Positions 1 to 64,000 of a stretch of 64,000 nucleotides of DNA are shown piece by piece. Below the pieces are notes generated by a model. It was given only the letters and a program-made list of their open reading frames with translations. It searched no databases and had not been told where the DNA came from. The stretch's first letter is position 1, and each line of letters begins with the position of its first letter. This stretch comes from Chitinophagaceae bacterium. GTDB lineage: Bacteria > Bacteroidota > Bacteroidia > Chitinophagales > Chitinophagaceae. Location: contig JAMLHL010000013.1 in assembly GCA_023957125.1 (NCBI GenBank), positions 1-64,000 on the forward strand, written 5' to 3'. The translations under genes were made by a program, and so were the position numbers.

Positions 1-96
1 ACTGAAATTAAGTGGCACCCATACTCCGAAATCAATGGCATGGATAGACCGAAATACCCACCAGCTAACACAATTGAAAAAAACCCAGGGGATTAA
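1..96 (+). CDS. C-terminal tail of a truncated (toxin-like) protein
   Basis: The window opens inside a reading frame that ends at TAA 94-96. The visible 31 residues contain KWHPYSEINGMDRPKYPPAN, rich in Trp, His, Tyr and Pro, and end in EKNPGD. Such short polar tails followed at once by a small orphan gene are common at the 3' end of Rhs/YD-repeat or other polymorphic toxins; that assignment is inference from the context (small ORF 12 bases downstream, duplicated remnants beyond it). Nothing in the visible part identifies an enzymatic activity. The N-terminal part lies outside the window. Confidence 0.45.
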   Translation, partial: TEIKWHPYSEINGMDRPKYPPANTIEKNPGD

Positions 97-107
97 ATAT
101 ATAATTT

Positions 108-395
108 ATGATTAAATTCATAGTGAAAGGCACCGGGGTTTTATTACTATCTGAATTTGTTGTATTCATTGCAATGGTAGTAGTGAACATGACAGATAGA
201 AACCCACCAGTGACCGGGCGGATATTTTACTGGCTCTTGAAATATGTTTTTAGCTTCCCAATTTTTTTGATTAATAATGAATTTCCTTTTTTCCTGGATA
301 GTAAAAATATACCTTTTTATTCTCTTCTTTTGATTTTACTAAACAATATCATTCTCGTAATTTTTATAATAATCATTAAAAGAATTTTTAAATAA
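108..395 (+). CDS. Small membrane protein, possible immunity protein
   Basis: This 95-residue protein starts 12 bases after the upstream toxin-like tail. It has about three hydrophobic segments (roughly residues 5-27, 40-56 and 70-90) separated by short polar loops, and a basic C-terminus (KRIFK). I recognise no family. Its size, AT-rich composition and position directly behind a polymorphic-toxin-like tail fit a membrane-anchored immunity protein, but this is inferred from position only. Codon use is more AT-rich than in the housekeeping genes from 1318 on, as is usual for horizontally moving toxin cassettes. Confidence 0.45.
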   Translation: MIKFIVKGTGVLLLSEFVVFIAMVVVNMTDRNPPVTGRIFYWLLKYVFSFPIFLINNEFPFFLDSKNIPFYSLLLILLNNIILVIFIIIIKRIFK

Positions 396-404
396 AAAGA
401 TCAA

Positions 405-500
405 TCACCCCTGGCGCAGGTCCCCGTGCTTTGTCGTTACGTTTTTTGCGGATGGGAGTGTAGTTGATTTAGATATCAACACAGAAAAACAGGTTTATTG
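405..500 (+). repeat. Direct repeat copy A (cassette boundary)
   Basis: This roughly 95-bp segment begins TCACCCCTGGCGCAGGT and recurs as copy B at 1024-1126 in the same orientation, with only a few substitutions and one short insertion. Both copies carry the coding remnant DLDINTEKQ. Copies sit after each small ORF, so they mark the ends of two successive cassettes. The arm CTGGCGCAGGTC also has an inverted partner, GGAGACCTGCGCCAG, near 632-646. Confidence 0.7.
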
Positions 501-713
501 CATTAAAGGCTAACCATGGGTACCAAATATATAGCAGTGCCGTTAATTATTATGTAAAGGACGGCAAGGGGTTACCTGATATTGTAAGTGTGTATTAAAG
601 GTAAGAAAAGTAATTTCGAGGCACGGGTCAGGAGACCTGCGCCAGATCCGGATATACAGATTTTTTCTCCACAAGTTAAAACCTCTAACCCAACGATAAC
701 ACCAATTCAATAA
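405..713 (+). pseudogene. Degraded polymorphic-toxin C-terminus
   Basis: The stretch has no intact gene but holds protein-like pieces in different frames. First piece: VTFFADGSVVDLDINTEK then QVYCIKG and a stop, near 505-513. Second: a frame reading NHGYQIYSSAVNYYVKDGKG, ending in a stop at 596-598. Third: a 41-codon frame from GTG 588, with RRPAPDPDIQIFSPQV, ending at TAA 711-713. Joining them needs one or two frameshifts, so I read it as a decayed gene end. The last stop overlaps the next ATG as TAATG, the arrangement expected for a translationally coupled toxin-immunity pair. Function is inferred. Confidence 0.45.
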
Positions 714-1021
714 TGAATGATACTACAATGAGAGATTTTAAAGAATTGTCAAACAATATAAATTCTGCTATTGCAATACTCAATGATATGATTGCAAAAG
801 CTAAAGCACAAGGAGCACAAAACTTTGATATGCTTTATAATGTCAAAGACGGATTAAACGAATTATCCCAGCTATTGATTAGTAGACAGAAAATTAACGA
901 TAGTTTCTTAAGGAAGTGGGATGAAACTATGGGTTGGGTTCCCAGAGTTTTTGAAGGACACCCGTTATTAGAAATATTGCGACAAATCGACAATGTTATA
1001 ACGAGTGATAAATCAATATAG
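713..1021 (+). CDS. Hypothetical protein, possible immunity protein
   Basis: This 102-residue soluble, mostly helical protein starts at ATG 713, overlapping the TAA of the preceding remnant by one base (TAATG), which suggests translational coupling. The N-terminal half is amphipathic and coiled-coil-like (SNNINSAIAILNDMIAKAKA); the C-terminal half contains WDETMGWVPRVFEGHPLLEI. There is no signal peptide or membrane segment. I recognise no family. Position between two copies of a direct repeat, behind a broken toxin-like end, suggests an orphan immunity protein; this is inference. Confidence 0.5.
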   Translation: MNDTTMRDFKELSNNINSAIAILNDMIAKAKAQGAQNFDMLYNVKDGLNELSQLLISRQKINDSFLRKWDETMGWVPRVFEGHPLLEILRQIDNVITSDKSI

Positions 1022-1023
1022 CC

Positions 1024-1126
1024 TCACCCCTGGCGCAGGTCTCCCGACCTGGGCTTTGTCGTTACTTTTTTTGCGGATAGGAGTGTAGTTGATTTAGACA
1101 TCAATACAGAAAAACAGCTTTATTGC
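1024..1126 (+). repeat. Direct repeat copy B (cassette boundary)
   Basis: Second copy of the segment at 405-500. It starts with the same TCACCCCTGGCGCAGGT, has a short insertion (CTCCCGACCTGG in place of CCCCG) and then the same coding remnant, ending in a different stop (LYCCM then TGA). The following 190 bases up to the end of glyS hold no gene that I can support. Confidence 0.7.
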
Positions 1127-1317
1127 TGTATGTGAGTGGGCAATCTTATGCCTTACCTAAGAAGTAAACCCGTTATGCGTAAAAAGCGTAAGAGTTTAGC
1201 TTCTTTAAATCCTGTGCAGATTCAAGGTGACCGATGGTTTTATACCTCTTCTTCGCCATTATCCATTTGCTCAAAAAAAAGTTCTACAGTCATTACTCTT
1301 TCGGGGTATTTTTGATA

Positions 1318-2781
1318 TTACCGTATCTTTTCTGTCACATGGTCCTTTATGGCGGCTACGGGGATCCTTTCCTGCAGCATGGTGTCTCTGTAACGAATGG
1401 TAACGGTCTGATCGTCCTTGGTCTGGTGATCTATAGTGATACAAAACGGCGTACCGATGGCATCCATCCGGCGATACCGTTTACCGATAGTGTCCTTTTC
1501 TTCATAAAAACAGTAAAAATCTCCCCGGCAGTTTTTCATGATATCCCGGGCTATTTCCGGCAAACCGTCCTTCTTCGTCAACGGCAGAACAGCCAGCTTG
1601 ACCGGCGCCAGCTTTGGCGGTATGTGCAATACGGTGCGACTGTCATCGGAACCGCCTTCTTTGGTGAATTTTTCCTCCTGGTAAGCCTGCGATAATACGG
1701 ATAAAAACATCCGGTCTAATCCGATAGAGGTTTCCACCACATTGGGAACATAGTTGCCATAAGGCTTCCCGGTGGCTTCATTGATATCATTATCGTAATA
1801 TTGTAACTTCTTCTTACTGTACAACTGGTGTTGACTTAAATCGTAATCTCCCCGGCTGTGAATGCCTTCCACCTCCTTGAAGCCCATGGGAAATTCAAAT
1901 TCAATATCGCAGGCTTCTTTTGCATAATGCGCCAGCTTAACATGATCGTGATACCGGTATTTTTCCGCCGGCATACCCAGGCTCAAATGCCATTTTAATC
2001 TTTCTTCTTTCCAAAACCTATACCATTCTCCCTCTGTGCCGGGGCGTACAAAAAACTGCATTTCCATTTGCTCAAACTCCCGCATCCGGAAGATAAACTG
2101 CCGGGCTACAATCTCGTTGCGAAAAGCCTTCCCGGTTTGGGCAATCCCAAATGGAATTTTCATCCGGGCCGTCTTTTGCACGTTCAGGAAATTAACGAAA
2201 ATACCCTGGGCGGTTTCGGGCCGCAGGTAAACGATATTGTCTTCCTCATTTTCCGAGGCTACCGCGCCAAATTCGGTTTTAAACATCAGGTTAAACTGGC
2301 GAATGTCCGTCCAGTTTGACGTTCCGCTGATGGCACATTTTATCTGGCAGTCTTCAATCAGTTTTTTCAAACCCGCATAGTCATCCGCCGATAACAATCT
2401 GTCCATCACGCCCAGCAAATCAGCCGCTTCTTTCTGAGGCAGGGTGTCGGCATAAGATTCAATTAAATGATCTACCCGGTATCTTTTTTTGCTGTCTTTA
2501 TTGTCAATCATCGGGTCACTGAAATTATCCACGTGTCCCGACGCCTTCCAGGTAGTGGGATGCATGAAAATGGCCGCATCCACCCCTACGATATTCTCGT
2601 GCAGTTGCGTCATGCTTTTCCACCAGTAATCCCGGATATTTTTCTTCAGTTCGGAGCCCCACGGGCCATAGTCATATACCGCGCTGAGCCCGTCATAAAT
2701 TTCACTGCCGGGAAATACAAAACCATATTCTTTAGCATGGGCTATAATTGCCTGAAACCTGTTATTATCGTTGGTTGCCAT
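1318..2781 (-). CDS. glyS: Glycyl-tRNA synthetase (alpha2 type)
   Basis: Class II aminoacyl-tRNA synthetase that charges tRNA-Gly with glycine in the cytoplasm. The 487 residues match the single-chain homodimeric type (archaeal, eukaryotic and some bacterial), not the split alpha/beta GlyQ-GlyS type. Visible landmarks: the N-terminal EYGFVFPGSEIYDGLSAVYD segment; the motif 2 region GKAFRNEIVARQFIFRMREF with its catalytic Arg; and motif 3 ETSIGLDRMFLSVL near residue 350. A C-terminal anticodon-binding domain follows (LAVLPLTKKDGL onward). The ATG at 2781 gives a typical N-terminus. It is the most downstream of the minus-strand housekeeping genes at the left of the window. Confidence 0.97.
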   Translation of the reverse strand: MATNDNNRFQAIIAHAKEYGFVFPGSEIYDGLSAVYDYGPWGSELKKNIRDYWWKSMTQLHENIVGVDAAIFMHPTTWKASGHVDNFSDPMIDNKDSKKRYRVDHLIESYADTLPQKEAADLLGVMDRLLSADDYAGLKKLIEDCQIKCAISGTSNWTDIRQFNLMFKTEFGAVASENEEDNIVYLRPETAQGIFVNFLNVQKTARMKIPFGIAQTGKAFRNEIVARQFIFRMREFEQMEMQFFVRPGTEGEWYRFWKEERLKWHLSLGMPAEKYRYHDHVKLAHYAKEACDIEFEFPMGFKEVEGIHSRGDYDLSQHQLYSKKKLQYYDNDINEATGKPYGNYVPNVVETSIGLDRMFLSVLSQAYQEEKFTKEGGSDDSRTVLHIPPKLAPVKLAVLPLTKKDGLPEIARDIMKNCRGDFYCFYEEKDTIGKRYRRMDAIGTPFCITIDHQTKDDQTVTIRYRDTMLQERIPVAAIKDHVTEKIR

Positions 2782-2908
2782 AAGGGCGCAAAGATAAGAG
2801 GATTTTTACGGGACGATAAAAACAACATTATTTTGCTGTCTATACAGAACAAACACTCCCTGAAACCTGAGACTTGCAACCTGAAAACATCGTTACCCTT
2901 CTGCCGGG

Positions 2909-3250
2909 CTACACTTTACGCGCTTTTTTATAATCATTTTTCTGAAGCCACTGGAGAACCCTGTCGCGCTGGTCGCCCTGGATGATGATTTCCCCGTCTT
3001 TTGCGGATCCGCCGGTGCCGCAAAAATTCCTGAGTTTCTTCCCTAAAGCCTCGAGGTCGGGCGCACTACCCACAAAACCTGTTATAAGTGTCACAGCCTT
3101 GCCGGCGCGATGCCGTGTATCGAGGATTATCTTTAAAGGTTGCTGAGAAGTAATTATAGTAACAGGCTGCTCTTTTTCTTCCTCAAACGAAAATCCGGGA
3201 TCAGTGCTGAATACATAACCCCTGGTATCGGGCTTGTTCTTTTTAGACAT
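2909..3250 (-). CDS. yciH: SUI1/YciH family translation factor
   Basis: A 113-residue homologue of eukaryotic eIF1 (SUI1). The C-terminal half (about residues 38-113) is the SUI1 fold: RAGKAVTLITGFVG, a basic loop that contacts the ribosome in eIF1, then LGKKLRNFCGTGGSAKDGEI, the family signature, and QGDQRDRVLQWLQKNDYKKA. The N-terminus is a short polar tail. Bacterial YciH is thought to affect start-site fidelity, and in E. coli it has been linked to stress translation. It lies 13 bases downstream of nadC, so co-transcription is likely. Confidence 0.9.
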   Translation of the reverse strand: MSKKNKPDTRGYVFSTDPGFSFEEEKEQPVTIITSQQPLKIILDTRHRAGKAVTLITGFVGSAPDLEALGKKLRNFCGTGGSAKDGEIIIQGDQRDRVLQWLQKNDYKKARKV

Positions 3251-3263
3251 AAGATGGCAAATT

Positions 3264-4118
3264 TCAGGTCAATACCGCTTTTAAACTTAAATCCAGGCCT
3301 ACCGCATGGTGAATTACAGCGCCGGCGCTGATAAAATCCACCCCGGTGCGGGCATAATCCACAACGTTTTCCAGATCAATACCGCCACTGGCTTCGGTTT
3401 CCATTTTGCCGTCAATGATCTGCAGCGCCTCTACGATCTGTTCCGGCATAAAATTATCCAGCATGATCCGGTCGGCTTTCCCAAAAGCCACCACCCGCTT
3501 CACGTCGTCGAGGCTCCGGGTTTCTATTTCAATTTTCAGGCGCGGCTTCCGCGTTTGTACATAGTTGTACGCTTTCCCGAGCGCTTTTTCAATTCCGCCG
3601 CTGTAATCAATATGGTTGTCTTTCAGCATGATCATATCATAAAGCCCCATCCTGTGGTTGAATCCGCCCCCGATGCGAACGGCTTCTTTTTCAAGCAAAC
3701 GAAAATTAGGCGTGGTTTTGCGGGTATCCAGCAGCCGGGTACGGAAGCCTTTCAGCTTATCCGTATATTTTCCGGTAAGGGTGGCTATGCCGCTCATGCG
3801 TTGCATGCAATTCAGCACCAGCCTTTCACATTGTAAAATGGTGTGTACCCTCCCCTCCACTTCAAAAGCAGTTTCATTTACCTGCATCGTTTCACCATCC
3901 TCTTTATAGGTCTTAAACACAATATCGGGTTCCACCTGCCTGAATATTTTTTCCGCTACATTCACTCCTGCCAGTATGCCTTCTTCCTTAATTTTCAGGA
4001 TGGCCTTCCCCCTTGCATCGGAGGGGATACAACTTATCGTAGAATGATCTCCATCCCCGATATCCTCCTGCAAAGCCTGCTGAATAAGAAAGGAAAGCTT
4101 TTGTTCGTACGTTGTCAT
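3264..4118 (-). CDS. nadC: Nicotinate-nucleotide pyrophosphorylase (carboxylating)
   Basis: Quinolinate phosphoribosyltransferase: quinolinate + PRPP gives nicotinate mononucleotide, CO2 and PPi in de novo NAD synthesis. The 284 residues are the usual length. Landmarks: EDIGDGDHST at the N-terminus, QCERLVLNCMQRMSGIAT, the active-site RKTTPNFR (RKTTPGLR in most members), HRMGLYDMIMLKDNHI with the conserved KDNH, EIETRSLDD, and the C-terminal ASGGI phosphate-binding loop. nadA and nadB are not in the window. The gene has a near-perfect promoter whose predicted transcript start falls next to the ATG. Confidence 0.97.
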   Translation of the reverse strand: MTTYEQKLSFLIQQALQEDIGDGDHSTISCIPSDARGKAILKIKEEGILAGVNVAEKIFRQVEPDIVFKTYKEDGETMQVNETAFEVEGRVHTILQCERLVLNCMQRMSGIATLTGKYTDKLKGFRTRLLDTRKTTPNFRLLEKEAVRIGGGFNHRMGLYDMIMLKDNHIDYSGGIEKALGKAYNYVQTRKPRLKIEIETRSLDDVKRVVAFGKADRIMLDNFMPEQIVEALQIIDGKMETEASGGIDLENVVDYARTGVDFISAGAVIHHAVGLDLSLKAVLT

Positions 4119-4122
4119 AAGG

Positions 4123-4153
4123 CAAATCTAAATCAAAATACAGGATCCGCAAA
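4123..4153 (-). promoter_or_regulatory. nadC promoter (-33/-7)
   Basis: On the minus strand TTTG (4150-4153) is followed after exactly 19 bases by TAGATTTG (4123-4130), a full match to the Bacteroidota sigma-ABfr pattern TTTG-N19-TAnnTTTG. The -7 box ends five bases before the nadC ATG at 4118, so the transcript should start within a few bases of the start codon. Confidence 0.7.
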
Positions 4154-4508
4154 TCGAAGAAACAGGTACGATCGTCGAAGAAAAAAACCGGTATGGCGAA
4201 ATAATTAGAGATAGAGAAATAATCTGACCATCTTTACATTATCAACGTTGCCGATCACCAGATCCTGATCCTGCGGAAAACGAAAGACCCTGAAAAACCA
4301 CCTCCAAAATCCTATCCCCGAAAAACTTCCAATCCCCGATTCTATGAAAAACATTCCAATCCGAAAGAAAAACAAATTGATTGTGCAGATGGTTTAACTT
4401 AAATCAAATTGCAATCAGCAACCTCAAAACCACCTTTTGACAGGAATTATCAGCATCGCCCGTTTAACAGATACTAAAGCACGCCTCTAAGCAAAACATT
4501 GAAACAAA
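4154..4508. other. Intergenic region without recognisable gene
   Basis: About 355 bases upstream of nadC. The stretch is A-rich on the plus strand and broken by stops in all frames. I see no RNA gene, repeat or convincing hairpin here apart from the terminator at its right end. Confidence 0.5.
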
Positions 4509-4540
4509 GAACCGGGCAAAAACCCGGTTTTTTATTTTAC
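4509..4540. terminator. Bidirectional Rho-independent terminator
   Basis: The hairpin ACCGGG (4511-4516) / CCCGGT (4523-4528) has a CAAAAA loop, with T-rich sequence on the plus-strand side and a TTCTTTGTTT run on the minus-strand side. It lies downstream of the minus-strand dxs/outer-membrane gene pair and probably ends their transcript. Confidence 0.7.
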
Positions 4541-4593
4541 ATTTCCAGACAAGGAACATTCAATGGCTGAAGGGCCGGCGGCCATTCCCCCTC

Positions 4594-5145
4594 TTAGAAA
4601 TTAAAGCCTAATCTGAGCCCTAATGAAGAAATTTTCGTATCGAAATCCTTCAGACTGGCGGCTTCATAACGTATTCCAGCCTCAAACTTGCCCAGGTTTA
4701 CACCGACAGACGGGGCATAGGAAAATCCGCTGCCATTTTCTTTTATAATTTCATCGCTTTCATGCTCAATATCGGCAGAATAGAAAGTATAACGCGAATA
4801 CCCGGCTTCAGCCATCACGAAAAATTTTTCCGCGAAAATATATTTATAACCCAGCCTCACCGGGATATGGGAGCCTACCTTGATATCATCTTCCGATAAA
4901 GATTTGGGTATAACCAATCTTGCCCCGGGGGAAAGCGTAACATAGCCGGGACCTGCTTTTACGGAAAAACGAAGGCTCAGCCCTGCCTCCGTACTGAAAG
5001 CTTCTTTAAAATTGGCATCTCCAAGGAATTGTCCACCTTCCAATCCAAAACCAAAACTGAAAGATTTTCCGGATTTCTGGGCGTACAGATCGCTGAAATA
5101 CAGCGCTGAAAGCATAAGCGTAAGAAGAAGTACTGTTTTTTTCAT
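4594..5145 (-). CDS. Outer-membrane beta-barrel protein (porin-like)
   Basis: A 183-residue exported protein. The ATG at 5145 gives a clean signal peptide (KKTVLLLTLMLSALYFSDLYAQ, cleavage after AQ near residue 22). The rest alternates polar and hydrophobic residues as in beta strands (FSFGFGLEGGQFLGD, LRFSVKAGPGYVTLSPGA, RLGYKYIFAEKFFVMAEAGY) and ends in LGLRLGFNF, a terminal Phe as recognised by the BAM complex. This is the small 8-stranded outer-membrane barrel type common in Bacteroidota; the ligand is unknown. It lies 56 bases downstream of dxs on the same strand and may be co-transcribed. Confidence 0.8.
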   Translation of the reverse strand: MKKTVLLLTLMLSALYFSDLYAQKSGKSFSFGFGLEGGQFLGDANFKEAFSTEAGLSLRFSVKAGPGYVTLSPGARLVIPKSLSEDDIKVGSHIPVRLGYKYIFAEKFFVMAEAGYSRYTFYSADIEHESDEIIKENGSGFSYAPSVGVNLGKFEAGIRYEAASLKDFDTKISSLGLRLGFNF

Positions 5146-5201
5146 AATATGGATTTGCCATATAACGAGGGAGAAACAGATAAATTGCAAAGGAGAACAC
5201 T

Positions 5202-7142
5202 TTACGATATTTCCTTATTCGCAACGGGATCCGGAACGCCGGACCGGATCATTTCTCTGACTGCCAGGGCTATTGCGTTTGTATCGTAGCCGCATTCCTG
5301 ATACAACTCCTTTAAACTGCCCTGCTCAACTACGCGGTTGGGGATACCCAGGATCTTCACCCGGGCATGGTATTGGTGAAGGTTCATAAACTCCAGGACG
5401 GCGCTGCCGAAGCCTCCACTTATGACTCCATCTTCAACCGTAATGATCCGGTTGAATTTCCTGAACACTTCATGCAGCAGATCTTCATCCAGGGGGGATG
5501 CAAACCGCATGTCGTAATGGGCGGGATTGATCTCTTCCGTTCTCAATTCCCGGATGGCGGCGGCGGCAAAATTTCCAGGGTGGCCCAAGGAAAGTATCGC
5601 AATTTCGTCTCCGTCTTTGAGTTTTCTGCCCTTCCCCGGCTGAATGGCTTTCATCTCTGTTCTCCATTCAGGCATCACGCCCTGCCCCCGGGGGTAGCGG
5701 ATAACAAAAGGATGAACGGTGCTTTCCAACTGTGCCGTGTACAGGAGATTGCGCAATTCGCTTTCATTCATAGGGGCGCTCACGATCATATTGGGAATAC
5801 ACCGCATATAGGCAATATCATAGGCCCCATGGTGTGTTGCGCCATCTTCCCCCACCAGCCCCGCTCTGTCCAGGCAAAAGATCACCGGCAGATCCTGGAC
5901 GGCCACATCATGTACCACCTGGTCGTAGGCCCGCTGCATGAAAGAGGAATAAATATTGCAAAACACTTTCATCCCCTGTGTTGCCATCCCGGCGCTCAGG
6001 GTAACGGCATGTTGTTCACAAATCCCTACATCAAAGGCCCGCTCGGGCATTTGATCCATCATGAATTTAAGGGAGGAACCCGAAGGCATGGCGGGTGTAA
6101 CAGCCAATATTTTATCGTTTTTTTCGGCCAGCTCAATTATGGTATAACCAAATACATCCTGGTATTTGGGCGGCTGGGGCAGATCAAATTTCTTCTTATA
6201 GATCTCTCCCGTGATCTTATCAAACAAACCCGGCGCATGCCATTTTGTTTGATCTTTCTCAGCCAGGGAATAGCCCTTGCCTTTAACGGTAAGGATATGC
6301 AGCAATTTGGGGCCGGGGATCTTTTTCAGGTCCTGTAAAACATCCACCAGTTTGTTGACATTATGCCCGTCTATAGGGCCAAAATAACGAAGATTCAGGG
6401 ATTCAAAGAGATTGCTGCTCTTACTGACAAACCCTTTGATACTGTGCTCCAATTTGCTGGCTATTTCCCTGGTAAACCGTTTTCCTACCGGCAATTTACC
6501 CAAGGCCTTCCAGAGATCGTCTTTTAATTTATTATAGGTTCCTGAAGTGGTGATATCCGTGAGATATTCTTTCAGCGCCCCCACGTTCTGATCAATACTC
6601 ATGCAGTTATCATTGAGAATGATCAGCATATCAGCATCGGCTACCCCGGCATGATTCATCCCTTCAAAAGCTATCCCCGCGGTCATCGCGCCATCGCCGA
6701 TAACGGCTACGGATCTCCTGTCCTCGCCTTTGTATTTAGCGGCCATGGCCATACCCAAAGCAGCAGATATAGAAGTGGATGAATGTCCGGTACCAAAGCT
6801 GTCGAATACACTCTCGGCACGCCTGGGAAAGCCACTTATTCCTTTGTATTTTCGGTTGGTGTAAAAGACATCCCTTCGTCCGGTTAATATCTTGTGACCA
6901 TAGGCCTGGTGTCCCACATCCCATACTAACTGGTCATAAGGTGTATTCAGCACATAATGCAGGGCAACAGTAAGTTCCACCACCCCCAAACTGGCGCCAA
7001 AATGCCCACCATACACGCTCACCACATCAATGATATATTGACGAAGTTCGTCGCATACCTGGCGAAGCTGCTCCCTGCTCAACGTTTTGAGATCCGCGGG
7101 GGCATTGATCTGTTGTAAGAGAGGTCCTGGTTTGATGTCCAT
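5202..7142 (-). CDS. dxs: 1-deoxy-D-xylulose-5-phosphate synthase
   Basis: Thiamine-diphosphate enzyme that condenses pyruvate and glyceraldehyde 3-phosphate to DXP, the first step of the MEP isoprenoid pathway. Its 646 residues are standard. Landmarks: VWDVGHQAYGHKILTGR; the ThDP motif GDGAMTAGIAFEGMNHAG ending in NDN; the second (pyrimidine-binding) domain with ICEQHAVTLSAGMA; DRAGLVGEDGATHHG; and the transketolase C-terminal domain ending in ITVEDGVISGGFGSAV. The other MEP genes are not nearby. A TAnnTTTG box lies about 20 bases upstream of the ATG. Confidence 0.98.
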   Translation of the reverse strand: MDIKPGPLLQQINAPADLKTLSREQLRQVCDELRQYIIDVVSVYGGHFGASLGVVELTVALHYVLNTPYDQLVWDVGHQAYGHKILTGRRDVFYTNRKYKGISGFPRRAESVFDSFGTGHSSTSISAALGMAMAAKYKGEDRRSVAVIGDGAMTAGIAFEGMNHAGVADADMLIILNDNCMSIDQNVGALKEYLTDITTSGTYNKLKDDLWKALGKLPVGKRFTREIASKLEHSIKGFVSKSSNLFESLNLRYFGPIDGHNVNKLVDVLQDLKKIPGPKLLHILTVKGKGYSLAEKDQTKWHAPGLFDKITGEIYKKKFDLPQPPKYQDVFGYTIIELAEKNDKILAVTPAMPSGSSLKFMMDQMPERAFDVGICEQHAVTLSAGMATQGMKVFCNIYSSFMQRAYDQVVHDVAVQDLPVIFCLDRAGLVGEDGATHHGAYDIAYMRCIPNMIVSAPMNESELRNLLYTAQLESTVHPFVIRYPRGQGVMPEWRTEMKAIQPGKGRKLKDGDEIAILSLGHPGNFAAAAIRELRTEEINPAHYDMRFASPLDEDLLHEVFRKFNRIITVEDGVISGGFGSAVLEFMNLHQYHARVKILGIPNRVVEQGSLKELYQECGYDTNAIALAVREMIRSGVPDPVANKEIS

Positions 7143-7163
7143 TTAAGCCCGTTAAATCAAAGA

Positions 7164-7171
7164 CAAAAGTA
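7164..7171 (-). promoter_or_regulatory. dxs -7 box
   Basis: TACTTTTG on the minus strand fits the Bacteroidota -7 consensus TAnnTTTG and leaves a leader of about 15-20 bases to the dxs ATG. I see no matching TTTG at the expected 19-20 base distance, so the call rests on the -7 box alone. Confidence 0.4.
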
Positions 7172-7206
7172 AGATTTTAATGGTTTTGCCGGAGGAACAA
7201 TTCCTC

Positions 7207-8187
7207 TCAAAACATAGCATCTATGAGGTCGTTCCCGGTCATTCCAAAAAAGTAATCCCCTATTGTGTATTTCGCCAGTACCTGCCGGATATCGGCTTCC
7301 TGGTGCAGGGTATTTTCCAAAGCCTGTTCTATTTCCGAAATATCTTTCTTATTGAAAAAGTCGCCATAAATTTTTGCCTTCCGGATGACGCCCTTATTCA
7401 CGTCAAGATTCATTTCCAAAGTACCGCCGTTGGTCCGAATGGTTTTACTGAAACTATAAGCCGGAGAATGCCCGAAATTCCACTCCCAGGTAGCATATTT
7501 TTCATCGCGGATCTTCTGAATAGCCTTAATATCTTCCTCCGTGAAAGAATACAGGGAGCTGTTGTTATTAGACGCAATGATATAATCCATGATCCTTTTT
7601 GTAAACCCGTCAATAGTTAAAGGAGTTTTCAGATGATCGGAAATATTCGTAACCCTTTTGGGCACGGATTTCACGGCTTTATCTTTGTATTTAACCGGGT
7701 TGATCCGCAAGGCTTCACTCACATTTTTCATGGTGGAGGAAAATAACAGCGTGCCGTGATGCAGGATTTTATTCTTATAGATGTGCTCGGCATTGCCCGA
7801 TATCTTTTTCCCTTCTATCATGAGATCGTTCCGTCCTTCAAATTTTGCCGGAGCGCCCAACTGGTTCAGCACGGCCACTATAGGGCGGGTAAATTCCTCA
7901 AAGTCGGACAGGCTGGAATCTTTACCGGTTTTGGTAAAAGAAAAATTAAGATTGCCCAGGTCGTGGTAAACGGCCCCGCCTCCGGACAGCCGGCGCACTA
8001 CATGGATATTATTTTCGCGAACGTAATCGTAGTTTATTTCCGCCAGCGTATTCTGGTGCTTCCCAACGATAATGGCATTGTCGTTGCGCCAAAGCATAAA
8101 GCAATCCTCTTCAATGTTTTTCAGGATATATTCATCAGTGGCAATATTAAAATACGGATCGGTAGATTGATGGTAGATGCAAAGCAT
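7207..8187 (-). CDS. lplA: Lipoate-protein ligase A
   Basis: Ligates free lipoate, via lipoyl-AMP, to the lysine of lipoyl domains in 2-oxoacid dehydrogenases and GcvH. I chose ATG 8187 (MLCIYHQSTDPYFNIATDEY), the usual N-terminus, over an upstream TTG. Motifs: VGKHQN; RRLSGGGAVYHDLGNLNFSF, the lipoate/ATP-binding signature; GRNDLMIEGKKISGNAEH with the conserved Lys; and a small C-terminal domain (about residues 245-326) as in two-domain LplA. At 326 residues it can do both half reactions. A TAGTTTTG box sits about 12 bases before the ATG. Confidence 0.93.
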   Translation of the reverse strand: MLCIYHQSTDPYFNIATDEYILKNIEEDCFMLWRNDNAIIVGKHQNTLAEINYDYVRENNIHVVRRLSGGGAVYHDLGNLNFSFTKTGKDSSLSDFEEFTRPIVAVLNQLGAPAKFEGRNDLMIEGKKISGNAEHIYKNKILHHGTLLFSSTMKNVSEALRINPVKYKDKAVKSVPKRVTNISDHLKTPLTIDGFTKRIMDYIIASNNNSSLYSFTEEDIKAIQKIRDEKYATWEWNFGHSPAYSFSKTIRTNGGTLEMNLDVNKGVIRKAKIYGDFFNKKDISEIEQALENTLHQEADIRQVLAKYTIGDYFFGMTGNDLIDAMF

Positions 8188-8239
8188 GGTTTTTTTAAGC
8201 AAAACTAAAAGAATCTGGCAGATACGCTTTTTATATTGT

Positions 8240-8908
8240 TCAAACCGCTTTCGCTACGTACTCAACATTTAACGGCTCCAGGATGTTTTCGGCCTTCTTC
8301 CCTATTGATTTAATCTCATCAAGATATTGCCTGACCCCCGTTAAGGCGGCTTCCGCGCATTCTTCCACCGGGTCGTAAACCATCGCCACGTATTGAGAAC
8401 TGAGATCCTTATCATTCATCAGTTCAACATAATTTACCCAGGTATTGCCACCATTCAGAAAAAGTTCATCCTGCATGATCTCGGCATGAGGCAGCGCTTT
8501 ATATCCCAATTCTGTATTGATATGTCTTACCGCGGGACTGGTGGAAAGACTAAACAGCCTGGCCCGGGGAAATTTCAACCGGCATTGTTCAAACAACTTA
8601 ATCTTAATTTCTCTTGAGATACCCATGCCCCGGTACTGAGGAGAGATGATCAGTCCCGAATTGGCCACATATTTTTCATGCTGCCAAACCTCAATACAGC
8701 AAAAGCCAACCCATTCTCCATTTTCAGGATTGATGGCAATGACCGATAGACCGGCGTCCATCTTTTCCATAATGTATTCCGGGGTACGGGGATGGATGTG
8801 AACGCCACGTTTAGCCGCGGAAGCGGTCATTTCTTCAATGATAACCCCGGTATATTTATAATCACCGGAGGTAGCTATCCTAACGATACAACTAAGTTCT
8901 TGCTCCAA
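8240..8908 (-). CDS. GNAT N-acetyltransferase (ArgA-like type)
   Basis: A GCN5-related acetyltransferase of 222 residues. The acetyl-CoA loop is visible as SPQYRGMGISREI (R/Q-x-x-G-x-G/A), preceded by strands WVGFCCIEVW and YVANSGLIIS. The overall sequence (VRIATSGDYKYT..., RTPEYIMEKM, STSPAVRHINTELGYK, MVYDPVE) resembles the Bacteroidota GNAT proteins encoded with argG and argC that are proposed N-acetylglutamate synthases; here no arginine gene is adjacent. The only standard start is TTG 8908, but the frame stays open with protein-like sequence back to a TAG at 9071-9073 (see findings). Function beyond acetyltransferase is inferred. Confidence 0.8.
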   Translation of the reverse strand: MEQELSCIVRIATSGDYKYTGVIIEEMTASAAKRGVHIHPRTPEYIMEKMDAGLSVIAINPENGEWVGFCCIEVWQHEKYVANSGLIISPQYRGMGISREIKIKLFEQCRLKFPRARLFSLSTSPAVRHINTELGYKALPHAEIMQDELFLNGGNTWVNYVELMNDKDLSSQYVAMVYDPVEECAEAALTGVRQYLDEIKSIGKKAENILEPLNVEYVAKAV

Positions 8909-9070
8909 ATCTGTCTGACAGTAAAATTGTGAAAAAATAATTCTGACATCAGCGCGGGAAATTTCCCATCGCTCTTCTTTGATATGCCCTGTTTCGATAT
9001 TTTTAAAGCATACCAGCTTCTCAGCTATGAGTTCGTCGGAAAAAACGTCGCAGTGGTCTGACCCAATAAG
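8909..9070 (-). other. In-frame open extension upstream of the GNAT gene
   Basis: Read on the minus strand, 54 codons upstream of the TTG at 8908 are open and protein-like (for example CDVFSDELIAEKLVCFKNIE and RWEISRADVRIIFSQFYC) but contain no ATG, GTG or TTG. An AAGGAG sequence overlaps the TAG at 9071-9073, and an ATT codon lies just after it. This may be an N-terminal domain with a lost or non-canonical start, or chance. Confidence 0.4.
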
Positions 9071-9073
9071 CTA

Positions 9074-9425
9074 TCTCCTTGCCGGGAAGCAAGACATTTC
9101 TTGTAATGCATTTATTAATAACAGAGGTTAAGTTGTTTTCCACCTTCCATTTAAAAATTAATGTGATAGAATCAGTAATAGCTTATAACTGTAATGTAAA
9201 GATATACCGTTCTTTAAAACAAATCAGTTTTATTTAAAATTATTCACATTAATTAACTTCCTTTAGGATGCATTGGTATATATAATACATATATTTATTA
9301 TATACAATATTTATAATCAGCTAATAATATCTGATAACAGGTATAAACAGCCATTTGCTGCATATGTAACTAAAATAACCGTATATATGAGATAATGATC
9401 GGAACTTTGCGCAAAAATCGGAGCG
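9074..9425. other. AT-rich intergenic region
   Basis: About 350 very AT-rich bases between the divergent GNAT and CstB-like genes, with runs of alternating TA around 9275-9320. It must contain promoters in both directions. A weak -7-like box (GAACTTTG) lies about 20 bases before the ATG at 9426. I see no gene or stable RNA. Confidence 0.5.
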
Positions 9426-10838
9426 ATGTTTTTTGAACACATTTACGACAACAGCCTGGCGCAGGGCAGCTACCTCATTGGATGCCAGGTTACTGGTGAG
9501 GCTATGGTGATTGATGCTAAGAGAGATGTTGATACCTATCTGGAAATTGCCAAACGAAACAATCTGCATATTACGCATATTGCCGAAACTCATATTCACG
9601 CGGATTATCTCTGCGGTTCCCGGGAACTGGCTGCGGTAACGGGAGCCCCCATGTACCTTTCTGATGAAGGGGGAAAAGACTGGCAATATGAGTTCCCGCA
9701 TGTCGGGATAAAAGACGGAGATGTAATTAAAGTGGGAAACCTTTCGCTCAAAGTGATGCATACGCCGGGTCATACCCCGGAAAGCATCAGTTTATTATTA
9801 ACAGATCATCCGGCTTCTGATGAACCCGTTATGGTTTTTACCGGCGATTTTGTATTTGTAGGAGATATAGGACGTCCCGACCTGCTGGAGAAGGCTGCCG
9901 GTATCATGGGAACCAAAGAAACCGGGGCTCAGCAAATGTTTCATTCTCTTAAAAAGTTTGCCGCCTTGCCGGATCATGTTCAGGTATGGCCCGCGCACGG
10001 AGCCGGTTCGGCCTGTGGAAAAGCGTTGGGAGCAGTGCCCTGCTCAACGGTGGGTTACGAAAAAATAAGAAACTGGGCGCTGCAATACGGTGAAGACATA
10101 GCAGGATTTACCGATTATCTGCTGACCGGCCAGCCGGAACCGCCAAAATATTTTGCTATGATGAAGCACCTCAACAAAGTAAAACGCCCCTTGCTTATAG
10201 AAGTGCCTAAACCTGCGAAATTAACCAAAGAACAATTTTTATCTGCTTATACCAAAGGGATCAAACTGATTGATACCCGCGATAAAGCGGATTTTGCAGA
10301 AGGGTTTATCCCGGGCAGTCTCAACATCCAGAACAACGATTCTTTTTCCACCTGGATGGGCTGGATACTGAACTATGAAGAGCAATTTATGCTGGTGGCC
10401 AACGACAGCCGGATTGAAGAACTTACCCGCAAGTTGATGAGAATTGGGCTGGATAATTTATACGGCTATATCTCCGATGTTGACAGCACCGGGTTGGAAC
10501 TGCAAACCGAGGAGGTAATTGACCTGGATGAATTTAAGGCCTATGCAGGCAACAACCGCGTGCAGATTGTGGACGTGCGGGGGGCAACAGAATACAATGC
10601 CGGCAGGGTGGAAGGTGCAGAACACGTATTTGTGGGCACTCTTCAGAACAACCTGGATAAGATCAGCAAAAACAAACAGGTGGTGATTCACTGCCAGGGA
10701 GGCGACCGTTCGGCTTTAGCTTATTCAATCCTGAGGCGGAACGGATTTGACAATGTAAAAAACTACAGCGGCGGCATGAAAGAATGGACGGAAGCAAATA
10801 ACCCGGTGGTTTCTGAAGAAGCCGTAAGCTGTTCCTGA
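9426..10838 (+). CDS. MBL-fold persulfide dioxygenase/rhodanese fusion (CstB-like)
   Basis: This 470-residue fusion has three parts. Residues 1-250 form a metallo-beta-lactamase domain of the ETHE1/persulfide dioxygenase type (ETHIHADYLCG with HxHxD, HTPGHTPESISLL, TGDFVFVGDIGRPDL). About 270-350 is a rhodanese domain without a catalytic Cys (LVANDSR in the loop position). About 360-465 is an active-type rhodanese (VDVRGATEYNAGRV, then HCQGGDRS with Cys423). This is the architecture of Staphylococcus aureus CstB, which oxidises persulfides to thiosulfate via sulfite. Expected role: cytoplasmic clearance of reactive sulfur. No sqr or CstR-type regulator is adjacent. Confidence 0.88.
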   Translation: MFFEHIYDNSLAQGSYLIGCQVTGEAMVIDAKRDVDTYLEIAKRNNLHITHIAETHIHADYLCGSRELAAVTGAPMYLSDEGGKDWQYEFPHVGIKDGDVIKVGNLSLKVMHTPGHTPESISLLLTDHPASDEPVMVFTGDFVFVGDIGRPDLLEKAAGIMGTKETGAQQMFHSLKKFAALPDHVQVWPAHGAGSACGKALGAVPCSTVGYEKIRNWALQYGEDIAGFTDYLLTGQPEPPKYFAMMKHLNKVKRPLLIEVPKPAKLTKEQFLSAYTKGIKLIDTRDKADFAEGFIPGSLNIQNNDSFSTWMGWILNYEEQFMLVANDSRIEELTRKLMRIGLDNLYGYISDVDSTGLELQTEEVIDLDEFKAYAGNNRVQIVDVRGATEYNAGRVEGAEHVFVGTLQNNLDKISKNKQVVIHCQGGDRSALAYSILRRNGFDNVKNYSGGMKEWTEANNPVVSEEAVSCS

Positions 10839-11122
10839 GTTGCTGTAATAAAGTCGAACCTCCCCGGGAGAGCAGGTTGTTGTACCTAACGGTCTGTTTC
10901 CCGCTTGGTACAAAAAGCCGGTGAATTCTGCAGCCGGTTACTCCCGTTATTGTCTTTGCTTTGTGACAAAAAACAAATGACGCCCGGCGAAAGATGAACC
11001 CGTTGTTGTAGAAAATCTAACTTTGCATCAATCACAGTTTGATTTGGCCAATCCCCGGCTGAATTTTCACGGAGTTCAAAAATCATCCTGTCTTTTAAAA
11101 ACACGTTAAACTACTCAATAAG

Positions 11123-11584
11123 ATGACAGAGATCAAAAGATTAGATTATTCAACTTTAGGCCAGGCGGCATTTCAGCCCATGTACGCTATGGGCAGCTAC
11201 CTGAAAAAAAGTTCCATTGGCGCAAATCTTCAGGAGCTGGTAAAGATCAGGGTTTCGCAGATCAATGGCTGCGCTTACTGCCTGGATATGCACTGGAAAG
11301 ATGCACGTGCGATGGGAGAAACGGAACAACGTTTGTATGGCGTTAGCGCCTGGCGGGAAGCACCTTATTATAATGAAAGAGAGAGAGCCGCTCTGCTTTG
11401 GGCAGAATCGGTTACGGCCAGTAAAGTGCCCGATGAAGTGTATGAAGCCGTATCAAAACAATTCAGCGACCAGGAGCTCCTTGACCTTACCATGGCGGTT
11501 AACCTGATCAACAACTGGAACCGGCTGAATGTGTCTTTTTCCAAAGATAATGTGGGTACGTACCAGCCGGGGCAATACAAATAA
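11123..11584 (+). CDS. Carboxymuconolactone decarboxylase/AhpD-like protein
   Basis: A 153-residue all-helical protein of the CMD/AhpD family. The redox motif CAYCLDMH (CxxCxxxH) near residues 50-57 is intact, as in peroxidase-type AhpD-like proteins, with upstream ELVKIRVSQINGCAYC and downstream SAWREAPYYNERERAALLWAE. It probably acts as a thiol-based peroxidase or hydroperoxide reductase partner in the cytoplasm; true decarboxylase activity is unlikely given the CxxC. It stands alone between the CstB-like gene and a convergent lipoprotein gene. A paralogue with the same motif is at 23875-24351. Confidence 0.88.
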   Translation: MTEIKRLDYSTLGQAAFQPMYAMGSYLKKSSIGANLQELVKIRVSQINGCAYCLDMHWKDARAMGETEQRLYGVSAWREAPYYNERERAALLWAESVTASKVPDEVYEAVSKQFSDQELLDLTMAVNLINNWNRLNVSFSKDNVGTYQPGQYK

Positions 11585-11642
11585 GGGTCCTTGGTTGATC
11601 GTCCGGGAAATATGAGTAGCCTGCTTTCGCCAACGCCGGGAT

Positions 11643-12098
11643 CTACTCCAATACCCTTTTTGCGTGATCAATACTCCGGAAGATCCTGGCGTTAACGGTA
11701 TCTATTTTGGCTTTTTCATCTTTATAAAAAAGAACTTTTTCTTCCTCTGTATCGCCGGCCTTATCGGGTTCAAAATCCTGCATCCACCGGTTCATCTGCT
11801 CTTCCGCATCGTTCAGGCTCTTCAGAGCCGAATCAAGATCAGCGATTTGACTGTCCTGGTTTTTCAAATTGGAAACAGAGTCAATCCGTTGTTGCACTAA
11901 TTTTTGACAGCGCATCATCTCGCCCATTTTTGCCATGCCGATGTCGTGACCTTCCATAGTTGCTTTATATAAGCTGTCGGACAAGGTTTTTGGAATGGAG
12001 GCATTGTTTTCCTGTTCGCTTCCCCCGGAGGAACAGTTGCTGTTCAAGGTCATCACAATACAAGACGCCACAACCAGGGAAATGGTTTTCATATTCAT
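11643..12098 (-). CDS. Putative lipoprotein with coiled-coil segment
   Basis: A 151-residue protein. The start at ATG 12098 (or 12092, two codons later) gives a hydrophobic signal (KTISLVVASCIVMTLNSNC) with a probable lipid-attachment Cys, although the residues before it (NSN) are an atypical lipobox. The mature part is polar and helical with heptad-like stretches (QKLVQQRIDSVSNLKNQDSQ, DLDSALKSLNDAEEQMNRWM) and ends in IFRSIDHAKRVLE. I recognise no domain; proteins like this are common uncharacterised Bacteroidota lipoproteins. It converges with the AhpD-like gene. Confidence 0.65.
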   Translation of the reverse strand: MNMKTISLVVASCIVMTLNSNCSSGGSEQENNASIPKTLSDSLYKATMEGHDIGMAKMGEMMRCQKLVQQRIDSVSNLKNQDSQIADLDSALKSLNDAEEQMNRWMQDFEPDKAGDTEEEKVLFYKDEKAKIDTVNARIFRSIDHAKRVLE

Positions 12099-12182
12099 AT
12101 TTTCTATGCTTTTCAATTGAATGAATAAACAGGGTAAAGATAAGGTTAAGATGACAATACATTTTGTTGCCGGACGGATTGC

Positions 12183-12460
12183 CCCGCAGATCACGCGGAT
12201 CAGCGCAGAAAACATATTCCCGCTCAGCGAAAATCAGCGCCATCAGCGGGAAACCTCCCATTGGACACGGAGCGAAGCTGAATTGTCCCGCAGATCACGC
12301 GGATTAGCGCAGAAAACATATTCCCGCTCAGCGAAAATCAGCGCCATCAGCGGGAAACCTCCCATTGGACACGGAGCGAAGCTGAATTGTCCCGCAGATC
12401 ACGCGGATCAGCGCAGGAAACATATTCCCGCTCAGCGAAAATCAGCGATATCTGTGGGAG
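12183..12460. repeat. 104-bp tandem repeat, about 2.6 copies
   Basis: Units start at 12183, 12287 and 12391 with CCCGCAGATCACGCGGAT, an exact 104-base period, and are nearly identical (one T/C and a few other changes). The third is cut off near 12450-12460. Each unit has internal inverted sequences (CCCGCTCAGCG..., ...CATCAGCGGG). It has no coding sense. It lies in the leader region of both the lipoprotein gene and the enoyl-CoA hydratase gene, within about 70-90 bases of each. Confidence 0.9.
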
Positions 12461-12526
12461 ACTCCTGTTTGAAAGTTGTAATTTGTGTACGGACTTGTAC
12501 AGTTATCCAAATCAAATCAAAACAAC

Positions 12527-13297
12527 ATGTTGCACGAAATAGAAGGCGGATATGTAAAGACCGAACCCAATGAAGGGATCGCGGTAATAGAGTTTTTTCA
12601 TCCGAAAGGAAATTCCCTGCCCTCTGCAATCTTAAACGATCTGGCACAGGAGATCCACAGTGAAGGACTGAGGGAAGAAACCAAAGTCATCATTCTGCGT
12701 TCGGGCGGGAAGGGGGCTTTTTGTGCCGGCGCTTCCCTGCGGGAATTGGTGACCATAAAAGATGAGGCTGAGGGAAAGAAGTTTTTTAATGGTTTTGCGC
12801 TTGTCATAAATGCCATGCGCAAGTGCCCCAAATTAATTATTGCCCGGATACAGGGTAAATGTGTTGGAGGCGGCGTGGGCTTGGCCGCTGCCGCAGATTA
12901 TGCCATTGCCGTTGAGGGGTCCGATGTAAAACTGAGCGAACTCACTATCGGGCTCGGGCCATTTGTAGTAGGTCCGGCTGTTCAAAGAAAAATGGGGCTC
13001 AGCGCTTTCAGTCAGCTTGCCATTGATGCCACCATGTGGCGCCCGGCGGACTGGGCACGACGAAAAGGACTTTATGCTGAATTACATCCCACGGCAGAAG
13101 ACATGGATGAATCAATACAACGATTAACCATTGAGCTTTCACACACAAGTTCTGAAGCCATCGCCGAACTCAAAAAAGTATTGTGGGAAGGAACGGAGAA
13201 CTGGGATGAACTATTGCAGCACCGGGCGATGATCAGCGGGAAATTAGTGGTCAGCGACACAACCAAAACCGCTTTGGAAAAAATAAGGAACCGCTAA
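12527..13297 (+). CDS. Enoyl-CoA hydratase/isomerase family protein
   Basis: A 256-residue crotonase-fold protein starting at ATG 12527. Landmarks: the oxyanion-hole segments SGGKGAFCAGASLREL (first) and IQGKCVGGGVGLAAAADYAI (second), then KLSELTIGLGPFVVGPAVQR. In classical hydratases the catalytic Glu pair sits after GGG and in the FxxPE region; here the second region reads LSELTIGLGP, so the exact reaction cannot be fixed: it could be a hydratase, isomerase or hydrolase. It probably acts in fatty-acid or aromatic acyl-CoA turnover. No other beta-oxidation gene is adjacent; the 104-bp repeat is just upstream. Confidence 0.85.
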   Translation: MLHEIEGGYVKTEPNEGIAVIEFFHPKGNSLPSAILNDLAQEIHSEGLREETKVIILRSGGKGAFCAGASLRELVTIKDEAEGKKFFNGFALVINAMRKCPKLIIARIQGKCVGGGVGLAAAADYAIAVEGSDVKLSELTIGLGPFVVGPAVQRKMGLSAFSQLAIDATMWRPADWARRKGLYAELHPTAEDMDESIQRLTIELSHTSSEAIAELKKVLWEGTENWDELLQHRAMISGKLVVSDTTKTALEKIRNR

Positions 13298-13397
13298 AAG
13301 TTGTAAACCGGATCAGCAGGCTCTAAACAGGTTGCGGCTGCTTCCATACAAGGTAGGAAAATGCAACATAAAGCATCCGGCAGCGCCTGCCGTAAAA

Positions 13398-13429
13398 GAA
13401 AGCCCCGGTGTGGAAACACAGGGACTTTT
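13398..13429 (+). terminator. Probable terminator after the enoyl-CoA hydratase gene
   Basis: An imperfect hairpin (AAAGCCCC, GGTGT, loop GGAA, ACAC, AGGG, ACTTTT) with a short T run lies between the convergent enoyl-CoA hydratase gene and the M3 peptidase gene. It may serve both directions. The stem has mismatches. Confidence 0.4.
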
Positions 13430-13467
13430 GGTTAAGGCTCTGATTAGTAGCTATTTAAAAAGTCGTT

Positions 13468-15186
13468 TTATTTGGGCATTTCGCCGTGAACAAACGCTAT
13501 CAATTCTTTGATGTATGCCGGTGAAAAATCAAACTTCAATCCTGCGGCCTCGTATAATTCAGGTAAAGGTTTAGTGCCACCCAAACTTAATGCTTTCATA
13601 TAATTATCCAAAGCTTTTTCTCTATTTTCTTTGAATTGTTTCCACATCCCAATAGCGCCTAATTGAGCTATGCCATACTCAATATAATAAAAAGGCACTT
13701 CAAACAGATGGAGCTGTCGTTGCCAGGAAATTTCCCGGTATTGTTCTAACCCATTGAAATCTATTTCAGTAGAGGAAAATTCCCGGAGAATTTCCATCCA
13801 GCGCGTCTTTCTTTCTTCCACGGTATGGAAGGGATTCTCATAAATCCAGTGTTGAAATTTATCTATGGTGGCAATCCAGGGCATCACGGTGATCACCCTT
13901 TCCAACTGATGCTCCTTAGCCCTTTCCAGGTCTTTGGGATCATTAAAGAAACTATCCCAATATTCCATACTGAAAAGCTCCATGCTCATACTGGCCACCT
14001 CTGCCATTTCAATGGGATACTCCTTAAAAGCAGACAGCTCCAGGTGATGAGCCAGGAAAGAATGAATAGCATGTCCACCCTCATGCACAATAGTGGTAAC
14101 ATCGTGCATTTGCCCCGCAGCATTCATGAAAATAAACGGGGCGCCGCTTTCCGCCAATGGCATATTGTACCCCCCGGGCGCTTTCCCCTTTCTGCTGTCC
14201 AGATCAAGGTGCTGCAACTGATCCATCTTACGCAAACAGTCGGCGAAAAAAGGACGAAGCCTGTTGAAACATTGTATTGATTTTTTCAGCAGTTCTTTTC
14301 CATTCTCAAAAGGCCGTAAAGGCTGCACGCCTTCGGGCTCCGCCTCCGTATCCCAGGGCTTTAAAACGTCCAGTTGAAGTTTGTTTCTTTTTTTCCTGTT
14401 GATTTCATCCACCAGGGGCAACACATGCTGTTTTACCCCCTCATGAAAATCAAAACAGTCTTCTTTGGTATAATCAAAACGGCCTTTCGCCACAAAGGAA
14501 TAGTCGCGGTAATTGGCATACCCCGCATTCAGCGCTACCTGGTGACGTTTCCGCACCAGTTGGGTAAACAGATCGTCCAAAGCGTCTTTATCCTGAAACC
14601 TCCTCTCATTTACTTTACGGTAAACCGTTTCACGCAATGCACGATCGTGGCTTTCCAGGAACTTCGAAGCCTGCTGCAGGGTATATTCCCTGCCCTCTAC
14701 TTCCACCGTCATTTTACCGGCAATAGCGCCATATTGCTGTTGCATTACGCTCAGCCCGGCAAACAGGGGAATATTTTCTTCCCGAAAAAGATCAATACTG
14801 TTTTTTACGGATCGCAGGTAAGTAAAATATTGGTCATGATCCAATCCTGCAGTGTACGGACTGTCAATCAGCTTCCGGTTAATCTGATCTACATAAGGCT
14901 GGATATGGGGTTGGATGGCCGTATAAAAATAATTAAACGACTCTGCCAGTTCTTTGTTCTCGGTATCACAGGTCATTCTGATCTGCCGCCAGCACGCATC
15001 TTCTGATACCACCGCCTCCAACTCACTGATATCTTTCAGCCATTTTTCCAATTCTTCCGCAGACTGGACGGGCCTTTCCACCAGTTCTTTAAAATAAGGC
15101 TCAAGCGCTTCCCATGTCGTTACTACAAATCCTTGCGGAAGGAAATGTCTTTCCATCTTTTTAATATCAGCATTTGCCTGAATCAT
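13468..15186 (-). CDS. M3 family oligoendopeptidase (PepF-like)
   Basis: A zinc metallopeptidase of 572 residues that cleaves short peptides in the cytoplasm. The HExxH motif is present as HEGGHAIHSF (about residues 362-371), with the third zinc ligand Glu in the downstream helix AEVASMSMELFSMEYW. The N-terminal helical domain (LPQGFVVTTWEALEPYFKEL) is typical of oligoendopeptidase F-related M3 proteins. I prefer ATG 15186 to a TTG three codons upstream. No signal peptide. It converges with the enoyl-CoA hydratase gene and stands alone. Confidence 0.93.
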   Translation of the reverse strand: MIQANADIKKMERHFLPQGFVVTTWEALEPYFKELVERPVQSAEELEKWLKDISELEAVVSEDACWRQIRMTCDTENKELAESFNYFYTAIQPHIQPYVDQINRKLIDSPYTAGLDHDQYFTYLRSVKNSIDLFREENIPLFAGLSVMQQQYGAIAGKMTVEVEGREYTLQQASKFLESHDRALRETVYRKVNERRFQDKDALDDLFTQLVRKRHQVALNAGYANYRDYSFVAKGRFDYTKEDCFDFHEGVKQHVLPLVDEINRKKRNKLQLDVLKPWDTEAEPEGVQPLRPFENGKELLKKSIQCFNRLRPFFADCLRKMDQLQHLDLDSRKGKAPGGYNMPLAESGAPFIFMNAAGQMHDVTTIVHEGGHAIHSFLAHHLELSAFKEYPIEMAEVASMSMELFSMEYWDSFFNDPKDLERAKEHQLERVITVMPWIATIDKFQHWIYENPFHTVEERKTRWMEILREFSSTEIDFNGLEQYREISWQRQLHLFEVPFYYIEYGIAQLGAIGMWKQFKENREKALDNYMKALSLGGTKPLPELYEAAGLKFDFSPAYIKELIAFVHGEMPK

Positions 15187-15268
15187 GTTGTTCAATAATA
15201 ATTATTAGTGAAAAGGAAATATCAAACGGGAAAGGAAATCTCGTCCTTTAAAATCCGGGGGAGCCTGT

Positions 15269-15880
15269 TTATTCCTTCGTTTTCTTTTTTGCTGCTGCTT
15301 TCTTTTTTGCAATTGCACCCTCTTCCGGTTTGGGCGCCTCTTTCTTTGCAGTATCCTTTTTTGCAGCGGGCTTTGCCTTTTTCGTCTTCAATTCCTTTTC
15401 TCCGGGGGATGAGGCAACTTCTTCTGCGGGCTCCTCATTGATCTTTACTTCTTCATTTTCGATTGCGGATGAGCCGGCATTCGCTTCCTCTTCCTGTTGC
15501 GGGATTTTGATCTCGATATTATTTGCTTTCAGGATACCAAACCATTTCAATATCTTCTTCATATCGCTCATATACACCCGTTCAAAGTCCATGTCGGGAT
15601 ATACGTCTTCAAAAAATTTCTTTACCGCCGCGCCGTCTTTGTCACCAGGCAAAGGATGCGCACTGTTTTGTATTGCTATAAGCACTTCCGCCAGATTCAC
15701 ATTTTCTTTTACAGTAAATATTTCAATGCTTTCAAGGTGTGAAAAATTGTGGATCCGGGAGGAAACAAAACGGGTGCCCTTGTCTTCAAGCGACCGTACA
15801 ATAGCGCCATCCGCTTTAGAGCTCAGCAATTCGAATAAGCCGCTTAATCCTGTTACAGAAATAATTTTACTGTATTCCAT
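15269..15880 (-). CDS. DUF5606 family protein
   Basis: A 203-residue protein. The first 135 residues (EYSKIISVTGLSGLFELLSS, DKGTRFVSSRIHNFSHLESI, YMSDMKKILKWFGILK) match the Bacteroidota-specific DUF5606 family of unknown function. The rest is a disordered tail, first acidic (EEEANAGSSAIENEEVK), then Lys/Ala-rich (AKKDTAKKEA, KKKAAAKKKTKE) like histone-H1-type bacterial tails, which could bind nucleic acid. The ATG at 15880 is preferred over an upstream TTG. No clear operon partner. The function is not known. Confidence 0.85.
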   Translation of the reverse strand: MEYSKIISVTGLSGLFELLSSKADGAIVRSLEDKGTRFVSSRIHNFSHLESIEIFTVKENVNLAEVLIAIQNSAHPLPGDKDGAAVKKFFEDVYPDMDFERVYMSDMKKILKWFGILKANNIEIKIPQQEEEANAGSSAIENEEVKINEEPAEEVASSPGEKELKTKKAKPAAKKDTAKKEAPKPEEGAIAKKKAAAKKKTKE

Positions 15881-16023
15881 AGTGATCAAATTTTTAAAAG
15901 AGGTGCAAGATAACGGGAAATTTGGAATTGTTAATCCGGGAACGGGGTTTTGTCAATATGTGGGATTACCTGCAGGACAGGTTTGTAATATATTTTTTTT
16001 GAACCACAACAGAAAAAATTCCT

Positions 16024-16743
16024 TTATCCATACAATTCCTGGTGAATCGCCTTCCGTTCGTACCCCAGGGCTACAATTCTCTGCTTTGCTTCATCTATCA
16101 TATTCTTCCAGCCGCAAAGAAAAAATTGGGCCGGAGGGGTATGCCGAACCAATTCTTCATAAATAGCATGTACATAGCCGGTCCTTCCCTCCCATTCTTC
16201 TCTCGACAAAGTAGGATAATAAAATAATTTGGGCATCTTCTTCTCTAACGCCACCATCTCCCTGTAATAAAGAAGATTTTCTTTCTTCCGGCAACCGAAA
16301 ATAAGGTGAATTTTTTGATGAGGAATATCGTTTAAAAAAATATCATTGATCATACTCCTGAAAGGAGCAATCCCCGTTCCGGTACAAATCAGAAAAAGTT
16401 CCTTTTCAATCGGAACCGGCAGGGTAAATACACCCAGTGGCCCCCGCAAGATAAACTCAGATCCTTCTTCTATTTCATGAAAGATATAAGTGGAGCCGGC
16501 GCCCCCCTCCAATAGTACGATCACCAGCTCAATCACATTGGTACCGTCCGGCCAGGAGGCTATGGAATAGCTGCGCCATCTCCTCGACGGCATTTCGTGG
16601 ATAGGTAAATCGAGGGTAACAAACTGCCCGGCGGTAAACTCAAAATTGTCCGTATCCTGGATTTCAATCCAATATCTGCGGGTGAGCGGTGCCTCTTCCC
16701 TGATACGTTTTACAATCCCTTTGCGCCAGGGTAATAAAGCCAT
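16024..16743 (-). CDS. Ferredoxin-NADP+ reductase-like FAD/NAD oxidoreductase
   Basis: A 239-residue flavoprotein of the FNR superfamily. The FAD-binding barrel (residues 1-105) shows RRWRSYSIAS (RxYS motif) and the phosphate loop GGAGSTYIF. The NAD(P)-binding domain shows CTGTGIAPFRSM, FGCRKKENLLYY and FFLCGWKNMIDEA, and the chain ends in HQELYG. It lacks a fused ferredoxin domain, so it probably works with a separate electron carrier. It lies 57 bases downstream of obg on the same strand, with a TATCTTTA box in the gap, so it may be co-transcribed or have its own promoter. Confidence 0.88.
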   Translation of the reverse strand: MALLPWRKGIVKRIREEAPLTRRYWIEIQDTDNFEFTAGQFVTLDLPIHEMPSRRWRSYSIASWPDGTNVIELVIVLLEGGAGSTYIFHEIEEGSEFILRGPLGVFTLPVPIEKELFLICTGTGIAPFRSMINDIFLNDIPHQKIHLIFGCRKKENLLYYREMVALEKKMPKLFYYPTLSREEWEGRTGYVHAIYEELVRHTPPAQFFLCGWKNMIDEAKQRIVALGYERKAIHQELYG

Positions 16744-16800
16744 AAACTGAATTTTCTATATGATGCAGTCAAATAAAGATACGGGATGATACCGGTTATA

Positions 16801-17796
16801 TTATCCTTTATGGAGTATTTCCCATAAAGTATCTTTCAGTTCGGACAACCCCCTGCCGGTAAGCGAGGACACAAAAAGATGAGGAACATCGGCAGGGAGG
16901 TCCCGGCTGATCGAATGCATTAATTCTTCATCCAGCAAATCACTTTTACTGACAGCGATCAGGAAATCTTTATGAAGTAATTCCGGGTTATAATGCTCCA
17001 GTTCACTGAGAAGGATTGTAAATTCTTTGCGGTGATCCCCGCTGTCGGCGGGAATAACGAACAGCAATGCGGAATTGCGCTCAATATGTCGCAAAAACCG
17101 ATGCCCCAGGCCTTTACCCTCCGCTGCGCCTTCAATGATACCGGGCAGGTCGGCTATACAAAAACTTTGATGTCCGCGGTATTCCACTATCCCCAAATTG
17201 GGCTGAAGAGTAGTGAAAGCATAGTCTGCTATCCTGGGCTTGGCCGCAGTAAGAACAGACAATAAAGTGGATTTGCCGGCATTGGGAAAACCCACCAGCC
17301 CAACATCCGCCAGCACTTTCAGTTCCAGGATTTTCCAGGCTTCCCGGCCCGCCTCTCCCGGTTGGGCATATTCCGGCGCCTGGTTGGTAGCCGTAGCAAA
17401 ATTGCTATTCCCTAAACCGCCTCTGCCCCCTTTTATCCAAATAACTTCGTCTCCGTCTTTAGTGATCTCCGCTTCTTTTTCACCGGTCAGTTCGTCAAAC
17501 GCAATGGTACCCAGCGGCACCTCAATGATGATATCTTTGCCGGATCTTCCGCTGCGGTTATTACTGCCGCCCGGTTCCCCATTCCCGGCCAGCACATTTT
17601 TAAAATACCGCAGGTGTAAAAGCGTCCATAAATTCTTATTTCCCTTAAGGATAATATGCCCTCCCCTGCCACCGTCGCCGCCATCGGGCCCGGCTTTAGG
17701 ATTGTATTTTGTCCGGAGAAAATGCCGGCTGCCGGCGCCTCCCCGTCCGCTGCGGCAAAATATCCTGATCTGGTCAACGAAGTTTGATTTTTCCAT
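16801..17796 (-). CDS. obg: GTPase Obg/CgtA
   Basis: Essential ribosome-assembly GTPase. The 331 residues comprise the glycine-rich Obg fold (1-158; [32 protein letters not shown]) and the G domain: G1 GFPNAGKST at about 169-177, G3 [17 protein letters not shown], and G4 SKSDLL. The variable C-terminal OCT domain is absent, as in many Bacteroidota. It binds the 50S subunit and links growth to GTP/ppGpp status. A perfect TAnnTTTG -7 box lies just upstream. Confidence 0.97.
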
Positions 17797-17809
17797 CCTG
17801 CGCTTTGCG

Positions 17810-17817
17810 CAAAGATA
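17810..17817 (-). promoter_or_regulatory. obg -7 box
   Basis: TATCTTTG on the minus strand, 13 bases before the obg ATG, fits TAnnTTTG exactly. No TTTG is seen at the expected -33 distance. It predicts a very short leader. Confidence 0.45.
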
Positions 17818-17871
17818 AAGGGCGCAGCTTACATAATTAACGGCAACCCAGACGCCGGAGATGAAAACAGC

Positions 17872-18915
17872 TTATGCTATTTCCCACACTTCTTTTCCTC
17901 TTAATAAACGATCTAAATTGCCTTCTCCCTTTTCAGCTATCGCTTCTTCGATCTGCATCTTCATCAAATCTTCGTAACAATCGCGGTCTGTTTCATAAAA
18001 AACACCAAACGGCCGCGGCAGGGGATCTTCCCCACGGGGATCATCAAACATTCTTACCAGGGTTTGGGCTTTATAAAAATCGTTCTCATCGTGTATCCAA
18101 AGATCGTCCCCGCTAAAGCCTTCACCCAGTTCCACCACTACGGGTTTTAATCCGTCTAATCTCACGCCTTTGTTTCTTGTAGTACCAAAAACCAGCGGTT
18201 TGCCCTGTTCCAGGAAAACGGCATTTTCGGGCTTCGAGGATTTTTCCGTAAAGGCTTCAAAAGCCCCATCATTAAAGATGTTGCAATTTTGATATATTTC
18301 TAAGAAAGAGGCACCTTTATGACGGTGGCTACGGGTCAGCATTTCCTGCAAATGCTTGGGATCGCGGTCCATACTGCGGGCAACGAAAGACGCATCGGCG
18401 CCCATTGCCAGTGCCAAAGGATTAAATGGATGGTCTATACTTCCCCAGGGAGAAGATTTGGTTATCTTCTGCGTTTCAGAAGTAGGCGAATACTGTCCTT
18501 TGGTCAACCCGTAAATCTGGTTGTTGAACAAAAGCATATTCACGTCAAAATTACGACGCATCAGGTGGATGGTATGGTTGCCGCCGATACTCAGGGCATC
18601 GCCGTCTCCAGCCACTATCCATATACTCAGTTCCGGCCGGGTGGCTTTTAACCCGGAGGCTATAGCGGTAGCCCTGCCGTGAATCGAGTGCATACCGTAA
18701 GTATTCATATAATAGGGAAAGCGGGAGGAACAACCTATTCCGGAAATAATAACGATGTTTTCTTTAGGAACGCCTATACCCGGCATTACCTTTTGCATCT
18801 GTGCCAATATGGAATAATCACCACAACCGGGGCACCACCTCACCTCCTGATCCGTAGCAAAATCCTTCGCGGTTAATGCGGGACGGGGAGCAACTGCTAA
18901 AGTATCCATGATCAT
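17872..18915 (-). CDS. korB: 2-oxoacid:ferredoxin oxidoreductase, beta subunit
   Basis: Thiamine-diphosphate-binding subunit of a 2-oxoglutarate (or other 2-oxoacid):ferredoxin oxidoreductase, 347 residues. Landmarks: WCPGCGDYSIL; GIGCSSRFPYYMNTYGMHSI, typical of the 2-oxoglutarate type; the ThDP motif AGDGDALSIGGNH with NNQIYGLTKGQYSPTSE. The cysteines of CPGCG and CSS are those used for the [4Fe-4S] cluster. It normally pairs with an alpha/gamma subunit (KorA) encoded immediately upstream, but the upstream gene here is a DUF4197 lipoprotein and no KorA lies in the window. Confidence 0.93.
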   Translation of the reverse strand: MIMDTLAVAPRPALTAKDFATDQEVRWCPGCGDYSILAQMQKVMPGIGVPKENIVIISGIGCSSRFPYYMNTYGMHSIHGRATAIASGLKATRPELSIWIVAGDGDALSIGGNHTIHLMRRNFDVNMLLFNNQIYGLTKGQYSPTSETQKITKSSPWGSIDHPFNPLALAMGADASFVARSMDRDPKHLQEMLTRSHRHKGASFLEIYQNCNIFNDGAFEAFTEKSSKPENAVFLEQGKPLVFGTTRNKGVRLDGLKPVVVELGEGFSGDDLWIHDENDFYKAQTLVRMFDDPRGEDPLPRPFGVFYETDRDCYEDLMKMQIEEAIAEKGEGNLDRLLRGKEVWEIA

Positions 18916-19043
18916 AAAAATAACTGCAAATTTAACACTATCGCTTTACAATACGCCCCCACATACCGGGCGGGCAGCAGATTCTCCAAAAATCGTAAAC
19001 AAATGAAGCGGGATGCGAAAGCTTTCGATAACAAAAAGGGCAA

Positions 19044-19751
19044 TCAATGTTGGTTATTTCCAAACACTTTCTTCAACAAATCCGTTACCCGGGCTGCGGG
19101 ATCTTTCCTGATCTTCTGTTCCTCCAGCCCTACCTCATAAAATATACCGGTCAGCGCTCTTTCCGTTACATACGCAGTAAGGTCTGTGTTTACCGGAGAG
19201 GCAGCGAACTTATTGTAGGCAGAAAATACATCATTCCAATATTTAGTGGCATTTACTTTGGACAAAGACTGCTCTATAACCGGCTGAAACGCTTTCGTTA
19301 GCGGTACAGTGGTTTTGTCCTTAAAATAATTGGTTGCGGCATTATCGCCTCCCTTTAATATCCCGATGGCATCCGAAATGGTCATCTCTTTGATGGCATT
19401 CACGAAGATGGGTGTGGCGGACTTAGCGGCATTTTCAGCAGCCCTGTTCATAGAAAGTACGGCTTTGTCAACAAGACTTCCGAGGCCAATTCCTCTCAGG
19501 GTGTTTTCGACCTTCTTAGCCTCTTCCGGCATCAGGATTTTTACGGCCGCATCGGCAAAGAAGCCGTCTGCCGCGGAAAGCCTGTCCGTACCATTTTGGG
19601 TACCTATGCGAAGAGCTTCCTTCAAGCCTGAAGCTATTTCCGCCGGACTCACCCCTCCCGAACCGTCATTAACACTACTCAACACCTGCCGGGCCGTTTC
19701 ACAACCGGTCAGGGAAAGAAAAAAAACGACTGACAACAAAAAGATTCTCAT
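19044..19751 (-). CDS. DUF4197 family lipoprotein
   Basis: A 235-residue protein. ATG 19751 gives a lipoprotein signal (RIFLLSVVFFLSLTGC) with a good lipobox LTGC. The mature part matches DUF4197: SPAEIASGLKEALRIGTQNG, the middle ATPIFVNAIKEMTISDAIGI segment, KDKTTVPLTKAFQPVI, and the C-terminal ALTGIFYEVGLEEQKIRKDP. The family is widespread in Gram-negative bacteria and uncharacterised. The protein probably sits in the periplasm, attached to a membrane. It lies 128 bases upstream of korB on the same strand and is divergent from adk. Confidence 0.88.
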   Translation of the reverse strand: MRIFLLSVVFFLSLTGCETARQVLSSVNDGSGGVSPAEIASGLKEALRIGTQNGTDRLSAADGFFADAAVKILMPEEAKKVENTLRGIGLGSLVDKAVLSMNRAAENAAKSATPIFVNAIKEMTISDAIGILKGGDNAATNYFKDKTTVPLTKAFQPVIEQSLSKVNATKYWNDVFSAYNKFAASPVNTDLTAYVTERALTGIFYEVGLEEQKIRKDPAARVTDLLKKVFGNNQH

Positions 19752-19893
19752 GTCACAATTTTTTATCAAATTAACGCAATTTCCGGGCAGATATTCCCCG
19801 GTGCAACATCTGCCGGCTCTTTTACTATGGGTAAATTGCCTTATCCGCCTATTATTTTCTGCAAATGTTAAGAGATTTCTAAAGCTGTTCCTT

Positions 19894-19901
19894 TATATTT
19901 G
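19894..19901 (+). promoter_or_regulatory. adk -7 box
   Basis: TATATTTG fits the Bacteroidota -7 consensus exactly and leaves a leader of about 20 bases to the adk ATG. I see no good -33 box at the expected spacing. Confidence 0.4.
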
Positions 19902-19926
19902 CCCTTCACCCAAGTTTTTTAAGCAC

Positions 19927-20508
19927 ATGTTTAATCTGATTCTCTTTGGACCTCCCGGTAGTGGAAAAGGTACCCAATCTGAAAAACTGATCTCAAAATA
20001 CGGTTTAATACACCTCGCTACCGGGGATCTGCTGCGCAGTGAGATCGCCGCTCAAACACCGTTAGGGATGGAAGCCAAAAGTTTCATGGACAAGGGTGAA
20101 CTGGTGCCCGATGAAGTGGTGATCGGCATGATCAGTTCTGCCCTGGACGCCAATCCTGACGCAGGTGGTTTTTTGTTTGACGGCTTTCCCCGCACTGAAG
20201 CACAGGCGGAAGCCTTAGACAAGCTGCTAAAACTAAAAAAAACAGGCATTCACCTGATGCTGGCCTTAGAAGTGAGTGAAAGTGAGTTGATCTCCCGCCT
20301 GCTGAACAGGGGCAAAACTTCCGGCCGCAGCGATGATGTTAATGAAGATATCATCCGCGCCCGCATTGCTGAATATCATAAAAAGACATCTGCGGTAGCA
20401 GATCATTACAGAAAATTTGACAAGGTAAAACAAATAAAAGGCGAAGGCTCTATTGAAGAGATATTCAACAGTCTCTGTGCGGAAATAGGCAGGAAAAAGA
20501 GTTTATAA
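19927..20508 (+). CDS. adk: Adenylate kinase
   Basis: Catalyses AMP + ATP to 2 ADP in the cytoplasm. The start at ATG 19927 places the P-loop GPPGSGKGT at residues 8-16. Other landmarks: LIHLATGDLLRSEI (AMP binding), FDGFPRTEAQAEALD, and LLNRGKTSGRSDDVNEDI with LID-domain arginines. At 193 residues it is the short-LID type usual in Bacteroidota, without the Cys4 zinc site. The frame is open far upstream, but that part overlaps the divergent DUF4197 gene and is not protein-like. Confidence 0.97.
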   Translation: MFNLILFGPPGSGKGTQSEKLISKYGLIHLATGDLLRSEIAAQTPLGMEAKSFMDKGELVPDEVVIGMISSALDANPDAGGFLFDGFPRTEAQAEALDKLLKLKKTGIHLMLALEVSESELISRLLNRGKTSGRSDDVNEDIIRARIAEYHKKTSAVADHYRKFDKVKQIKGEGSIEEIFNSLCAEIGRKKSL

Positions 20509-20836
20509 TACCTACACGCTCAAACCATGAGCCTTTACATATATTTATAAAACTGCTCACTCAAAGCAGATTGACACTAATCAGGCCTGTAATGAACTGC
20601 CTCTCAACCTAAAAACAAAAGATGGTACTTAGTTCTTCCGCGGGAGAACACCTATGTTCTTCCCAAGGTTTGTTTTATGATAACAACATAAAAACAAATC
20701 GGGCGTTTTCAGACATTCAATTTCCATTCCGAAAAAATAAAAATCCGTTCTGAACAAACAATGGATCTAAAAATACAGGTGGAAGCCGAAAAACCTATAA
20801 AGAGTAGGCGAAACTAAAATCCTAAAAACGTATCTT
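20509..20836. other. Intergenic region without recognisable gene
   Basis: About 330 bases between adk and a lipoprotein gene, A-rich towards the right end. I see no RNA gene, repeat or strong hairpin. Confidence 0.5.
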
Positions 20837-21802
20837 ATGAAAGTAATCCAACAGGTTCTGGCAATGAGTATCCTGACTGTTTTAACACTGGTCTCCTGTC
20901 AAAAAGATCAAAACCCCGTATTCATCCCCGATATTGCAAATACATCAGACTTTGTTCAGAAAAGAGGCCCCCAGTTACAAAGCGTTACCTTCAACACCGG
21001 TGACCTTCCTAAAACCATCACGCTTGATAAGGGAACAAAAATCACCATCCCTGCAGGTGCATTGAAAATGGACGGGGAAGACGTTGAGGGAGAAGTTACT
21101 TTGGAAGCTTTAGAATTTCTTGACCGAAAAGATATCCTGGCAGGCGGAGGCAATACCAACCATATTTCGGGCGCCCCTCTATATTCCGACGGATTTATCT
21201 TTATTGATTTTAAGAACGATGGCAAAAGTGTGGACAAAGATTTAGCTAATCCGATAAATATCGCCATACCCTCAAAACGAGATGGGTTTACCCTGATATG
21301 GGAAGGAAAGGTAGATGACAACGGACAATTTGCATGGGACGTTCCCGGTGAGGCAAACGGCAACAATCCGAGGGAAGTGAAAGGAGAGATTGACGGAGAT
21401 TTTGCCTTTGACTTTGGACAATTGGGCTGGGTGAACTGCGATGTATTGTGGGAACAGGGACAGCCTCAGACCACACTAAGAGTAAAAGTGCTCAACAATC
21501 CCGGAACTTTTGCGAACTTCCGCGGATTCAGCGGGGAAACTTTTGTATTCTTCTGCGGTAAAGGAAGCAATGTGGCTGCTCATCTATATACATTGGACGG
21601 AGCCGATGGCGTAAAAAGCTATGACGACATGATGCCGATGGGTGTAGAAGGACGATTGCTGGCTTTTTCAATCAAAGACGGAAGATTTTACCTCGCGAAG
21701 AAAGACATTACCGTTACTGAAAATCTTACGGAAACCCTCACACTGGAGGAAACAACAGAAGCCGCGATTCAGTCAGAAATTAACGATCTGAACGACTATT
21801 AA
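20837..21802 (+). CDS. Hypothetical lipoprotein
   Basis: A 321-residue protein with a lipoprotein signal (MSILTVLTLVSC, Cys near 21). After a linker, about residues 55-115 carry a beta-rich pattern frequent in Bacteroidota surface lipoproteins: KGTKITIPAGALKMDG, then VEGEVTLEALEFLDRKDIL and APLYSDGFIFIDF. A second beta-rich half follows (VNCDVLWEQGQPQTTLRVKV, GETFVFFCGKGSNVAAHLYT). I do not recognise a defined family; it is probably an outer-membrane or surface lipoprotein of unknown role. A strong terminator follows. Confidence 0.7.
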   Translation: MKVIQQVLAMSILTVLTLVSCQKDQNPVFIPDIANTSDFVQKRGPQLQSVTFNTGDLPKTITLDKGTKITIPAGALKMDGEDVEGEVTLEALEFLDRKDILAGGGNTNHISGAPLYSDGFIFIDFKNDGKSVDKDLANPINIAIPSKRDGFTLIWEGKVDDNGQFAWDVPGEANGNNPREVKGEIDGDFAFDFGQLGWVNCDVLWEQGQPQTTLRVKVLNNPGTFANFRGFSGETFVFFCGKGSNVAAHLYTLDGADGVKSYDDMMPMGVEGRLLAFSIKDGRFYLAKKDITVTENLTETLTLEETTEAAIQSEINDLNDY

Positions 21803-21827
21803 AATCCCCACCGATACATTATACATC

Positions 21828-21864
21828 AGCATCAGTGTAGTGGATCATTACACTGATGCTTTTC
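21828..21864 (+). terminator. Rho-independent terminator after the lipoprotein gene
   Basis: A perfect 12-base stem, AGCATCAGTGTA (21828-21839) with TACACTGATGCT (21849-21860), and a 9-base loop, followed by TTTTCC. It lies 25 bases after the stop codon. Confidence 0.85.
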
Positions 21865-21959
21865 CTTTCCAAAAATATCTCCCCGCGGAAGAAACAATGC
21901 TCCCTCAAACAGACGCTCACTCTCCCCTGCTATCTCTCTACGCCCCGGTTGTAAGTCAG

Positions 21960-21990
21960 TTGGCCTAATGTTAAACTTATCCTACATTTA
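21960..21990 (+). promoter_or_regulatory. Promoter of the APC permease gene
   Basis: TTG (21960-21962), 20 bases, then TACATTTA (21983-21990), one mismatch from the Bacteroidota TTTG / TAnnTTTG promoter. It predicts a leader of about 45 bases before the ATG at 22043. Confidence 0.45.
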
Positions 21991-22042
21991 CGTATAGATA
22001 ATAACGAGATACGGCAACTTCTAAACCCCTTAGCAAATCAGC

Positions 22043-23608
22043 ATGGCGTTAAAAAAATCCACCGACACCCCAACCGGAGAAAAAGATGAACAGATATTAG
22101 CCGCCTTAGGTTATAAGCAGGAGCTCAACAGAAGCTGGTCGGCATTTTCTAATTTTGCCATTTCCTTTTCGGTAATTTCCATACTCAGCGGCTGCTTCAC
22201 TACGTTCGGGCAGGCCTGGAACAACGGAGGGCCCATCGCTGTTTCAATCGGTTGGCCGCTGATATCGGCTTTTATTTTAGTGATTGGCTTTTGCATGGCA
22301 GAGCTGGCATCAGCCTACCCCACGTCCGGTGGAATTTATTGGTGGGCTTCAAAATTAGGAGGTCCCAAAGCCGGCTTTTTCAGCGGCTGGCTCAATCTTC
22401 TTGGATTGCTCGGCGTAAATGCATCGGTGGTTTACGGAGCGGCCACGTTCCTGAATATCACTATCGGCGCTTACTACCCATCGTATGCAGAGAATTTTTT
22501 CAACGGAGATAATATCAACCAGCAATTCTTCTGGTTTCTTGTCATCATGGTAGGGAGTACGCTGATCAACTCTTTCCGGAGTCATGTGCAGGCTATGTTC
22601 AACAATGTTTCTGTATGGTGGCACGTGTTTGGAGCGGCCGCCATTATTCTAATTTTATTTTTTGTTCCGGAAGATCACCAAAGTATAAAGTGGATCTATA
22701 CCACTCAAATCAACAACTCGGGATTCGGCAATGGAATGACTTATTGGTTATACGTATTGCCGCTTGGATTTCTGCTAACCCAATACACCATCACGGGCTT
22801 TGATGCTTCCGCCCATCTTTCAGAGGAAACCCACGGCGCTAATATTTCCGCGGCCAAAGGGCTGTGGAAGTCTATTTTTTATTCTTCGATAGGAGGATAT
22901 GTTTTATTGCTCGCCTTTTTGTCGGCAGCAACAAAGCCGGAGATCGTCAGTTCTTTTGATCCGGAAGTTAATTCGTTTGGCGCCGGTTCCGTGATAGCCA
23001 TTCTTTTCAACGCATTAAGCCCGGCAATGTTCAGAGCGGTATTAACGATTGCCACTTTCGGGCAGTTGTTTTGTTCTATTGCCTGTCTCACTTCCTGCTC
23101 CCGTATGCTGTTTGCATTTTCCAGAGATGGCGCTGTCCCCGGTCATAAAAAATGGTCGAAGGTCAATAAATCTCACGTACCTATCAATGCCGTACTTTTT
23201 TCGGCAATTGCCGGGATCATCATGACCCTGCCGGCTTTGTGGAAAAGTCCGAGGGGTATCCCGACGGCATTTTATGCAGTGGTATCTATTGGCGTGATCT
23301 GCCTCTATCTTTCGTTCTTAATTCCCCTTTGGCTGAGATGGAAAGCCGGAAAAACTTTTGTTCAGGGAGAATGGAACTTAGGTAACAAATACAAATGGAT
23401 GAACCTAGTGGCGGTTATTGAAATAGCCGTTATCGCTGTTTATTTCATCATGCCTTTCGAACCTGCTGCAGTTCCCTGGAATGATTCCTTTACCTGGCTG
23501 GCGGTTAATTATGCGCCCATCGTAACCGGGGTAACCTTAATCAGTCTTTGGATCTGGTGGGAACTGTCCGTAAAGAAATGGTTTAAAGGCCCCATACGAA
23601 TGATATAA
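22043..23608 (+). CDS. APC superfamily amino-acid/amine permease
   Basis: A 521-residue inner-membrane protein with about 12 hydrophobic helices. The N-terminal motif LGYKQELNRSWSAFSNFAIS and the first helices SILSGCFTTFGQAWNNGGPI and AELASAYPTSGGIYWWASKL belong to the amino-acid/choline transporter (ACT-like, GABA permease) branch of the APC superfamily, as do SEETHGANISAAKGLWKSI and LTSCSRMLFAFSRDGAVPGH. Substrate is probably an amino acid, GABA or amine taken up by proton symport; it cannot be fixed from sequence. It stands alone between a terminator and the AhpD/LysR genes. Confidence 0.9.
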   Translation: MALKKSTDTPTGEKDEQILAALGYKQELNRSWSAFSNFAISFSVISILSGCFTTFGQAWNNGGPIAVSIGWPLISAFILVIGFCMAELASAYPTSGGIYWWASKLGGPKAGFFSGWLNLLGLLGVNASVVYGAATFLNITIGAYYPSYAENFFNGDNINQQFFWFLVIMVGSTLINSFRSHVQAMFNNVSVWWHVFGAAAIILILFFVPEDHQSIKWIYTTQINNSGFGNGMTYWLYVLPLGFLLTQYTITGFDASAHLSEETHGANISAAKGLWKSIFYSSIGGYVLLLAFLSAATKPEIVSSFDPEVNSFGAGSVIAILFNALSPAMFRAVLTIATFGQLFCSIACLTSCSRMLFAFSRDGAVPGHKKWSKVNKSHVPINAVLFSAIAGIIMTLPALWKSPRGIPTAFYAVVSIGVICLYLSFLIPLWLRWKAGKTFVQGEWNLGNKYKWMNLVAVIEIAVIAVYFIMPFEPAAVPWNDSFTWLAVNYAPIVTGVTLISLWIWWELSVKKWFKGPIRMI

Positions 23609-23874
23609 GGGTTGCCCGTTTTGATACTTTCATCACCGTTTATCTAAGAACACTTTTAGAAAAAAGCAATGGTCATTCCCTAGTGCAAACGGGAAGTATC
23701 AGGAATACCGTTCGCCCTGAAATTAAAGGTTGGTTTTCTTGCGAAATCAGGAAAATCACATTTTTTTTAAAGCCCGGCCTTCAATTGTGTTCTACCTTTA
23801 CATTATAATGGAAATGGCTGCAAATGCAGATAAAAAGGTAAACCATATTATTCATTTATCATAAATCATTTATC

Positions 23875-24351
23875 ATGAAAAGGAAATCAGTGCTGGAAGT
23901 ATTACCGAAAACAATGGACGGGATGCTGGAACTGGAAAAATATATTCGATCCACTTCGCTGAACCGGACCATTCGTGAACTGATCAAAATCAGGGCATCG
24001 GAACTCAACGGTTGCGCTTACTGTATGGATATGCATACCGAAGAAGCCATGAAACTGGGAGAAACGCCGCGTCGCATATTTGCAACCAGCACCTGGCGGG
24101 AATCTCCGTTGTTTACAAAAGAAGAAAGAATAGCCCTGAAATTAACGGAAGAGGTGACCCGGATCGGGAAAGAAGGCGTAACAGACGAAACCTATGAAGC
24201 GGCCATTAATACTTTTGGCGAGGAGGGTACCGCCCAGGTTATTCTACAGGCTGTTATCATTAATATCTGGAACAGATTTGCCGTAGCAGGCCATTCTGTT
24301 TATGAAAGTGAAGAAGATAAGAAGAAGAAAAAAGCGGAGGTTGACGCCTGA
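23875..24351 (+). CDS. Carboxymuconolactone decarboxylase/AhpD-like protein
   Basis: A 158-residue protein with the redox motif CAYCMDMH near residues 46-53, preceded by ELIKIRASELNG and followed by STWRESPLFTKEERIALKL, as in the paralogue at 11123-11584. The C-terminus is highly charged (EEDKKKKKAEVDA). It is expected to act as a small thiol peroxidase or organic-peroxide-detoxifying enzyme. Only 8 bases separate it from the LysR gene, so the two form an operon. A box TACCTTTA at 23793-23800 may be its -7 element. Confidence 0.88.
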   Translation: MKRKSVLEVLPKTMDGMLELEKYIRSTSLNRTIRELIKIRASELNGCAYCMDMHTEEAMKLGETPRRIFATSTWRESPLFTKEERIALKLTEEVTRIGKEGVTDETYEAAINTFGEEGTAQVILQAVIINIWNRFAVAGHSVYESEEDKKKKKAEVDA

Positions 24352-24359
24352 AAGGAGCC

Positions 24360-25271
24360 ATGAATTTTAGCCAACTCCGATACATCATTTCTGTTGACAA
24401 ACACAGAAACTTTTCACAGGCTGCCGAAGACTGCGGCATCGCGCAATCTACGCTGAGCAGAGAAATTCAAAGGTTGGAAAAAGAATTCAGGATCATGATC
24501 TTCGACCGCACAAAACATCCGGTAGTTCCTACTATGAAAGGGGCTGACCTGATTGAGCAGGCAAAAAAGATACTCCGTGAGCAGGAACATTTTATTGAGA
24601 TCGCGGAAAAAAGAAAGAATGAGCCGGTGGGCGACCTGCGCCTTGCAATACTTCCCGGTTTGGCGCCCTACCTGTTGCCTTTATTTACTGCGGAAGTCGC
24701 GGGAAAATACCCCCGGCTCAATCTAAAAATTTTCGAGATCAACCAGAAAGAAATGGGAGAGGCTTTTCGGAACGAGGAATTGGATGCCGCCCTTACATTT
24801 GCGCCTTTTTATAAAAAAGGATTTTACGAAGACCCGATTTTTGAAGAAGAATTTGTTTTGTACCTCAATGAAAAACACCCGCTGTCAAAACAGTCCGTTT
24901 TGAAATGGGAAGATATTCCTTTCGATGAACTGATCCTTCAGGAAGATATAAGACCTTTTCTTCTGAATGAAAAAGCACAACAAACCGGGTTGCCGGTACC
25001 GGCCCATCGCATCCATCATATTGCATTTGAAAACGGATCGCTGGAAACCATTCGCAAGGTCATAGATGTAACCGGTGGCGTCACCCTGTTGCCGCGTCTT
25101 TCTACACTTTACATGGGCGCCCGCCGCTTACGGATGGTAAGAAAAATAGAATCTCCATCACTTACCAGAACCATTATTATGGTGACTCCGAGAGGTTTTG
25201 AAAAAAACCGGATCATCAAAGCGGTGAAGCAGGAGATACTGAACGGTTTGCCGAAGAGTAATCCATCTTAG
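24360..25271 (+). CDS. LysR-family transcriptional regulator
   Basis: A 303-residue LysR-type regulator. The winged-helix HTH is residues 1-60 (FSQLRYIISVDKHRNFSQAA, IAQSTLSREIQRLEKEF), followed by a linker helix and a periplasmic-binding-like effector domain (residues 90-295; GDLRLAILPGLAPYLLPL, GGVTLLPRLSTLYM). The fold resembles the OxyR subgroup and the operon partner is AhpD-like, but the effector domain has no cysteine (the only Cys is in the HTH), so direct OxyR-type disulfide sensing is ruled out. Likely targets are its own operon and the downstream PrpD/ComA pair; this is inference. Confidence 0.9.
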   Translation: MNFSQLRYIISVDKHRNFSQAAEDCGIAQSTLSREIQRLEKEFRIMIFDRTKHPVVPTMKGADLIEQAKKILREQEHFIEIAEKRKNEPVGDLRLAILPGLAPYLLPLFTAEVAGKYPRLNLKIFEINQKEMGEAFRNEELDAALTFAPFYKKGFYEDPIFEEEFVLYLNEKHPLSKQSVLKWEDIPFDELILQEDIRPFLLNEKAQQTGLPVPAHRIHHIAFENGSLETIRKVIDVTGGVTLLPRLSTLYMGARRLRMVRKIESPSLTRTIIMVTPRGFEKNRIIKAVKQEILNGLPKSNPS

Positions 25272-25344
25272 TTTTATTTTAACATTCGCTTTTGGCTATA
25301 CTTCTAATCGCCTTTGCCCCATTGACTTTGGCCTATTTAGAAAA

Positions 25345-25352
25345 TAATTTTG
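25345..25352 (+). promoter_or_regulatory. -7 box before the PrpD/ComA pair
   Basis: TAATTTTG fits TAnnTTTG exactly and lies 29 bases before the ATG at 25382, in the 110-base gap after the LysR gene. A TTTG at 25327-25330 is too close to serve as a standard -33 box, which would fit an activated promoter. Confidence 0.4.
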
Positions 25353-25381
25353 CGGTATTGAATAACCCCAAAAAAAAGACC

Positions 25382-26797
25382 ATGACCGAAGTACAAAAAT
25401 TAGCAGCTTTCGTTCAATCCCGCACGTTCCATGATCTTTCAAAAGACGCTGTTCGTGAATTGAAAATCCGGGTGCTTGATTCACTCGGATGCGCTTTGGG
25501 TGCTCTGGAGGGCGAGCCCGTAAAAAAAATAAAAAAACAAATAGATGACTTTGGCGGGAGACCATTGGTAAGTCTGATCGGAGGAGGAAGAACCGCTCCC
25601 GACCGGGCCGCCTTCTATAATTCAGCGTTGATCCGGTTCCTGGATTTCAACGATAGTTACCTGGCAAAAAAAGAAACCTGCCATCCGTCGGACAACATCG
25701 GAAGTCTCCTGGCGGCGGCACAATATGCGGGTCGCACCGGAAAAGATTTTCTGACGGCCTTAGCGATTGCTTACCAGGTACAATGCCGTCTGAGCGACGA
25801 AGCTCCTGTTCGCGATAAAGGCTTTGACCACACCGTACAGGGCGCTTATGGCGCGGCAGCCGGCGCCGCTTACGCACTTGGACTGAACATAGAAAAAACA
25901 GCCAACGCCATTGCCATCGCGGCCACGGCATACAATGCTTTAAGAGTAACAAGAACCGGTAATTTATCTAACTGGAAAGGACTGGCTTTCCCTTCAACCG
26001 GCTGGACTTCCACCCACTCAGCCTTCCTGGCTATGCGGGGTATAACGGGCCCGGAAGAAGTATTTGAAGGCAACAAAGGATTTGAGGAAGCTATAGCCGG
26101 GAATTTCCGGATTGACTGGGAAAAAGAAGATCTGGAAGGCGTTACCCAAACGATTATCAAAAAATTCAACGCAGAGATACACTCCCAGGCAACGCTGGAA
26201 GGACTGGAAGAATTACGGATGTTGCACAAAATAGATCCTTCCCAAATCCGGAAGATCGTGCTGAACACCTTTGATGTGGCTTACAATATTATAGGCGGCG
26301 GTGAGGAAGGCAGTAAGAAAAATATATCAACAAAAGAAGAAGCAGATCATAGTCTGCCGTACATGATGTCGGCCCTGTTACTGGACGGAAATGTAATGCC
26401 TGCGCAATATCTCCCGGACAGAATTCAAAAGAATGATATTCAGGACCTGCTGCAAAAAGTTGAAGTGTACCCGAACAAAGCCTATTCCGATCGTTTCCCG
26501 GGAGAAATGGCGTGTGATATTACCATTACAATGAAAGACGGCCGGGAATTCAGCATTACAAAAAAAGACTACCGGGGCTTCGTTAGCCGCCCCGCATCCT
26601 GGGAGATGGTGGTCCAAAAGTTTAACCGCCTGGCATCGCCTTATACCGAGGAAGCTTTACGCGAAAAGATCATTGACACGGTTCAACATCTCGAAGAATT
26701 TCAAATTGAAGACCTGATGGTATTGCTTGAAAGAGTTGCCGTTGCTCCTAAAAAAGAAAAATCAGTATTACATCACGAACAAAAAATTAGATCATGA
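25382..26797 (+). CDS. MmgE/PrpD family dehydratase-like protein
   Basis: A 471-residue member of the family that includes 2-methylcitrate dehydratase (PrpD) and cis-aconitate decarboxylase. Start at ATG 25382. Landmarks: RVLDSLGCALGALEG; FLDFNDSYLAKKETCHPSDN, the conserved D-x-N-D / HPSDN active-site region; GYGAAAGAAYALGL-type helices; and the GLAFPSTGWTSTHSAFLAMR segment with the family's conserved His/Ser positions. No propionate genes (prpB, prpC) accompany it. It overlaps the ComA-like gene by four bases (ATGA), so the two are translationally coupled; substrate unknown, probably a hydroxy- or unsaturated di/tricarboxylate. Confidence 0.9.
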   Translation: MTEVQKLAAFVQSRTFHDLSKDAVRELKIRVLDSLGCALGALEGEPVKKIKKQIDDFGGRPLVSLIGGGRTAPDRAAFYNSALIRFLDFNDSYLAKKETCHPSDNIGSLLAAAQYAGRTGKDFLTALAIAYQVQCRLSDEAPVRDKGFDHTVQGAYGAAAGAAYALGLNIEKTANAIAIAATAYNALRVTRTGNLSNWKGLAFPSTGWTSTHSAFLAMRGITGPEEVFEGNKGFEEAIAGNFRIDWEKEDLEGVTQTIIKKFNAEIHSQATLEGLEELRMLHKIDPSQIRKIVLNTFDVAYNIIGGGEEGSKKNISTKEEADHSLPYMMSALLLDGNVMPAQYLPDRIQKNDIQDLLQKVEVYPNKAYSDRFPGEMACDITITMKDGREFSITKKDYRGFVSRPASWEMVVQKFNRLASPYTEEALREKIIDTVQHLEEFQIEDLMVLLERVAVAPKKEKSVLHHEQKIRS

Positions 26798-27636
26798 AAC
26801 AAACCAATGGATTTACAACCAATCCGGTAGCTTTTGACTGGTTGCAAAGAAATGATCGTCCCGGCAAGCCTCGTACAGTTGGCATGACAGAGATCAGAGC
26901 CGCTTATTACTCCAATTTCGGGACAGGCTATTTTAAAGACATCCTTGAAATGAGTGGTAATTATGTAGATAGTATCAAATTTGCGGGCGGTTCATTTACG
27001 TTTATGAATCCTGAAAAGATCAGGGCCATGAATAACCTGGCCCATCAGTATGGCGTATTGGTGTCCACCGGAGGGTTTATGGAATATGTGCTCACGAAAG
27101 GTAAGGATGCTGTAAAAAAATACATTAACGAGTGCAAAGAAATGGGATTTGATATCATAGAAATTTCAACCGGTTTTATATCCATCCCCACCTCCGACTG
27201 GCAGAGAGTTATCGAAGATGTAGAGAAAGCCGGATTGAAAGCAAAGCCGGAAGTAGGCATTCAGTTTGGCGCCGGGGGTGATACCACGGTATCGGAATTA
27301 AAGCAGGAAGGAACACAAGATGTAGATTACGCGATAAGACAAGCCAAACAATTTTTGAATGCGGGCGCTTATCTGATCATGATGGAATCCGAAGGGGTTA
27401 CTGAAAATGCCAATCCCTGGAGAGTGGATGTTCCGGCAAAATTCATTAACGGACTGGGGCTGGATAAAGTAATGTTTGAAGCTGCCGATCCTCAGGTGTT
27501 TAAATGGTACATCAAAAACTATGGACCGGAGGTGAACCTGTTTGTAGATCACAGTCAGCTTGTACAACTTGAGTGTACAAGAGAGGGTATATGGGGTACA
27601 AATGATGTATGGGGAAGGATAGTGACCTATAAATAA
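26794..27636 (+). CDS. Phosphosulfolactate synthase (ComA) family protein
   Basis: A 280-residue TIM-barrel protein of the ComA family. Archaeal ComA adds sulfite to phosphoenolpyruvate to give (2R)-phospho-3-sulfolactate, the first step of coenzyme M synthesis; bacterial and plant members (for example HSA32) are less well defined. Seen here: DSIKFAGGSFTFMNPEKI, GVLVSTGGFMEYVLTKG, GFDIIEISTGFISIPTSDW, KAKPEVGIQFG, GAYLIMMESEGVTEN and DKVMFEAADPQVFKWYIKNY. No comB, comC or comDE homologue is nearby. Overlap with the PrpD-like gene (ATGA) implies a shared pathway. A strong terminator follows. Confidence 0.85.
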   Translation: MKQTNGFTTNPVAFDWLQRNDRPGKPRTVGMTEIRAAYYSNFGTGYFKDILEMSGNYVDSIKFAGGSFTFMNPEKIRAMNNLAHQYGVLVSTGGFMEYVLTKGKDAVKKYINECKEMGFDIIEISTGFISIPTSDWQRVIEDVEKAGLKAKPEVGIQFGAGGDTTVSELKQEGTQDVDYAIRQAKQFLNAGAYLIMMESEGVTENANPWRVDVPAKFINGLGLDKVMFEAADPQVFKWYIKNYGPEVNLFVDHSQLVQLECTREGIWGTNDVWGRIVTYK

Positions 27637-27678
27637 GAAAGAAGGCCTTGCGCTGTCTTCGTTTAGGCGTGGGTTGTA

Positions 27679-27720
27679 AGCTCAGATTCCCAATCAATCG
27701 GGAATCTGAGCTTTAATTTT
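27679..27720 (+). terminator. Rho-independent terminator after the ComA-like gene
   Basis: A perfect 13-base stem, AGCTCAGATTCCC (27679-27691) with GGGAATCTGAGCT (27700-27712), an 8-base loop, then TTAATTTTAT. It closes the PrpD/ComA operon. Confidence 0.88.
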
Positions 27721-28025
27721 ATACGGGTTTAACGTAGAAAAATGAGGTGCGAACGGGAACAGGCCCGGTGTTAAACCCAAACCAATACCACCCGATCTGT
27801 TTTTTATGATAATTAAAATATCCGACCATATTTTTTGTGTAAGTTTGAATAGCCATTGAATCCGTATCGGCGGAGACAATTTATCTGAATCGTAATTGTT
27901 CTGTGAGCCGGAGTATCCTGTGAAAGTCGCTGTTACCTGCGCGCGATTCAATCCTATATAGGAAGAAGTAAACAATCCGGGTGCTTTTACAGACTTTAAT
28001 TTAGTGTCTGACAAAAACGATCGTC
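27721..28025. other. Intergenic region before the sulfatases
   Basis: About 300 bases after the terminator. A minus-strand open frame of about 106 codons crosses it but is not family-like and runs into the terminator stem. I see no RNA gene or clear promoter. Confidence 0.4.
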
Positions 28026-29570
28026 ATGAAGGCTCTTTTTATTTTTCTACTTTTGTTTAACGGGATATGCATAAACGGGCGAGCCCAGGTTCAGCAGAAC
28101 AACGAAAAAGTTAATCTCCCTAACATTGTCTTTATTCTTGCCGACGATCTGGGCTATGGAGATGTTGGCGCCTATGGGCAAAAGTTGATTGAAACGCCCA
28201 ATATTGACCAGTTGGCTAAGGAAGGGATGATATTTACGCAGCATTATTCCAATCCGGTATGCGCGCCTGCCCGTTACAGTCTCATGACCGGCAAACACGC
28301 GGGGCGTGCGTATATACGCGGAAATGATGAATGGAGTGAAAGGGGTAACGTATGGGACTTTAAGGCTATGGAAGCCAATCCCTTCCTGGAAGGGCAGTTG
28401 CCCATCCCTGATTCAACGATCACAGTAGCAAAACTACTTCAGAAAGCCGGGTATCGTACGGGCATGGCCGGAAAATGGGGATTGGGAGGACCTTTTACCA
28501 CCGGCATCCCCAACAAGCAGGGGTTCGATTATTTCTACGGCTTTCTCTGTCAACGACAGGATCATAACTATTATGCGGGTCATCTATGGGAAAACGAGTT
28601 ACGCGTACCTTTAAATAATATTGCCACCGATCCCAATATTCACTTTCCGAAAGACCTCGATTCATTGGATCCCCGAAATTACGAACAATATGTGCAGCAC
28701 GATTATTCCCCTGACTTTATCGTAAAGGCAGCCCTTACATTCATTAATAAAAACAAAGACCATCCTTTTTTTCTCTACTATCCCAGTCCCTTACCGCACA
28801 CTTCCCTGCAGGCGCCGGAACGCTGGGTTGATTACTATTTGAAAAAGTTTGGAACGGGTGAAAAGCCTTTTTTAGGCGGCGGCTATATTCCGGTAAGGTA
28901 TCCCCGTGCCGTAAGAGCCGCCATGGTGTCTCTGCTTGATGAACAGGTAGGACAGATCATTCATGAACTAAAGAAAAACGGTTTGTATCAAAACACCATC
29001 ATCGTCTTTACCGGAGATAACGGCGCAACCTATGAAGGCGGCACTGACAATGAATTTTTTAATACCGGCGGCCCGTTTAAAAGCACCTACGGCTGGGGCA
29101 AAGGGTCTTTGCATGAAGGAGGGATCAGGGAACCATTTATCGTGAGTTGGCCGGAAAAAATAAAACCGGGAACAAGAAGCGATCATCTTTCGGCTTTCTG
29201 GGATTTCCTACCCACCGTATGCGAAATTACGGGGATGACTACCCCGGCGGATATTCAGGGTATTTCTTTCCTGCCAGCGTTGTTAGGACAAACAGAAAAG
29301 CAAAAACATCACGAATACCTGTATTGGGAATTTCCGGGTTATGGGGGACAGCAGGCCGTAAGGTTAGGAAAATGGAAAGGGCTGATCGAAAAAATGCATA
29401 GCGGCAATACAGCGATGCAATTGTTCGATCTGGATAAAGATATGCAGGAACAACACGATGTTTCTTCAACCTACCCGGAGGTAGTTAAAAAATTAAGAGG
29501 GATCATGAAAAAGGAGCATAAAACGCCGGAAGTAAGGTCATTCCGGATTGAGGTTTTGGAAAAGCCATAA
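28026..29570 (+). CDS. Sulfatase (formylglycine-dependent, arylsulfatase type)
   Basis: A 514-residue exported sulfatase of the alkaline-phosphatase superfamily. The signal peptide is about residues 1-21 (KALFIFLLLFNGICINGRAQ). The metal site begins with NIVFILADDLGYGD (two Asp). The FGly precursor Cys79 is in CAPARYSLMTGK, the C-x-P/A-x-R motif with Ala at the fourth position. Later conserved parts are GMAGKWGLGG, YPSPLPHTSLQAP, VFTGDNGATYEGG and KSTYGWGKGSLHEGGIREPF. It should hydrolyse sulfate esters of a sugar in the periplasm after activation by a separate FGly-generating enzyme. A second sulfatase follows 23 bases later. Confidence 0.93.
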   Translation: MKALFIFLLLFNGICINGRAQVQQNNEKVNLPNIVFILADDLGYGDVGAYGQKLIETPNIDQLAKEGMIFTQHYSNPVCAPARYSLMTGKHAGRAYIRGNDEWSERGNVWDFKAMEANPFLEGQLPIPDSTITVAKLLQKAGYRTGMAGKWGLGGPFTTGIPNKQGFDYFYGFLCQRQDHNYYAGHLWENELRVPLNNIATDPNIHFPKDLDSLDPRNYEQYVQHDYSPDFIVKAALTFINKNKDHPFFLYYPSPLPHTSLQAPERWVDYYLKKFGTGEKPFLGGGYIPVRYPRAVRAAMVSLLDEQVGQIIHELKKNGLYQNTIIVFTGDNGATYEGGTDNEFFNTGGPFKSTYGWGKGSLHEGGIREPFIVSWPEKIKPGTRSDHLSAFWDFLPTVCEITGMTTPADIQGISFLPALLGQTEKQKHHEYLYWEFPGYGGQQAVRLGKWKGLIEKMHSGNTAMQLFDLDKDMQEQHDVSSTYPEVVKKLRGIMKKEHKTPEVRSFRIEVLEKP

Positions 29571-29593
29571 ACAAAATAAATTTTGTGAACGAT

Positions 29594-31117
29594 ATGAATA
29601 TATCAATTTATATAGTTGTTTTTCTTCTTTTTCTCTATGGAAATGGTTTTACACAATCTTCACGTAACCCTCATCCCAACGTGATCCTGATTTACGCCGA
29701 TGACCTCGGATACGGGGATCTGAGCTGTTACGGAGCCACGGAGATAACGACACCCAATATTGATAAACTGGCTTCCGGGGGGTTGCGTTTTACGAATGCA
29801 CATTCCATGGCTTCCACCTGCACGCCTTCCAGATTTTCTATTTTGACCGGAGAATATGCCTTTAGAAATCAACGTGCTCATATTCTGCCGGGAAATGCCT
29901 CTCTGTTGATCCCTACAGACAGAATGACCCTGGGTAAGGTTTTCCAGAAAGCCGGCTACCGTACGGCAGTTATCGGGAAATGGCACATCGGGTTAGGACC
30001 CGTTGAAGGTCCGGACTGGAACGGAGAGGTAAAACCCGGACCCAATGAAGTAGGATTTGACTATTCTTTCATCTTTCCGGCCACAGCCGACAGGGTACCA
30101 ACCGTATATCTCAGAAATCACCGGATCGTGGCGGGAGATCCAAAAGATCCTATAGAAGTAAGCTATGATCATAAAGTAGGAAACGATCCTACAGGCAGAG
30201 AATTTCCGGAACTGTTAAAAATGAGATCGGACTTTGGTCACGATGCTACGATCGTCAATGGAATCGGCAGGATAGGATGGATGTCCGGCGGGCATAAGGC
30301 AAGATGGACCGATGAGGCTTTAGCCCATGATTTTCTTTCAGAAGCTGAAATGTTTATTGAAGCAAACAACACCCGGCCATTTTTTATGTATTACGCCATT
30401 AACCAGATCCACGTTCCGCGAATACCCGACACACGGTTTAAAGGCACCAGCAAATTAGGATACAGGGGAGATGTTATCCATGAAATGGATTATGTGGTAG
30501 GCCGGCTGATGAAAACGCTGGACTATCTTCATCTGACCAACAATACGATCATTATTTTCAGCAGCGATAACGGACCGGTTTTGAATGATGGTTATGCCGA
30601 CGATGCGGTGGCTTTAAGCAAAGAACACCAACCGGCCGGGCCATTCCGGGGAGGCAAATACGGGATGTTTGAAGGAGGTACACGCCTGCCTTTTATCATA
30701 CGGTGGCCGGAACAAATAAAACCCGGTATATCAAACGCTCTGATCAATCAAACCGACCTGGTAGCCTCGTTTGCATCGTTTTGTAAAATTCCTTTAGGTA
30801 CCCGGGATGCAATAGACAGTGAAAACCTGATGGATGTTTTATTAGGCAGGTCGGAGAAAGGAAGAGAGGTAAATGTGGCACAGAACAATGGGGGAGTTCT
30901 TTCCATAGTACAAAACGGATGGAAATATATTGAACCTCATAACGGGCCTGCGGTACTGGAAAATGAAAACCTGGAAACCGGGTACAGTTCCTCTCCGCAG
31001 CTATATAACCTGGTGCGGGATATGGGAGAAAGCCGTAACCTGGCTTCTCAATATCCGGAAAAAGTAACCGAACTGGAAATGCTGCTTAAAAAGATAAAAA
31101 ACCGACAGACAAATTAA
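29594..31117 (+). CDS. Sulfatase (formylglycine-dependent)
   Basis: A 507-residue sulfatase, second of a tandem pair. ATG 29594 (a GTG lies three codons earlier) gives a signal peptide ISIYIVVFLLFLYGNGFTQ. The metal site is NVILIYADDLGYGDLSCYG; the FGly Cys76 lies in CTPSRFSILTGEY, a canonical CxPSR motif; VIGKWHIGLGP, YYAINQIHVPRIPDT and IIFSSDNGPVLNDG follow. Spacing to the first sulfatase suggests co-transcription, but the two proteins are distinct enough that they may act on different sulfate positions. No SusC/SusD pair or glycosidase is adjacent, so the polysaccharide target cannot be inferred. Confidence 0.93.
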   Translation: MNISIYIVVFLLFLYGNGFTQSSRNPHPNVILIYADDLGYGDLSCYGATEITTPNIDKLASGGLRFTNAHSMASTCTPSRFSILTGEYAFRNQRAHILPGNASLLIPTDRMTLGKVFQKAGYRTAVIGKWHIGLGPVEGPDWNGEVKPGPNEVGFDYSFIFPATADRVPTVYLRNHRIVAGDPKDPIEVSYDHKVGNDPTGREFPELLKMRSDFGHDATIVNGIGRIGWMSGGHKARWTDEALAHDFLSEAEMFIEANNTRPFFMYYAINQIHVPRIPDTRFKGTSKLGYRGDVIHEMDYVVGRLMKTLDYLHLTNNTIIIFSSDNGPVLNDGYADDAVALSKEHQPAGPFRGGKYGMFEGGTRLPFIIRWPEQIKPGISNALINQTDLVASFASFCKIPLGTRDAIDSENLMDVLLGRSEKGREVNVAQNNGGVLSIVQNGWKYIEPHNGPAVLENENLETGYSSSPQLYNLVRDMGESRNLASQYPEKVTELEMLLKKIKNRQTN

Positions 31118-31357
31118 AACGCGATTCCCTTAAGCAACGCCATCACTGTTTTTTTTCAGCAGGCTGTCCCTCTAAGAGATGCGAAACACCTCATTTTTTT
31201 ATTATGTCAGATCAGCCACCTGCTGGAATGGTGCCAGGATTGGTATAGTCCGGGCTTTCCGCTGCGTTTCAGATAAAGGCCAATCTTAATACCGGTCAGA
31301 GAAGTCTTTCAACTTCAGGATCAATACCCGATAAGACATTTTACAAGCGCCGTACAT

Positions 31358-34300
31358 CTAAAACCAGCTCCCCGTCCAGACAGCATCTGCCGTTTTGCCC
31401 AATTTTCTTTTCCTGCGAACCACGTCTATCTTATGACGAACGAGTGTATAGGGTACCAGGAAAACTAAAAATATAATGGTGAAAGGCGGAATGCCCATCA
31501 TGGAAATCCATTTGCCCCCAAAATGCCTGCGCATCGGTCTCTTTAACCGTTCGGCAATCAGATACATGCTCGGCACAATCACCAAGGTCATAAAGAAGGC
31601 AAAGATCAGCCCAAAGATAATTGTCCAGGCCAACGGTTTCCAGAAACGGGCGCTGTCGCCTCCAAAGAAAATATGCGGATCAAAACTGGAAAATAAGCCC
31701 ACAAAATCTATATTAAACCCCACCGCAAGCGGGATCAGTCCAAAAATGGCGGCAAGTGCGGTAAGCAATACTGGTATAATACGGATCTTACCCGCTTCTA
31801 TGGTTGCTTCCCTCACCTTTAATCCCCGGCTCCTCAGCTCGTCTGCAAATTCGATCACCAGGATCCCGTTCTTAACAACAATACCCGCCAGCCCAACAAT
31901 ACCCAGCCCGGTAAAGGCCACCGACACCTCCATCCCGGTAATGCTGAATCCAAGTAAAACCCCTACGATACTAAAGATAATTTCCGTTAAGATAATTACC
32001 GGTTTGCTTACGGAATTAAACTGCAACACCAAAATGAACAGGATGAGCATTAAAGCCACCAGGAGCGCCTTGAAAAGAAAAGCTCCGGTTTCAGCCTGCT
32101 GTTGCCCCTCACCGGTTTGCCGGATGGTTACGCCCTGCGCCTTCCCGGAAAAGGCATCTATATAACTTTTGATCTGTTGATTCACCGCCGTTGGGGTATA
32201 ACCCTCAGACGTAAGCACATTGGACCGAAGCACGATCACTCTTTTCTGATCTTTGCGCGTTATACTGCCTAACGTATTCGTATAATCCACCTTAACCAAT
32301 GAACTGATGGGCACATTTTTGATGGCGCCTCCGCTGGCCATATCCCGGAAAGTAATGTTCATGTTCAACAGGTCGGCGAGACTTTTCCGTTGCAGTTCAT
32401 TATTACGCAATTGTATTTTATACTCATCTTCACCGTCTTTGATCTTCGATACTTCCCGGCCAAACAAGGCAGTACGTATCTCCATTCCTATCTGCGCGGT
32501 AGAAACGCCTTCTATCAATGCCCGTTCCCGGTTAACCGAAATGGTGATCTCCGGGTTGGTAAGGTCCACATCCATTTTTAGCTCTTCCACACCGGGCACC
32601 CTGATGGAGTCGAGATAGTTTTTCAGCCCTACCCCGGTTTTAATAAGTTTATCAAAATCTTCACTGGCTACTTCAATGTTAACCGGGGGATCGGTGGGCG
32701 GGCCACTGGATTCCTGTGCTACGGTGATCTCAGCGCCGGGGATCCCTCTTATTGCATGGCGAATGGAATCCAGCAGCGCCGCCGTGGAAGCGCCGTGTCG
32801 CTTTTCGTATTCCACAAACGATACCTGCACCCGGCCTAATTCCGGACGGGTACTCCTGTCGCCGCTTTGCGGATCACTGGCGCCTATCGCCACATTTGAA
32901 ATCACGCTTTCAACAATGGGATTCTTTTTGCCATCTTCCATATCCAGCACCTTATACACCCTCTGCTCCATAAGACGGGTGATGGAATCGGTATATTCCA
33001 CATTGGTACCCACAGGCAACTTGAGGTAAACATAAATAAAGTTGGGGTCGGCCTGGGGAAAGAAAACAATGGGCACCCGCTGGGTTTTTACGGACAAACC
33101 GAAAATCACGAAACTTAAAATCAGCAACCCAATCGTACTTAACAACAAATAAACCGGACGCCAGCCTTTCAGCCCCCAACGCAACAGGCTTTCGTAATGA
33201 TCCATGATCCAGGGCAACACCCGGTTTTGAAATCCATGGATGATCCGGTCCAACACATAGCGGTTAAGCAAAATCAACAATACCAGCAGCAATAGGATAT
33301 TTCCAAGGAAAGGAGCGCCTGAGATATTAAGCACGATCCCGGCTGCAACTGCTATCCAGAAAAACGGTTTTCTAAAAATGGCCGATTTTTTTTCTTTCCC
33401 TTCTCCTTCGGGATGATTCATGAAATCAACCGCAAAAACCGGGTTCATAATAAAAGCAACGATCAGGGAGGCAGTAAGGGTGAAAATCAACATCACCGGC
33501 AGGTAGATCATGAATTTCCCTATAATACCGGGCCAAAACAACAGGGGGAAAAAAGGAGCAAGCGTAGTAAGCGTTCCGGCAAATACCGGAATAAACACTT
33601 CCCCGGCAGCGACGATGGCCGATTTTTCGGAACTGAGTTTACCCCTGGCCTGCATGAATATCCGGTGGGTGTTTTCTATCACCACAATGGCGTCATCCAC
33701 GATTATGCCCAGCCCAAACAACAGCGCAAACAGTACGATAAAATTGAGGGTAACATTGGTGCCTACGATTATTTCCGACGCCGGTAAAAACATAAACGCG
33801 AGAAACATACTCAGGGGAACGGAAAGCGCTACAAAAAACGCATTGGTAACGCCCATAAAAAACATCAGAATAACCAGCACCAGAATAAACCCAATGACGA
33901 TTGAATTCACCAGTTCGTCAAAAGAGTGCTTTGCATTTTTACTTTGATCTCCGGTAATAACAATATTCAGATCACCTGGAAATTCATCTTCCTGCATTTC
34001 CTTCACCGATTGTTTTACGGCATCCGCGGTTTCTATCAGGTTTTCACCCGAGCGTTTGATGATATTAAGCGTAATAACATTTTTCCCATCCAAACGGGCA
34101 TAGCTTTCTCTTTCTTTGGTGGTGTCTTTAATCGCTGCAATATCTTTGAGATAAATAGAAGCTCCCGTAGGGCCCCGCACAATCACTTTTTCGATATCGG
34201 CTGCAGACCGGAACTGCCCCTTTAGCTGAAGGGTCCGTTTCATATTGCCCACTTCCAGCAATCCACCCGATATGTCCATATTTTCACGGGACACAGCGTT

Positions 34301-34954
34301 GGCTATATCATCAAAAGTAACATTGGCGCTACGCATCCGGTAATTGTCCACATTGATCTGGAATTCCCTTTCGGGGGCGCCCACAATATCCACACGTGTA
34401 ATCTGGGAAAGCTCCTCCAGCTTGTCCTGCAGATCATCCGCATACTTCTTAAGCCGCACGTTATCATAACTCCCGCTTATGTTCACATACATAATGGGCA
34501 GTTCAGAAAGACTTACTTCCACCACTGTGGGTTCCTGTGTCAGGTCGGTCGGCAGATCTTTCTTGGCCTTATCCACCGCATCTTTCACCTTTTGTACCGC
34601 CACATCCGTATTAACATCCGTATTAAATTCAACGACAATGGCGGAGAAATCCTGGATAGAGGTGCTGGTAGTCTTTTGGATCTTTACCCCGGTAATACCT
34701 TTGATTTGTTTTTCAATAGGTTGCGTAACGAGATTTTCAATATCACGGGGTGAATTTCCCACATACACCGTCTGGATATATACCGTAGGTATCACCACAT
34801 CGGGGAACTGCTCTTTCGGCAGGGTTACAAACTGAAAAATACCAATAGCGCAAACAAACACCATCAGAAGATAAATGGAGGTTTTGTTTTTTATGCTCCA
34901 GGTGGTGGGCTTAAACTCCTTGAATTTATCCTTAACACTTTCTAATGCGCTCAT
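31358..34954 (-). CDS. RND-family efflux permease (HAE/AcrB type)
   Basis: A 1198-residue inner-membrane proton-driven pump. The N-terminal helix STKNKTSIYLL-like segment (residues 20-40) is followed by the porter domain (EQFPDVVIPTVYIQTVYVG, NLVTQPIEKQIKGI), TM2-TM6 with the conserved TM4 acidic pair in GLGIIVDDAIVVIENTHRIF, a second porter half, and TM8-TM12 (GLAGIVVKNGILVIEFADEL, IRIIPVLLTALAAIFGLIPL). It is slightly longer than AcrB because of extra hydrophobic segments in the middle (about residues 515-560). It exports drugs, detergents or other small molecules with the adjacent adaptor and TolC-type proteins. Confidence 0.96.
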   Translation of the reverse strand: MSALESVKDKFKEFKPTTWSIKNKTSIYLLMVFVCAIGIFQFVTLPKEQFPDVVIPTVYIQTVYVGNSPRDIENLVTQPIEKQIKGITGVKIQKTTSTSIQDFSAIVVEFNTDVNTDVAVQKVKDAVDKAKKDLPTDLTQEPTVVEVSLSELPIMYVNISGSYDNVRLKKYADDLQDKLEELSQITRVDIVGAPEREFQINVDNYRMRSANVTFDDIANAVSRENMDISGGLLEVGNMKRTLQLKGQFRSAADIEKVIVRGPTGASIYLKDIAAIKDTTKERESYARLDGKNVITLNIIKRSGENLIETADAVKQSVKEMQEDEFPGDLNIVITGDQSKNAKHSFDELVNSIVIGFILVLVILMFFMGVTNAFFVALSVPLSMFLAFMFLPASEIIVGTNVTLNFIVLFALLFGLGIIVDDAIVVIENTHRIFMQARGKLSSEKSAIVAAGEVFIPVFAGTLTTLAPFFPLLFWPGIIGKFMIYLPVMLIFTLTASLIVAFIMNPVFAVDFMNHPEGEGKEKKSAIFRKPFFWIAVAAGIVLNISGAPFLGNILLLLVLLILLNRYVLDRIIHGFQNRVLPWIMDHYESLLRWGLKGWRPVYLLLSTIGLLILSFVIFGLSVKTQRVPIVFFPQADPNFIYVYLKLPVGTNVEYTDSITRLMEQRVYKVLDMEDGKKNPIVESVISNVAIGASDPQSGDRSTRPELGRVQVSFVEYEKRHGASTAALLDSIRHAIRGIPGAEITVAQESSGPPTDPPVNIEVASEDFDKLIKTGVGLKNYLDSIRVPGVEELKMDVDLTNPEITISVNRERALIEGVSTAQIGMEIRTALFGREVSKIKDGEDEYKIQLRNNELQRKSLADLLNMNITFRDMASGGAIKNVPISSLVKVDYTNTLGSITRKDQKRVIVLRSNVLTSEGYTPTAVNQQIKSYIDAFSGKAQGVTIRQTGEGQQQAETGAFLFKALLVALMLILFILVLQFNSVSKPVIILTEIIFSIVGVLLGFSITGMEVSVAFTGLGIVGLAGIVVKNGILVIEFADELRSRGLKVREATIEAGKIRIIPVLLTALAAIFGLIPLAVGFNIDFVGLFSSFDPHIFFGGDSARFWKPLAWTIIFGLIFAFFMTLVIVPSMYLIAERLKRPMRRHFGGKWISMMGIPPFTIIFLVFLVPYTLVRHKIDVVRRKRKLGKTADAVWTGSWF

Positions 34955-34995
34955 AGCAAATCAATATTATGATATTATGTATCCCGTGTCTTTCT

Positions 34996-36165
34996 TTAGT
35001 CTTTTGTGATTGCCTGGCCTTCATACAATCCCTGGAAACCGTCTGTTATGATCTGATCGCCTGATTCCAGCCCCGAGGTTACTTCTATTTCATCTCCATA
35101 TAATTGTCCTATCGAAATGTTCTTTTTATGCGCTTCCCACTTCCCATTTTGCTGCACGGCCACCATTACAAATTTTCCTTTATCATCATTCTGCAGGGTA
35201 TTTACCGGCACGGTGATCACATTGTTTGCCGTGTAGTCTTCTATTTTTACCATAGCGATCTGGTTAGGACGAAGCGACCGGTCTGCCGGCAACCGGGATT
35301 CAATATAAAACGAGCGGCTGTTCGGGTCAATCAATTTCCCGGCAACCGATACTTTTGTAGTTATGGTTTTCCTATCACTTTCAGGAAAGGTTACCAACAT
35401 CTTACTGCCTACGCCTACCCGTTCCAGGTAGTTTTCGGGCACGCGGACCACTATTTTAAGGTCCCTGGTATTAACAATTCGTATCTGAGCTCCCCCCTGG
35501 AAAAACTCTCCCACTTTTATATCTACGGTTTCAACCACTCCCGATATCTCCGCATACACGTTGGAAAAAGATGCCTGTTCTTTTGCCGTTGCTACCTGTT
35601 TTTCCAACGACTCCACATTGTTCCTGGCACCGAGCAGCTGCACTTCTGTGCCAATGTGCTGATCCCATAAGTTTTGTTGCCTTTGTAAAATATCTTTGGC
35701 ATAAGCCAGTTGGGTGTTCAGTTGGTCCAATTGCTTCAACGCCATCGCGTCATCCAGTTTCAGTAATAGCTGTCCTTTGTTTACATAATCGCCCTGTTTA
35801 ACAAAAACCGCTTTTACCAAACCACCCTGGCCACGCGGCGCCACATAGGCCACGTTGTTTGCGTCAATGCGCCCCTGCAGGTCTATATAATGGGTGAAAT
35901 TCCCCGGCTCAAGTGGGGTATAAACCACCAGCTTGGCGTTTTCATTTTGCCGGGCAGGATCCAGTTCGTTGATTTCCTCCTCCAGCGCCATGATCCGGTC
36001 GTTCAATACTTTTTGTTCATTCTTCATTTTCTCCAACCGGGCCTTTTTAGCCTCCACACTTTTATTGCCGGCATCCGTTGCGCCTCCGCAGGAGACTAAG
36101 AGCGCCATTATCGTCAGGGTAAATATCGCTTTAAACTGAGGCTGCATATTTCTGGTTTTAGTCAT
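34996..36165 (-). CDS. RND efflux periplasmic adaptor (membrane fusion protein)
   Basis: A 389-residue membrane fusion protein. The N-terminus is a lipoprotein signal (FTLTIMALLVSCGG, lipobox LVSC), then a coiled-coil (KKARLEKMKNEQKVLNDRIM). The lipoyl/barrel-sandwich halves are APRGQGGLVKAVFVKQGDYV and YAEISGVVETVDIKVGEFFQ, split by a helical hairpin, and a beta-barrel domain follows (VRVPENYLERVGVGSKMLV). It bridges the RND pump and the TolC-like channel. It lies between tolC-like and RND genes (gaps 12 and 41 bases). Either ATG 36165 or the ATG six codons later could be used. Confidence 0.94.
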   Translation of the reverse strand: MTKTRNMQPQFKAIFTLTIMALLVSCGGATDAGNKSVEAKKARLEKMKNEQKVLNDRIMALEEEINELDPARQNENAKLVVYTPLEPGNFTHYIDLQGRIDANNVAYVAPRGQGGLVKAVFVKQGDYVNKGQLLLKLDDAMALKQLDQLNTQLAYAKDILQRQQNLWDQHIGTEVQLLGARNNVESLEKQVATAKEQASFSNVYAEISGVVETVDIKVGEFFQGGAQIRIVNTRDLKIVVRVPENYLERVGVGSKMLVTFPESDRKTITTKVSVAGKLIDPNSRSFYIESRLPADRSLRPNQIAMVKIEDYTANNVITVPVNTLQNDDKGKFVMVAVQQNGKWEAHKKNISIGQLYGDEIEVTSGLESGDQIITDGFQGLYEGQAITKD

Positions 36166-36177
36166 TTCAAAACTGTT

Positions 36178-37533
36178 TTAAAGTTTACCGGTGGCTTTCT
36201 CATAATCCACCCTGGCAATGATGGCGCTGTATAAGGCATTGATATAATTAGTTTGCGCGGTCTTCAAATCAGTATGGGCCTGGGTAATTTCCGTATTGGA
36301 ACCCATACCCACCTCAAATTTCTTTTTGGTTTGCTGAAATACGGTTTCCGCCAACTGCATATTTTTTTTCTGGTAATCAAGCGTGGCAATCGCGGAATTG
36401 AAATTATTTCTGGCAGTTTCAATCTCACTGTTGATACTGATCTTCAGTGCTTCGCGCTGATTGATGCTTTGCTGCAGGGACAGCTTTGCCTTAGCAATCC
36501 TGGCATTGGCTGAAAAACCTGTAAACAAGGGAATATTCAACTGCAAAGTGATAGCCGAGATATCAAACCAGTCGCCTTTTTTGAGGAAGTCGAATTTCTG
36601 GCGCTGGGCATTGTAGTTATAATAACCGTTGAGATGCAAAGTAGGCAACTTAGACAATTTATAGCGCCGGACATCATATTCTGCCAGGGCGATCCCCAGG
36701 TCGGCATACTGGAATTCCTTTCTCTGCCCGTAGTCAAAGTCTTCCATTTCCAGGATGCCGTCCCTGATCTTTTCGTCCGAAATACTGTCTGTCAGTATCA
36801 GGGAATCTTTTACGGGCATTCCCATCAACACTTTCAATCCTAAATAACCATTACTGATCTGGTTTAATGCGCTTGTTTTTTCGGTTTGCAGATTCGCCAG
36901 TTGAACGGAGATTTTGTCGAGATCCAGCTTTTCGGCGAACCCGTTCTCCTGCATCACACGGGTGTCGTGCTGGAATTTATTCAACAGGTCAATATTCGCA
37001 TCCAATAACTCAATCTGGGTTTTGGCCGCCACCAGCTGATAATATATTTTGTATATGTTGGCCCTGATGGTTTCCTCTGTGATCTCAGCCTGCTTTTCCT
37101 GAAATTCCATCAAGGTTCGCCTGGCCTGCAGTCCCACAAAAACCTGTCCGTCAAAAACGAGTTGATTTAAAGTGACGCCCCCGGTAGCGCCCCAGTTCAC
37201 CCCAAAAGCCAGTTTTATAAATTCCCCCTGCTGTCCCCCGATAAATTCCGCGGGAACCAGGCTCACCGGAAGTCTGGCATTATAAACGACAGAGCCACCC
37301 GCACTCACCTGGGGATAAGCCGATCCCGTAAACTCACGATTGGTTTCCCTTTGAATCTGTATGTCCAGCAAAGCATTTTTTACCTGAACATTATGCTGTC
37401 CGGCATAATCAAGCGCCTGCTGCAATGAAAAAGAGTGGATAGCCGCCGGGAAATGCTGCTGTGCCTGCATTCCCGGCGCCCATATCCATGCCAATAAGAA
37501 TAACAAGCTTTTTTTCCCTTTTCCTATTCTCAT
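36178..37533 (-). CDS. TolC-family outer-membrane efflux protein
   Basis: A 451-residue outer-membrane channel subunit. A signal peptide (SLLFLLAWIWAPGMQAQQ) is followed by two related halves: long helices (FSLQQALDYAGQHNVQVKNA, RRTLMEFQEKQAEITEETIR) alternating with barrel strands (NWGATGGVTLNQLVFDGQVF, ITLQLNIPLFTGFSANARIA), and the C-terminal helix ALYSAIIARVDYEKATGKL. It forms the trimeric exit duct for the RND pump. Its ATG overlaps the stop of the TetR gene (ATGA, 37530-37533), so translation is coupled to the regulator. Confidence 0.95.
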   Translation of the reverse strand: MRIGKGKKSLLFLLAWIWAPGMQAQQHFPAAIHSFSLQQALDYAGQHNVQVKNALLDIQIQRETNREFTGSAYPQVSAGGSVVYNARLPVSLVPAEFIGGQQGEFIKLAFGVNWGATGGVTLNQLVFDGQVFVGLQARRTLMEFQEKQAEITEETIRANIYKIYYQLVAAKTQIELLDANIDLLNKFQHDTRVMQENGFAEKLDLDKISVQLANLQTEKTSALNQISNGYLGLKVLMGMPVKDSLILTDSISDEKIRDGILEMEDFDYGQRKEFQYADLGIALAEYDVRRYKLSKLPTLHLNGYYNYNAQRQKFDFLKKGDWFDISAITLQLNIPLFTGFSANARIAKAKLSLQQSINQREALKISINSEIETARNNFNSAIATLDYQKKNMQLAETVFQQTKKKFEVGMGSNTEITQAHTDLKTAQTNYINALYSAIIARVDYEKATGKL

Positions 37534-38150
37534 ACAATATCCCCTTTTTGTCTTTTATAATATTTTTTCACCATTTTTTGTCCTTTGGCATTAGTAATAC
37601 CGTACAGATAATGAATGGTCAATTCTTCCAATATCGTGCCTAAATCCGGATTGTCAGCATCGAACAGATCATCATCGAACAGCATAAAAACGGATGCCAG
37701 TCTATACCTGGCAACAATATCGGTATTCATATCAGTGCGATACAACGCCATTCCGATGCCTTCAACCAGATTTTCCCTGATCACCCTGTATAGAAATTTA
37801 TTTTTATGATCGGCAATTTTCTTAAAGGCGGCCGGGTGATATTTTCGCAAATCAAAAATAACCGCAGGGTTCATCGTCTTCAACATTTCCTTAACAAAGT
37901 CAGCCGCCACCATCACTTCGTGTACCGGGTTCTCACTCTTTTCCCTGGTTTTCAGGCACTCACTGGTATTGTAACCAATAACCATATCCACCACGCTATT
38001 TACCAGGGCGTTTTTATCCCGGTAAAACTGATAAATCGTTTTTTTGCTTATTCCTAATTGAGACGCAATTTCATCCATACTCACACTCCGTATCCCATAC
38101 CGGAAAAACAAATCGTACGCCTTTTGGGCAATTCTTTCCTTTACATTCAT
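37530..38150 (-). CDS. TetR/AcrR-family transcriptional regulator
   Basis: A 206-residue repressor. The N-terminal HTH (residues 1-50) reads YDLFFRYGIRSVSMDEIASQ and LGISKKTIYQFYRDKNALV, the TetR signature; the C-terminal helical ligand domain is variable (MLKTMNPAVIFDLRKYHPAA). ATG 38150 is preferred to a TTG three codons upstream. It is the first gene of the operon tetR-tolC-MFP-RND and very probably represses it, being released by a pump substrate. A perfect promoter and an overlapping inverted repeat lie directly upstream. Confidence 0.94.
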   Translation of the reverse strand: MNVKERIAQKAYDLFFRYGIRSVSMDEIASQLGISKKTIYQFYRDKNALVNSVVDMVIGYNTSECLKTREKSENPVHEVMVAADFVKEMLKTMNPAVIFDLRKYHPAAFKKIADHKNKFLYRVIRENLVEGIGMALYRTDMNTDIVARYRLASVFMLFDDDLFDADNPDLGTILEELTIHYLYGITNAKGQKMVKKYYKRQKGDIV

Positions 38151-38167
38151 TTCCTTCAAAGCGGGTG

Positions 38168-38198
38168 CAAAACTATAGAAACTTATATTGTAACCAAA
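38168..38198 (-). promoter_or_regulatory. Efflux operon promoter (-33/-7)
   Basis: On the minus strand TTTG (38195-38198) and TAGTTTTG (38168-38175) are separated by exactly 19 bases, a full match to the Bacteroidota promoter pattern. The predicted start leaves a leader of about 15 bases before the TetR ATG at 38150. Confidence 0.7.
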
Positions 38199-38203
38199 GT
38201 TTC
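38178..38203. promoter_or_regulatory. Candidate TetR operator
   Basis: An inverted repeat, GAAACTT (38178-38184) and AAGTTTC (38197-38203), with perfect 7-base arms 12 bases apart. It covers the -33 box and most of the spacer of the efflux operon promoter, the position expected for autorepression by the TetR protein. Confidence 0.5.
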
Positions 38204-38365
38204 CAACCTGTTTTTTTTAGATATTTTTTTATGAAAGAGAAGTTGAGGCAGGAATGGTGGAATGAAGACAACTTGCCCAACCCGTTTCCGCCCAATCCGG
38301 GGAGAAAGAGAACCGGTAGCATCAGAACCAAACTTAAATTACATTTGTACATCAATTGATCCTTT

Positions 38366-38995
38366 ATGACTTCCAGGAACTGGATAAAAAATATTCTAGG
38401 GGTTTTTCTGCAGGGATTGATCATCCTTGCCCCCATCGTGATCACCATCTGGGCGTTAACTTCACTCTTTAACTTCGTGGACAGCATCTTACCGGATGTT
38501 ATCGAAAAGATCTTCCCGGAATTTTCGGACTATAATCTTCCCGGGGTGGGTTTTATTGTCGCCATCCTCATCATTTTGCTGGTGGGCTATGTTTCCTCTT
38601 CCTTTATAGTGAGTAAACTGGTGGAACTGTTTGACAGTGTGCTCCAAAAAACCCCCGGGATAAAAATCATCTACACCACGGTTAAGGATTTTTTTGAAGC
38701 CTTTGCAGGAAATAAACGGAAATTTGATAAAGCAGTGCTGGTGGCGATTGAAGCGCCAGATGTATGGCGGATCGGATTCGTAACTCAGGAAGCGCTGGCG
38801 GAATTTGGCCTGAACGATGACTATGTGGCGGTATATGTGCCGCAATCGTACGCCTTTGCCGGACATTTGTATTTCGTTAAAAAAGAAAGGGTAAAAAGAA
38901 TCACCGATATCGGTTCTGCGGATGCGATGAAGTTCGCGATCTCCGGCGGCGTTACCAATATTGATGAAGATACGGCTGCCAGGGACCCGAAATAA
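38366..38995 (+). CDS. DUF502 family membrane protein
   Basis: A 209-residue protein with two N-terminal transmembrane helices (about 10-35, GVFLQGLIILAPIVITIWAL, and 62-85, VGFIVAILIILLVGYVSSSF) and a C-terminal soluble domain with the family segments KTPGIKIIYTTVKDFFEAF, FDKAVLVAIEAPDVWRIGFV and VYVPQSYAFAGHLYFVKKER. DUF502 proteins occur in bacteria and in plants (LIKE-COV); the biochemical role is not known, although plant members affect membrane trafficking. It stands alone, divergent from the efflux operon. Confidence 0.9.
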   Translation: MTSRNWIKNILGVFLQGLIILAPIVITIWALTSLFNFVDSILPDVIEKIFPEFSDYNLPGVGFIVAILIILLVGYVSSSFIVSKLVELFDSVLQKTPGIKIIYTTVKDFFEAFAGNKRKFDKAVLVAIEAPDVWRIGFVTQEALAEFGLNDDYVAVYVPQSYAFAGHLYFVKKERVKRITDIGSADAMKFAISGGVTNIDEDTAARDPK

Positions 38996-39032
38996 CAAAG
39001 GATTCCTTCAATTTCCAAAATGGTGTATCTTA

Positions 39033-39049
39033 GAACAATAATATTGTTC
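39033..39049. promoter_or_regulatory. Palindrome upstream of the zinc phospholipase-like gene
   Basis: GAACAATA-A-TATTGTTC, a perfect palindrome with 8-base arms and one central base, ending 19 bases before the ATG at 39069 and just downstream of a -7-like TATCTTAG (39026-39033). It could be an operator or a leader hairpin; there is no T run for termination. Confidence 0.35.
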
Positions 39050-39068
39050 ATCCGGAAAGCTAACCGTT

Positions 39069-40043
39069 ATGCACCCCAAAAACATCCTGCTGTTATGTGC
39101 TCTACTCATCGGCTGCCAGAAGGCCTTCTGCTGGGGATTTTTCGCACACAAACAGATCAATCGTAATGCGGTATTTCTCCTGCCTCCCGCCATGCTCGCA
39201 TTCTATAAACCTCATCTGGATTTTTTAACCGAACACGCCGTTGATCCCGACAAAAGACGATACATTGTGGCTGCCGAAGGTCCGAGGCATTTTATTGATC
39301 TGAACCGTTATGGAACAATGCCTTTCCCTGATCTGCCCCGCGGATGGCAGCAGGCAGTGGAAAAATACGGAGAAGACTCCCTGTCCGCCCACGGCATCGT
39401 TCCCTGGTGGACACAAACGATGCTGAGCCGGCTTACCACCGCTTTCAAAAACAGGAATTACCCGGCTATATTAAAACTATCCGCCGAAATCGGGCACTAT
39501 ATAGCCGACGCCCACGTACCGCTGCACGCACACAGCAACTACAACGGGCAGCAAACCGGGCAGCATGGCATACATGGTTTATGGGAAAGCCGGATCCCGG
39601 AACTGCTGGCAGAAACAGAATTTGATTTTTTTATCGGGAAGGCGCAATACCTGTCCCGTCCACGGGCGTTTATCTGGCAAAGAGTGCTGGAAAGCGCTGC
39701 TGCTGCCGATACCGTACTGACCCTGGAAAAAAATCTTACCCTGCAGTTTCCACCCACTCTCAAGTATGCTTTTGAAGAAAGAAACGGAATTATTATCCGG
39801 CAGTATTCTTCAGCATTCGCGACCGCCTATGACAAGGCACTGAAAGGGATGGTTGAAAGGCGGATGAGGCAGTCTGTATTTGCCGCAGCTTCTTTATGGT
39901 ACACCGCCTGGATTAATGCCGGTCAGCCCGATCTGGAACCTTCATCCGGGATTGATTTTTCCGAAGACGACAGGAAAAATTTTGAGACGTTAGACCGGAT
40001 TTGGAAAACCGAAGAACCCGAAAGCAGAACTTTAGGGAATTGA
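39069..40043 (+). CDS. Zinc-dependent phospholipase C / S1-P1 nuclease-like protein
   Basis: A 324-residue exported protein. After a signal peptide (KNILLLCALLIGCQKAFC) the mature chain would begin with WGFFAHKQIN, where the N-terminal Trp and the His match zinc ligands of the phospholipase C/S1-P1 nuclease fold. The second ligand cluster is EIGHYIADAHVPLHAHSNYN (HxxxD plus H), a hallmark of the fold. Its substrate (phospholipid or nucleic acid) cannot be settled from sequence. Monocistronic by appearance: serC downstream has its own -7 box. Probably periplasmic or secreted. Confidence 0.85.
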   Translation: MHPKNILLLCALLIGCQKAFCWGFFAHKQINRNAVFLLPPAMLAFYKPHLDFLTEHAVDPDKRRYIVAAEGPRHFIDLNRYGTMPFPDLPRGWQQAVEKYGEDSLSAHGIVPWWTQTMLSRLTTAFKNRNYPAILKLSAEIGHYIADAHVPLHAHSNYNGQQTGQHGIHGLWESRIPELLAETEFDFFIGKAQYLSRPRAFIWQRVLESAAAADTVLTLEKNLTLQFPPTLKYAFEERNGIIIRQYSSAFATAYDKALKGMVERRMRQSVFAAASLWYTAWINAGQPDLEPSSGIDFSEDDRKNFETLDRIWKTEEPESRTLGN

Positions 40044-40045
40044 CG

Positions 40046-40053
40046 TATCTTTG
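40046..40053 (+). promoter_or_regulatory. serC -7 box
   Basis: TATCTTTG, an exact TAnnTTTG match, three bases after the preceding stop codon. It leaves a leader of about 58 bases before the serC ATG. No TTTG at the standard -33 distance. Confidence 0.4.
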
Positions 40054-40116
40054 ACGCCCCTCAACGAATGCAAAGTCCATTATGACACGGATTTTTCAAT
40101 TTTTCAATGCTAAGGA

Positions 40117-41184
40117 ATGATACATAATTTTAACGCCGGCCCCAGTATTTTACCCCGGCAGGTGTTTGAACAAGCCTCAGAAGCTGTTATTGACTTTAAT
40201 GAAACAGGGCTTTCTATTCTTGAAATCGGGCACCGCACTCCGTTGTTCAAGCCTGTACTGGCGGAAGCGAGAGCGCTGGTTAAAGAACTCATGCAATTAG
40301 ATGACGATCATGAGGTGTTGTTTTTGCATGGAGGCGCTACCACCCAATTCTTCCAGGTGCCCATGAACCTGCTGAACGAGGAGGAAACGGCCGCTTACCT
40401 CGACTGCGGGGTTTGGGGCAGTAAACCGATAAAAGAAGCCCCGCTTTTTGGAAAGGTAAAAGTAGTGGCTTCCTCAAAAGATAAAGACTATAGTTATATT
40501 CCGAAAAATTTCGATATCCCTTCCAATGCGGTGTATTTTCATTACACCAGCAATAACACTATTGAGGGAACACAAATGCACGATATTCCTTCAACCGGTG
40601 TTCCATTGGTTGCCGATATGAGCAGTGATATTTTAAGCCGGGCAATGGATTTCAACCGGTTCGATCTTATATATGCCGGGGCGCAGAAAAATATTGGCGC
40701 AGCAGGAGTGACTATGGTTGTGGTGAACCGGAATATCCTCGGAAGGGTAAAAAGACAACTGCCATCAATGATGGATTACCGCAAACACATTGAAGCGGAA
40801 TCCATGTTAAACACGCCGCCGGTATTTTCCATTTATGTGTGTATGCTCACTTTGCGATGGTTAAAAGAGCAGGGCGGGGTTGCGGCCATTGAAAAAATCA
40901 ATCATAGGAAAGCCGCATTGTTATACGAAACTTTAGACCGCCTTCCCGTATTCAGGACCAAAGTGGATAAATCCGACCGGAGCAAAATGAATGTTGTATT
41001 TGTTATAGATAATCCGGATTTGGAAAAAGCCTTTACTGAACTATGTAATAATGAGGGAATGGTTGGCGTAAAGGGACATCGCTCAGTAGGCGGATTCCGG
41101 GTTTCTCTTTACAATGCGCTCCCGCTCAGCAGTGTACAGGCGTTGGCAGAGTTAATGCAACATTTTGCAACAAAGCATGGTTAA
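40117..41184 (+). CDS. serC: Phosphoserine aminotransferase
   Basis: PLP enzyme that converts 3-phosphohydroxypyruvate and glutamate to phosphoserine and 2-oxoglutarate in serine synthesis (also used in pyridoxal synthesis in some bacteria). The 355 residues are standard. Landmarks: HNFNAGPSILPRQVFEQA; LFLHGGATTQFFQVPMNLL; HYTSNNTIEGTQ; VADMSSDILSR; the PLP Lys191 in YAGAQKNIGAAG; and VGVKGHRSVGGFRVSLYNAL at the C-terminus. An AAGGA lies next to the ATG. The DUF1015 gene follows after 22 bases, so the two are co-transcribed. serA, often placed between them in related genomes, is not in the window. Confidence 0.97.
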   Translation: MIHNFNAGPSILPRQVFEQASEAVIDFNETGLSILEIGHRTPLFKPVLAEARALVKELMQLDDDHEVLFLHGGATTQFFQVPMNLLNEEETAAYLDCGVWGSKPIKEAPLFGKVKVVASSKDKDYSYIPKNFDIPSNAVYFHYTSNNTIEGTQMHDIPSTGVPLVADMSSDILSRAMDFNRFDLIYAGAQKNIGAAGVTMVVVNRNILGRVKRQLPSMMDYRKHIEAESMLNTPPVFSIYVCMLTLRWLKEQGGVAAIEKINHRKAALLYETLDRLPVFRTKVDKSDRSKMNVVFVIDNPDLEKAFTELCNNEGMVGVKGHRSVGGFRVSLYNALPLSSVQALAELMQHFATKHG

Positions 41185-41206
41185 TCTTTAATTTTCTATT
41201 CATTTT

Positions 41207-42427
41207 ATGGCTACGATCATTCCTTTCAGCGCTTTACGTCCGCAGGCGCAATATGCAGGGCAGGTGGCATCTCCTCCTTATGATGTACTGAGCCGGCAGG
41301 AGGCTAAAGAAGAAGCCAGGGGGAACCCGAATTCTTTCCTTCATATTACACGGGCTGAAATTGACGTTCCGGAGAACATAGACATACACGCTGAAGAAGT
41401 ATATGAAAAAGCTAAAGATAACCTGGACGCTTTTCTTCAAAGGGAAGTGCTCTTCCGTGAAAACAAACCCTGCTATTATATTTACCGGCTGGTGATGAAC
41501 GACAAAAGTCAGACCGGGCTGGTGTGCATTTCCTCGATAGACGATTACGAGAATAACGTAATTAAAAAACACGAATTTACCCGTCCGGAAAAAGAGCAGG
41601 ATCGGATCAATCATATTTCTGCAACCGGCGCACAAACCGGGAACGTCTTTTTAGCCTATAAAAATGTGCCCGAAATTGATCACCTGATAGAAAAATGGCA
41701 AACTGAAAAAAAGCCGGTGTATGATTTTATAGCGGACGACGGTATCGCCCATACCATATGGGTCATCAACGACGACAAGGTTATTAACGCTATTACAACT
41801 TTGTTTTCTGAAAAAGTTGACAACACTTATATCGCCGATGGTCACCACCGTGCGGCAAGCGCGGCTAAGGTAAGGATGACGGCTGCCGGAGATACGGAAG
41901 GCGCGGAATATTTCCTGACCACTTTGTTCCCCGCCAACCAGTTGCGGATATTGGATTACAACCGTGTAGTCCGGGATCTTAACGGATGGGACAAAGAAGC
42001 ATTCCTGCAACGGATAGCAGAGAGCTTTGAGATCAGCCCGGCCGCCGCCTTCGCACCGCAACAACCACATGATTTCGGAATGTACTTAGATGGAAATTGG
42101 TACAAACTGACGGCAAAATCCGGAACTTATACCAACGACCCTGTTGGTGTGCTGGATGTAACCATTCTTCAAAATAATCTTTTAGATCCGGTATTGGGTA
42201 TAAAAGATCCGCGAACGGATACGCGTATTGATTTTGTTGGCGGTATAAGAGGCCTGGCTGAATTGGAAAAAAGGGTCAACAGCGGCGAAATGAAAGTGGC
42301 TTTCAGTTTATTCCCGGTGAGCATGCAACAACTTTTTGATATTGCCGACAGCGGAATGGTAATGCCTCCCAAAAGCACCTGGTTCGAACCCAAACTCCGG
42401 GACGGGTTGTTGACGCATCTGATCTGA
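41207..42427 (+). CDS. DUF1015 family protein
   Basis: A 406-residue protein of the DUF1015 family (COG4198). Landmarks: the N-terminal IIPFSALRPQAQYAGQVASP and PYDVLSRQEA, the FLHITRAEID segment, ENVIKKHEFTRPEKEQDR, and YIADGHHRAASAAKVR with the conserved DGHHR motif; C-terminal VGGIRGLAELEKRV. The DGHHR motif suggests a phosphate- or metal-binding site. The family is often encoded with serA and serC, hence a proposed link to serine or phosphohydroxypyruvate metabolism, but no activity is established that I know of. Cytoplasmic. Confidence 0.92.
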   Translation: MATIIPFSALRPQAQYAGQVASPPYDVLSRQEAKEEARGNPNSFLHITRAEIDVPENIDIHAEEVYEKAKDNLDAFLQREVLFRENKPCYYIYRLVMNDKSQTGLVCISSIDDYENNVIKKHEFTRPEKEQDRINHISATGAQTGNVFLAYKNVPEIDHLIEKWQTEKKPVYDFIADDGIAHTIWVINDDKVINAITTLFSEKVDNTYIADGHHRAASAAKVRMTAAGDTEGAEYFLTTLFPANQLRILDYNRVVRDLNGWDKEAFLQRIAESFEISPAAAFAPQQPHDFGMYLDGNWYKLTAKSGTYTNDPVGVLDVTILQNNLLDPVLGIKDPRTDTRIDFVGGIRGLAELEKRVNSGEMKVAFSLFPVSMQQLFDIADSGMVMPPKSTWFEPKLRDGLLTHLI

Positions 42428-42475
42428 AGGTTGTTTTTGATTTGACTTCCGAAAGAGCCTACCCCGGTTCCGTTT

Positions 42476-42509
42476 TTGTTTTTTTTCACAAACCGGCCCC
42501 TTATCTTTA
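42476..42509 (+). promoter_or_regulatory. Possible promoter of the TPR-protein gene
   Basis: TTTTTG (ending 42478) and TATCTTTA (42502-42509) resemble the -33 and -7 boxes but are 23 bases apart, longer than the usual 19-20. If used, transcription would start almost at the ATG (42515). Confidence 0.3.
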
Positions 42510-42514
42510 CGGAT

Positions 42515-43528
42515 ATGAAATCATTCTCATTGTTATTTTCATTCCTCTTATTCGGGCTATCGGGGTTCTCTCAGCAAAATCCTGATACCTTACAAAAAGC
42601 AGGACAGGAATATATGCGTACCGGCGATTGGGGGAATGCTATCCTGGTATTTAACCGCGCGCTTCAGCTAAAACCCAACGATCTTAATATACTTAATGAT
42701 ATTGCTTACGCTTATTACCTGCAACGCGATTTTGCAAAAGCTTTGCAAACTATCAAACCGGTGATCGGGCGAAATGATGCCAACGTACAAAGCTTTCAGA
42801 TAGCCGGATCAGTGTATCGTTCCATCGAGGAGATAAAGGAAGGTTCCAAGGTGTATAAAAGGGGGCTGAAAAGATTTCCCAACAGCGGGGTATTGCACAG
42901 TGAATACGGTGAACTGCTCTGGCAGAACAAAGACTACAGCGCTATAAACCAGTGGGAAAAAGGAATTGCGGTGGATCCCAATTACCCCGGAAACTATTAC
43001 CACGCCTGTCGTTTTTATTACTTCACCACCAACCGGGTTTGGAGCCTGGTTTATGGGGAAATTTTTATAAACCTGGAAAGTTATACCGTCCGGACTGCCG
43101 AAATAAAAACCATCCTCTTCGATGGATACAAAAAACTATTTTCGGAAACGCCAGTACCGGGGGATCGAAAACAAAAAAAACAAAACGGTTTTGAAACGGC
43201 ATTCTTAAAAACTATGAACAACCAGGCTGCATTGGCCGCCAGGGGCATCACCCCCGGATCCCTTATCCCGATACGAAAGGACTTCCTTAACGACTGGTTC
43301 GGGAATAATGCCGCCCTTTATCCTTTCAGGCTGTTTGACTATCAGAAGCAATTACTGGAAGCGGGCATGTTTGAAGCGTATAACCAATGGATTTTTGGAT
43401 CTGCCATCCAGTCGGCTGATTATCAGGCATGGATACAGCAAAATAAGGAGGCATACGACACTTTTAACCATTTCCAGAGAGGCAGGGTATTTAAATTACC
43501 TAAAGGACAATATTACCAAAACCGTTAG
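42515..43528 (+). CDS. Tetratricopeptide-repeat protein
   Basis: A 337-residue protein. ATG 42515 gives a signal peptide (SFSLLFSFLLFGLSGFSQ). Residues 20-160 form about four TPR units (GQEYMRTGDWGNAILVFNRA, NDIAYAYYLQRDFAKALQTI, GSVYRSIEEIKEGSKVYKRG, YGELLWQNKDYSAINQWEKG). The C-terminal half (about 160-337) is an all-helical region (FYYFTTNRVWSLVYGEIFIN; HFQRGRVFKLPKGQYYQ at the end) that I do not recognise. TPRs scaffold protein interactions; the partner is unknown. Probably periplasmic. Confidence 0.85.
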   Translation: MKSFSLLFSFLLFGLSGFSQQNPDTLQKAGQEYMRTGDWGNAILVFNRALQLKPNDLNILNDIAYAYYLQRDFAKALQTIKPVIGRNDANVQSFQIAGSVYRSIEEIKEGSKVYKRGLKRFPNSGVLHSEYGELLWQNKDYSAINQWEKGIAVDPNYPGNYYHACRFYYFTTNRVWSLVYGEIFINLESYTVRTAEIKTILFDGYKKLFSETPVPGDRKQKKQNGFETAFLKTMNNQAALAARGITPGSLIPIRKDFLNDWFGNNAALYPFRLFDYQKQLLEAGMFEAYNQWIFGSAIQSADYQAWIQQNKEAYDTFNHFQRGRVFKLPKGQYYQNR

Positions 43529-43589
43529 GCTTTCTTTTTTGTTTATCATTTTTTACTTAATTTAACTGGCCTCATAAATAACGATTGAT

Positions 43590-45392
43590 ATGATTCAGCC
43601 CCTCAGACTTTTTGATTGCTTAGATTACCAACTGGAAAAATTTCCCAAGGAAGACATGCTCGTTGCGAAAGAAAGCGGGCAATGGCGAAAATACAGTACC
43701 CGCGAAGTGAAAGACCTCTCTGTCAAATTTGCGGCAGGCTTATTATCCCTCGGTGTTTCGGGTAATGACATGACTACCGAAGGCAGGGATAAAGTTGCCA
43801 TTATCTCCAACAACCGCCCTGAATGGCTGATCACCGACCTGGCGGTACAGCAAACCGGTGCAATACTGGTACCAATATATCCCACAACCAATCCGTTGGA
43901 AATTGAATTCATCTTCAATGACGCCGCCGTTAAATACGTTTTTGTAAGCAGCGAAGACCTGTTTCAAAAGCTGCAGGGCATCCGCGACAAAATATCCACT
44001 GTTAAGGAAATTTTCACATTCAATTCAATAGCCGGCGCAAAGCACTGGTCGGAAGTGTTGAACCGGGCAACCGACTCCGGAATTGCAGAAATCGAAACCA
44101 TTAAAAACAGTATCAGCAAAGACCACCTGGCTACCATTATCTATACTTCCGGCACTACCGGTACTCCCAAAGGAGTGATGCTAACCCATAACAATATTGT
44201 ACGGAATACTTTTTTCTCCAAGGAAAGTTTTCCTTTCGATGACCAGCCACAATATAAGGCCCTGAGCTTTTTACCGCTGAATCATATTTTCGAAAAAACC
44301 GTGAGTTATATTTATATGTTCAGCGGGATCGGGATCTATTATGCAGAAAGCCTGGAAACCATCGGGGCCAATCTGCAGGAGGTGAAGCCGGATGTGTTTA
44401 CCACCGTACCCCGATTGCTGGAAAAAGTATATGAACGGATCGTGGGCAAGGGCGCGGAACTGACGGGTATAAAAAAACAACTTTTTTTCTGGGCGGTTAA
44501 CCTGGGGAAGAAATACGATAATCTTATTGATGGGGGATTTTTTTACAACATGCAACTCGCGCTTGCCAATAAACTTATTTTCAACAAATGGCGCGAAGCC
44601 TTAGGCGGCAATATCAAATACATCATTACCGGCGGAGCGGCATGCCAGGAAAGGTTGCTGCGTATTTTTAATGCAGCAAGGATCCCCTTATACGAGGGCT
44701 ACGGGCCCACTGAAAACTCACCGGTTATTTCGGTAAACAGGCGCGCAGCCGGCAAGACGAAATTTGGCACCGTAGGTCCTCCGCTCAACGGGGTGGAAGT
44801 GAAACTGATGGAGGATGGAGAAATCTGTGTGAAGGGCGAATCGGTAATGGTAGGATATTATAAGCGCCCCGACCTGACAGCAGAAGTGATCATAGACGGA
44901 TGGCTGCACACCGGCGATATAGGGGTAATGGAAGACAACCTGTTTTTAAAAATTACCGACCGCAAGAAGGAACTGTTTAAAACCAGTGGTGGAAAATATG
45001 TGGCTCCTTCCGCGATAGAAAATAAGCTCAAAGAATCGCGTTTTATTGAGCAGGTGATGGTAACAGGTGCGGGGAAAAAATTTGTAGGAGCGCTTATTGT
45101 ACCTTCTTTCACCAACCTGAAAGACTGGTGTGAAAAAAACGGGGTAGCTTTCCTATCGAATGAAAGCAGCATAAAAGACCCCAGGATAAAGAACTTTTAT
45201 AAAGGGATCGTGGACGACCTTAATCAATACTTCAACCATGTGGAACAGGTAAAAAAATTTGAGTTGCTGTCCCGTGAATGGAGCGTGGAATCCGGAGAAA
45301 TCACCCCAAAGCTCAGCCTGAAGCGAAAAGTGATCATGGATAAATACAAGGAAGAAATAGACCGGATCTATTCCGATGCCACGGTGATTTAG
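43590..45392 (+). CDS. AMP-forming long-chain acyl-CoA synthetase
   Basis: A 600-residue ANL-superfamily ligase that activates fatty acids as acyl-AMP and then acyl-CoA at the inner membrane face. Landmarks: the P-loop-like A3 motif IYTSGTTGTPKGVMLTHNNI (about residues 188-207), the A5 motif YEGYGPTENSPVISVN, the A7/A8 region GEICVKGESVMVGYYKRPDL and WLHTGDIGVMEDNLFLKITD, DRKKELFKTSGGKYVAPS, and the A10 Lys in TPKLSLKRKVIMDKY. Closest to the bacterial FadD15-type long-chain ligases. The stop codon lies only four bases before the first repeat array. Confidence 0.94.
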   Translation: MIQPLRLFDCLDYQLEKFPKEDMLVAKESGQWRKYSTREVKDLSVKFAAGLLSLGVSGNDMTTEGRDKVAIISNNRPEWLITDLAVQQTGAILVPIYPTTNPLEIEFIFNDAAVKYVFVSSEDLFQKLQGIRDKISTVKEIFTFNSIAGAKHWSEVLNRATDSGIAEIETIKNSISKDHLATIIYTSGTTGTPKGVMLTHNNIVRNTFFSKESFPFDDQPQYKALSFLPLNHIFEKTVSYIYMFSGIGIYYAESLETIGANLQEVKPDVFTTVPRLLEKVYERIVGKGAELTGIKKQLFFWAVNLGKKYDNLIDGGFFYNMQLALANKLIFNKWREALGGNIKYIITGGAACQERLLRIFNAARIPLYEGYGPTENSPVISVNRRAAGKTKFGTVGPPLNGVEVKLMEDGEICVKGESVMVGYYKRPDLTAEVIIDGWLHTGDIGVMEDNLFLKITDRKKELFKTSGGKYVAPSAIENKLKESRFIEQVMVTGAGKKFVGALIVPSFTNLKDWCEKNGVAFLSNESSIKDPRIKNFYKGIVDDLNQYFNHVEQVKKFELLSREWSVESGEITPKLSLKRKVIMDKYKEEIDRIYSDATVI

Positions 45393-45396
45393 AATT

Positions 45397-45811
45397 GCGT
45401 GCAATTATTCTCACGCAGAGACGCAGAGCCCGCAGAGAAAAAACAGTCCCACAACAACAGATCTATCCGCCTTCTCTTTGCGTCTTCGCGCCTTTGCGTG
45501 CCTATTATTCCCACGCAGAGACGCAGAGCCCGCAGAGAAAAAACAGTCCCATACAACAACAGATCTATCCACCTTCCCTTTGCGCCTTCGCGCCTTTGCG
45601 TGCCTATTATTCCCACGCAGAGACGCAGCCCGCAGAGAAAAAACAGTCCCATACAACAACAGATCTATCCGCCTTTCCTTTGCGTCTTCGCACCTTTGCG
45701 TGCCTATTATGCCCACGCAGAGACGCAGAGCCCGCAGAGAAAAAACAGTCCCACAACAACAGATCTATCCGCCTTCCTTCTGCGCCTCCGCGCCTTTGCG
45801 TGCCTATTATT
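45397..45811 (+). repeat. Repeat array 1: four hairpin-forming units of about 100 bp
   Basis: Units begin with CACGCAGAG at 45412, 45512, 45614 and 45714 (100-102 bases apart). Each runs CACGCAGAGACGCAGAG, CCCGCAGAGAAAA, ACAGTCCCA, a CAACAACAGATCTATCC block, then CTTTGCGTCTTCGCGCC and TTTGCGTGCC. The CTTTGCGTG end is complementary to the CACGCAGAG start of the next unit, so the DNA strand or RNA can fold into repeated hairpins. The array is headed by GCGTGCAATTATTCT and its last unit carries CTGCGCCTCCGC in place of TTGCGTCTTCGC. Long open frames across it are by-products of the repeat. Confidence 0.95.
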
Positions 45812-45910
45812 AAAAACAGATCCAGATCAAACGATGCTGATTTGTATTTTTTTATTATGATAAAAAAGTATATAAATTTAGGTATTGAAAAACACTAAAA
45901 TGCTAACCAT

Positions 45911-46288
45911 ATGACTGAAAACGGATTATCAAAAATTGTTGTTGACTGCTGCTTTAAAATTCATACAACATTAGGTCCCGGACTCCTGGAGTCTGTATAT
46001 GAAGAAGTATTATGCTATGAGCTTAACAAACGATCTCTAAACTTTAGCAGGCAACTGGGACTCCCGGTAGTATATGATGATATTAAAATGGATTTGGGGT
46101 TTAGAACGGATGTAATTGTTGACAACAAGGTGATCATTGAAATTAAATCAGTTGAGTCTGTAGCTCCGGTACACTACAAACAACTGTTAACCTACCTCAG
46201 GTTAACTACATTGAAGTTAGGTCTCCTTATTAATTTCAACGAGGTATTGATCAAAAATGGGATCCAAAGGATCGTAAATAATTTATAG
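45911..46288 (+). CDS. GxxExxY family protein (PD-(D/E)xK-like)
   Basis: A 125-residue protein of the GxxExxY (PDDEXK_3) family. The name motif is GLLESVY (about residues 23-29, in LGPGLLESVYEEVLCYEL), followed by the nuclease-like core RTDVIVDNKVIIEIKSVESV with D and E-x-K in the right spacing for a PD-(D/E)xK site, and HYKQLLTYLRLTTLKLGLLI, NFNEVLIKNGIQRIVN. No verified activity is known to me; a DNA-acting enzyme is inferred from the fold. It sits between two arrays of the same hairpin-forming repeat in one orientation, with about 100 bases of AT-rich DNA on its 5' side. More AT-rich than neighbouring genes. Confidence 0.92.
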   Translation: MTENGLSKIVVDCCFKIHTTLGPGLLESVYEEVLCYELNKRSLNFSRQLGLPVVYDDIKMDLGFRTDVIVDNKVIIEIKSVESVAPVHYKQLLTYLRLTTLKLGLLINFNEVLIKNGIQRIVNNL

Positions 46289-46365
46289 AACTTCAACATG
46301 ATCGTCATTCTTCTAAATGATTAAAGTAAGAATAGGCGTAACACAAGCACCCTATTCCCTCTATA

Positions 46366-46890
46366 CTCTGCGGCTTCGCGCCTCTGCGTGCAATTATTTT
46401 CACGCAGAGCCCGCAGAGAAAAACAGTCCCATACAACAACAGATCTATCCGCCTTCCCTTTGCGTCTTCGCGCCTTTGTGTGCCTATTATTCCCACGCAG
46501 AGACGCAGAGCCCGCAGAGAAAAACAGTCCCATACAACAACAGGTATATCCACCTTCCCTTTGCGTCTTCGCGCCTTTGTGTGCCCATTATTCCCACGCA
46601 GAGACACAGAGCCCGCAGAGAAAAACAGTCCCATACAACAACAGATCTATCCACCTTCCCTTTGCGCCTTCGCGCCTTTGCGTGCCCATTATTCCCACGC
46701 AGAGACGCAGAGCCCGCAGAGAAAAAACAGTCCCACAACAACAGATCTATCCACCTTCCCTTTGCGTCTTCGCGCCTTTGTGTGCCTATTATTCCCACGC
46801 AGAGACGCAGAGCCCGCAGAGAAAAAACAGTCCCATACAACAACAGATCTATCCACCTTCCCTCTGCGCCTCCGCACCTTTGCGTGCGTT
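46366..46890 (+). repeat. Repeat array 2: five hairpin-forming units of about 100 bp
   Basis: Same unit and orientation as array 1, with starts (CACGCAGAG) at 46401, 46494, 46595, 46696 and 46796. It begins with a fuller head, CTCTGCGGCTTCGCGCC then TCTGCGTGCAATTATTTT, so that CTCTGCGTG faces CACGCAGAG as a perfect 9-base inverted repeat. The first unit lacks eight bases (AGACGCAG). The last unit again has CTGCGCCTCCGC. The array ends about 60 bases before the thioesterase ATG. Confidence 0.95.
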
Positions 46891-46948
46891 TATCCCTGCT
46901 TCAAAAAATATATTTTTATTCTTTACCTTTCAACCCCATAACAGGAAC

Positions 46949-47401
46949 ATGAAAGATTCAAAATATTTCCCGGCTTCGATTGCCCTGGAAATCATAAACA
47001 GGGATAATTTCATTCGCTGGATGAAGATCCGGTTGATAGAAGCGGCTGAAGGGTACAGCAAACTCCAGATGGATGTAAGAGATGAAATGCTGAATGGCGC
47101 GGGTGTGGTGCATGGCGGGGTTTTGTTTTCACTTGCCGACAGCGCTTTCGGCATCGCCAGTAACAGCAGGAATGAATTCTCGCTGGCCTGGGACGCCACG
47201 ATCACTTTTATAAAAGCAGCAAAATTGTGGGATATTTTAACCGCCGAAGCAAAAGAACTCCACGATGGGAAGAGCCTGGGACTGTATGTTGTAACCATCA
47301 CCAATCAGCGCAACGAACCGGTCGCGCATTTTAAAGGAACCAGTTTTAAAAAAGGTAATCCCATAGTCGGCGCCAATAAAAACCCCAATGCATCCGGCTA
47401 A
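46949..47401 (+). CDS. PaaI-family hotdog thioesterase
   Basis: A 150-residue acyl-CoA thioesterase of the PaaI type. Start at ATG 46949. Landmarks: MDVRDEMLNGAGVVHGGVLF with the conserved HGG, SLADSAFGIASNSR (catalytic Asp of the hotdog helix), and ATITFIKAAKLWDILTAEAK. Family members hydrolyse phenylacetyl-CoA-type or other acyl-CoAs to free CoA. No paa cluster is nearby; the acyl-CoA ligase lies beyond the repeat arrays. The same frame stays open through array 2 for almost 190 codons upstream, but that part is repeat translation. It overlaps the convergent gntP stop by four bases. Confidence 0.9.
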   Translation: MKDSKYFPASIALEIINRDNFIRWMKIRLIEAAEGYSKLQMDVRDEMLNGAGVVHGGVLFSLADSAFGIASNSRNEFSLAWDATITFIKAAKLWDILTAEAKELHDGKSLGLYVVTITNQRNEPVAHFKGTSFKKGNPIVGANKNPNASG

Positions 47402-48711
47402 ACAAACATATTCAACAACATCACTCCGCCAAGCCCCACAATAGCCACGATGGTTTCCATCAACGACCAGGAGCGGATCGTATCTTTTACGCTCAGGTTA
47501 AAAAATTCTTTGAACAACCAAAATCCCCCGTCATTTACATGGGAAAACATCAGGCTACCCGCGCCGATGGATAAGACCATCAGGTTAGGATCAACATTCC
47601 CTTCTGCCACCAAAGAAACAACAATACCCGCAGTGGTAAGTCCTGCCACGGTAGCCGAGCCGATACAAACCCGGATCAGCGCCGCAATGATCCACGCCAG
47701 CAGCAAAGGATGCAATGGCCACTGATGCAGGGCATGTGCAATACTGTCGCTCACACCACTTACGGTCAATACTTCTTTAAATGAACCCGCACCGGCAATG
47801 ATCAGCAATATCATAGCCACATCTTTTACCGCGCTTTCATATACTGCCATGATTTTTTTCACAGGCATACCGTTGGCAATTCCCAATGAAAACGTGGCTA
47901 CTATCAGGGCTATCAGCATCACCACCATCGCATTCCCCAGAAAAGCGGAAACATGATTTAATGTTTCATATCCCGGGAACAGAAAGGGCGCCACCGTTGT
48001 GGCGATCAACAATACCACAGGCAACAAAGAAGACAGGAAACTGTTGGCAAGCCCGGGCAGCTTTTCCTCCGGCAAAACCACCGGTTTAAAAGTTTGCAAC
48101 GGCACCGATACAATCTTTTTCAGCGTTTTGGAATAAATGGGACCGGCAATAATAATAGCAGGAATAGCTACCATCAGTCCATAAATGAGGGTTAGTCCCA
48201 TGTTAGCATGAAATTGCGTCACCAGAGCCGCGGGTGCAGGATGAGGCGGCAGATAACCGTGGGTAACCGATAGAGAGGCCAGCATAGGAAGTCCGATATA
48301 CACCGCGGGAAGTTTGTATTGATAAGCAACAGAAAATATAAGCGGCACCATCAACACAAACCCAACATTATAAAACAACGGGATACCAATGATAAAACCC
48401 GTTACCATCAAAGCCCACTGGATATATTTCGCGCCAAAGATTTTCATCAACGACGATGCTATCCGTTGTGCAGCGCCGCTTTCCGCTACCAGTTTTCCCA
48501 ACATCGCCCCCATCATAATAACAGCCGCCAGGCTCCCCAAGGTATCGCCCATCCCCTTTTCAACGGCGCCGGCCAAGCGGTTCAACGGAATTCCCAGCAG
48601 GGCGCCTGCGAGCAAAGACACGATAAGAAATGCAAGAAAAGCGTTGGTTTTACCCCAGGTAATCAATACTACAAGCAAAAGAATACACCCGGCAATGATA
48701 AGAAATGTCAT
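47398..48711 (-). CDS. GntP-family gluconate:H+ symporter
   Basis: A 437-residue inner-membrane permease with about 12-14 helices. ATG 48711 (a TTG lies two codons earlier) gives TFLIIAGCILLLVVLITWGK. Landmarks of the gluconate/D-serine permease family: VEKGMGDTLGSLAAVIMMGA, KLVAESGAAQRIASSLMKIF, YLPPHPAPAALVTQFHANMG, IRVCIGSATVAGLTTAGIVV and MFSHVNDGGFWLFKEFFNLS. It imports gluconate or a related sugar acid. No gluconate kinase or dehydratase is adjacent, so the physiological substrate is uncertain. It converges with the thioesterase gene. Confidence 0.93.
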   Translation of the reverse strand: MTFLIIAGCILLLVVLITWGKTNAFLAFLIVSLLAGALLGIPLNRLAGAVEKGMGDTLGSLAAVIMMGAMLGKLVAESGAAQRIASSLMKIFGAKYIQWALMVTGFIIGIPLFYNVGFVLMVPLIFSVAYQYKLPAVYIGLPMLASLSVTHGYLPPHPAPAALVTQFHANMGLTLIYGLMVAIPAIIIAGPIYSKTLKKIVSVPLQTFKPVVLPEEKLPGLANSFLSSLLPVVLLIATTVAPFLFPGYETLNHVSAFLGNAMVVMLIALIVATFSLGIANGMPVKKIMAVYESAVKDVAMILLIIAGAGSFKEVLTVSGVSDSIAHALHQWPLHPLLLAWIIAALIRVCIGSATVAGLTTAGIVVSLVAEGNVDPNLMVLSIGAGSLMFSHVNDGGFWLFKEFFNLSVKDTIRSWSLMETIVAIVGLGGVMLLNMFV

Positions 48712-48811
48712 ATGCAATAACAGATTGGGTAATTAAAACCACCACGTGCCGCCACGCCCCTTTTATATTGCTAATATAAGGGATTAGACTTTATCCTGTA
48801 GGATAAAAACA

Positions 48812-49279
48812 TCACCAGTTGTTCATCTGTTCGGGAACAATACGTTCTATCGTGTCTGCGGAGATACTGTTAACCTTCCAGTCGGGATCGTATTTCACAA
48901 ACCAGGAGATCCAGAGACTGCGTGAAAGACGCATGAATACAGGCTGTAATACTATTAATAAAACCGCGTTGGTGATCCCCCACCAAAACCACCTGAAATC
49001 TCCGGGCTGCACTGAAACGCCAATCAGCAGCCACCAGGCTATAAAAGTAAAAGCACTGAAAGCTACTGTAATAGCATAACTCACATAGGCAGTGCCATAA
49101 TAAAATCCTACTTCGATATCGGTGGGCTGTTTGCATACCGGGCAAACCCGGTGCATTTTTAAGGCGGTCTTTAGTTTATACGGGTTATTGCTGATAAAAA
49201 GCCTTCCTCTGCGGCAACGGGGGCAACGGTTATCCAACGTTGAAAATAAATATCCCGGTTTCTTCTCTTCGGAGCTCAT
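48812..49279 (-). CDS. DUF983 family membrane protein
   Basis: A 155-residue protein with an N-terminal zinc-ribbon-like part (NRCPRCRRGRLFISNN, HRVCPVCKQPTDIEVGFYYG; two CxxC pairs) and two transmembrane helices (about 70-95 and 103-123, VAFSAFTFIAWWLLIGVSV and WWGITNAVLLIVLQPVFM). This matches DUF983, found across Bacteroidota and Alphaproteobacteria and sometimes near cytochrome oxidase genes; role unknown. It lies 71 bases downstream of murF on the same strand. Confidence 0.88.
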   Translation of the reverse strand: MSSEEKKPGYLFSTLDNRCPRCRRGRLFISNNPYKLKTALKMHRVCPVCKQPTDIEVGFYYGTAYVSYAITVAFSAFTFIAWWLLIGVSVQPGDFRWFWWGITNAVLLIVLQPVFMRLSRSLWISWFVKYDPDWKVNSISADTIERIVPEQMNNW

Positions 49280-49350
49280 TCGTCGTTTTTTGAAATGTTG
49301 TTCTTTTTATATCTGCAACAAAACGATCTGCAAAGATAATGCATATCCGG

Positions 49351-50646
49351 TTATCCGATGGTTTTTAACCTTTCTGCAATAATTTCCATTTGCGTGCTGC
49401 GCGAGCCTTTTATGAGATAAACATTTCCCGGCTCCTGATGCCGATCCAGCCATTCTGCGGCATCCGAAGAACTGCTAAAATACCTGAAGGGATGTTCCAC
49501 CAGCGCAAAATCACCCCCAACCAATACCACCTCCTTCCAGGGAGATTGTTTGATCCATTCTATGAGTTCGCGGTGCTCCTGCATACTGTCGCTACCCAGC
49601 TCCATCATAGCACCCAGCACCAGTATTTTGTTGGGATAGCCGGTAGCAGAAAAATTCCCGATAGCGGCTCTCATACTGCTCGGATTGGCATTGTAGGCAT
49701 CAAGTATTATTTTGCTGGCGCCCCCGTCTATCAATTGTGAACGGCTGTTAGAAGGGGTATAGGCTTCAATGGCCCGCCTGATTTCATCTTCCTTCACTCC
49801 AAAATGACGGCCAACGGCAATAGAAGCCAGGACATTAGGCAGGTTATAATCGCCCACCAGCCGGGACCGGAGGACTATCCTGTGATCATCATTTACCCAG
49901 GCTACCTGCAAAAAAGGATCGGATTGATAAACCGTACCTGTTACCCCGGCGTCAGCAGTACCATACGTATAAATATGGGGTATCCCCCTGCTCATCGTTC
50001 TCAGGTACGCATAATCCCACATCACAAAGGCGACACCCTCATTAAGCCGCAGATAATCGTACAATTCTCCCTTGCCTTTTCTAACACCTTCCTCACTTCC
50101 AAAACCCTCTAAATGCGCTTTCCCGCAATTGGTGATCAGGCCATGCGTTGGCGCAGTATATTCACAATACCCCTCGATTTCCTTTAAATGATTGGCGCCC
50201 ATTTCAATAATAGCCATTTCCGCATCGGGCTGAATACCCAAAAGCGTTAACGGGATGCCGATATGGTTGTTCAGATTGCCCCGGGTAGTATAAGTTTTGT
50301 AACGGGAAGAAAGAACGGCATGCATCAATTCTTTAGTGGTGGTTTTACCATTGCTGCCGGTAATGGCAATAAAAGGAATATTAAACCTGCGACGATGGTA
50401 AGCGGCAAGCTGTTGAAGGGTCGTTAACACATCGTCTGTGAGAATTACCCTCTCCCCGGTATCGGAGGGCGCTTCATCTACCACGGCATACGCAGCCCCG
50501 GCTTCCAGTGCCTGCTTTGCAAACAGGTTGCCATTAAAATTCGGGCCCTTCAACGCAAAAAAAATATCCCCCTCCTTTAATTTCCTCGTATCGGTTTGTA
50601 CCGAAGGATGTTGGAGAAACAACCGGTAAAGTTGCTCGATCTGCAT
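49351..50646 (-). CDS. murF: UDP-N-acetylmuramoyl-tripeptide--D-Ala-D-Ala ligase
   Basis: Cytoplasmic Mur ligase that adds D-Ala-D-Ala to the UDP-MurNAc tripeptide, the last soluble step of peptidoglycan precursor synthesis. The ATG at 50646 (MQIEQLYRLFLQHPSVQTDT) gives the normal 431-residue protein. Landmarks: the N-terminal SVQTDTRKLKEGDIFFALKG domain; the P-loop ITGSNGKTTTKEL (about 95-107); TTRGNLNNHIGIPLTLL; EMGANHLKEIEGYCEYT; the DAYNANPSSMRAAI region; and the C-terminal ALGAMMELG-type domain ending in LIKGSRSTQMEI. It is outside any mur/dcw cluster here and divergent from the aldo/keto reductase gene. Confidence 0.97.
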   Translation of the reverse strand: MQIEQLYRLFLQHPSVQTDTRKLKEGDIFFALKGPNFNGNLFAKQALEAGAAYAVVDEAPSDTGERVILTDDVLTTLQQLAAYHRRRFNIPFIAITGSNGKTTTKELMHAVLSSRYKTYTTRGNLNNHIGIPLTLLGIQPDAEMAIIEMGANHLKEIEGYCEYTAPTHGLITNCGKAHLEGFGSEEGVRKGKGELYDYLRLNEGVAFVMWDYAYLRTMSRGIPHIYTYGTADAGVTGTVYQSDPFLQVAWVNDDHRIVLRSRLVGDYNLPNVLASIAVGRHFGVKEDEIRRAIEAYTPSNSRSQLIDGGASKIILDAYNANPSSMRAAIGNFSATGYPNKILVLGAMMELGSDSMQEHRELIEWIKQSPWKEVVLVGGDFALVEHPFRYFSSSSDAAEWLDRHQEPGNVYLIKGSRSTQMEIIAERLKTIG

Positions 50647-50718
50647 AATGGTAAAGATAAAAACAAAGCGTATAATTCGGCGCAAGATCAGGAACTTTAC
50701 GGCAGCAAAAAAACGATC

Positions 50719-51615
50719 ATGAACTATCAACCTTTAGGAAAATCTTCATTGACGATCAGCGAAATCGGCTTTGGCTGCATGTCGCTCGGAAAGGACGACG
50801 CTTATAATGAAAAATTATTGCACGAAGCCATTGATAAGGGGATCAATTATTTTGATACAGCAGACCTGTATCAAAAAGGCCAAAATGAAGACACCATTGG
50901 TAAAGCGCTCCGGGGAAGAAGAGATAAGGTGGTGGTGGCTACCAAGGTAGGGAATCAATGGCGGGCAGACGGAAGCGGATGGGACTGGAATCCGGGTAAA
51001 GAATATATTTTAAGCGCTGTGGAACAGAGCCTGAAAAGATTGCGAACCGATTACATTGACCTGTACCAGTTGCACGGCGGCACCCTGCGCGACCCTATGG
51101 ATGATACCATTGAGGCTTTTGAACAACTTATTACAGCAGGAAAGATCCGCTATTACGGGATATCTTCTATCCGCCCCAACGTAATACGGGAATATGTAAA
51201 ACGATCCCGTATTGTAAGTGTTATGATGCAATACAGCCTCCTGGACCGCCGTGCCGAAGAATCCTGCCTGCCCCTGTTGCAGGAGAATAATATAGCGGTA
51301 TTGGCAAGAGGCACGATGGCAGGGGGCTTACTGGTGGATAAGCCGGCAAAACCCTACCTGGACTACACTGTTGAAGAAGTTTCGGGGGCTGCCGCCGCCA
51401 TTAGGGCAAAATCGGGCGCAAACCGCAGCATTGCACAAACCGCTATCTGCTTTTCCCTCCAACAAAAAGGAATAACCGCAGCTATTGCAGGTATAAGAAC
51501 CAGGGAACAACTTGACGAAGTGGCCGGGGCCATACAGGCTCCCCCGCTAACGAAAAAAGACATTACGGATCTGCGGAGTAGTATCCCGGTAAACCATTAT
51601 GAACAACACCGCTAA
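50719..51615 (+). CDS. Aldo/keto reductase
   Basis: A 298-residue NADPH-dependent oxidoreductase with a TIM-barrel fold. Start at ATG 50719. The catalytic tetrad is visible as Asp in NYFDTADLYQKGQNE with the Tyr, Lys in RDKVVVATKVGNQW, and His in DLYQLHGGTLRDP. The cofactor-binding end reads IAAIAGIRTREQLDEVAG-like sequence near residue 260. It is related to the YghZ/general-stress AKR group; substrate unknown. It overlaps the convergent response-regulator gene by four bases (51612-51615). Confidence 0.93.
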   Translation: MNYQPLGKSSLTISEIGFGCMSLGKDDAYNEKLLHEAIDKGINYFDTADLYQKGQNEDTIGKALRGRRDKVVVATKVGNQWRADGSGWDWNPGKEYILSAVEQSLKRLRTDYIDLYQLHGGTLRDPMDDTIEAFEQLITAGKIRYYGISSIRPNVIREYVKRSRIVSVMMQYSLLDRRAEESCLPLLQENNIAVLARGTMAGGLLVDKPAKPYLDYTVEEVSGAAAAIRAKSGANRSIAQTAICFSLQQKGITAAIAGIRTREQLDEVAGAIQAPPLTKKDITDLRSSIPVNHYEQHR

Positions 51616-52397
51616 ATATAGGAGGGTCCCGACAATGCCTTTACCCGCAACTCATGAACCACCTGGTTAATAGTATCGCCCAGATCAAAAATCAGGTTTT
51701 CAAGGTGGGTTCCGTTTTGCTCCTGCCGGGTCAGGCTCTCAATTTGCCTGATATTGTCTTTCAGAGATACGATGCCCAGATTGTCAATATCGGGCTTAAT
51801 ACGGTGCGCGATCATAAACATTTCACTAAAGTCGTGGCAATGATAGGCCGCTTTAAGCTGTTTTACCGCCACGGGCGCCTGGTCTATGAACACCTGGATC
51901 ATTTGTTCCAGTAAATCGCGGTTGCCCCTGCTTATCTCTTCGAGAAAAGAAAGATTGTATAAGCCGGAAGACAAATTGCCCTGATTGCCCGGTACATTTT
52001 GAGCCATCCCATTTTCAAAAGGGATGCAGGTAGCGATCTTATCCAGTAATTCTTTTTCCGTATAGGGTTTGGATATAAAGCCGTTCATACCCGACTCCTC
52101 GCATTTGCGTTCTTCTCCGCTTACTACATTGGCGGTGATAGCAATAATCGGGATGGTTTTGGAGATATTTTCCCTGATGTATCGCGCCGTGGCAAACCCA
52201 TCCATCACAGGCAGATGCAGGTCCATCAGGATGAGATCGAAAAATCGGTTTCGCAACTGCCGGATAGCATCCATTCCGTTGTCCACCTGGGTAACTTTAG
52301 CGCCGGTACGCTGGATAATCGCTGAAGCTAAGAGCGTGTTCATTTCATTATCTTCCACTAACAGCACCGCAAGATTGGCAAGAGGTTTCACATTCAT
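51612..52397 (-). CDS. Response regulator receiver plus Hpt domain protein
   Basis: A 261-residue phosphorelay protein. Residues 8-125 are a receiver domain (VLLVEDNEMNTLLASAI; phospho-acceptor Asp59 in LILMDLHLPVMDG; Thr/Lys positions in IIAITANVV and GFISKPYTEKEL). After a linker, about 145-245 is an Hpt domain with phospho-His198 in MFMIAHRIKPDIDNLGIVSL. There is no DNA-binding output. Such REC-Hpt proteins usually are the detached end of a hybrid histidine kinase relay; no kinase is adjacent, so it is an orphan that must work with a kinase elsewhere. Confidence 0.92.
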   Translation of the reverse strand: MNVKPLANLAVLLVEDNEMNTLLASAIIQRTGAKVTQVDNGMDAIRQLRNRFFDLILMDLHLPVMDGFATARYIRENISKTIPIIAITANVVSGEERKCEESGMNGFISKPYTEKELLDKIATCIPFENGMAQNVPGNQGNLSSGLYNLSFLEEISRGNRDLLEQMIQVFIDQAPVAVKQLKAAYHCHDFSEMFMIAHRIKPDIDNLGIVSLKDNIRQIESLTRQEQNGTHLENLIFDLGDTINQVVHELRVKALSGPSYI

Positions 52398-52804
52398 AGC
52401 TTATGGATTTTCATAACCGGGGATACGGCATACAAAATATATACCAACCCGCTACTTTAATTTCTTTTACAACAAAAAACAGGTCCTAAAACAGCCCGGC
52501 TTTTTCTTAAAAAACAAGGTTCACATCCCAGAAATTACAACGCAATAGAAACGAATTTAGTACCAATCGCCGCAATTTCATTTTTAAAAACCTTATATAA
52601 AACAGGGCTTTAAGTCTTGATGTTCCCCTCAAAAGTCCTTTATCAATGCAAACCAAAAAAAAGAAATTGTTAACATCCCAATAAAATAGCTGCTAAAGGC
52701 AGGTAAAAATAAGGATAGTGCTTAAATTTACGGCCTGATTTTTGTGGGGCAGCGCCCTTTTTTAAACAAAACAACAACCATATTTCCAATTATTCCGGTT
52801 CAAC
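52398..52804. other. Intergenic region upstream of rpoN
   Basis: About 400 AT-rich bases between divergent genes. A TAAATTTA box (52723-52730) could be the rpoN -7 element. A short hairpin GGGC-AGC-GCCC followed by six T (52747-52763) lies between it and the rpoN ATG and looks like a small terminator or attenuator. Nothing else is recognisable. Confidence 0.4.
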
Positions 52805-54295
52805 ATGGCCCTGAGTCAGCGTTTACAACAAAAGCTATTGCAGAAGCTTTCTCCCCAGCAAATTCAGTTGATGAAATTGCTGCAGGTTCCTACGGCCAAC
52901 CTGGAAGAACGGGTTAAGGAGGAAATAGAAGACAACCCGGCCCTGGAAGCAGGGGAAGAGGAATATGATGACCAGGATAATGATGACATAACAGACGAAT
53001 TTGACAGCGGAACGGAAGAGGAATATGAATCGGAGGGCAGCGAAGACGAATACGAAAACATAGATATCAGCGAATACCTGAGCAACGATGACGATGAAAT
53101 TGCCGACTACAGGCTGAAAGACGACAATTACCCTGAAATTGATGAGAAGCAGACCGTACCTTTTAAAATCGAAAGCACTTTTCATGAATTTTTACAGGAG
53201 CAGCTCAGGATGCTGAAGCTGGATGAGAAGCAGCAAAAAATAGCCGAACAGATTGTGGGGAGTATAGATGATGATGGGTACCTGAGAAGAGACCTGAGTG
53301 CTGTCTCCGACGATCTGGCCTTTCGTCAGAACATCTCGGCTACCGTGAAAGAAATAGAAAGCCTGGTAAAACTGATTCAGAAATTTGATCCCCCCGGCGT
53401 AGGTGCCCGCGATTTAAAAGAGTGTTTACTGCTGCAGCTGGAAAGAAAGAAAGAAGAGGGCGCCGACGTGGAAATAACCATCCGGATCCTGTCGGAATAC
53501 TTTGATGAATTTACAAAAAAGCACTACGAAAAAATACAAAAGGGACTCAATCTGACCAATAAAGACCTGAAAGCCGCTATTCAGCAGATCGTCCGGCTGA
53601 ATCCCAAACCGGGAGGCAATATTGGTGAAACCAACATAGTTGAAAGCTATATCATTCCCGATTTCTTTATTCATAACAACAACAGTAAACTGGAGCTCAC
53701 GCTCAACTCCAGGAACGCTCCCGATCTGCGTATCAGTGAAGGATACAGGGACATGCTCCGGGAATACGACCGGGGAAGCAAGAAAGATAAAAGGCAAAAG
53801 GAAGCGGTGATTTTCATAAAACAAAAAATTGACGCTGCAAAATGGTTTATAGATGCCATCAAACAACGGCAAAACACCTTGCTGGTGACGATGCAGGCCA
53901 TCATGGAATACCAATACGATTTTTTCCTTACGGGAGATGAAACCACGCTTAAACCCATGATATTGAAAGATATTGCCGAACGAACCGGGTTGGACATTTC
54001 CACCGTAAGCAGGGTAGCAAACAGTAAATTCGTGCAAACGGAATTTGGCACCTACCGCCTGAAATTCTTTTTCAGCGAATCACTGAGCACCGACAGCGGC
54101 GAGGAAGTATCCACGCGGGAAGTAAAGAAAATACTCAGTGATATGGTGGGCGGTGAAAGCAAGAAAAAGCCCTACAGTGATGAGAAGCTGACTGAATTGC
54201 TGCAATTGAAGGGTTACAATATTGCCCGGAGAACCGTTGCCAAATACCGGGAACAACTGAATATTCCGGTTGCCCGTTTAAGAAAACAACTATGA
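52805..54295 (+). CDS. rpoN: RNA polymerase sigma-54 factor
   Basis: Sigma-54, which directs RNA polymerase to -24/-12 promoters with the help of AAA+ activators. The 496 residues contain region I (SQRLQQKLLQKLSPQQIQLM, the Gln/Leu-rich activator-interaction part), a very acidic region II (about residues 50-115), the core-binding domain (PPGVGARDLKECLLLQLERK), the HTH (KDIAERTGLDISTVSRVANS) and the RpoN box in NIARRTVAKYREQLNIPVAR. Its stop overlaps the next ATG (ATGA), so the following membrane protein is translationally coupled. Confidence 0.97.
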   Translation: MALSQRLQQKLLQKLSPQQIQLMKLLQVPTANLEERVKEEIEDNPALEAGEEEYDDQDNDDITDEFDSGTEEEYESEGSEDEYENIDISEYLSNDDDEIADYRLKDDNYPEIDEKQTVPFKIESTFHEFLQEQLRMLKLDEKQQKIAEQIVGSIDDDGYLRRDLSAVSDDLAFRQNISATVKEIESLVKLIQKFDPPGVGARDLKECLLLQLERKKEEGADVEITIRILSEYFDEFTKKHYEKIQKGLNLTNKDLKAAIQQIVRLNPKPGGNIGETNIVESYIIPDFFIHNNNSKLELTLNSRNAPDLRISEGYRDMLREYDRGSKKDKRQKEAVIFIKQKIDAAKWFIDAIKQRQNTLLVTMQAIMEYQYDFFLTGDETTLKPMILKDIAERTGLDISTVSRVANSKFVQTEFGTYRLKFFFSESLSTDSGEEVSTREVKKILSDMVGGESKKKPYSDEKLTELLQLKGYNIARRTVAKYREQLNIPVARLRKQL

Positions 54296-54951
54296 GCCAC
54301 TCATCTGCTTTTAATATTACGTCCGTATCGCCTGCCGTTTCTTTTGCGGCACGTTTCTTTTCCTGGGTCTTTCATCCCCTGCTCATAGGGTTCTATATGA
54401 TGCTTTACCTTCTTTACATTGATCCGGAATATTTTTTGGGAATGCCGGCTCAGGGTAAAACCCAAACGCTCTTCATTTATATCATCAACGGGATTTTGTT
54501 TCCCCTGGTATCGGTGCTGCTTTGCAAGGCGCTTGGGTTTGTGAACTCCATTTATCTGAGAACCCAAAAAGAACGGATCATACCCCTCACCATCAGTATG
54601 GTATTCTTTTTCTGGACGTTTTATGTATTTAAAAACAAACCGGAGATTCCCGTGATAGCCGCGCAGATGAGCCTGGGGATTTTCTTAGCCGTTATTATCA
54701 ACTTTATTGCCAATATCTTTTTTAAGATCAGCCTGCACGCTACGGGCGTAGGGGGCATAATTGGTTTGTTTACCTGGATTTTATTCGCCTCTTCTGGCTT
54801 CGTGGGTATCTATCTCGCACTTTCTGTTTTAATAGCAGGGGCGGTAAGCAGCTCCCGTCTCATTGTTTCCAGCCACCAGATGGGGGATATTGTATCGGGC
54901 CTGGCTGCCGGCTTTATAAGCCAATGGGCTGCCGCCTGGTTTTTAGGGTAA
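54292..54951 (+). CDS. Multi-pass membrane protein, PAP2-like C-terminus
   Basis: A 219-residue protein with about six hydrophobic helices. The C-terminal sequence SSRLIVSSHQMGDIVSGLAA resembles the third motif of PAP2 lipid phosphatases (S-R-x-x-x-x-x-H-x-x-x-D), but the first two PAP2 motifs are not obvious (an R in LRTQKERIIPL and H in KISLHATGVGG are candidates). It may therefore be a degenerate PAP2 or an unrelated membrane protein. It overlaps rpoN by four bases, an arrangement that suggests co-expression but not necessarily related function. Confidence 0.7.
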   Translation: MSHSSAFNITSVSPAVSFAARFFSWVFHPLLIGFYMMLYLLYIDPEYFLGMPAQGKTQTLFIYIINGILFPLVSVLLCKALGFVNSIYLRTQKERIIPLTISMVFFFWTFYVFKNKPEIPVIAAQMSLGIFLAVIINFIANIFFKISLHATGVGGIIGLFTWILFASSGFVGIYLALSVLIAGAVSSSRLIVSSHQMGDIVSGLAAGFISQWAAAWFLG

Positions 54952-55191
54952 AAAAATAGCGCTCCAAACGAATTGAAGCGCCGTAGCTTTACACGGGTTG
55001 AATTGATTCAAGAGGTAGTTGGCGCCGGACAACGCTAATGACCCACATTATCGTAAAGGTTGGGATAAAGAAGGTCGCTTTTTAAGTTTATCGCTCTTCA
55101 TCAAAAACGTGGTTATTCAAATGACGGTTATTTCAGGAAAAAGTTGCAACCGGCGAAATTTAATCCTGCTTCGGGCCGGGATGGACTTCGG

Positions 55192-56214
55192 TTAAAACAG
55201 CAGATTTTTGCCGGAGAAAACCTTTCCCAAATGCTCATACGCTTTTGGTGTAGCCTCCCGCCCGCGTGAAGTACGCATGATAAAACCCTGCTGGATCAGG
55301 AAAGGCTCATATACTTCTTCGATAGTGCCCTGCTCTTCCCCAACGGCGGTAGCAATAGTGGTGATACCTACGGGCCCGCCTTTGAATTTTTCTATGATCG
55401 TAGTAAGGATCCGGTTGTCCATTTCGTCCAGTCCGTGGGCGTCCACATTCAGCGCCTTGAGGGCATGACGGGTTATACCTTCGTCTATAATGCCATCATT
55501 AAGCACCTGGGCAAAATCTCTCACCCGGCGCAGCAGCCCATTGGCTATCCGGGGGGTACCCCTGCTTCTGCCGGCGATCTCTTCGGCCGCTTCATTGGAA
55601 ATGCCAACCTTTAATATACCCGCCGCACGGGAAATAATTTTCTTTAACACCGCCGCCTCATAATACTCCAGCCTGGATTTTATAGCAAAGCGTGAGAGCA
55701 ATGGCGCCGTCAGCAATCCGCTCCGGGTGGTAGCGCCGATCAGGGTGAAAGGGCTTAAGTTAATCTGGATACTGCGCGCGTTAGGCCCCGTATCTATCAG
55801 GATATCAATCCGGTAATCTTCCATTGCCGAATACAGATATTCTTCCACCACTGTGCTCAACCGGTGAATCTCATCTATAAAAAGCACGTCATTGGGCTGC
55901 AGATTGGTTAACAAACCGGCTAAATCGGCGGGCTTCTCAATTACCGGGCCGGAGGTCTCTTTGATATGTACCCCCATTTCATTAGCAACAATCCGGCTGA
56001 GCGTTGTTTTACCCAATCCCGGGGGGCCGTGAAACAGGATATGATCCAGGGCTTCTCCTCTTATCTTGGCCGCTTTGATAAAGATTTTTATGTTTTCAAT
56101 TACTTTATCCTGTCCGCTGAATTCAGCGATCTCATTAGGACGGATATTATTCTCAAATTCCCTTTCTATCGAACTGAGGGAATCTTTATCGGTATTTAAA
56201 TGGGGATTTTGCAT
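55192..56214 (-). CDS. ruvB: Holliday junction DNA helicase RuvB
   Basis: Hexameric AAA+ motor that drives branch migration with RuvA. The 340 residues are standard. Landmarks: [20 protein letters not shown]; Walker [13 protein letters not shown] (about 63-74); [20 protein letters not shown]; Walker [11 protein letters not shown]; sensor 1 [20 protein letters not shown] with the Arg finger; and the winged-helix C-terminus [20 protein letters not shown]. It is the last gene of the SCO-fur-ruvB run, nine bases after the fur stop. ruvA and ruvC are elsewhere. Confidence 0.98.
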
Positions 56215-56223
56215 TTTGGGATT

Positions 56224-56640
56224 TTAACTGCAGGTCTTGCATAAGCCACTGATCACCACTTCGGTCTGACGGCTTTGGTACCCCTCCGGCAGGCGGATCT
56301 CCGGCACATGCACTTCCTCCAGACAAATGGTGGTACCGCATTTTATACAAATAAAATGCACATGATCGTCGTGGTGATGCCCCTCTTCACAATTGTCTTT
56401 ACAGAGCGCGTATTTAACTGAATTATCAGCCGAAGGAATGGTATGGATGATCCCCTTTTCCATGAATGTCTGCAGGGTACGGTACACCGTTACCCGGTCG
56501 TATTTCTCGTCTGTTCCCGATTCAATATCATGATGGGCCAGGGCGCTGTCGCTTTGTAAAAAAAGCTCCAGGATTTCCCTTCGGCTGTCTGTTACACTCA
56601 GTTGGTTTTTTCTCAGCAAGTCTTCAATATGCGGTTCCAT
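56224..56640 (-). CDS. Fur-family metal regulator (Fur/Zur)
   Basis: A 138-residue Fur-type repressor. The N-terminal winged helix (LSVTDSRREILELFLQSDSA, YDRVTVYRTLQTFMEKGIIH) precedes the dimerisation domain with the metal-binding HHHDDHVHFICIKCGTTICL and two CxxC pairs (CIKC, CKTC) that form the structural zinc site. Fur and Zur cannot be told apart with certainty. Neighbours (SCO in the same operon, a divergent MerC-like gene with a palindromic promoter site) favour a Zur-like or general metal-sensing role; this is inference. No Fur-type box is seen at its own promoter. Confidence 0.93.
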   Translation of the reverse strand: MEPHIEDLLRKNQLSVTDSRREILELFLQSDSALAHHDIESGTDEKYDRVTVYRTLQTFMEKGIIHTIPSADNSVKYALCKDNCEEGHHHDDHVHFICIKCGTTICLEEVHVPEIRLPEGYQSRQTEVVISGLCKTCS

Positions 56641-56699
56641 AATTATCCTGCTTTATAAAAAATAATCAATAATCAAGATCATCACCCTTTGATTTCAGT

Positions 56700-57323
56700 T
56701 TAAACCGGTTTGGGATCCTTTTCTTTCAGCAATTCTTTAATATCGTTGATCATCTTGCCGATCTCATCCTTTTTCAAACCATCGTATATGCCTCTTACCC
56801 TGCCGCTTTTATCCACCAAAGCAAAGAACTGCGTATGCAGGAACTGCTCTTCAACATTGCCGGCATTATTATTCGGATCATCCAAAATATAACTTTCCCG
56901 GGCTGTTCTGTATAGGTTTTCCTTGGTTCCCGTCAAAAACCACCAGCTTTTTATGTCGGCGCCCAGGGAGTCGGCATATACTTTCAATCTTCCCACACTG
57001 TCCGTCTCGGGATCAACGGTATGGGAAAGGATCAGGAAATCATCCTCTCCTTTAAATGTTTCAAATACCTGCTTCATATTGCGGTTCATCTTGGGGCAGA
57101 TACCCTCACAGGTAGAATAAAAAAACTCGGCGGCATATACTTTGCCGGCAATATCATGTTCTGTAATATGTTTTCCATCCTGTCGCTCAAACGAAAAAGG
57201 CCGCACGTTATTCAATACGGGCAACAGGGATTTTGAGGAATCTATGGTAGCATTAAGAAAAGCATAGAATCCAACAAACAGCAAAACAAAAAAGCCAAGA
57301 TACATCCACGTTTTCCGCTTCAT
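56700..57323 (-). CDS. SCO1/SenC family copper chaperone/thioredoxin-like protein
   Basis: A 207-residue membrane-anchored thioredoxin-fold protein. One N-terminal helix (residues 6-25, WMYLGFFVLLFVGFYAFLNA) anchors it. The copper-binding/redox CxxxC is in FFYSTCEGICPKMNRNMKQV, and the conserved His is in EEQFLHTQFFALVDKSGRVR. SCO proteins deliver copper to the CuA site of cytochrome oxidase or act as disulfide reductants. No oxidase genes are nearby. It is the first gene of the SCO-fur-ruvB run, divergent from the MerC-like gene. Confidence 0.94.
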   Translation of the reverse strand: MKRKTWMYLGFFVLLFVGFYAFLNATIDSSKSLLPVLNNVRPFSFERQDGKHITEHDIAGKVYAAEFFYSTCEGICPKMNRNMKQVFETFKGEDDFLILSHTVDPETDSVGRLKVYADSLGADIKSWWFLTGTKENLYRTARESYILDDPNNNAGNVEEQFLHTQFFALVDKSGRVRGIYDGLKKDEIGKMINDIKELLKEKDPKPV

Positions 57324-57344
57324 ACAATAATCATTTACAATTTA

Positions 57345-57352
57345 CAAAGGTA
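57345..57352 (-). promoter_or_regulatory. SCO operon -7 box
   Basis: TACCTTTG on the minus strand, an exact TAnnTTTG match, with a leader of about 17-20 bases before the SCO ATG at 57323. No clear -33 box. Confidence 0.45.
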
Positions 57353-57563
57353 CAACTCAATCAGGTATAACCGGCTGATTGGGTAAATGCCAAATTTTTG
57401 TCATCCCTGTGTTGAGACACTATAACCATCAATTTATGCCTGCCGGTACGTGAGACGCGTACCAGGGGAAAAACAGCGGCCGCTTCCAACAAAAAGCATC
57501 TTATTAAAAGACCCAAAAGGGGTGCAGACCTAAAAACAAATATGTTTTATTAGAAAACTGTAA

Positions 57564-57588
57564 GATATTGCAACAATGTTGCAATATC
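57564..57588. promoter_or_regulatory. 25-bp palindromic operator (candidate Zur/Fur box)
   Basis: GATATTGCAACA-A-TGTTGCAATATC: two perfect 12-base arms around one central base. It covers the -33 position and spacer of the MerC-like gene promoter and ends four bases before the -7 box. A Fur-family gene is encoded one gene away. Length and symmetry fit a Fur-family dimer site; the metal is inferred. Confidence 0.65.
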
Positions 57589-57600
57589 TTCCTACATTTG
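57568..57600 (+). promoter_or_regulatory. Promoter of the MerC-like gene
   Basis: TTG (57568-57570) and TACATTTG (57593-57600, exact TAnnTTTG) are separated by 22 bases, slightly longer than the usual spacing. The predicted leader is about 15 bases to the ATG at 57620. The palindrome at 57564-57588 overlaps it. Confidence 0.55.
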
Positions 57601-57619
57601 TCCCTCTTTTATAAACATT

Positions 57620-58006
57620 ATGTTTCGGATCAATTACGACGCTCTTGGTATTGCGGCTTCTTTGGCCTGTGCCGTTCATTGTGCCATTCTTCCCCTGTTG
57701 CTCACCAGCCTGCCCATTTTCGGTATCAATATCATTGACAATTACCTGTTTGAATTCGGGATGATCGCACTGGCTTTCGCAGTGGGGATGGTAGCCCTGT
57801 ATCACGGATATAAAAAACACCATCATAAAACGGCGCCGGTTCTTTTCTTCAGCGCGGGGATCTCTTTTTTATTGTTAAAGGAGTTTTTTCATAATTATCA
57901 CATCCTCCTGCTGATCCCGGCAGTCCTGTTGATCGTAACTGCCCACTCCTTTAATTTTTTCCTTTGCCGGAAAGCGGGGCGCTATCATACCCAACACTGC
58001 CATTAA
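57620..58006 (+). CDS. MerC-domain membrane protein
   Basis: A 128-residue inner-membrane protein with four helices. The first helix carries the MerC-type cysteine pair in LACAVHCAILPLLLTSL; His-rich loops follow (HGYKKHHHKTAP) and a C-terminal CRKAGRYHTQHCH. MerC was described as a mercury transporter, but homologues in Bacteroidota occur in metal-homeostasis settings without other mer genes, as here. With the palindromic operator and neighbouring Fur-family gene, a role in zinc (or other transition metal) uptake is plausible; inference. Confidence 0.88.
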   Translation: MFRINYDALGIAASLACAVHCAILPLLLTSLPIFGINIIDNYLFEFGMIALAFAVGMVALYHGYKKHHHKTAPVLFFSAGISFLLLKEFFHNYHILLLIPAVLLIVTAHSFNFFLCRKAGRYHTQHCH

Positions 58007-58050
58007 AGCAGTTGTTTTTTCATTAACTTCACGGGTATAAACCACACACC

Positions 58051-58905
58051 ATGACCTCCCGCAGAGCATTTATTAAAAAGTCCGGACGCTGGTCGCTTTC
58101 GGCTTTTGCATTGACATCTTCGCCTTTTTTCAGGATAAAAAAGCCAATAGGGCTACAACTATATACGGTAAGGGAGGAGATGGCCAAAGATCCTGAAACG
58201 ACTATCAGGAAAGTAGCGGGTATTGGCTATAACGAAGTGGAATCCTTTGGTTACCAGGGAGGGAAGTACTTCGGAATGTTACCCAAAGCATTTTCTTCCT
58301 TTCTTAAAGAAAACAGGCTCACACACCCCAGCGGGCATTATATGCTGACACACCTGTCGGACAACTGGGAGAAAGCAGTGGAAGACGCAGTAGCTGCCGG
58401 GCAAAAATATATGGTAGTTGCATACCTGCTTGACTCGGAAAGAAAATCTATTGACGATTATAAAAAAATAGCCGCACAATTCAATAAAGCCGCAGGGATC
58501 TGCAGGAAGTCAGGGATACAGTTTGACTACCACAACCACAATTTTGAATTTTTTGACCTGAACGGGCAACAGGGCTATGATATCCTGCTAAAAGAGACGG
58601 ATCCCAACCTGGTTAAATTTGAACTCGACCTGTATTGGGCGAGCTATGCAGGCAAAGACCCGGTTGCTATGTTCCGGCAGCATCCCGGCCGGTTTCCACT
58701 CTGGCATGTGAAGGATATGGACAATACCACAAAGAAATTTTTCACTGAAGTGGGTAACGGGGTGATTGATTTTAAATCCATATTCGCTCATGCCCGGGAA
58801 GCCGGTATGGAGCATTTTTTTGTAGAGCAGGATATTTGTCCGGGATCTCCGTTCAGCAGTATTGAAACGAGTTACCGGTATATCAGCAAAAACCTGATCG
58901 GCTGA
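58051..58905 (+). CDS. Tat-exported sugar phosphate isomerase/epimerase-like protein
   Basis: A 284-residue protein of the xylose isomerase-like TIM-barrel family (IolE/hydroxypyruvate isomerase type). The N-terminus SRRAFIKKSGRWSLSAFALT is a Tat-type signal (S-R-R-x-F). The barrel shows GLQLYTVREEMAKDPETTIR, GIQFDYHNHNFEFF and KFELDLYWASYAGKDP, and metal ligands Glu, Asp and His in FELDLYW, PLWHVKDMD and FFVEQD. It probably acts on a sugar or keto-sugar in the periplasm. It lies 40 bases before a Tat-exported Gfo/Idh/MocA oxidoreductase, so the two likely act in sequence. Confidence 0.9.
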   Translation: MTSRRAFIKKSGRWSLSAFALTSSPFFRIKKPIGLQLYTVREEMAKDPETTIRKVAGIGYNEVESFGYQGGKYFGMLPKAFSSFLKENRLTHPSGHYMLTHLSDNWEKAVEDAVAAGQKYMVVAYLLDSERKSIDDYKKIAAQFNKAAGICRKSGIQFDYHNHNFEFFDLNGQQGYDILLKETDPNLVKFELDLYWASYAGKDPVAMFRQHPGRFPLWHVKDMDNTTKKFFTEVGNGVIDFKSIFAHAREAGMEHFFVEQDICPGSPFSSIETSYRYISKNLIG

Positions 58906-58945
58906 TCTTTACTTTTTTTATTAAATAAAAATCAATCCAGAAAAC

Positions 58946-60277
58946 ATGACTACCAGAAGAAAATTCTTAGGTGAAGGTTCCCGGCTGGCGGCCGGTGGAC
59001 TTCTTTTATCCACGGTTTCTCCCGGGGTATTCGCCATTCATAAAACCAAACTTTCAGCGGCTGATCAGATCAATATCGGCGCCATCGGAATAAACAGCAT
59101 GGGTTGGACCGATACAAAATCCGCGCTGAAGGTTCCCGGCGTCAATCTGGTTGCCTTATGCGACGTGGATAAGAATGTTTTAGATAAAAGGCTGAAAGAA
59201 TTACCGGAATTGAATATAAATGCTTCCAAAGTAAAAACCTATAACGACCACCGCAAACTTCTTGAAAATAAAGATATTGACGCGGTAATCATTGGTACGC
59301 CGGATCATTGGCACTGCCTTCAGATGGTAGAAGCCTGCCAGGCGGGGAAGCATGTTTACGTAGAAAAACCTATGGGAAACTCTATTGAAGAATGCAACGT
59401 GATGGTAGCTGCGCAAAAGAAATACAACCGGGTGGTTCAGGTCGGGCAATGGCAGCGCAGCCAGCAACATTTCCGGGACGCCATTGAATTTGTTCATTCA
59501 GGACAACTGGGCAATATCCGAACCGCAAAAGTATGGTGTTATCAGGGGTGGATGAAACCGGATATTGTACAGCCAAACAGCCTTCCACCGCAAGGAGTGG
59601 ATTATGCCCGGTGGCTGGGACCCGCGCCTTCAAAACCTTTCAACGCCAGCAGATTCCACTTCAATTTCCGGTGGTTTTGGGATTATGCCGGCGGGCTAAT
59701 GACCGACTGGGGCGTGCATCTGATTGATTATGCGCTCTATGGCATGAAAGCAGAAACACCCAAAACCGTAGTAGCCCTGGGCGGAAGATTTGCTTACCCC
59801 GAACTGGCGCAGGAAACTCCGGATACCCTCACCGCCTTATATGAATTCGATAATTTTAATATGGTTTGGGATCATGCAATGGGTATTGATAACGGGCAGT
59901 ATGGCAGCGATCACGGAATAGCTTTTGTAGGCAATAATGCCACCCTGGTACTCGACCGGCGCGGATGGAAAGTAATTGAGGAAAAAAACGCGAAGCAAAA
60001 AGTCAGCAAACCCCATACAAAACCATCAGAAAACGGACTTGATAAACACACCGAAAACTTTATGTCGGTTATCCGTTCCGGTAAAATGGAAGCGCTTACA
60101 GCCCCGGTAACGGTTGGCGCAAACGTAGCCATCGTGGCTCAGATGGGAAATATTGCTTTCAGAAGCGGTCAAAGAGTAGCCTGGGATAAAGCCGCGGGAC
60201 GATTTACCGATCATTCCATTAACAAGGAATACCTGGCAAAAACTTATCACAACGGTTATGCCGTTCCCCGAATATAA
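58946..60277 (+). CDS. Tat-exported Gfo/Idh/MocA family oxidoreductase
   Basis: A 443-residue NAD(P)-dependent oxidoreductase. The signal TTRRKFLGEGSRLAAGGLLL has the twin Arg (T-R-R-K-F-L) and is followed by the nucleotide fold INIGAIGINSMGW and the catalytic EKP in HVYVEKPMGNSIEE. The C-terminal half (from about residue 180) shows RFHFNFRWFWDYAGGLMTDW and GVHLIDYALYG with the conserved D-x-x-H active-site region. Tat export means the cofactor is bound before transport and recycled in place, as in glucose-fructose oxidoreductase or GH109-like enzymes. It probably oxidises a sugar at C3; inference. Confidence 0.93.
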   Translation: MTTRRKFLGEGSRLAAGGLLLSTVSPGVFAIHKTKLSAADQINIGAIGINSMGWTDTKSALKVPGVNLVALCDVDKNVLDKRLKELPELNINASKVKTYNDHRKLLENKDIDAVIIGTPDHWHCLQMVEACQAGKHVYVEKPMGNSIEECNVMVAAQKKYNRVVQVGQWQRSQQHFRDAIEFVHSGQLGNIRTAKVWCYQGWMKPDIVQPNSLPPQGVDYARWLGPAPSKPFNASRFHFNFRWFWDYAGGLMTDWGVHLIDYALYGMKAETPKTVVALGGRFAYPELAQETPDTLTALYEFDNFNMVWDHAMGIDNGQYGSDHGIAFVGNNATLVLDRRGWKVIEEKNAKQKVSKPHTKPSENGLDKHTENFMSVIRSGKMEALTAPVTVGANVAIVAQMGNIAFRSGQRVAWDKAAGRFTDHSINKEYLAKTYHNGYAVPRI

Positions 60278-60280
60278 GAC

Positions 60281-60320
60281 AAAAAGGAGCGTACTGATCC
60301 TTTCAATACGCTCCTTCAAT
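60281..60320. terminator. Terminator between convergent genes
   Basis: A 10-base stem, AAGGAGCGTA (60284-60293) with TACGCTCCTT (60307-60316), and a 13-base loop. An A run precedes and a moderate T-rich stretch follows, so it can work for the oxidoreductase (plus strand) and for the RRM gene (minus strand). Confidence 0.75.
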
Positions 60321-60367
60321 ACAATTTTTGACGCTCCTATATGCAGGCTGGGGTGAACCCACCGGGA

Positions 60368-60670
60368 TTAATAGCGTCCCCGACCGCTTCCGGCAAATGC
60401 CCTTCTGGCACCGCCATTGCTGCGTTCTTCACGGGGCTTGGCTTCGGTAACCGTGATGGCTCTGCCTTCAACTACGCCCTTGTCCAGCTCAGCGATTGCT
60501 TTGTGGGCTTCTTCATCATTGGGCATTTCAACAAAACCAAAACCGCGGCTGCGACCGGTAAATTTATCGGCGATCACGCGGGCTGAAGATACTTCTCCGT
60601 ATTCTTCAAAAAAACCTCTTAAGTCTTCGTCAACAACGTTGTAACTTAAGTTGGAAACATAAATGTTCAT
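60368..60670 (-). CDS. RRM-type RNA-binding protein
   Basis: A 100-residue single-RRM protein of the bacterial/cyanobacterial Rbp type. RNP2 is NIYVSNLSYN (residues 2-11); RNP1 is RSRGFGFVEM (about residues 41-50), both with the aromatic RNA-contacting residues. The C-terminus is Arg/Gly-rich (REERSNGGARRAFAGSGRGR), as in cold-induced RNA-binding proteins. It probably binds mRNA as a chaperone in the cytoplasm. The long 5' intergenic region may carry a regulated leader. Confidence 0.94.
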   Translation of the reverse strand: MNIYVSNLSYNVVDEDLRGFFEEYGEVSSARVIADKFTGRSRGFGFVEMPNDEEAHKAIAELDKGVVEGRAITVTEAKPREERSNGGARRAFAGSGRGRY

Positions 60671-61029
60671 ACTAAGTGATTAATTTTTAAAATGAAAATC
60701 TGAGAAAACAGGGAAGTAAGGACGACTGAACTATTAGCAGAAAATTGCGTAGCAGATATAATCATTTCATTACCGGAACTGTACAAACTCAAATTTGAGG
60801 CGCAAAGGTAAAGTGGTTTTAAATACGAACAAAATTATTTTTAAAACAGGAAAAGGGCGCCCGCAGATCGCGCCGATACCCGCTGATTTTATTTCTGCAA
60901 AAGAAAATAAAGGCAACTTCCGGACAACGCCAAAGTCCGGAATCCGAAATATTCTAACTACCTGGTAACCTCTGCATCAATCCCCGGAATCTGCGGGAAA
61001 AAATATCCGCGGGAAAATTTGCCACCGCG
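60671..61029. other. Intergenic region with a repeat relic
   Basis: About 360 bases upstream of the RRM gene. Around 60860-60895 the sequence GCCCGCAGATCGCGCCGAT, then ACCCGCTGATTTT, resembles the 104-bp unit at 12183 (CCCGCAGATCACGCGGAT and its CAGCG parts), and a facing AATCTGCGGG lies near 60985. I read it as a relic of the same repeat family. No gene is visible. Confidence 0.5.
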
Positions 61030-61806
61030 CTACCCAACATTTCCCGCCCTGCAAATAAAACCTCCGTTCAGCAACGATGGTTTATTGTATAGGAAGGGGG
61101 AGCCGTCAGCACCGGTCATGAGGGCGCCGCCGGCTTCCGCTATTGCCTGACCGGCAGCCGTATCCCATTCCATAGTGGGACCATGACGGTAATAGATATG
61201 CGCTGACCCCTCCGCTACCCTGCAAAATTTTAACGAACTGCCTGCTGCAATCGTTTTAACCACCGGGTAAGCTTTCAGCACTTCCTGCTCTTCCTCACTG
61301 GCATGCGAACGGCTGCCAATAGCCGTCCAGGCCTTTGCATTTTTATCTGCAAATAATGGTTGCCAGTCCTGGTCTTCCTTTTTCCGCCAACCGCCGGTTT
61401 GCTCCGAACCAAAATACATCGTATCATGCGCAGGCGCGTAAATAACCCCCATTACCGAATGGCGCCTGTGGATCAACGCAATATTTACGGTAAAATCATC
61501 CCTGCGATGAATAAATTCTTTGGTGCCATCCAGAGGATCCACACACCAGTAATAATCCCAGTTCTTTCTCTCGTCATACGATACCGCAGCGCCTTCTTCC
61601 GACAAAACAGGAATGCCGGGAAACAAATCCCTTAAACCCTTTGCGATAATCGTATGTGCCGCTTTATCCGCAATGGTCAACGGTGTACGGTCGTCTTTTA
61701 CCGCCACATGTATCCGGCCTTCCGAATGGTAAACTTCCATGATCGCCTCCCCTGCCTGTTGTGCCACCGGCAGTATCTTTTCTATTAAGGCACGGTCTAT
61801 TGTCAT
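61030..61806 (-). CDS. cysQ: 3'(2'),5'-bisphosphate nucleotidase
   Basis: Inositol-monophosphatase-fold, Mg-dependent phosphatase that removes the 3'-phosphate from PAP (and PAPS). 258 residues. Landmarks: KDDRTPLTIADKAAHTII, LSEEGAAVSYDERKNW, the metal motif WCVDPLDGTKEFI (D-P-L-D-G-T), DDFTVNIALI, and the second metal region GPTMEWDTAAGQAIAEAGG. Its ATG overlaps the stop of the sulfotransferase gene (61803-61806), which makes functional sense: sulfotransfer yields PAP, which inhibits the transferase and must be cleared. Confidence 0.96.
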   Translation of the reverse strand: MTIDRALIEKILPVAQQAGEAIMEVYHSEGRIHVAVKDDRTPLTIADKAAHTIIAKGLRDLFPGIPVLSEEGAAVSYDERKNWDYYWCVDPLDGTKEFIHRRDDFTVNIALIHRRHSVMGVIYAPAHDTMYFGSEQTGGWRKKEDQDWQPLFADKNAKAWTAIGSRSHASEEEQEVLKAYPVVKTIAAGSSLKFCRVAEGSAHIYYRHGPTMEWDTAAGQAIAEAGGALMTGADGSPFLYNKPSLLNGGFICRAGNVG

Positions 61807-62819
61807 CTCAAAACAATTCCCGATTTAATGGATTGCAGTATCTTCAACTGCCCCTGTCGTTTTTCTACATCGTTCCCGGGCGCCGTAGTCATAAACTTTT
61901 CCTTAGCCGTTTTGTTAAATAACAGATACGCCACAATGGCTTTCTCACTCACCAGCTCCGGGTGCTGAAGCCGGCTGTACAAAGGGTAACCCAGGGATTG
62001 CAGCGTATCGCCGGCCACCCATTCAAATATTTCGATCTCTTCGGGCGTAAGCTCTTTCAGAAATTTTTGCGTATTGTTTTTCATTACCGGCTTTTCAAGA
62101 TTTTTCCACATTTCCCCCGCAGCAGCCGTGGCCTTTGAAGAACCCGATTCATAAAATTTCATCATCTCATCGCTATACGCTATACCTAAAAATGTGCACA
62201 ACCGCTGTACGCTGGCTTCCGGAGCCGCCACCAATTGCTCATAGTTTAATAAAAACACTTTTTCCTCTCCATACTGCCTGTACAAATCCAGGCAAATATC
62301 CTGTTCCTTTTTCCATTGCAGCGCCAACGGATATACATGCTTGTCGCCAACGATCGCCTTTTTAAACGACAGCGCCACATCTCTGCCATCGCGGTAAAGA
62401 AAAATATATTTCAGGTGCAAACCATACTGCTCCATCTCTCTCGCATAAAAAAGATTTTGCATGCTTTTGCTGCACCAGTACCGGGCGCCCTTACTACGGG
62501 CGGCTGCTTCATAGATAAGCCGGAACGCTTCAAAAATATGATAGCTGCGCGACTGAACGATGATAGCATTTTTATCCAGCGCCACACCTTCCCAGGGAAC
62601 GGGATTAGCGCGGGTGTAATCCACCACATCACCTACCAGCAGCGCATAGCGTTGCTGATCCATAGGTTCATACAGGGGCAATAGCGGAATAAAATTGTGC
62701 AGCAAATGCGGCGGATGCGGCGCCGCTATCTCCGGGTGCTGTTCCAGCATCACCCGCAACAGATTGGAGCCTGAACGTTGCGTACCGATAAACTGTATCC
62801 CCGATAAAAAAGCAGACAT
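61803..62819 (-). CDS. PAPS-dependent sulfotransferase
   Basis: A 338-residue cytosolic sulfotransferase. The 5'-phosphosulfate loop is FIGTQRSGSNLLRVMLEQHP (residues 11-30), and the 3'-phosphate-binding region FLYRDGRDVALSFKKAIVGD follows near residue 140. The middle (about 165-230) has QWKKEQDICLDLYRQYGEEK and FLLNYEQLVAAPEASVQRLC typical of bacterial sulfotransferase family 3-like enzymes. The acceptor is unknown: a lipid, polysaccharide or small molecule. Encoded between cysC and cysQ (four-base overlap with the latter). Confidence 0.93.
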   Translation of the reverse strand: MSAFLSGIQFIGTQRSGSNLLRVMLEQHPEIAAPHPPHLLHNFIPLLPLYEPMDQQRYALLVGDVVDYTRANPVPWEGVALDKNAIIVQSRSYHIFEAFRLIYEAAARSKGARYWCSKSMQNLFYAREMEQYGLHLKYIFLYRDGRDVALSFKKAIVGDKHVYPLALQWKKEQDICLDLYRQYGEEKVFLLNYEQLVAAPEASVQRLCTFLGIAYSDEMMKFYESGSSKATAAAGEMWKNLEKPVMKNNTQKFLKELTPEEIEIFEWVAGDTLQSLGYPLYSRLQHPELVSEKAIVAYLLFNKTAKEKFMTTAPGNDVEKRQGQLKILQSIKSGIVLR

Positions 62820-62905
62820 AATGATTTCGTTATTTTATCATCCTGTATTCAATACCGGCCGCTTACCACGAAGCATATTTTTAAGGATGCAGAACGATCC
62901 GGTTT

Positions 62906-63535
62906 TTACTCTCCGGCAGCCGGTTGAATGCCAGGCAATATTTCAGCGTACAATTTTTCCATGCTTTCCGTGGCGCTTTCCACATCCGTATGTAAAATCA
63001 ATCGCGCTTCTACACCCGGTTCAAACGCTGAACCGATGCCGGTAAAATCCGGTATTTCGTTGTTCCGCGCTTTCCGGTATAATCCTTTTACATCCCGTTG
63101 TTCGCATACAGACAACGGGCAATCGAGAAACACTTCAAAAAAACGGTCTTCTGTGATAGCGGCGGCAAGCCGGCGATGTTTTTGCAGGGGTGTGATAAAG
63201 GAACAGATCACGATGATATTTTTCCTGGCCAACAATTTTGCCAGTTCCGCAGCCCGGCGAATATTTTCAGCACGATCCGCTTCACTGAATCCCAGATCTT
63301 TGTTCAGTGTTTTTCGAAGCTCGTCTCCGTCCAGCACCACAGAAAGAAAATGATTTTCAGCCAACCGCTTGTTCAACAGCCCGGCCACCGTAGTCTTTCC
63401 TGAACCGGAAAGTCCGGTGAGCCATACCACTACTCCCTTCTGCCGCAACACACCAGACTCTTCTTCTTTCAGAGAAGAAAAGATGATTGACGCAATATCT
63501 TCCGGAGATTCGGCAGCCCTAAACTTCAGCGACAC
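62906..63535 (-). CDS. cysC: Adenylylsulfate (APS) kinase
   Basis: Phosphorylates APS to PAPS. 209 residues: an N-terminal extension of about 33 residues, then P-loop GLSGSGKTTVAGLLN (about 41-55), LDGDELRKTLNKDLGFSEAD, RAENIRRAAELAKLLARKNI, FLDCPLSVCEQRDVKGLYRK. The start appears to be GTG 63535; no in-frame ATG precedes it before the stop of the upstream gene, which lies in the same frame 33 bases away. PAPS made here would feed the adjacent sulfotransferase. The sulfate adenylyltransferase (cysDN) is not in the window. Confidence 0.95.
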   Translation of the reverse strand: MSLKFRAAESPEDIASIIFSSLKEEESGVLRQKGVVVWLTGLSGSGKTTVAGLLNKRLAENHFLSVVLDGDELRKTLNKDLGFSEADRAENIRRAAELAKLLARKNIIVICSFITPLQKHRRLAAAITEDRFFEVFLDCPLSVCEQRDVKGLYRKARNNEIPDFTGIGSAFEPGVEARLILHTDVESATESMEKLYAEILPGIQPAAGE

Positions 63536-63568
63536 GCGATATGAATTTTTAAAACCATTGATTGAGTT

Positions 63569-64000
63569 TTATTGTTCCTTTATCTCGAGCAACCAGCCTT
63601 TTCCTTTCTCCACCGGTATCGGTTCCCCCACTTTAAAAATTCTTGCCGGTTGAAAATTTTTGATTCCCGTAGCAATAATAACGGCTTTCCCCATATTGAT
63701 ACCCAACCGCCTCCAGTCAATATTCAGGGTAACCTGCGTATCGGTAGTATCCCAACTGGCAATGGAAACCAGCGCCGATCTCTCCTTTTGATACACCGTT
63801 GCCAATACATTTTTATTGCTGGTGGTTACCGGGCATTCATCACTCCAATAACCAATCATCCGGCTACCTTTCATTCCAAACGCATCCCATACTTTCCAGA
63901 TGCCGCCGGGATCATTGCCATCGTAAGGCATACGGTTGGTCATGCCATACAACATACCCCGCCAGGGATTGCCGCCCTTCTCCAGCATTTCTCCCATCAA
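63569..64000 (-). CDS. Glycoside hydrolase-like protein, C-terminal part
   Basis: The gene runs off the right edge; the C-terminal 143 residues are visible. GNPWRGMLYGMTNRMPYDGN and GGIWKVWDAFGMKGSRMIGY resemble the C-terminal part of DUF6067/GH123-like glycoside hydrolases, followed by a beta-sandwich tail (TVYQKERSALVSIASWDTTD, LNIDWRRLGINMGKAVIIAT, WLLEIKEQ). Substrate unknown. The stop codon is in frame with the downstream cysC start, so a shared transcript is likely. Its place beside a sulfation operon is notable. Confidence 0.7.
   Translation of the reverse strand: MMGEMLEKGGNPWRGMLYGMTNRMPYDGNDPGGIWKVWDAFGMKGSRMIGYWSDECPVTTSNKNVLATVYQKERSALVSIASWDTTDTQVTLNIDWRRLGINMGKAVIIATGIKNFQPARIFKVGEPIPVEKGKGWLLEIKEQ

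Follow-up and report, generated by a model that had tools for sequence, protein, structure and literature searches.

A conserved palindrome at a merC-like promoter in Chitinophagaceae as the predicted binding site of a Zur-type repressor

The promoter of a merC-like gene in a Chitinophagaceae genome carries a perfect 29-bp palindrome, to which, judging from sequence comparison, the Fur-family repressor encoded nearby almost certainly binds. Very probably this repressor is of the Zur type and responds to zinc, with the palindrome as its operator. The DNA analysed (64,000 nucleotides, referred to as the window) was compared computationally with related genomes, in which the box is conserved at the same place in the promoter and is absent from every merC promoter examined in a genome without the Fur-family gene.

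Results

Architecture of the merC promoter

A preliminary description of this DNA had reported a 25-bp palindrome with two exact arms, and GATATTGCAACA-A-TGTTGCAATATC was found at 57564-57588 exactly as claimed. The length needed revision: the symmetry runs on for two more bases on each side, giving the 29-mer AAGATATTGCAACA-A-TGTTGCAATATCTT, while the conserved part is the shorter TGCAAC-N3-GTTGCA (Table 1). With arms of 14 bases, the 29-mer is the longest perfect palindrome of the window and its sole odd-centred one whose arms exceed 8 bases, and it had no match in 100 dinucleotide-preserving shuffles. The palindrome had also been said to end just before a perfect -7 box, and indeed such a box, TACATTTG, starts two bases past the 29-mer and follows the Bacteroidota consensus TAnnTTTG (PMC9723704). 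A TTG within the left arm is the putative -33 element.

Table 1. Features of the merC-like locus in the window
Feature	Position	Strand	Basis
Perfect 29-bp palindrome, predicted Zur-type operator	57562..57590	.	sequence, conservation
Conserved core of the palindrome, TGCAACAATGTTGCA	57569-57583		
-7 box of the merC-like gene, TACATTTG, perfect TAnnTTTG	57593..57600	+	spacing kept in relatives
TTG in the left arm as candidate -33 element, 22 bp upstream of the -7 box	57568..57570	+	sequence
MerC-like membrane protein, PF03203, 128 aa, predicted target	57620..58006	+	Pfam
Fur-family regulator, 138 aa, predicted Zur-type repressor	56224..56640	-	Pfam, profile and structure comparison
SCO1/SenC protein, next to the regulator gene on the same strand, probably with a promoter of its own	56700..57323	-	Pfam
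ruvB, downstream of fur, bystander	55192..56214	-	Pfam
-7 box for SCO-fur, TACCTTTG, ~210 bp from the palindrome	57345..57352	-	sequence

Across 78 promoters of relatives, conservation is confined to TGCAAC and GTTGCA, which are separated by three bases, mostly A/T; the flanks of this core are A+T rich without fixed letters. The outer GATA/TATC extension was rejected as part of the motif, only its A+T richness being kept in relatives. Rewritten as TGCAACA-N-TGTTGCA, the core has the 7-1-7 geometry of Fur-family boxes, a layout listed for Zur boxes (PMC6103462). A perfect TAnnTTTG lies 4-9 bp downstream of the box in 69 of the 78 promoters (~3% expected from shuffles), so that the box occupies the interval separating the -33 from the -7 element.

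Conservation of the box in relatives

A search of 147 genomes from the host family for the exact string TTGCAACNNNGTTGCAA found 41 sites, distributed over 38 genomes, whereas the reversed control pattern gave none. Most of these sites are 18-46 bp upstream of a merC-like gene transcribed divergently from SCO-fur. Eighty named loci were compared (from Agriterribacter, Niabella, Niastella, Flavihumibacter, Sediminibacterium and others). The box precedes merC in 79 of them, in 75 with at most two mismatches, and stands 16-46 bp from the start codon. At two mismatches or fewer, no box was present in stretches of equal length taken downstream of merC. Because the box is conserved in the family, a chance origin of the palindrome is excluded. 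When 395 genomes from across the phylum were searched for the exact string, 21 of them yielded 22 sites and the control gave 5; several of the 22 were intragenic, so the string alone is unreliable outside the family.

The box is tied to the Fur-family gene

The sole named locus without a box (1 of 80; L199) belongs to a genome that has no Fur homologue, and the three named loci that have the box without an adjacent fur have a fur elsewhere in the genome. When a box was called at three mismatches or fewer, it was present in 83 of 83 merC promoters from Fur-bearing genomes of the family and in 0 of 4 from Fur-lacking genomes, whose best matches had 5-6 mismatches (p 4e-7, inflated by relatedness). 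These four Fur-lacking, merC-bearing genomes represent four different genera, and in two of them (L225 and L227) merC and SCO are still adjacent, fur alone being gone. Counted per genome with the strict pattern, a box was found in 68 of 112 genomes with Fur and 3 of 35 without (p 2e-8). Both p-values overstate independence because the genomes are related, and some Fur-lacking genomes are incomplete assemblies. Variants such as TTGCAACNNNGTTGCTT escape the strict pattern but are recovered by the three-mismatch promoter comparison. The box was also found upstream of fur paralogues, away from the merC locus.

Since the box is absent from merC promoters where the Fur-family gene is absent, it is tied to the Fur-family protein. 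Direct repression of merC by the adjacent protein, as the preliminary description had predicted, is strongly favoured by the core-promoter position of the box and by its loss together with fur.

Genes of the locus

Pfam searches confirmed the MerC, SCO1/SenC, FUR and RuvB assignments of the four genes, with the MerC-like protein scoring 78 bits (cut-off 27.6 for PF03203) and the regulator 54.2 bits (cut-off 23.1 for PF01475). The MerC-like protein has a conserved CxxHC motif close to its N-terminus. It had been suggested that the divergent SCO-fur-ruvB genes might be under the same box. This proposal was not supported: SCO-fur has its own -7 box about 210 bp away, and among relatives a divergent perfect -7 box near the operator was seen in only 10 of 78, at scattered distances. 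SCO-fur is thus probably outside the control of the palindrome, and for this genome its control of SCO-fur-ruvB was rejected on account of the distance and the separate -7 box.

The regulator resembles Zur

The predicted fold of the regulator aligns with Fur, Zur and PerR at Z 12-14; all of these, together with Mur and Nur, fall within the family in the structure search, which gave no separation of Zur from Fur or PerR. By sequence, the nearest solved proteins are the Zur proteins 2o03 and 4mtd. E. coli Zur has a sensor site B formed by His77, Cys88, His96 and Glu111 in addition to a Cys4 site (PMC4219657). The residues H66, C80 and H89 of the regulator, invariant in 14 homologues, align with His77, Cys88 and His96, while the fourth sensor ligand, Glu111, has no clear equivalent in the alignment. 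Two CxxC motifs (C98, C101, C134 and C137), likewise invariant in the 14 homologues, match the Cys4 structural zinc site. The regulator scored 40.9 bits against the E. coli-type Zur equivalog NF008646 (cut-off 167), and it is therefore not filed in that family, being described as Zur-like in its working only.

Box-bearing genes in the host genome and in relatives

The host genome (4.67 Mb in 56 contigs, 99.75% complete) was scanned by pattern searches; the one Fur-family gene found in it is that of the window. The exact TTGCAACNNNGTTGCAA occurs twice, in the merC-like promoter and at C1:155462. The second site precedes a gene for a 121-residue His/Cys-rich protein followed by a TonB receptor, and a -7-like box, TAACTTTG, overlaps its left arm. 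The strict predicted regulon of this genome comprises two units, merC and the pair of small His/Cys-rich protein and TonB receptor. The receptor matches ZnuD among other receptor models, below every cut-off, with heme-receptor models scoring above ZnuD. Profile searches of the host genome found no ABC-3 permease, ZIP or ZigA, and its own regulon is therefore without a textbook zinc gene.

Several weaker matches were set aside. Those with one mismatch to the 15-mer core at C1:144475, C4:6473, C23:152942 and C45:191560 lie inside coding sequences, and that at C19:40233 is without a metal-related neighbour; none was counted. Within the window, the match at 42732 has three mismatches and is at chance level.

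The preliminary description had proposed looking for the motif at other metal-related promoters, and in relatives it was found there. The box precedes ZigA-type GTPases (E 2e-174; 580 bits, just below the cut-off of 600), and in one genus a fur paralogue and a ZIP importer gene have a core box between them. At three mismatches to the 17-mer the ZIP boxes are weaker, and the majority of ZIP genes examined are without one; given the low fraction of ZIP genes with a box, ZIP was rejected as a general regulon member. TonB receptors accompanied by a His/Cys-rich small protein are also found behind the box in relatives. The presence of ZigA and ZIP behind the box points to zinc, as do the conserved His and Cys residues of the Zur sensor site, so that zinc, named beforehand as the likeliest metal, is most likely what the regulator senses.

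Further genes recur near the box. Five loci (L002 1130-1495, L032 1524-1868, L079, L092 and L220) encode short, seemingly secreted proteins that contain a His-rich stretch and end in a CxxC-like sequence, situated between the box and, mostly, a TonB receptor; they match no Pfam family, and that of L079 shows weak LpqS similarity. A thioredoxin-reductase-like FAD oxidoreductase, which is not a known zinc gene, stands repeatedly behind the box (L057, L065, L066, L076, L214, L217 and L218). In one of these cases (L214 3001-3054), a fur paralogue and the oxidoreductase gene flank a pair of boxes in inverted orientation with 37 bp between them. In L220 (1-12001), L221 and L224, a merC paralogue, a ZigA-type GTPase, an alkaline phosphatase, an ABC permease and a DUF3299-like protein form a cluster with one or two boxes.

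Discussion

Proposed mechanism and alternatives

We infer a mechanism in which a zinc-bound dimer would occupy TGCAAC-N3-GTTGCA between the -33 and -7 elements and, following established Fur-family practice, would block RNA polymerase at the merC promoter. Zinc shortage would release the repressor and allow the MerC-like membrane protein to be made, presumably in the service of zinc supply. The second unit, encoding the small His/Cys-rich protein and the TonB receptor, would be co-expressed with merC under the same shortage.

The Fur-family protein might bind the box in response to nickel (Nur-like), iron (Fur-like) or manganese instead of zinc, which we consider improbable. The box matches the Streptomyces Nur consensus TTGCAA-N5-TTGCAA almost letter for letter (PMC3919588), and nickel is kept as a minor rival because of this resemblance. 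The structure search, in keeping Fur, Zur, PerR, Mur and Nur within one family, would also accommodate another metal, as would an Nramp-like gene, recognised by eye, beyond a box-bearing fur paralogue in L080. However, the sensor His and Cys residues match those of Zur, the regulator is closer to Zur by sequence, its top matches being Zur structures, and the box-bearing genes of relatives include ZigA and ZIP; among the box-bearing genes inspected, a non-exhaustive set, no nickel enzyme or transporter and no Ni/Fe superoxide dismutase gene was seen.

It is far less probable that a regulator of another kind, for example of the LacI, MarR or ArsR type, binds the palindrome and that the Fur-family gene is a mere neighbour. 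Many dimeric repressors bind palindromes of such length, but the box disappears along with the Fur-family gene, even in L225 and L227 where merC-SCO is intact, and the box recurs at fur paralogues distant from merC. A transcription terminator or RNA hairpin is scarcely credible. Its inverted arms are perfect, as such a structure would have them, yet they are A+T-rich, enclose a one-base loop and come without a T run. Moreover, the palindrome lies a fixed distance ahead of a conserved -7 box, and its letters are conserved beyond what pairing alone would demand. A Zur-type operator thus remains the preferred reading.

Relation to known systems

The predicted system shares with Zur and its boxes in E. 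coli, Bacillus and Streptomyces the Fur fold, the Cys4 zinc site and three aligned sensor His/Cys residues, as well as a palindromic operator that overlaps the promoter and, in relatives, predicted control of zinc-starvation genes. It differs in its box, TGCAAC-N3-GTTGCA, A+T-rich boxes having been described for other phyla, and in its main target, a MerC-like protein in a host genome without znuABC or ZIP. The literature searched contained no Zur box for Bacteroidota, and some Zur reviews leave the phylum unmentioned. Within this group, the box offers a simple search string for zinc regulons. COG0523 proteins have been linked with Zur (PMC2770081); zinc chaperones of this ZigA/COG0523 kind are preceded by the same box in relatives, whereas ZigA is absent from the host genome.

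A possible role for MerC

The MerC-like protein belongs to the same PF03203 family as MerC of mercury-resistance operons and shares the CxxHC motif. In contrast to a mer operon, no merR, merT or merA is adjacent; it is surrounded instead by SCO, fur, ruvB and genes of the sugar-metabolism type, and the predicted operator is of the zinc type. A membrane protein named for mercury resistance is thereby indicated as a likely zinc gene, which opens the way to asking how bacteria without ZIP or ZnuABC import zinc. One lead comes from gene content, since the anticorrelation of merC and ZIP (genomes G000-G146) fits a replacement of ZIP by MerC, which may then act as a zinc importer. We tentatively suggest, as a proposition somewhat short of even odds, that the MerC-like proteins of the family are inner-membrane zinc importers that replace ZIP and ZnuABC and constitute the chief output of a Zur regulon of Bacteroidota type that has a box of its own. 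A ZIP gene was present in 19 of 100 genomes with merC and in 32 of 47 without it (p 1e-8; 147 genomes, lineage effects included), and with one genome per genus the corresponding counts were 11 of 69 and 20 of 31 (p 3e-6).
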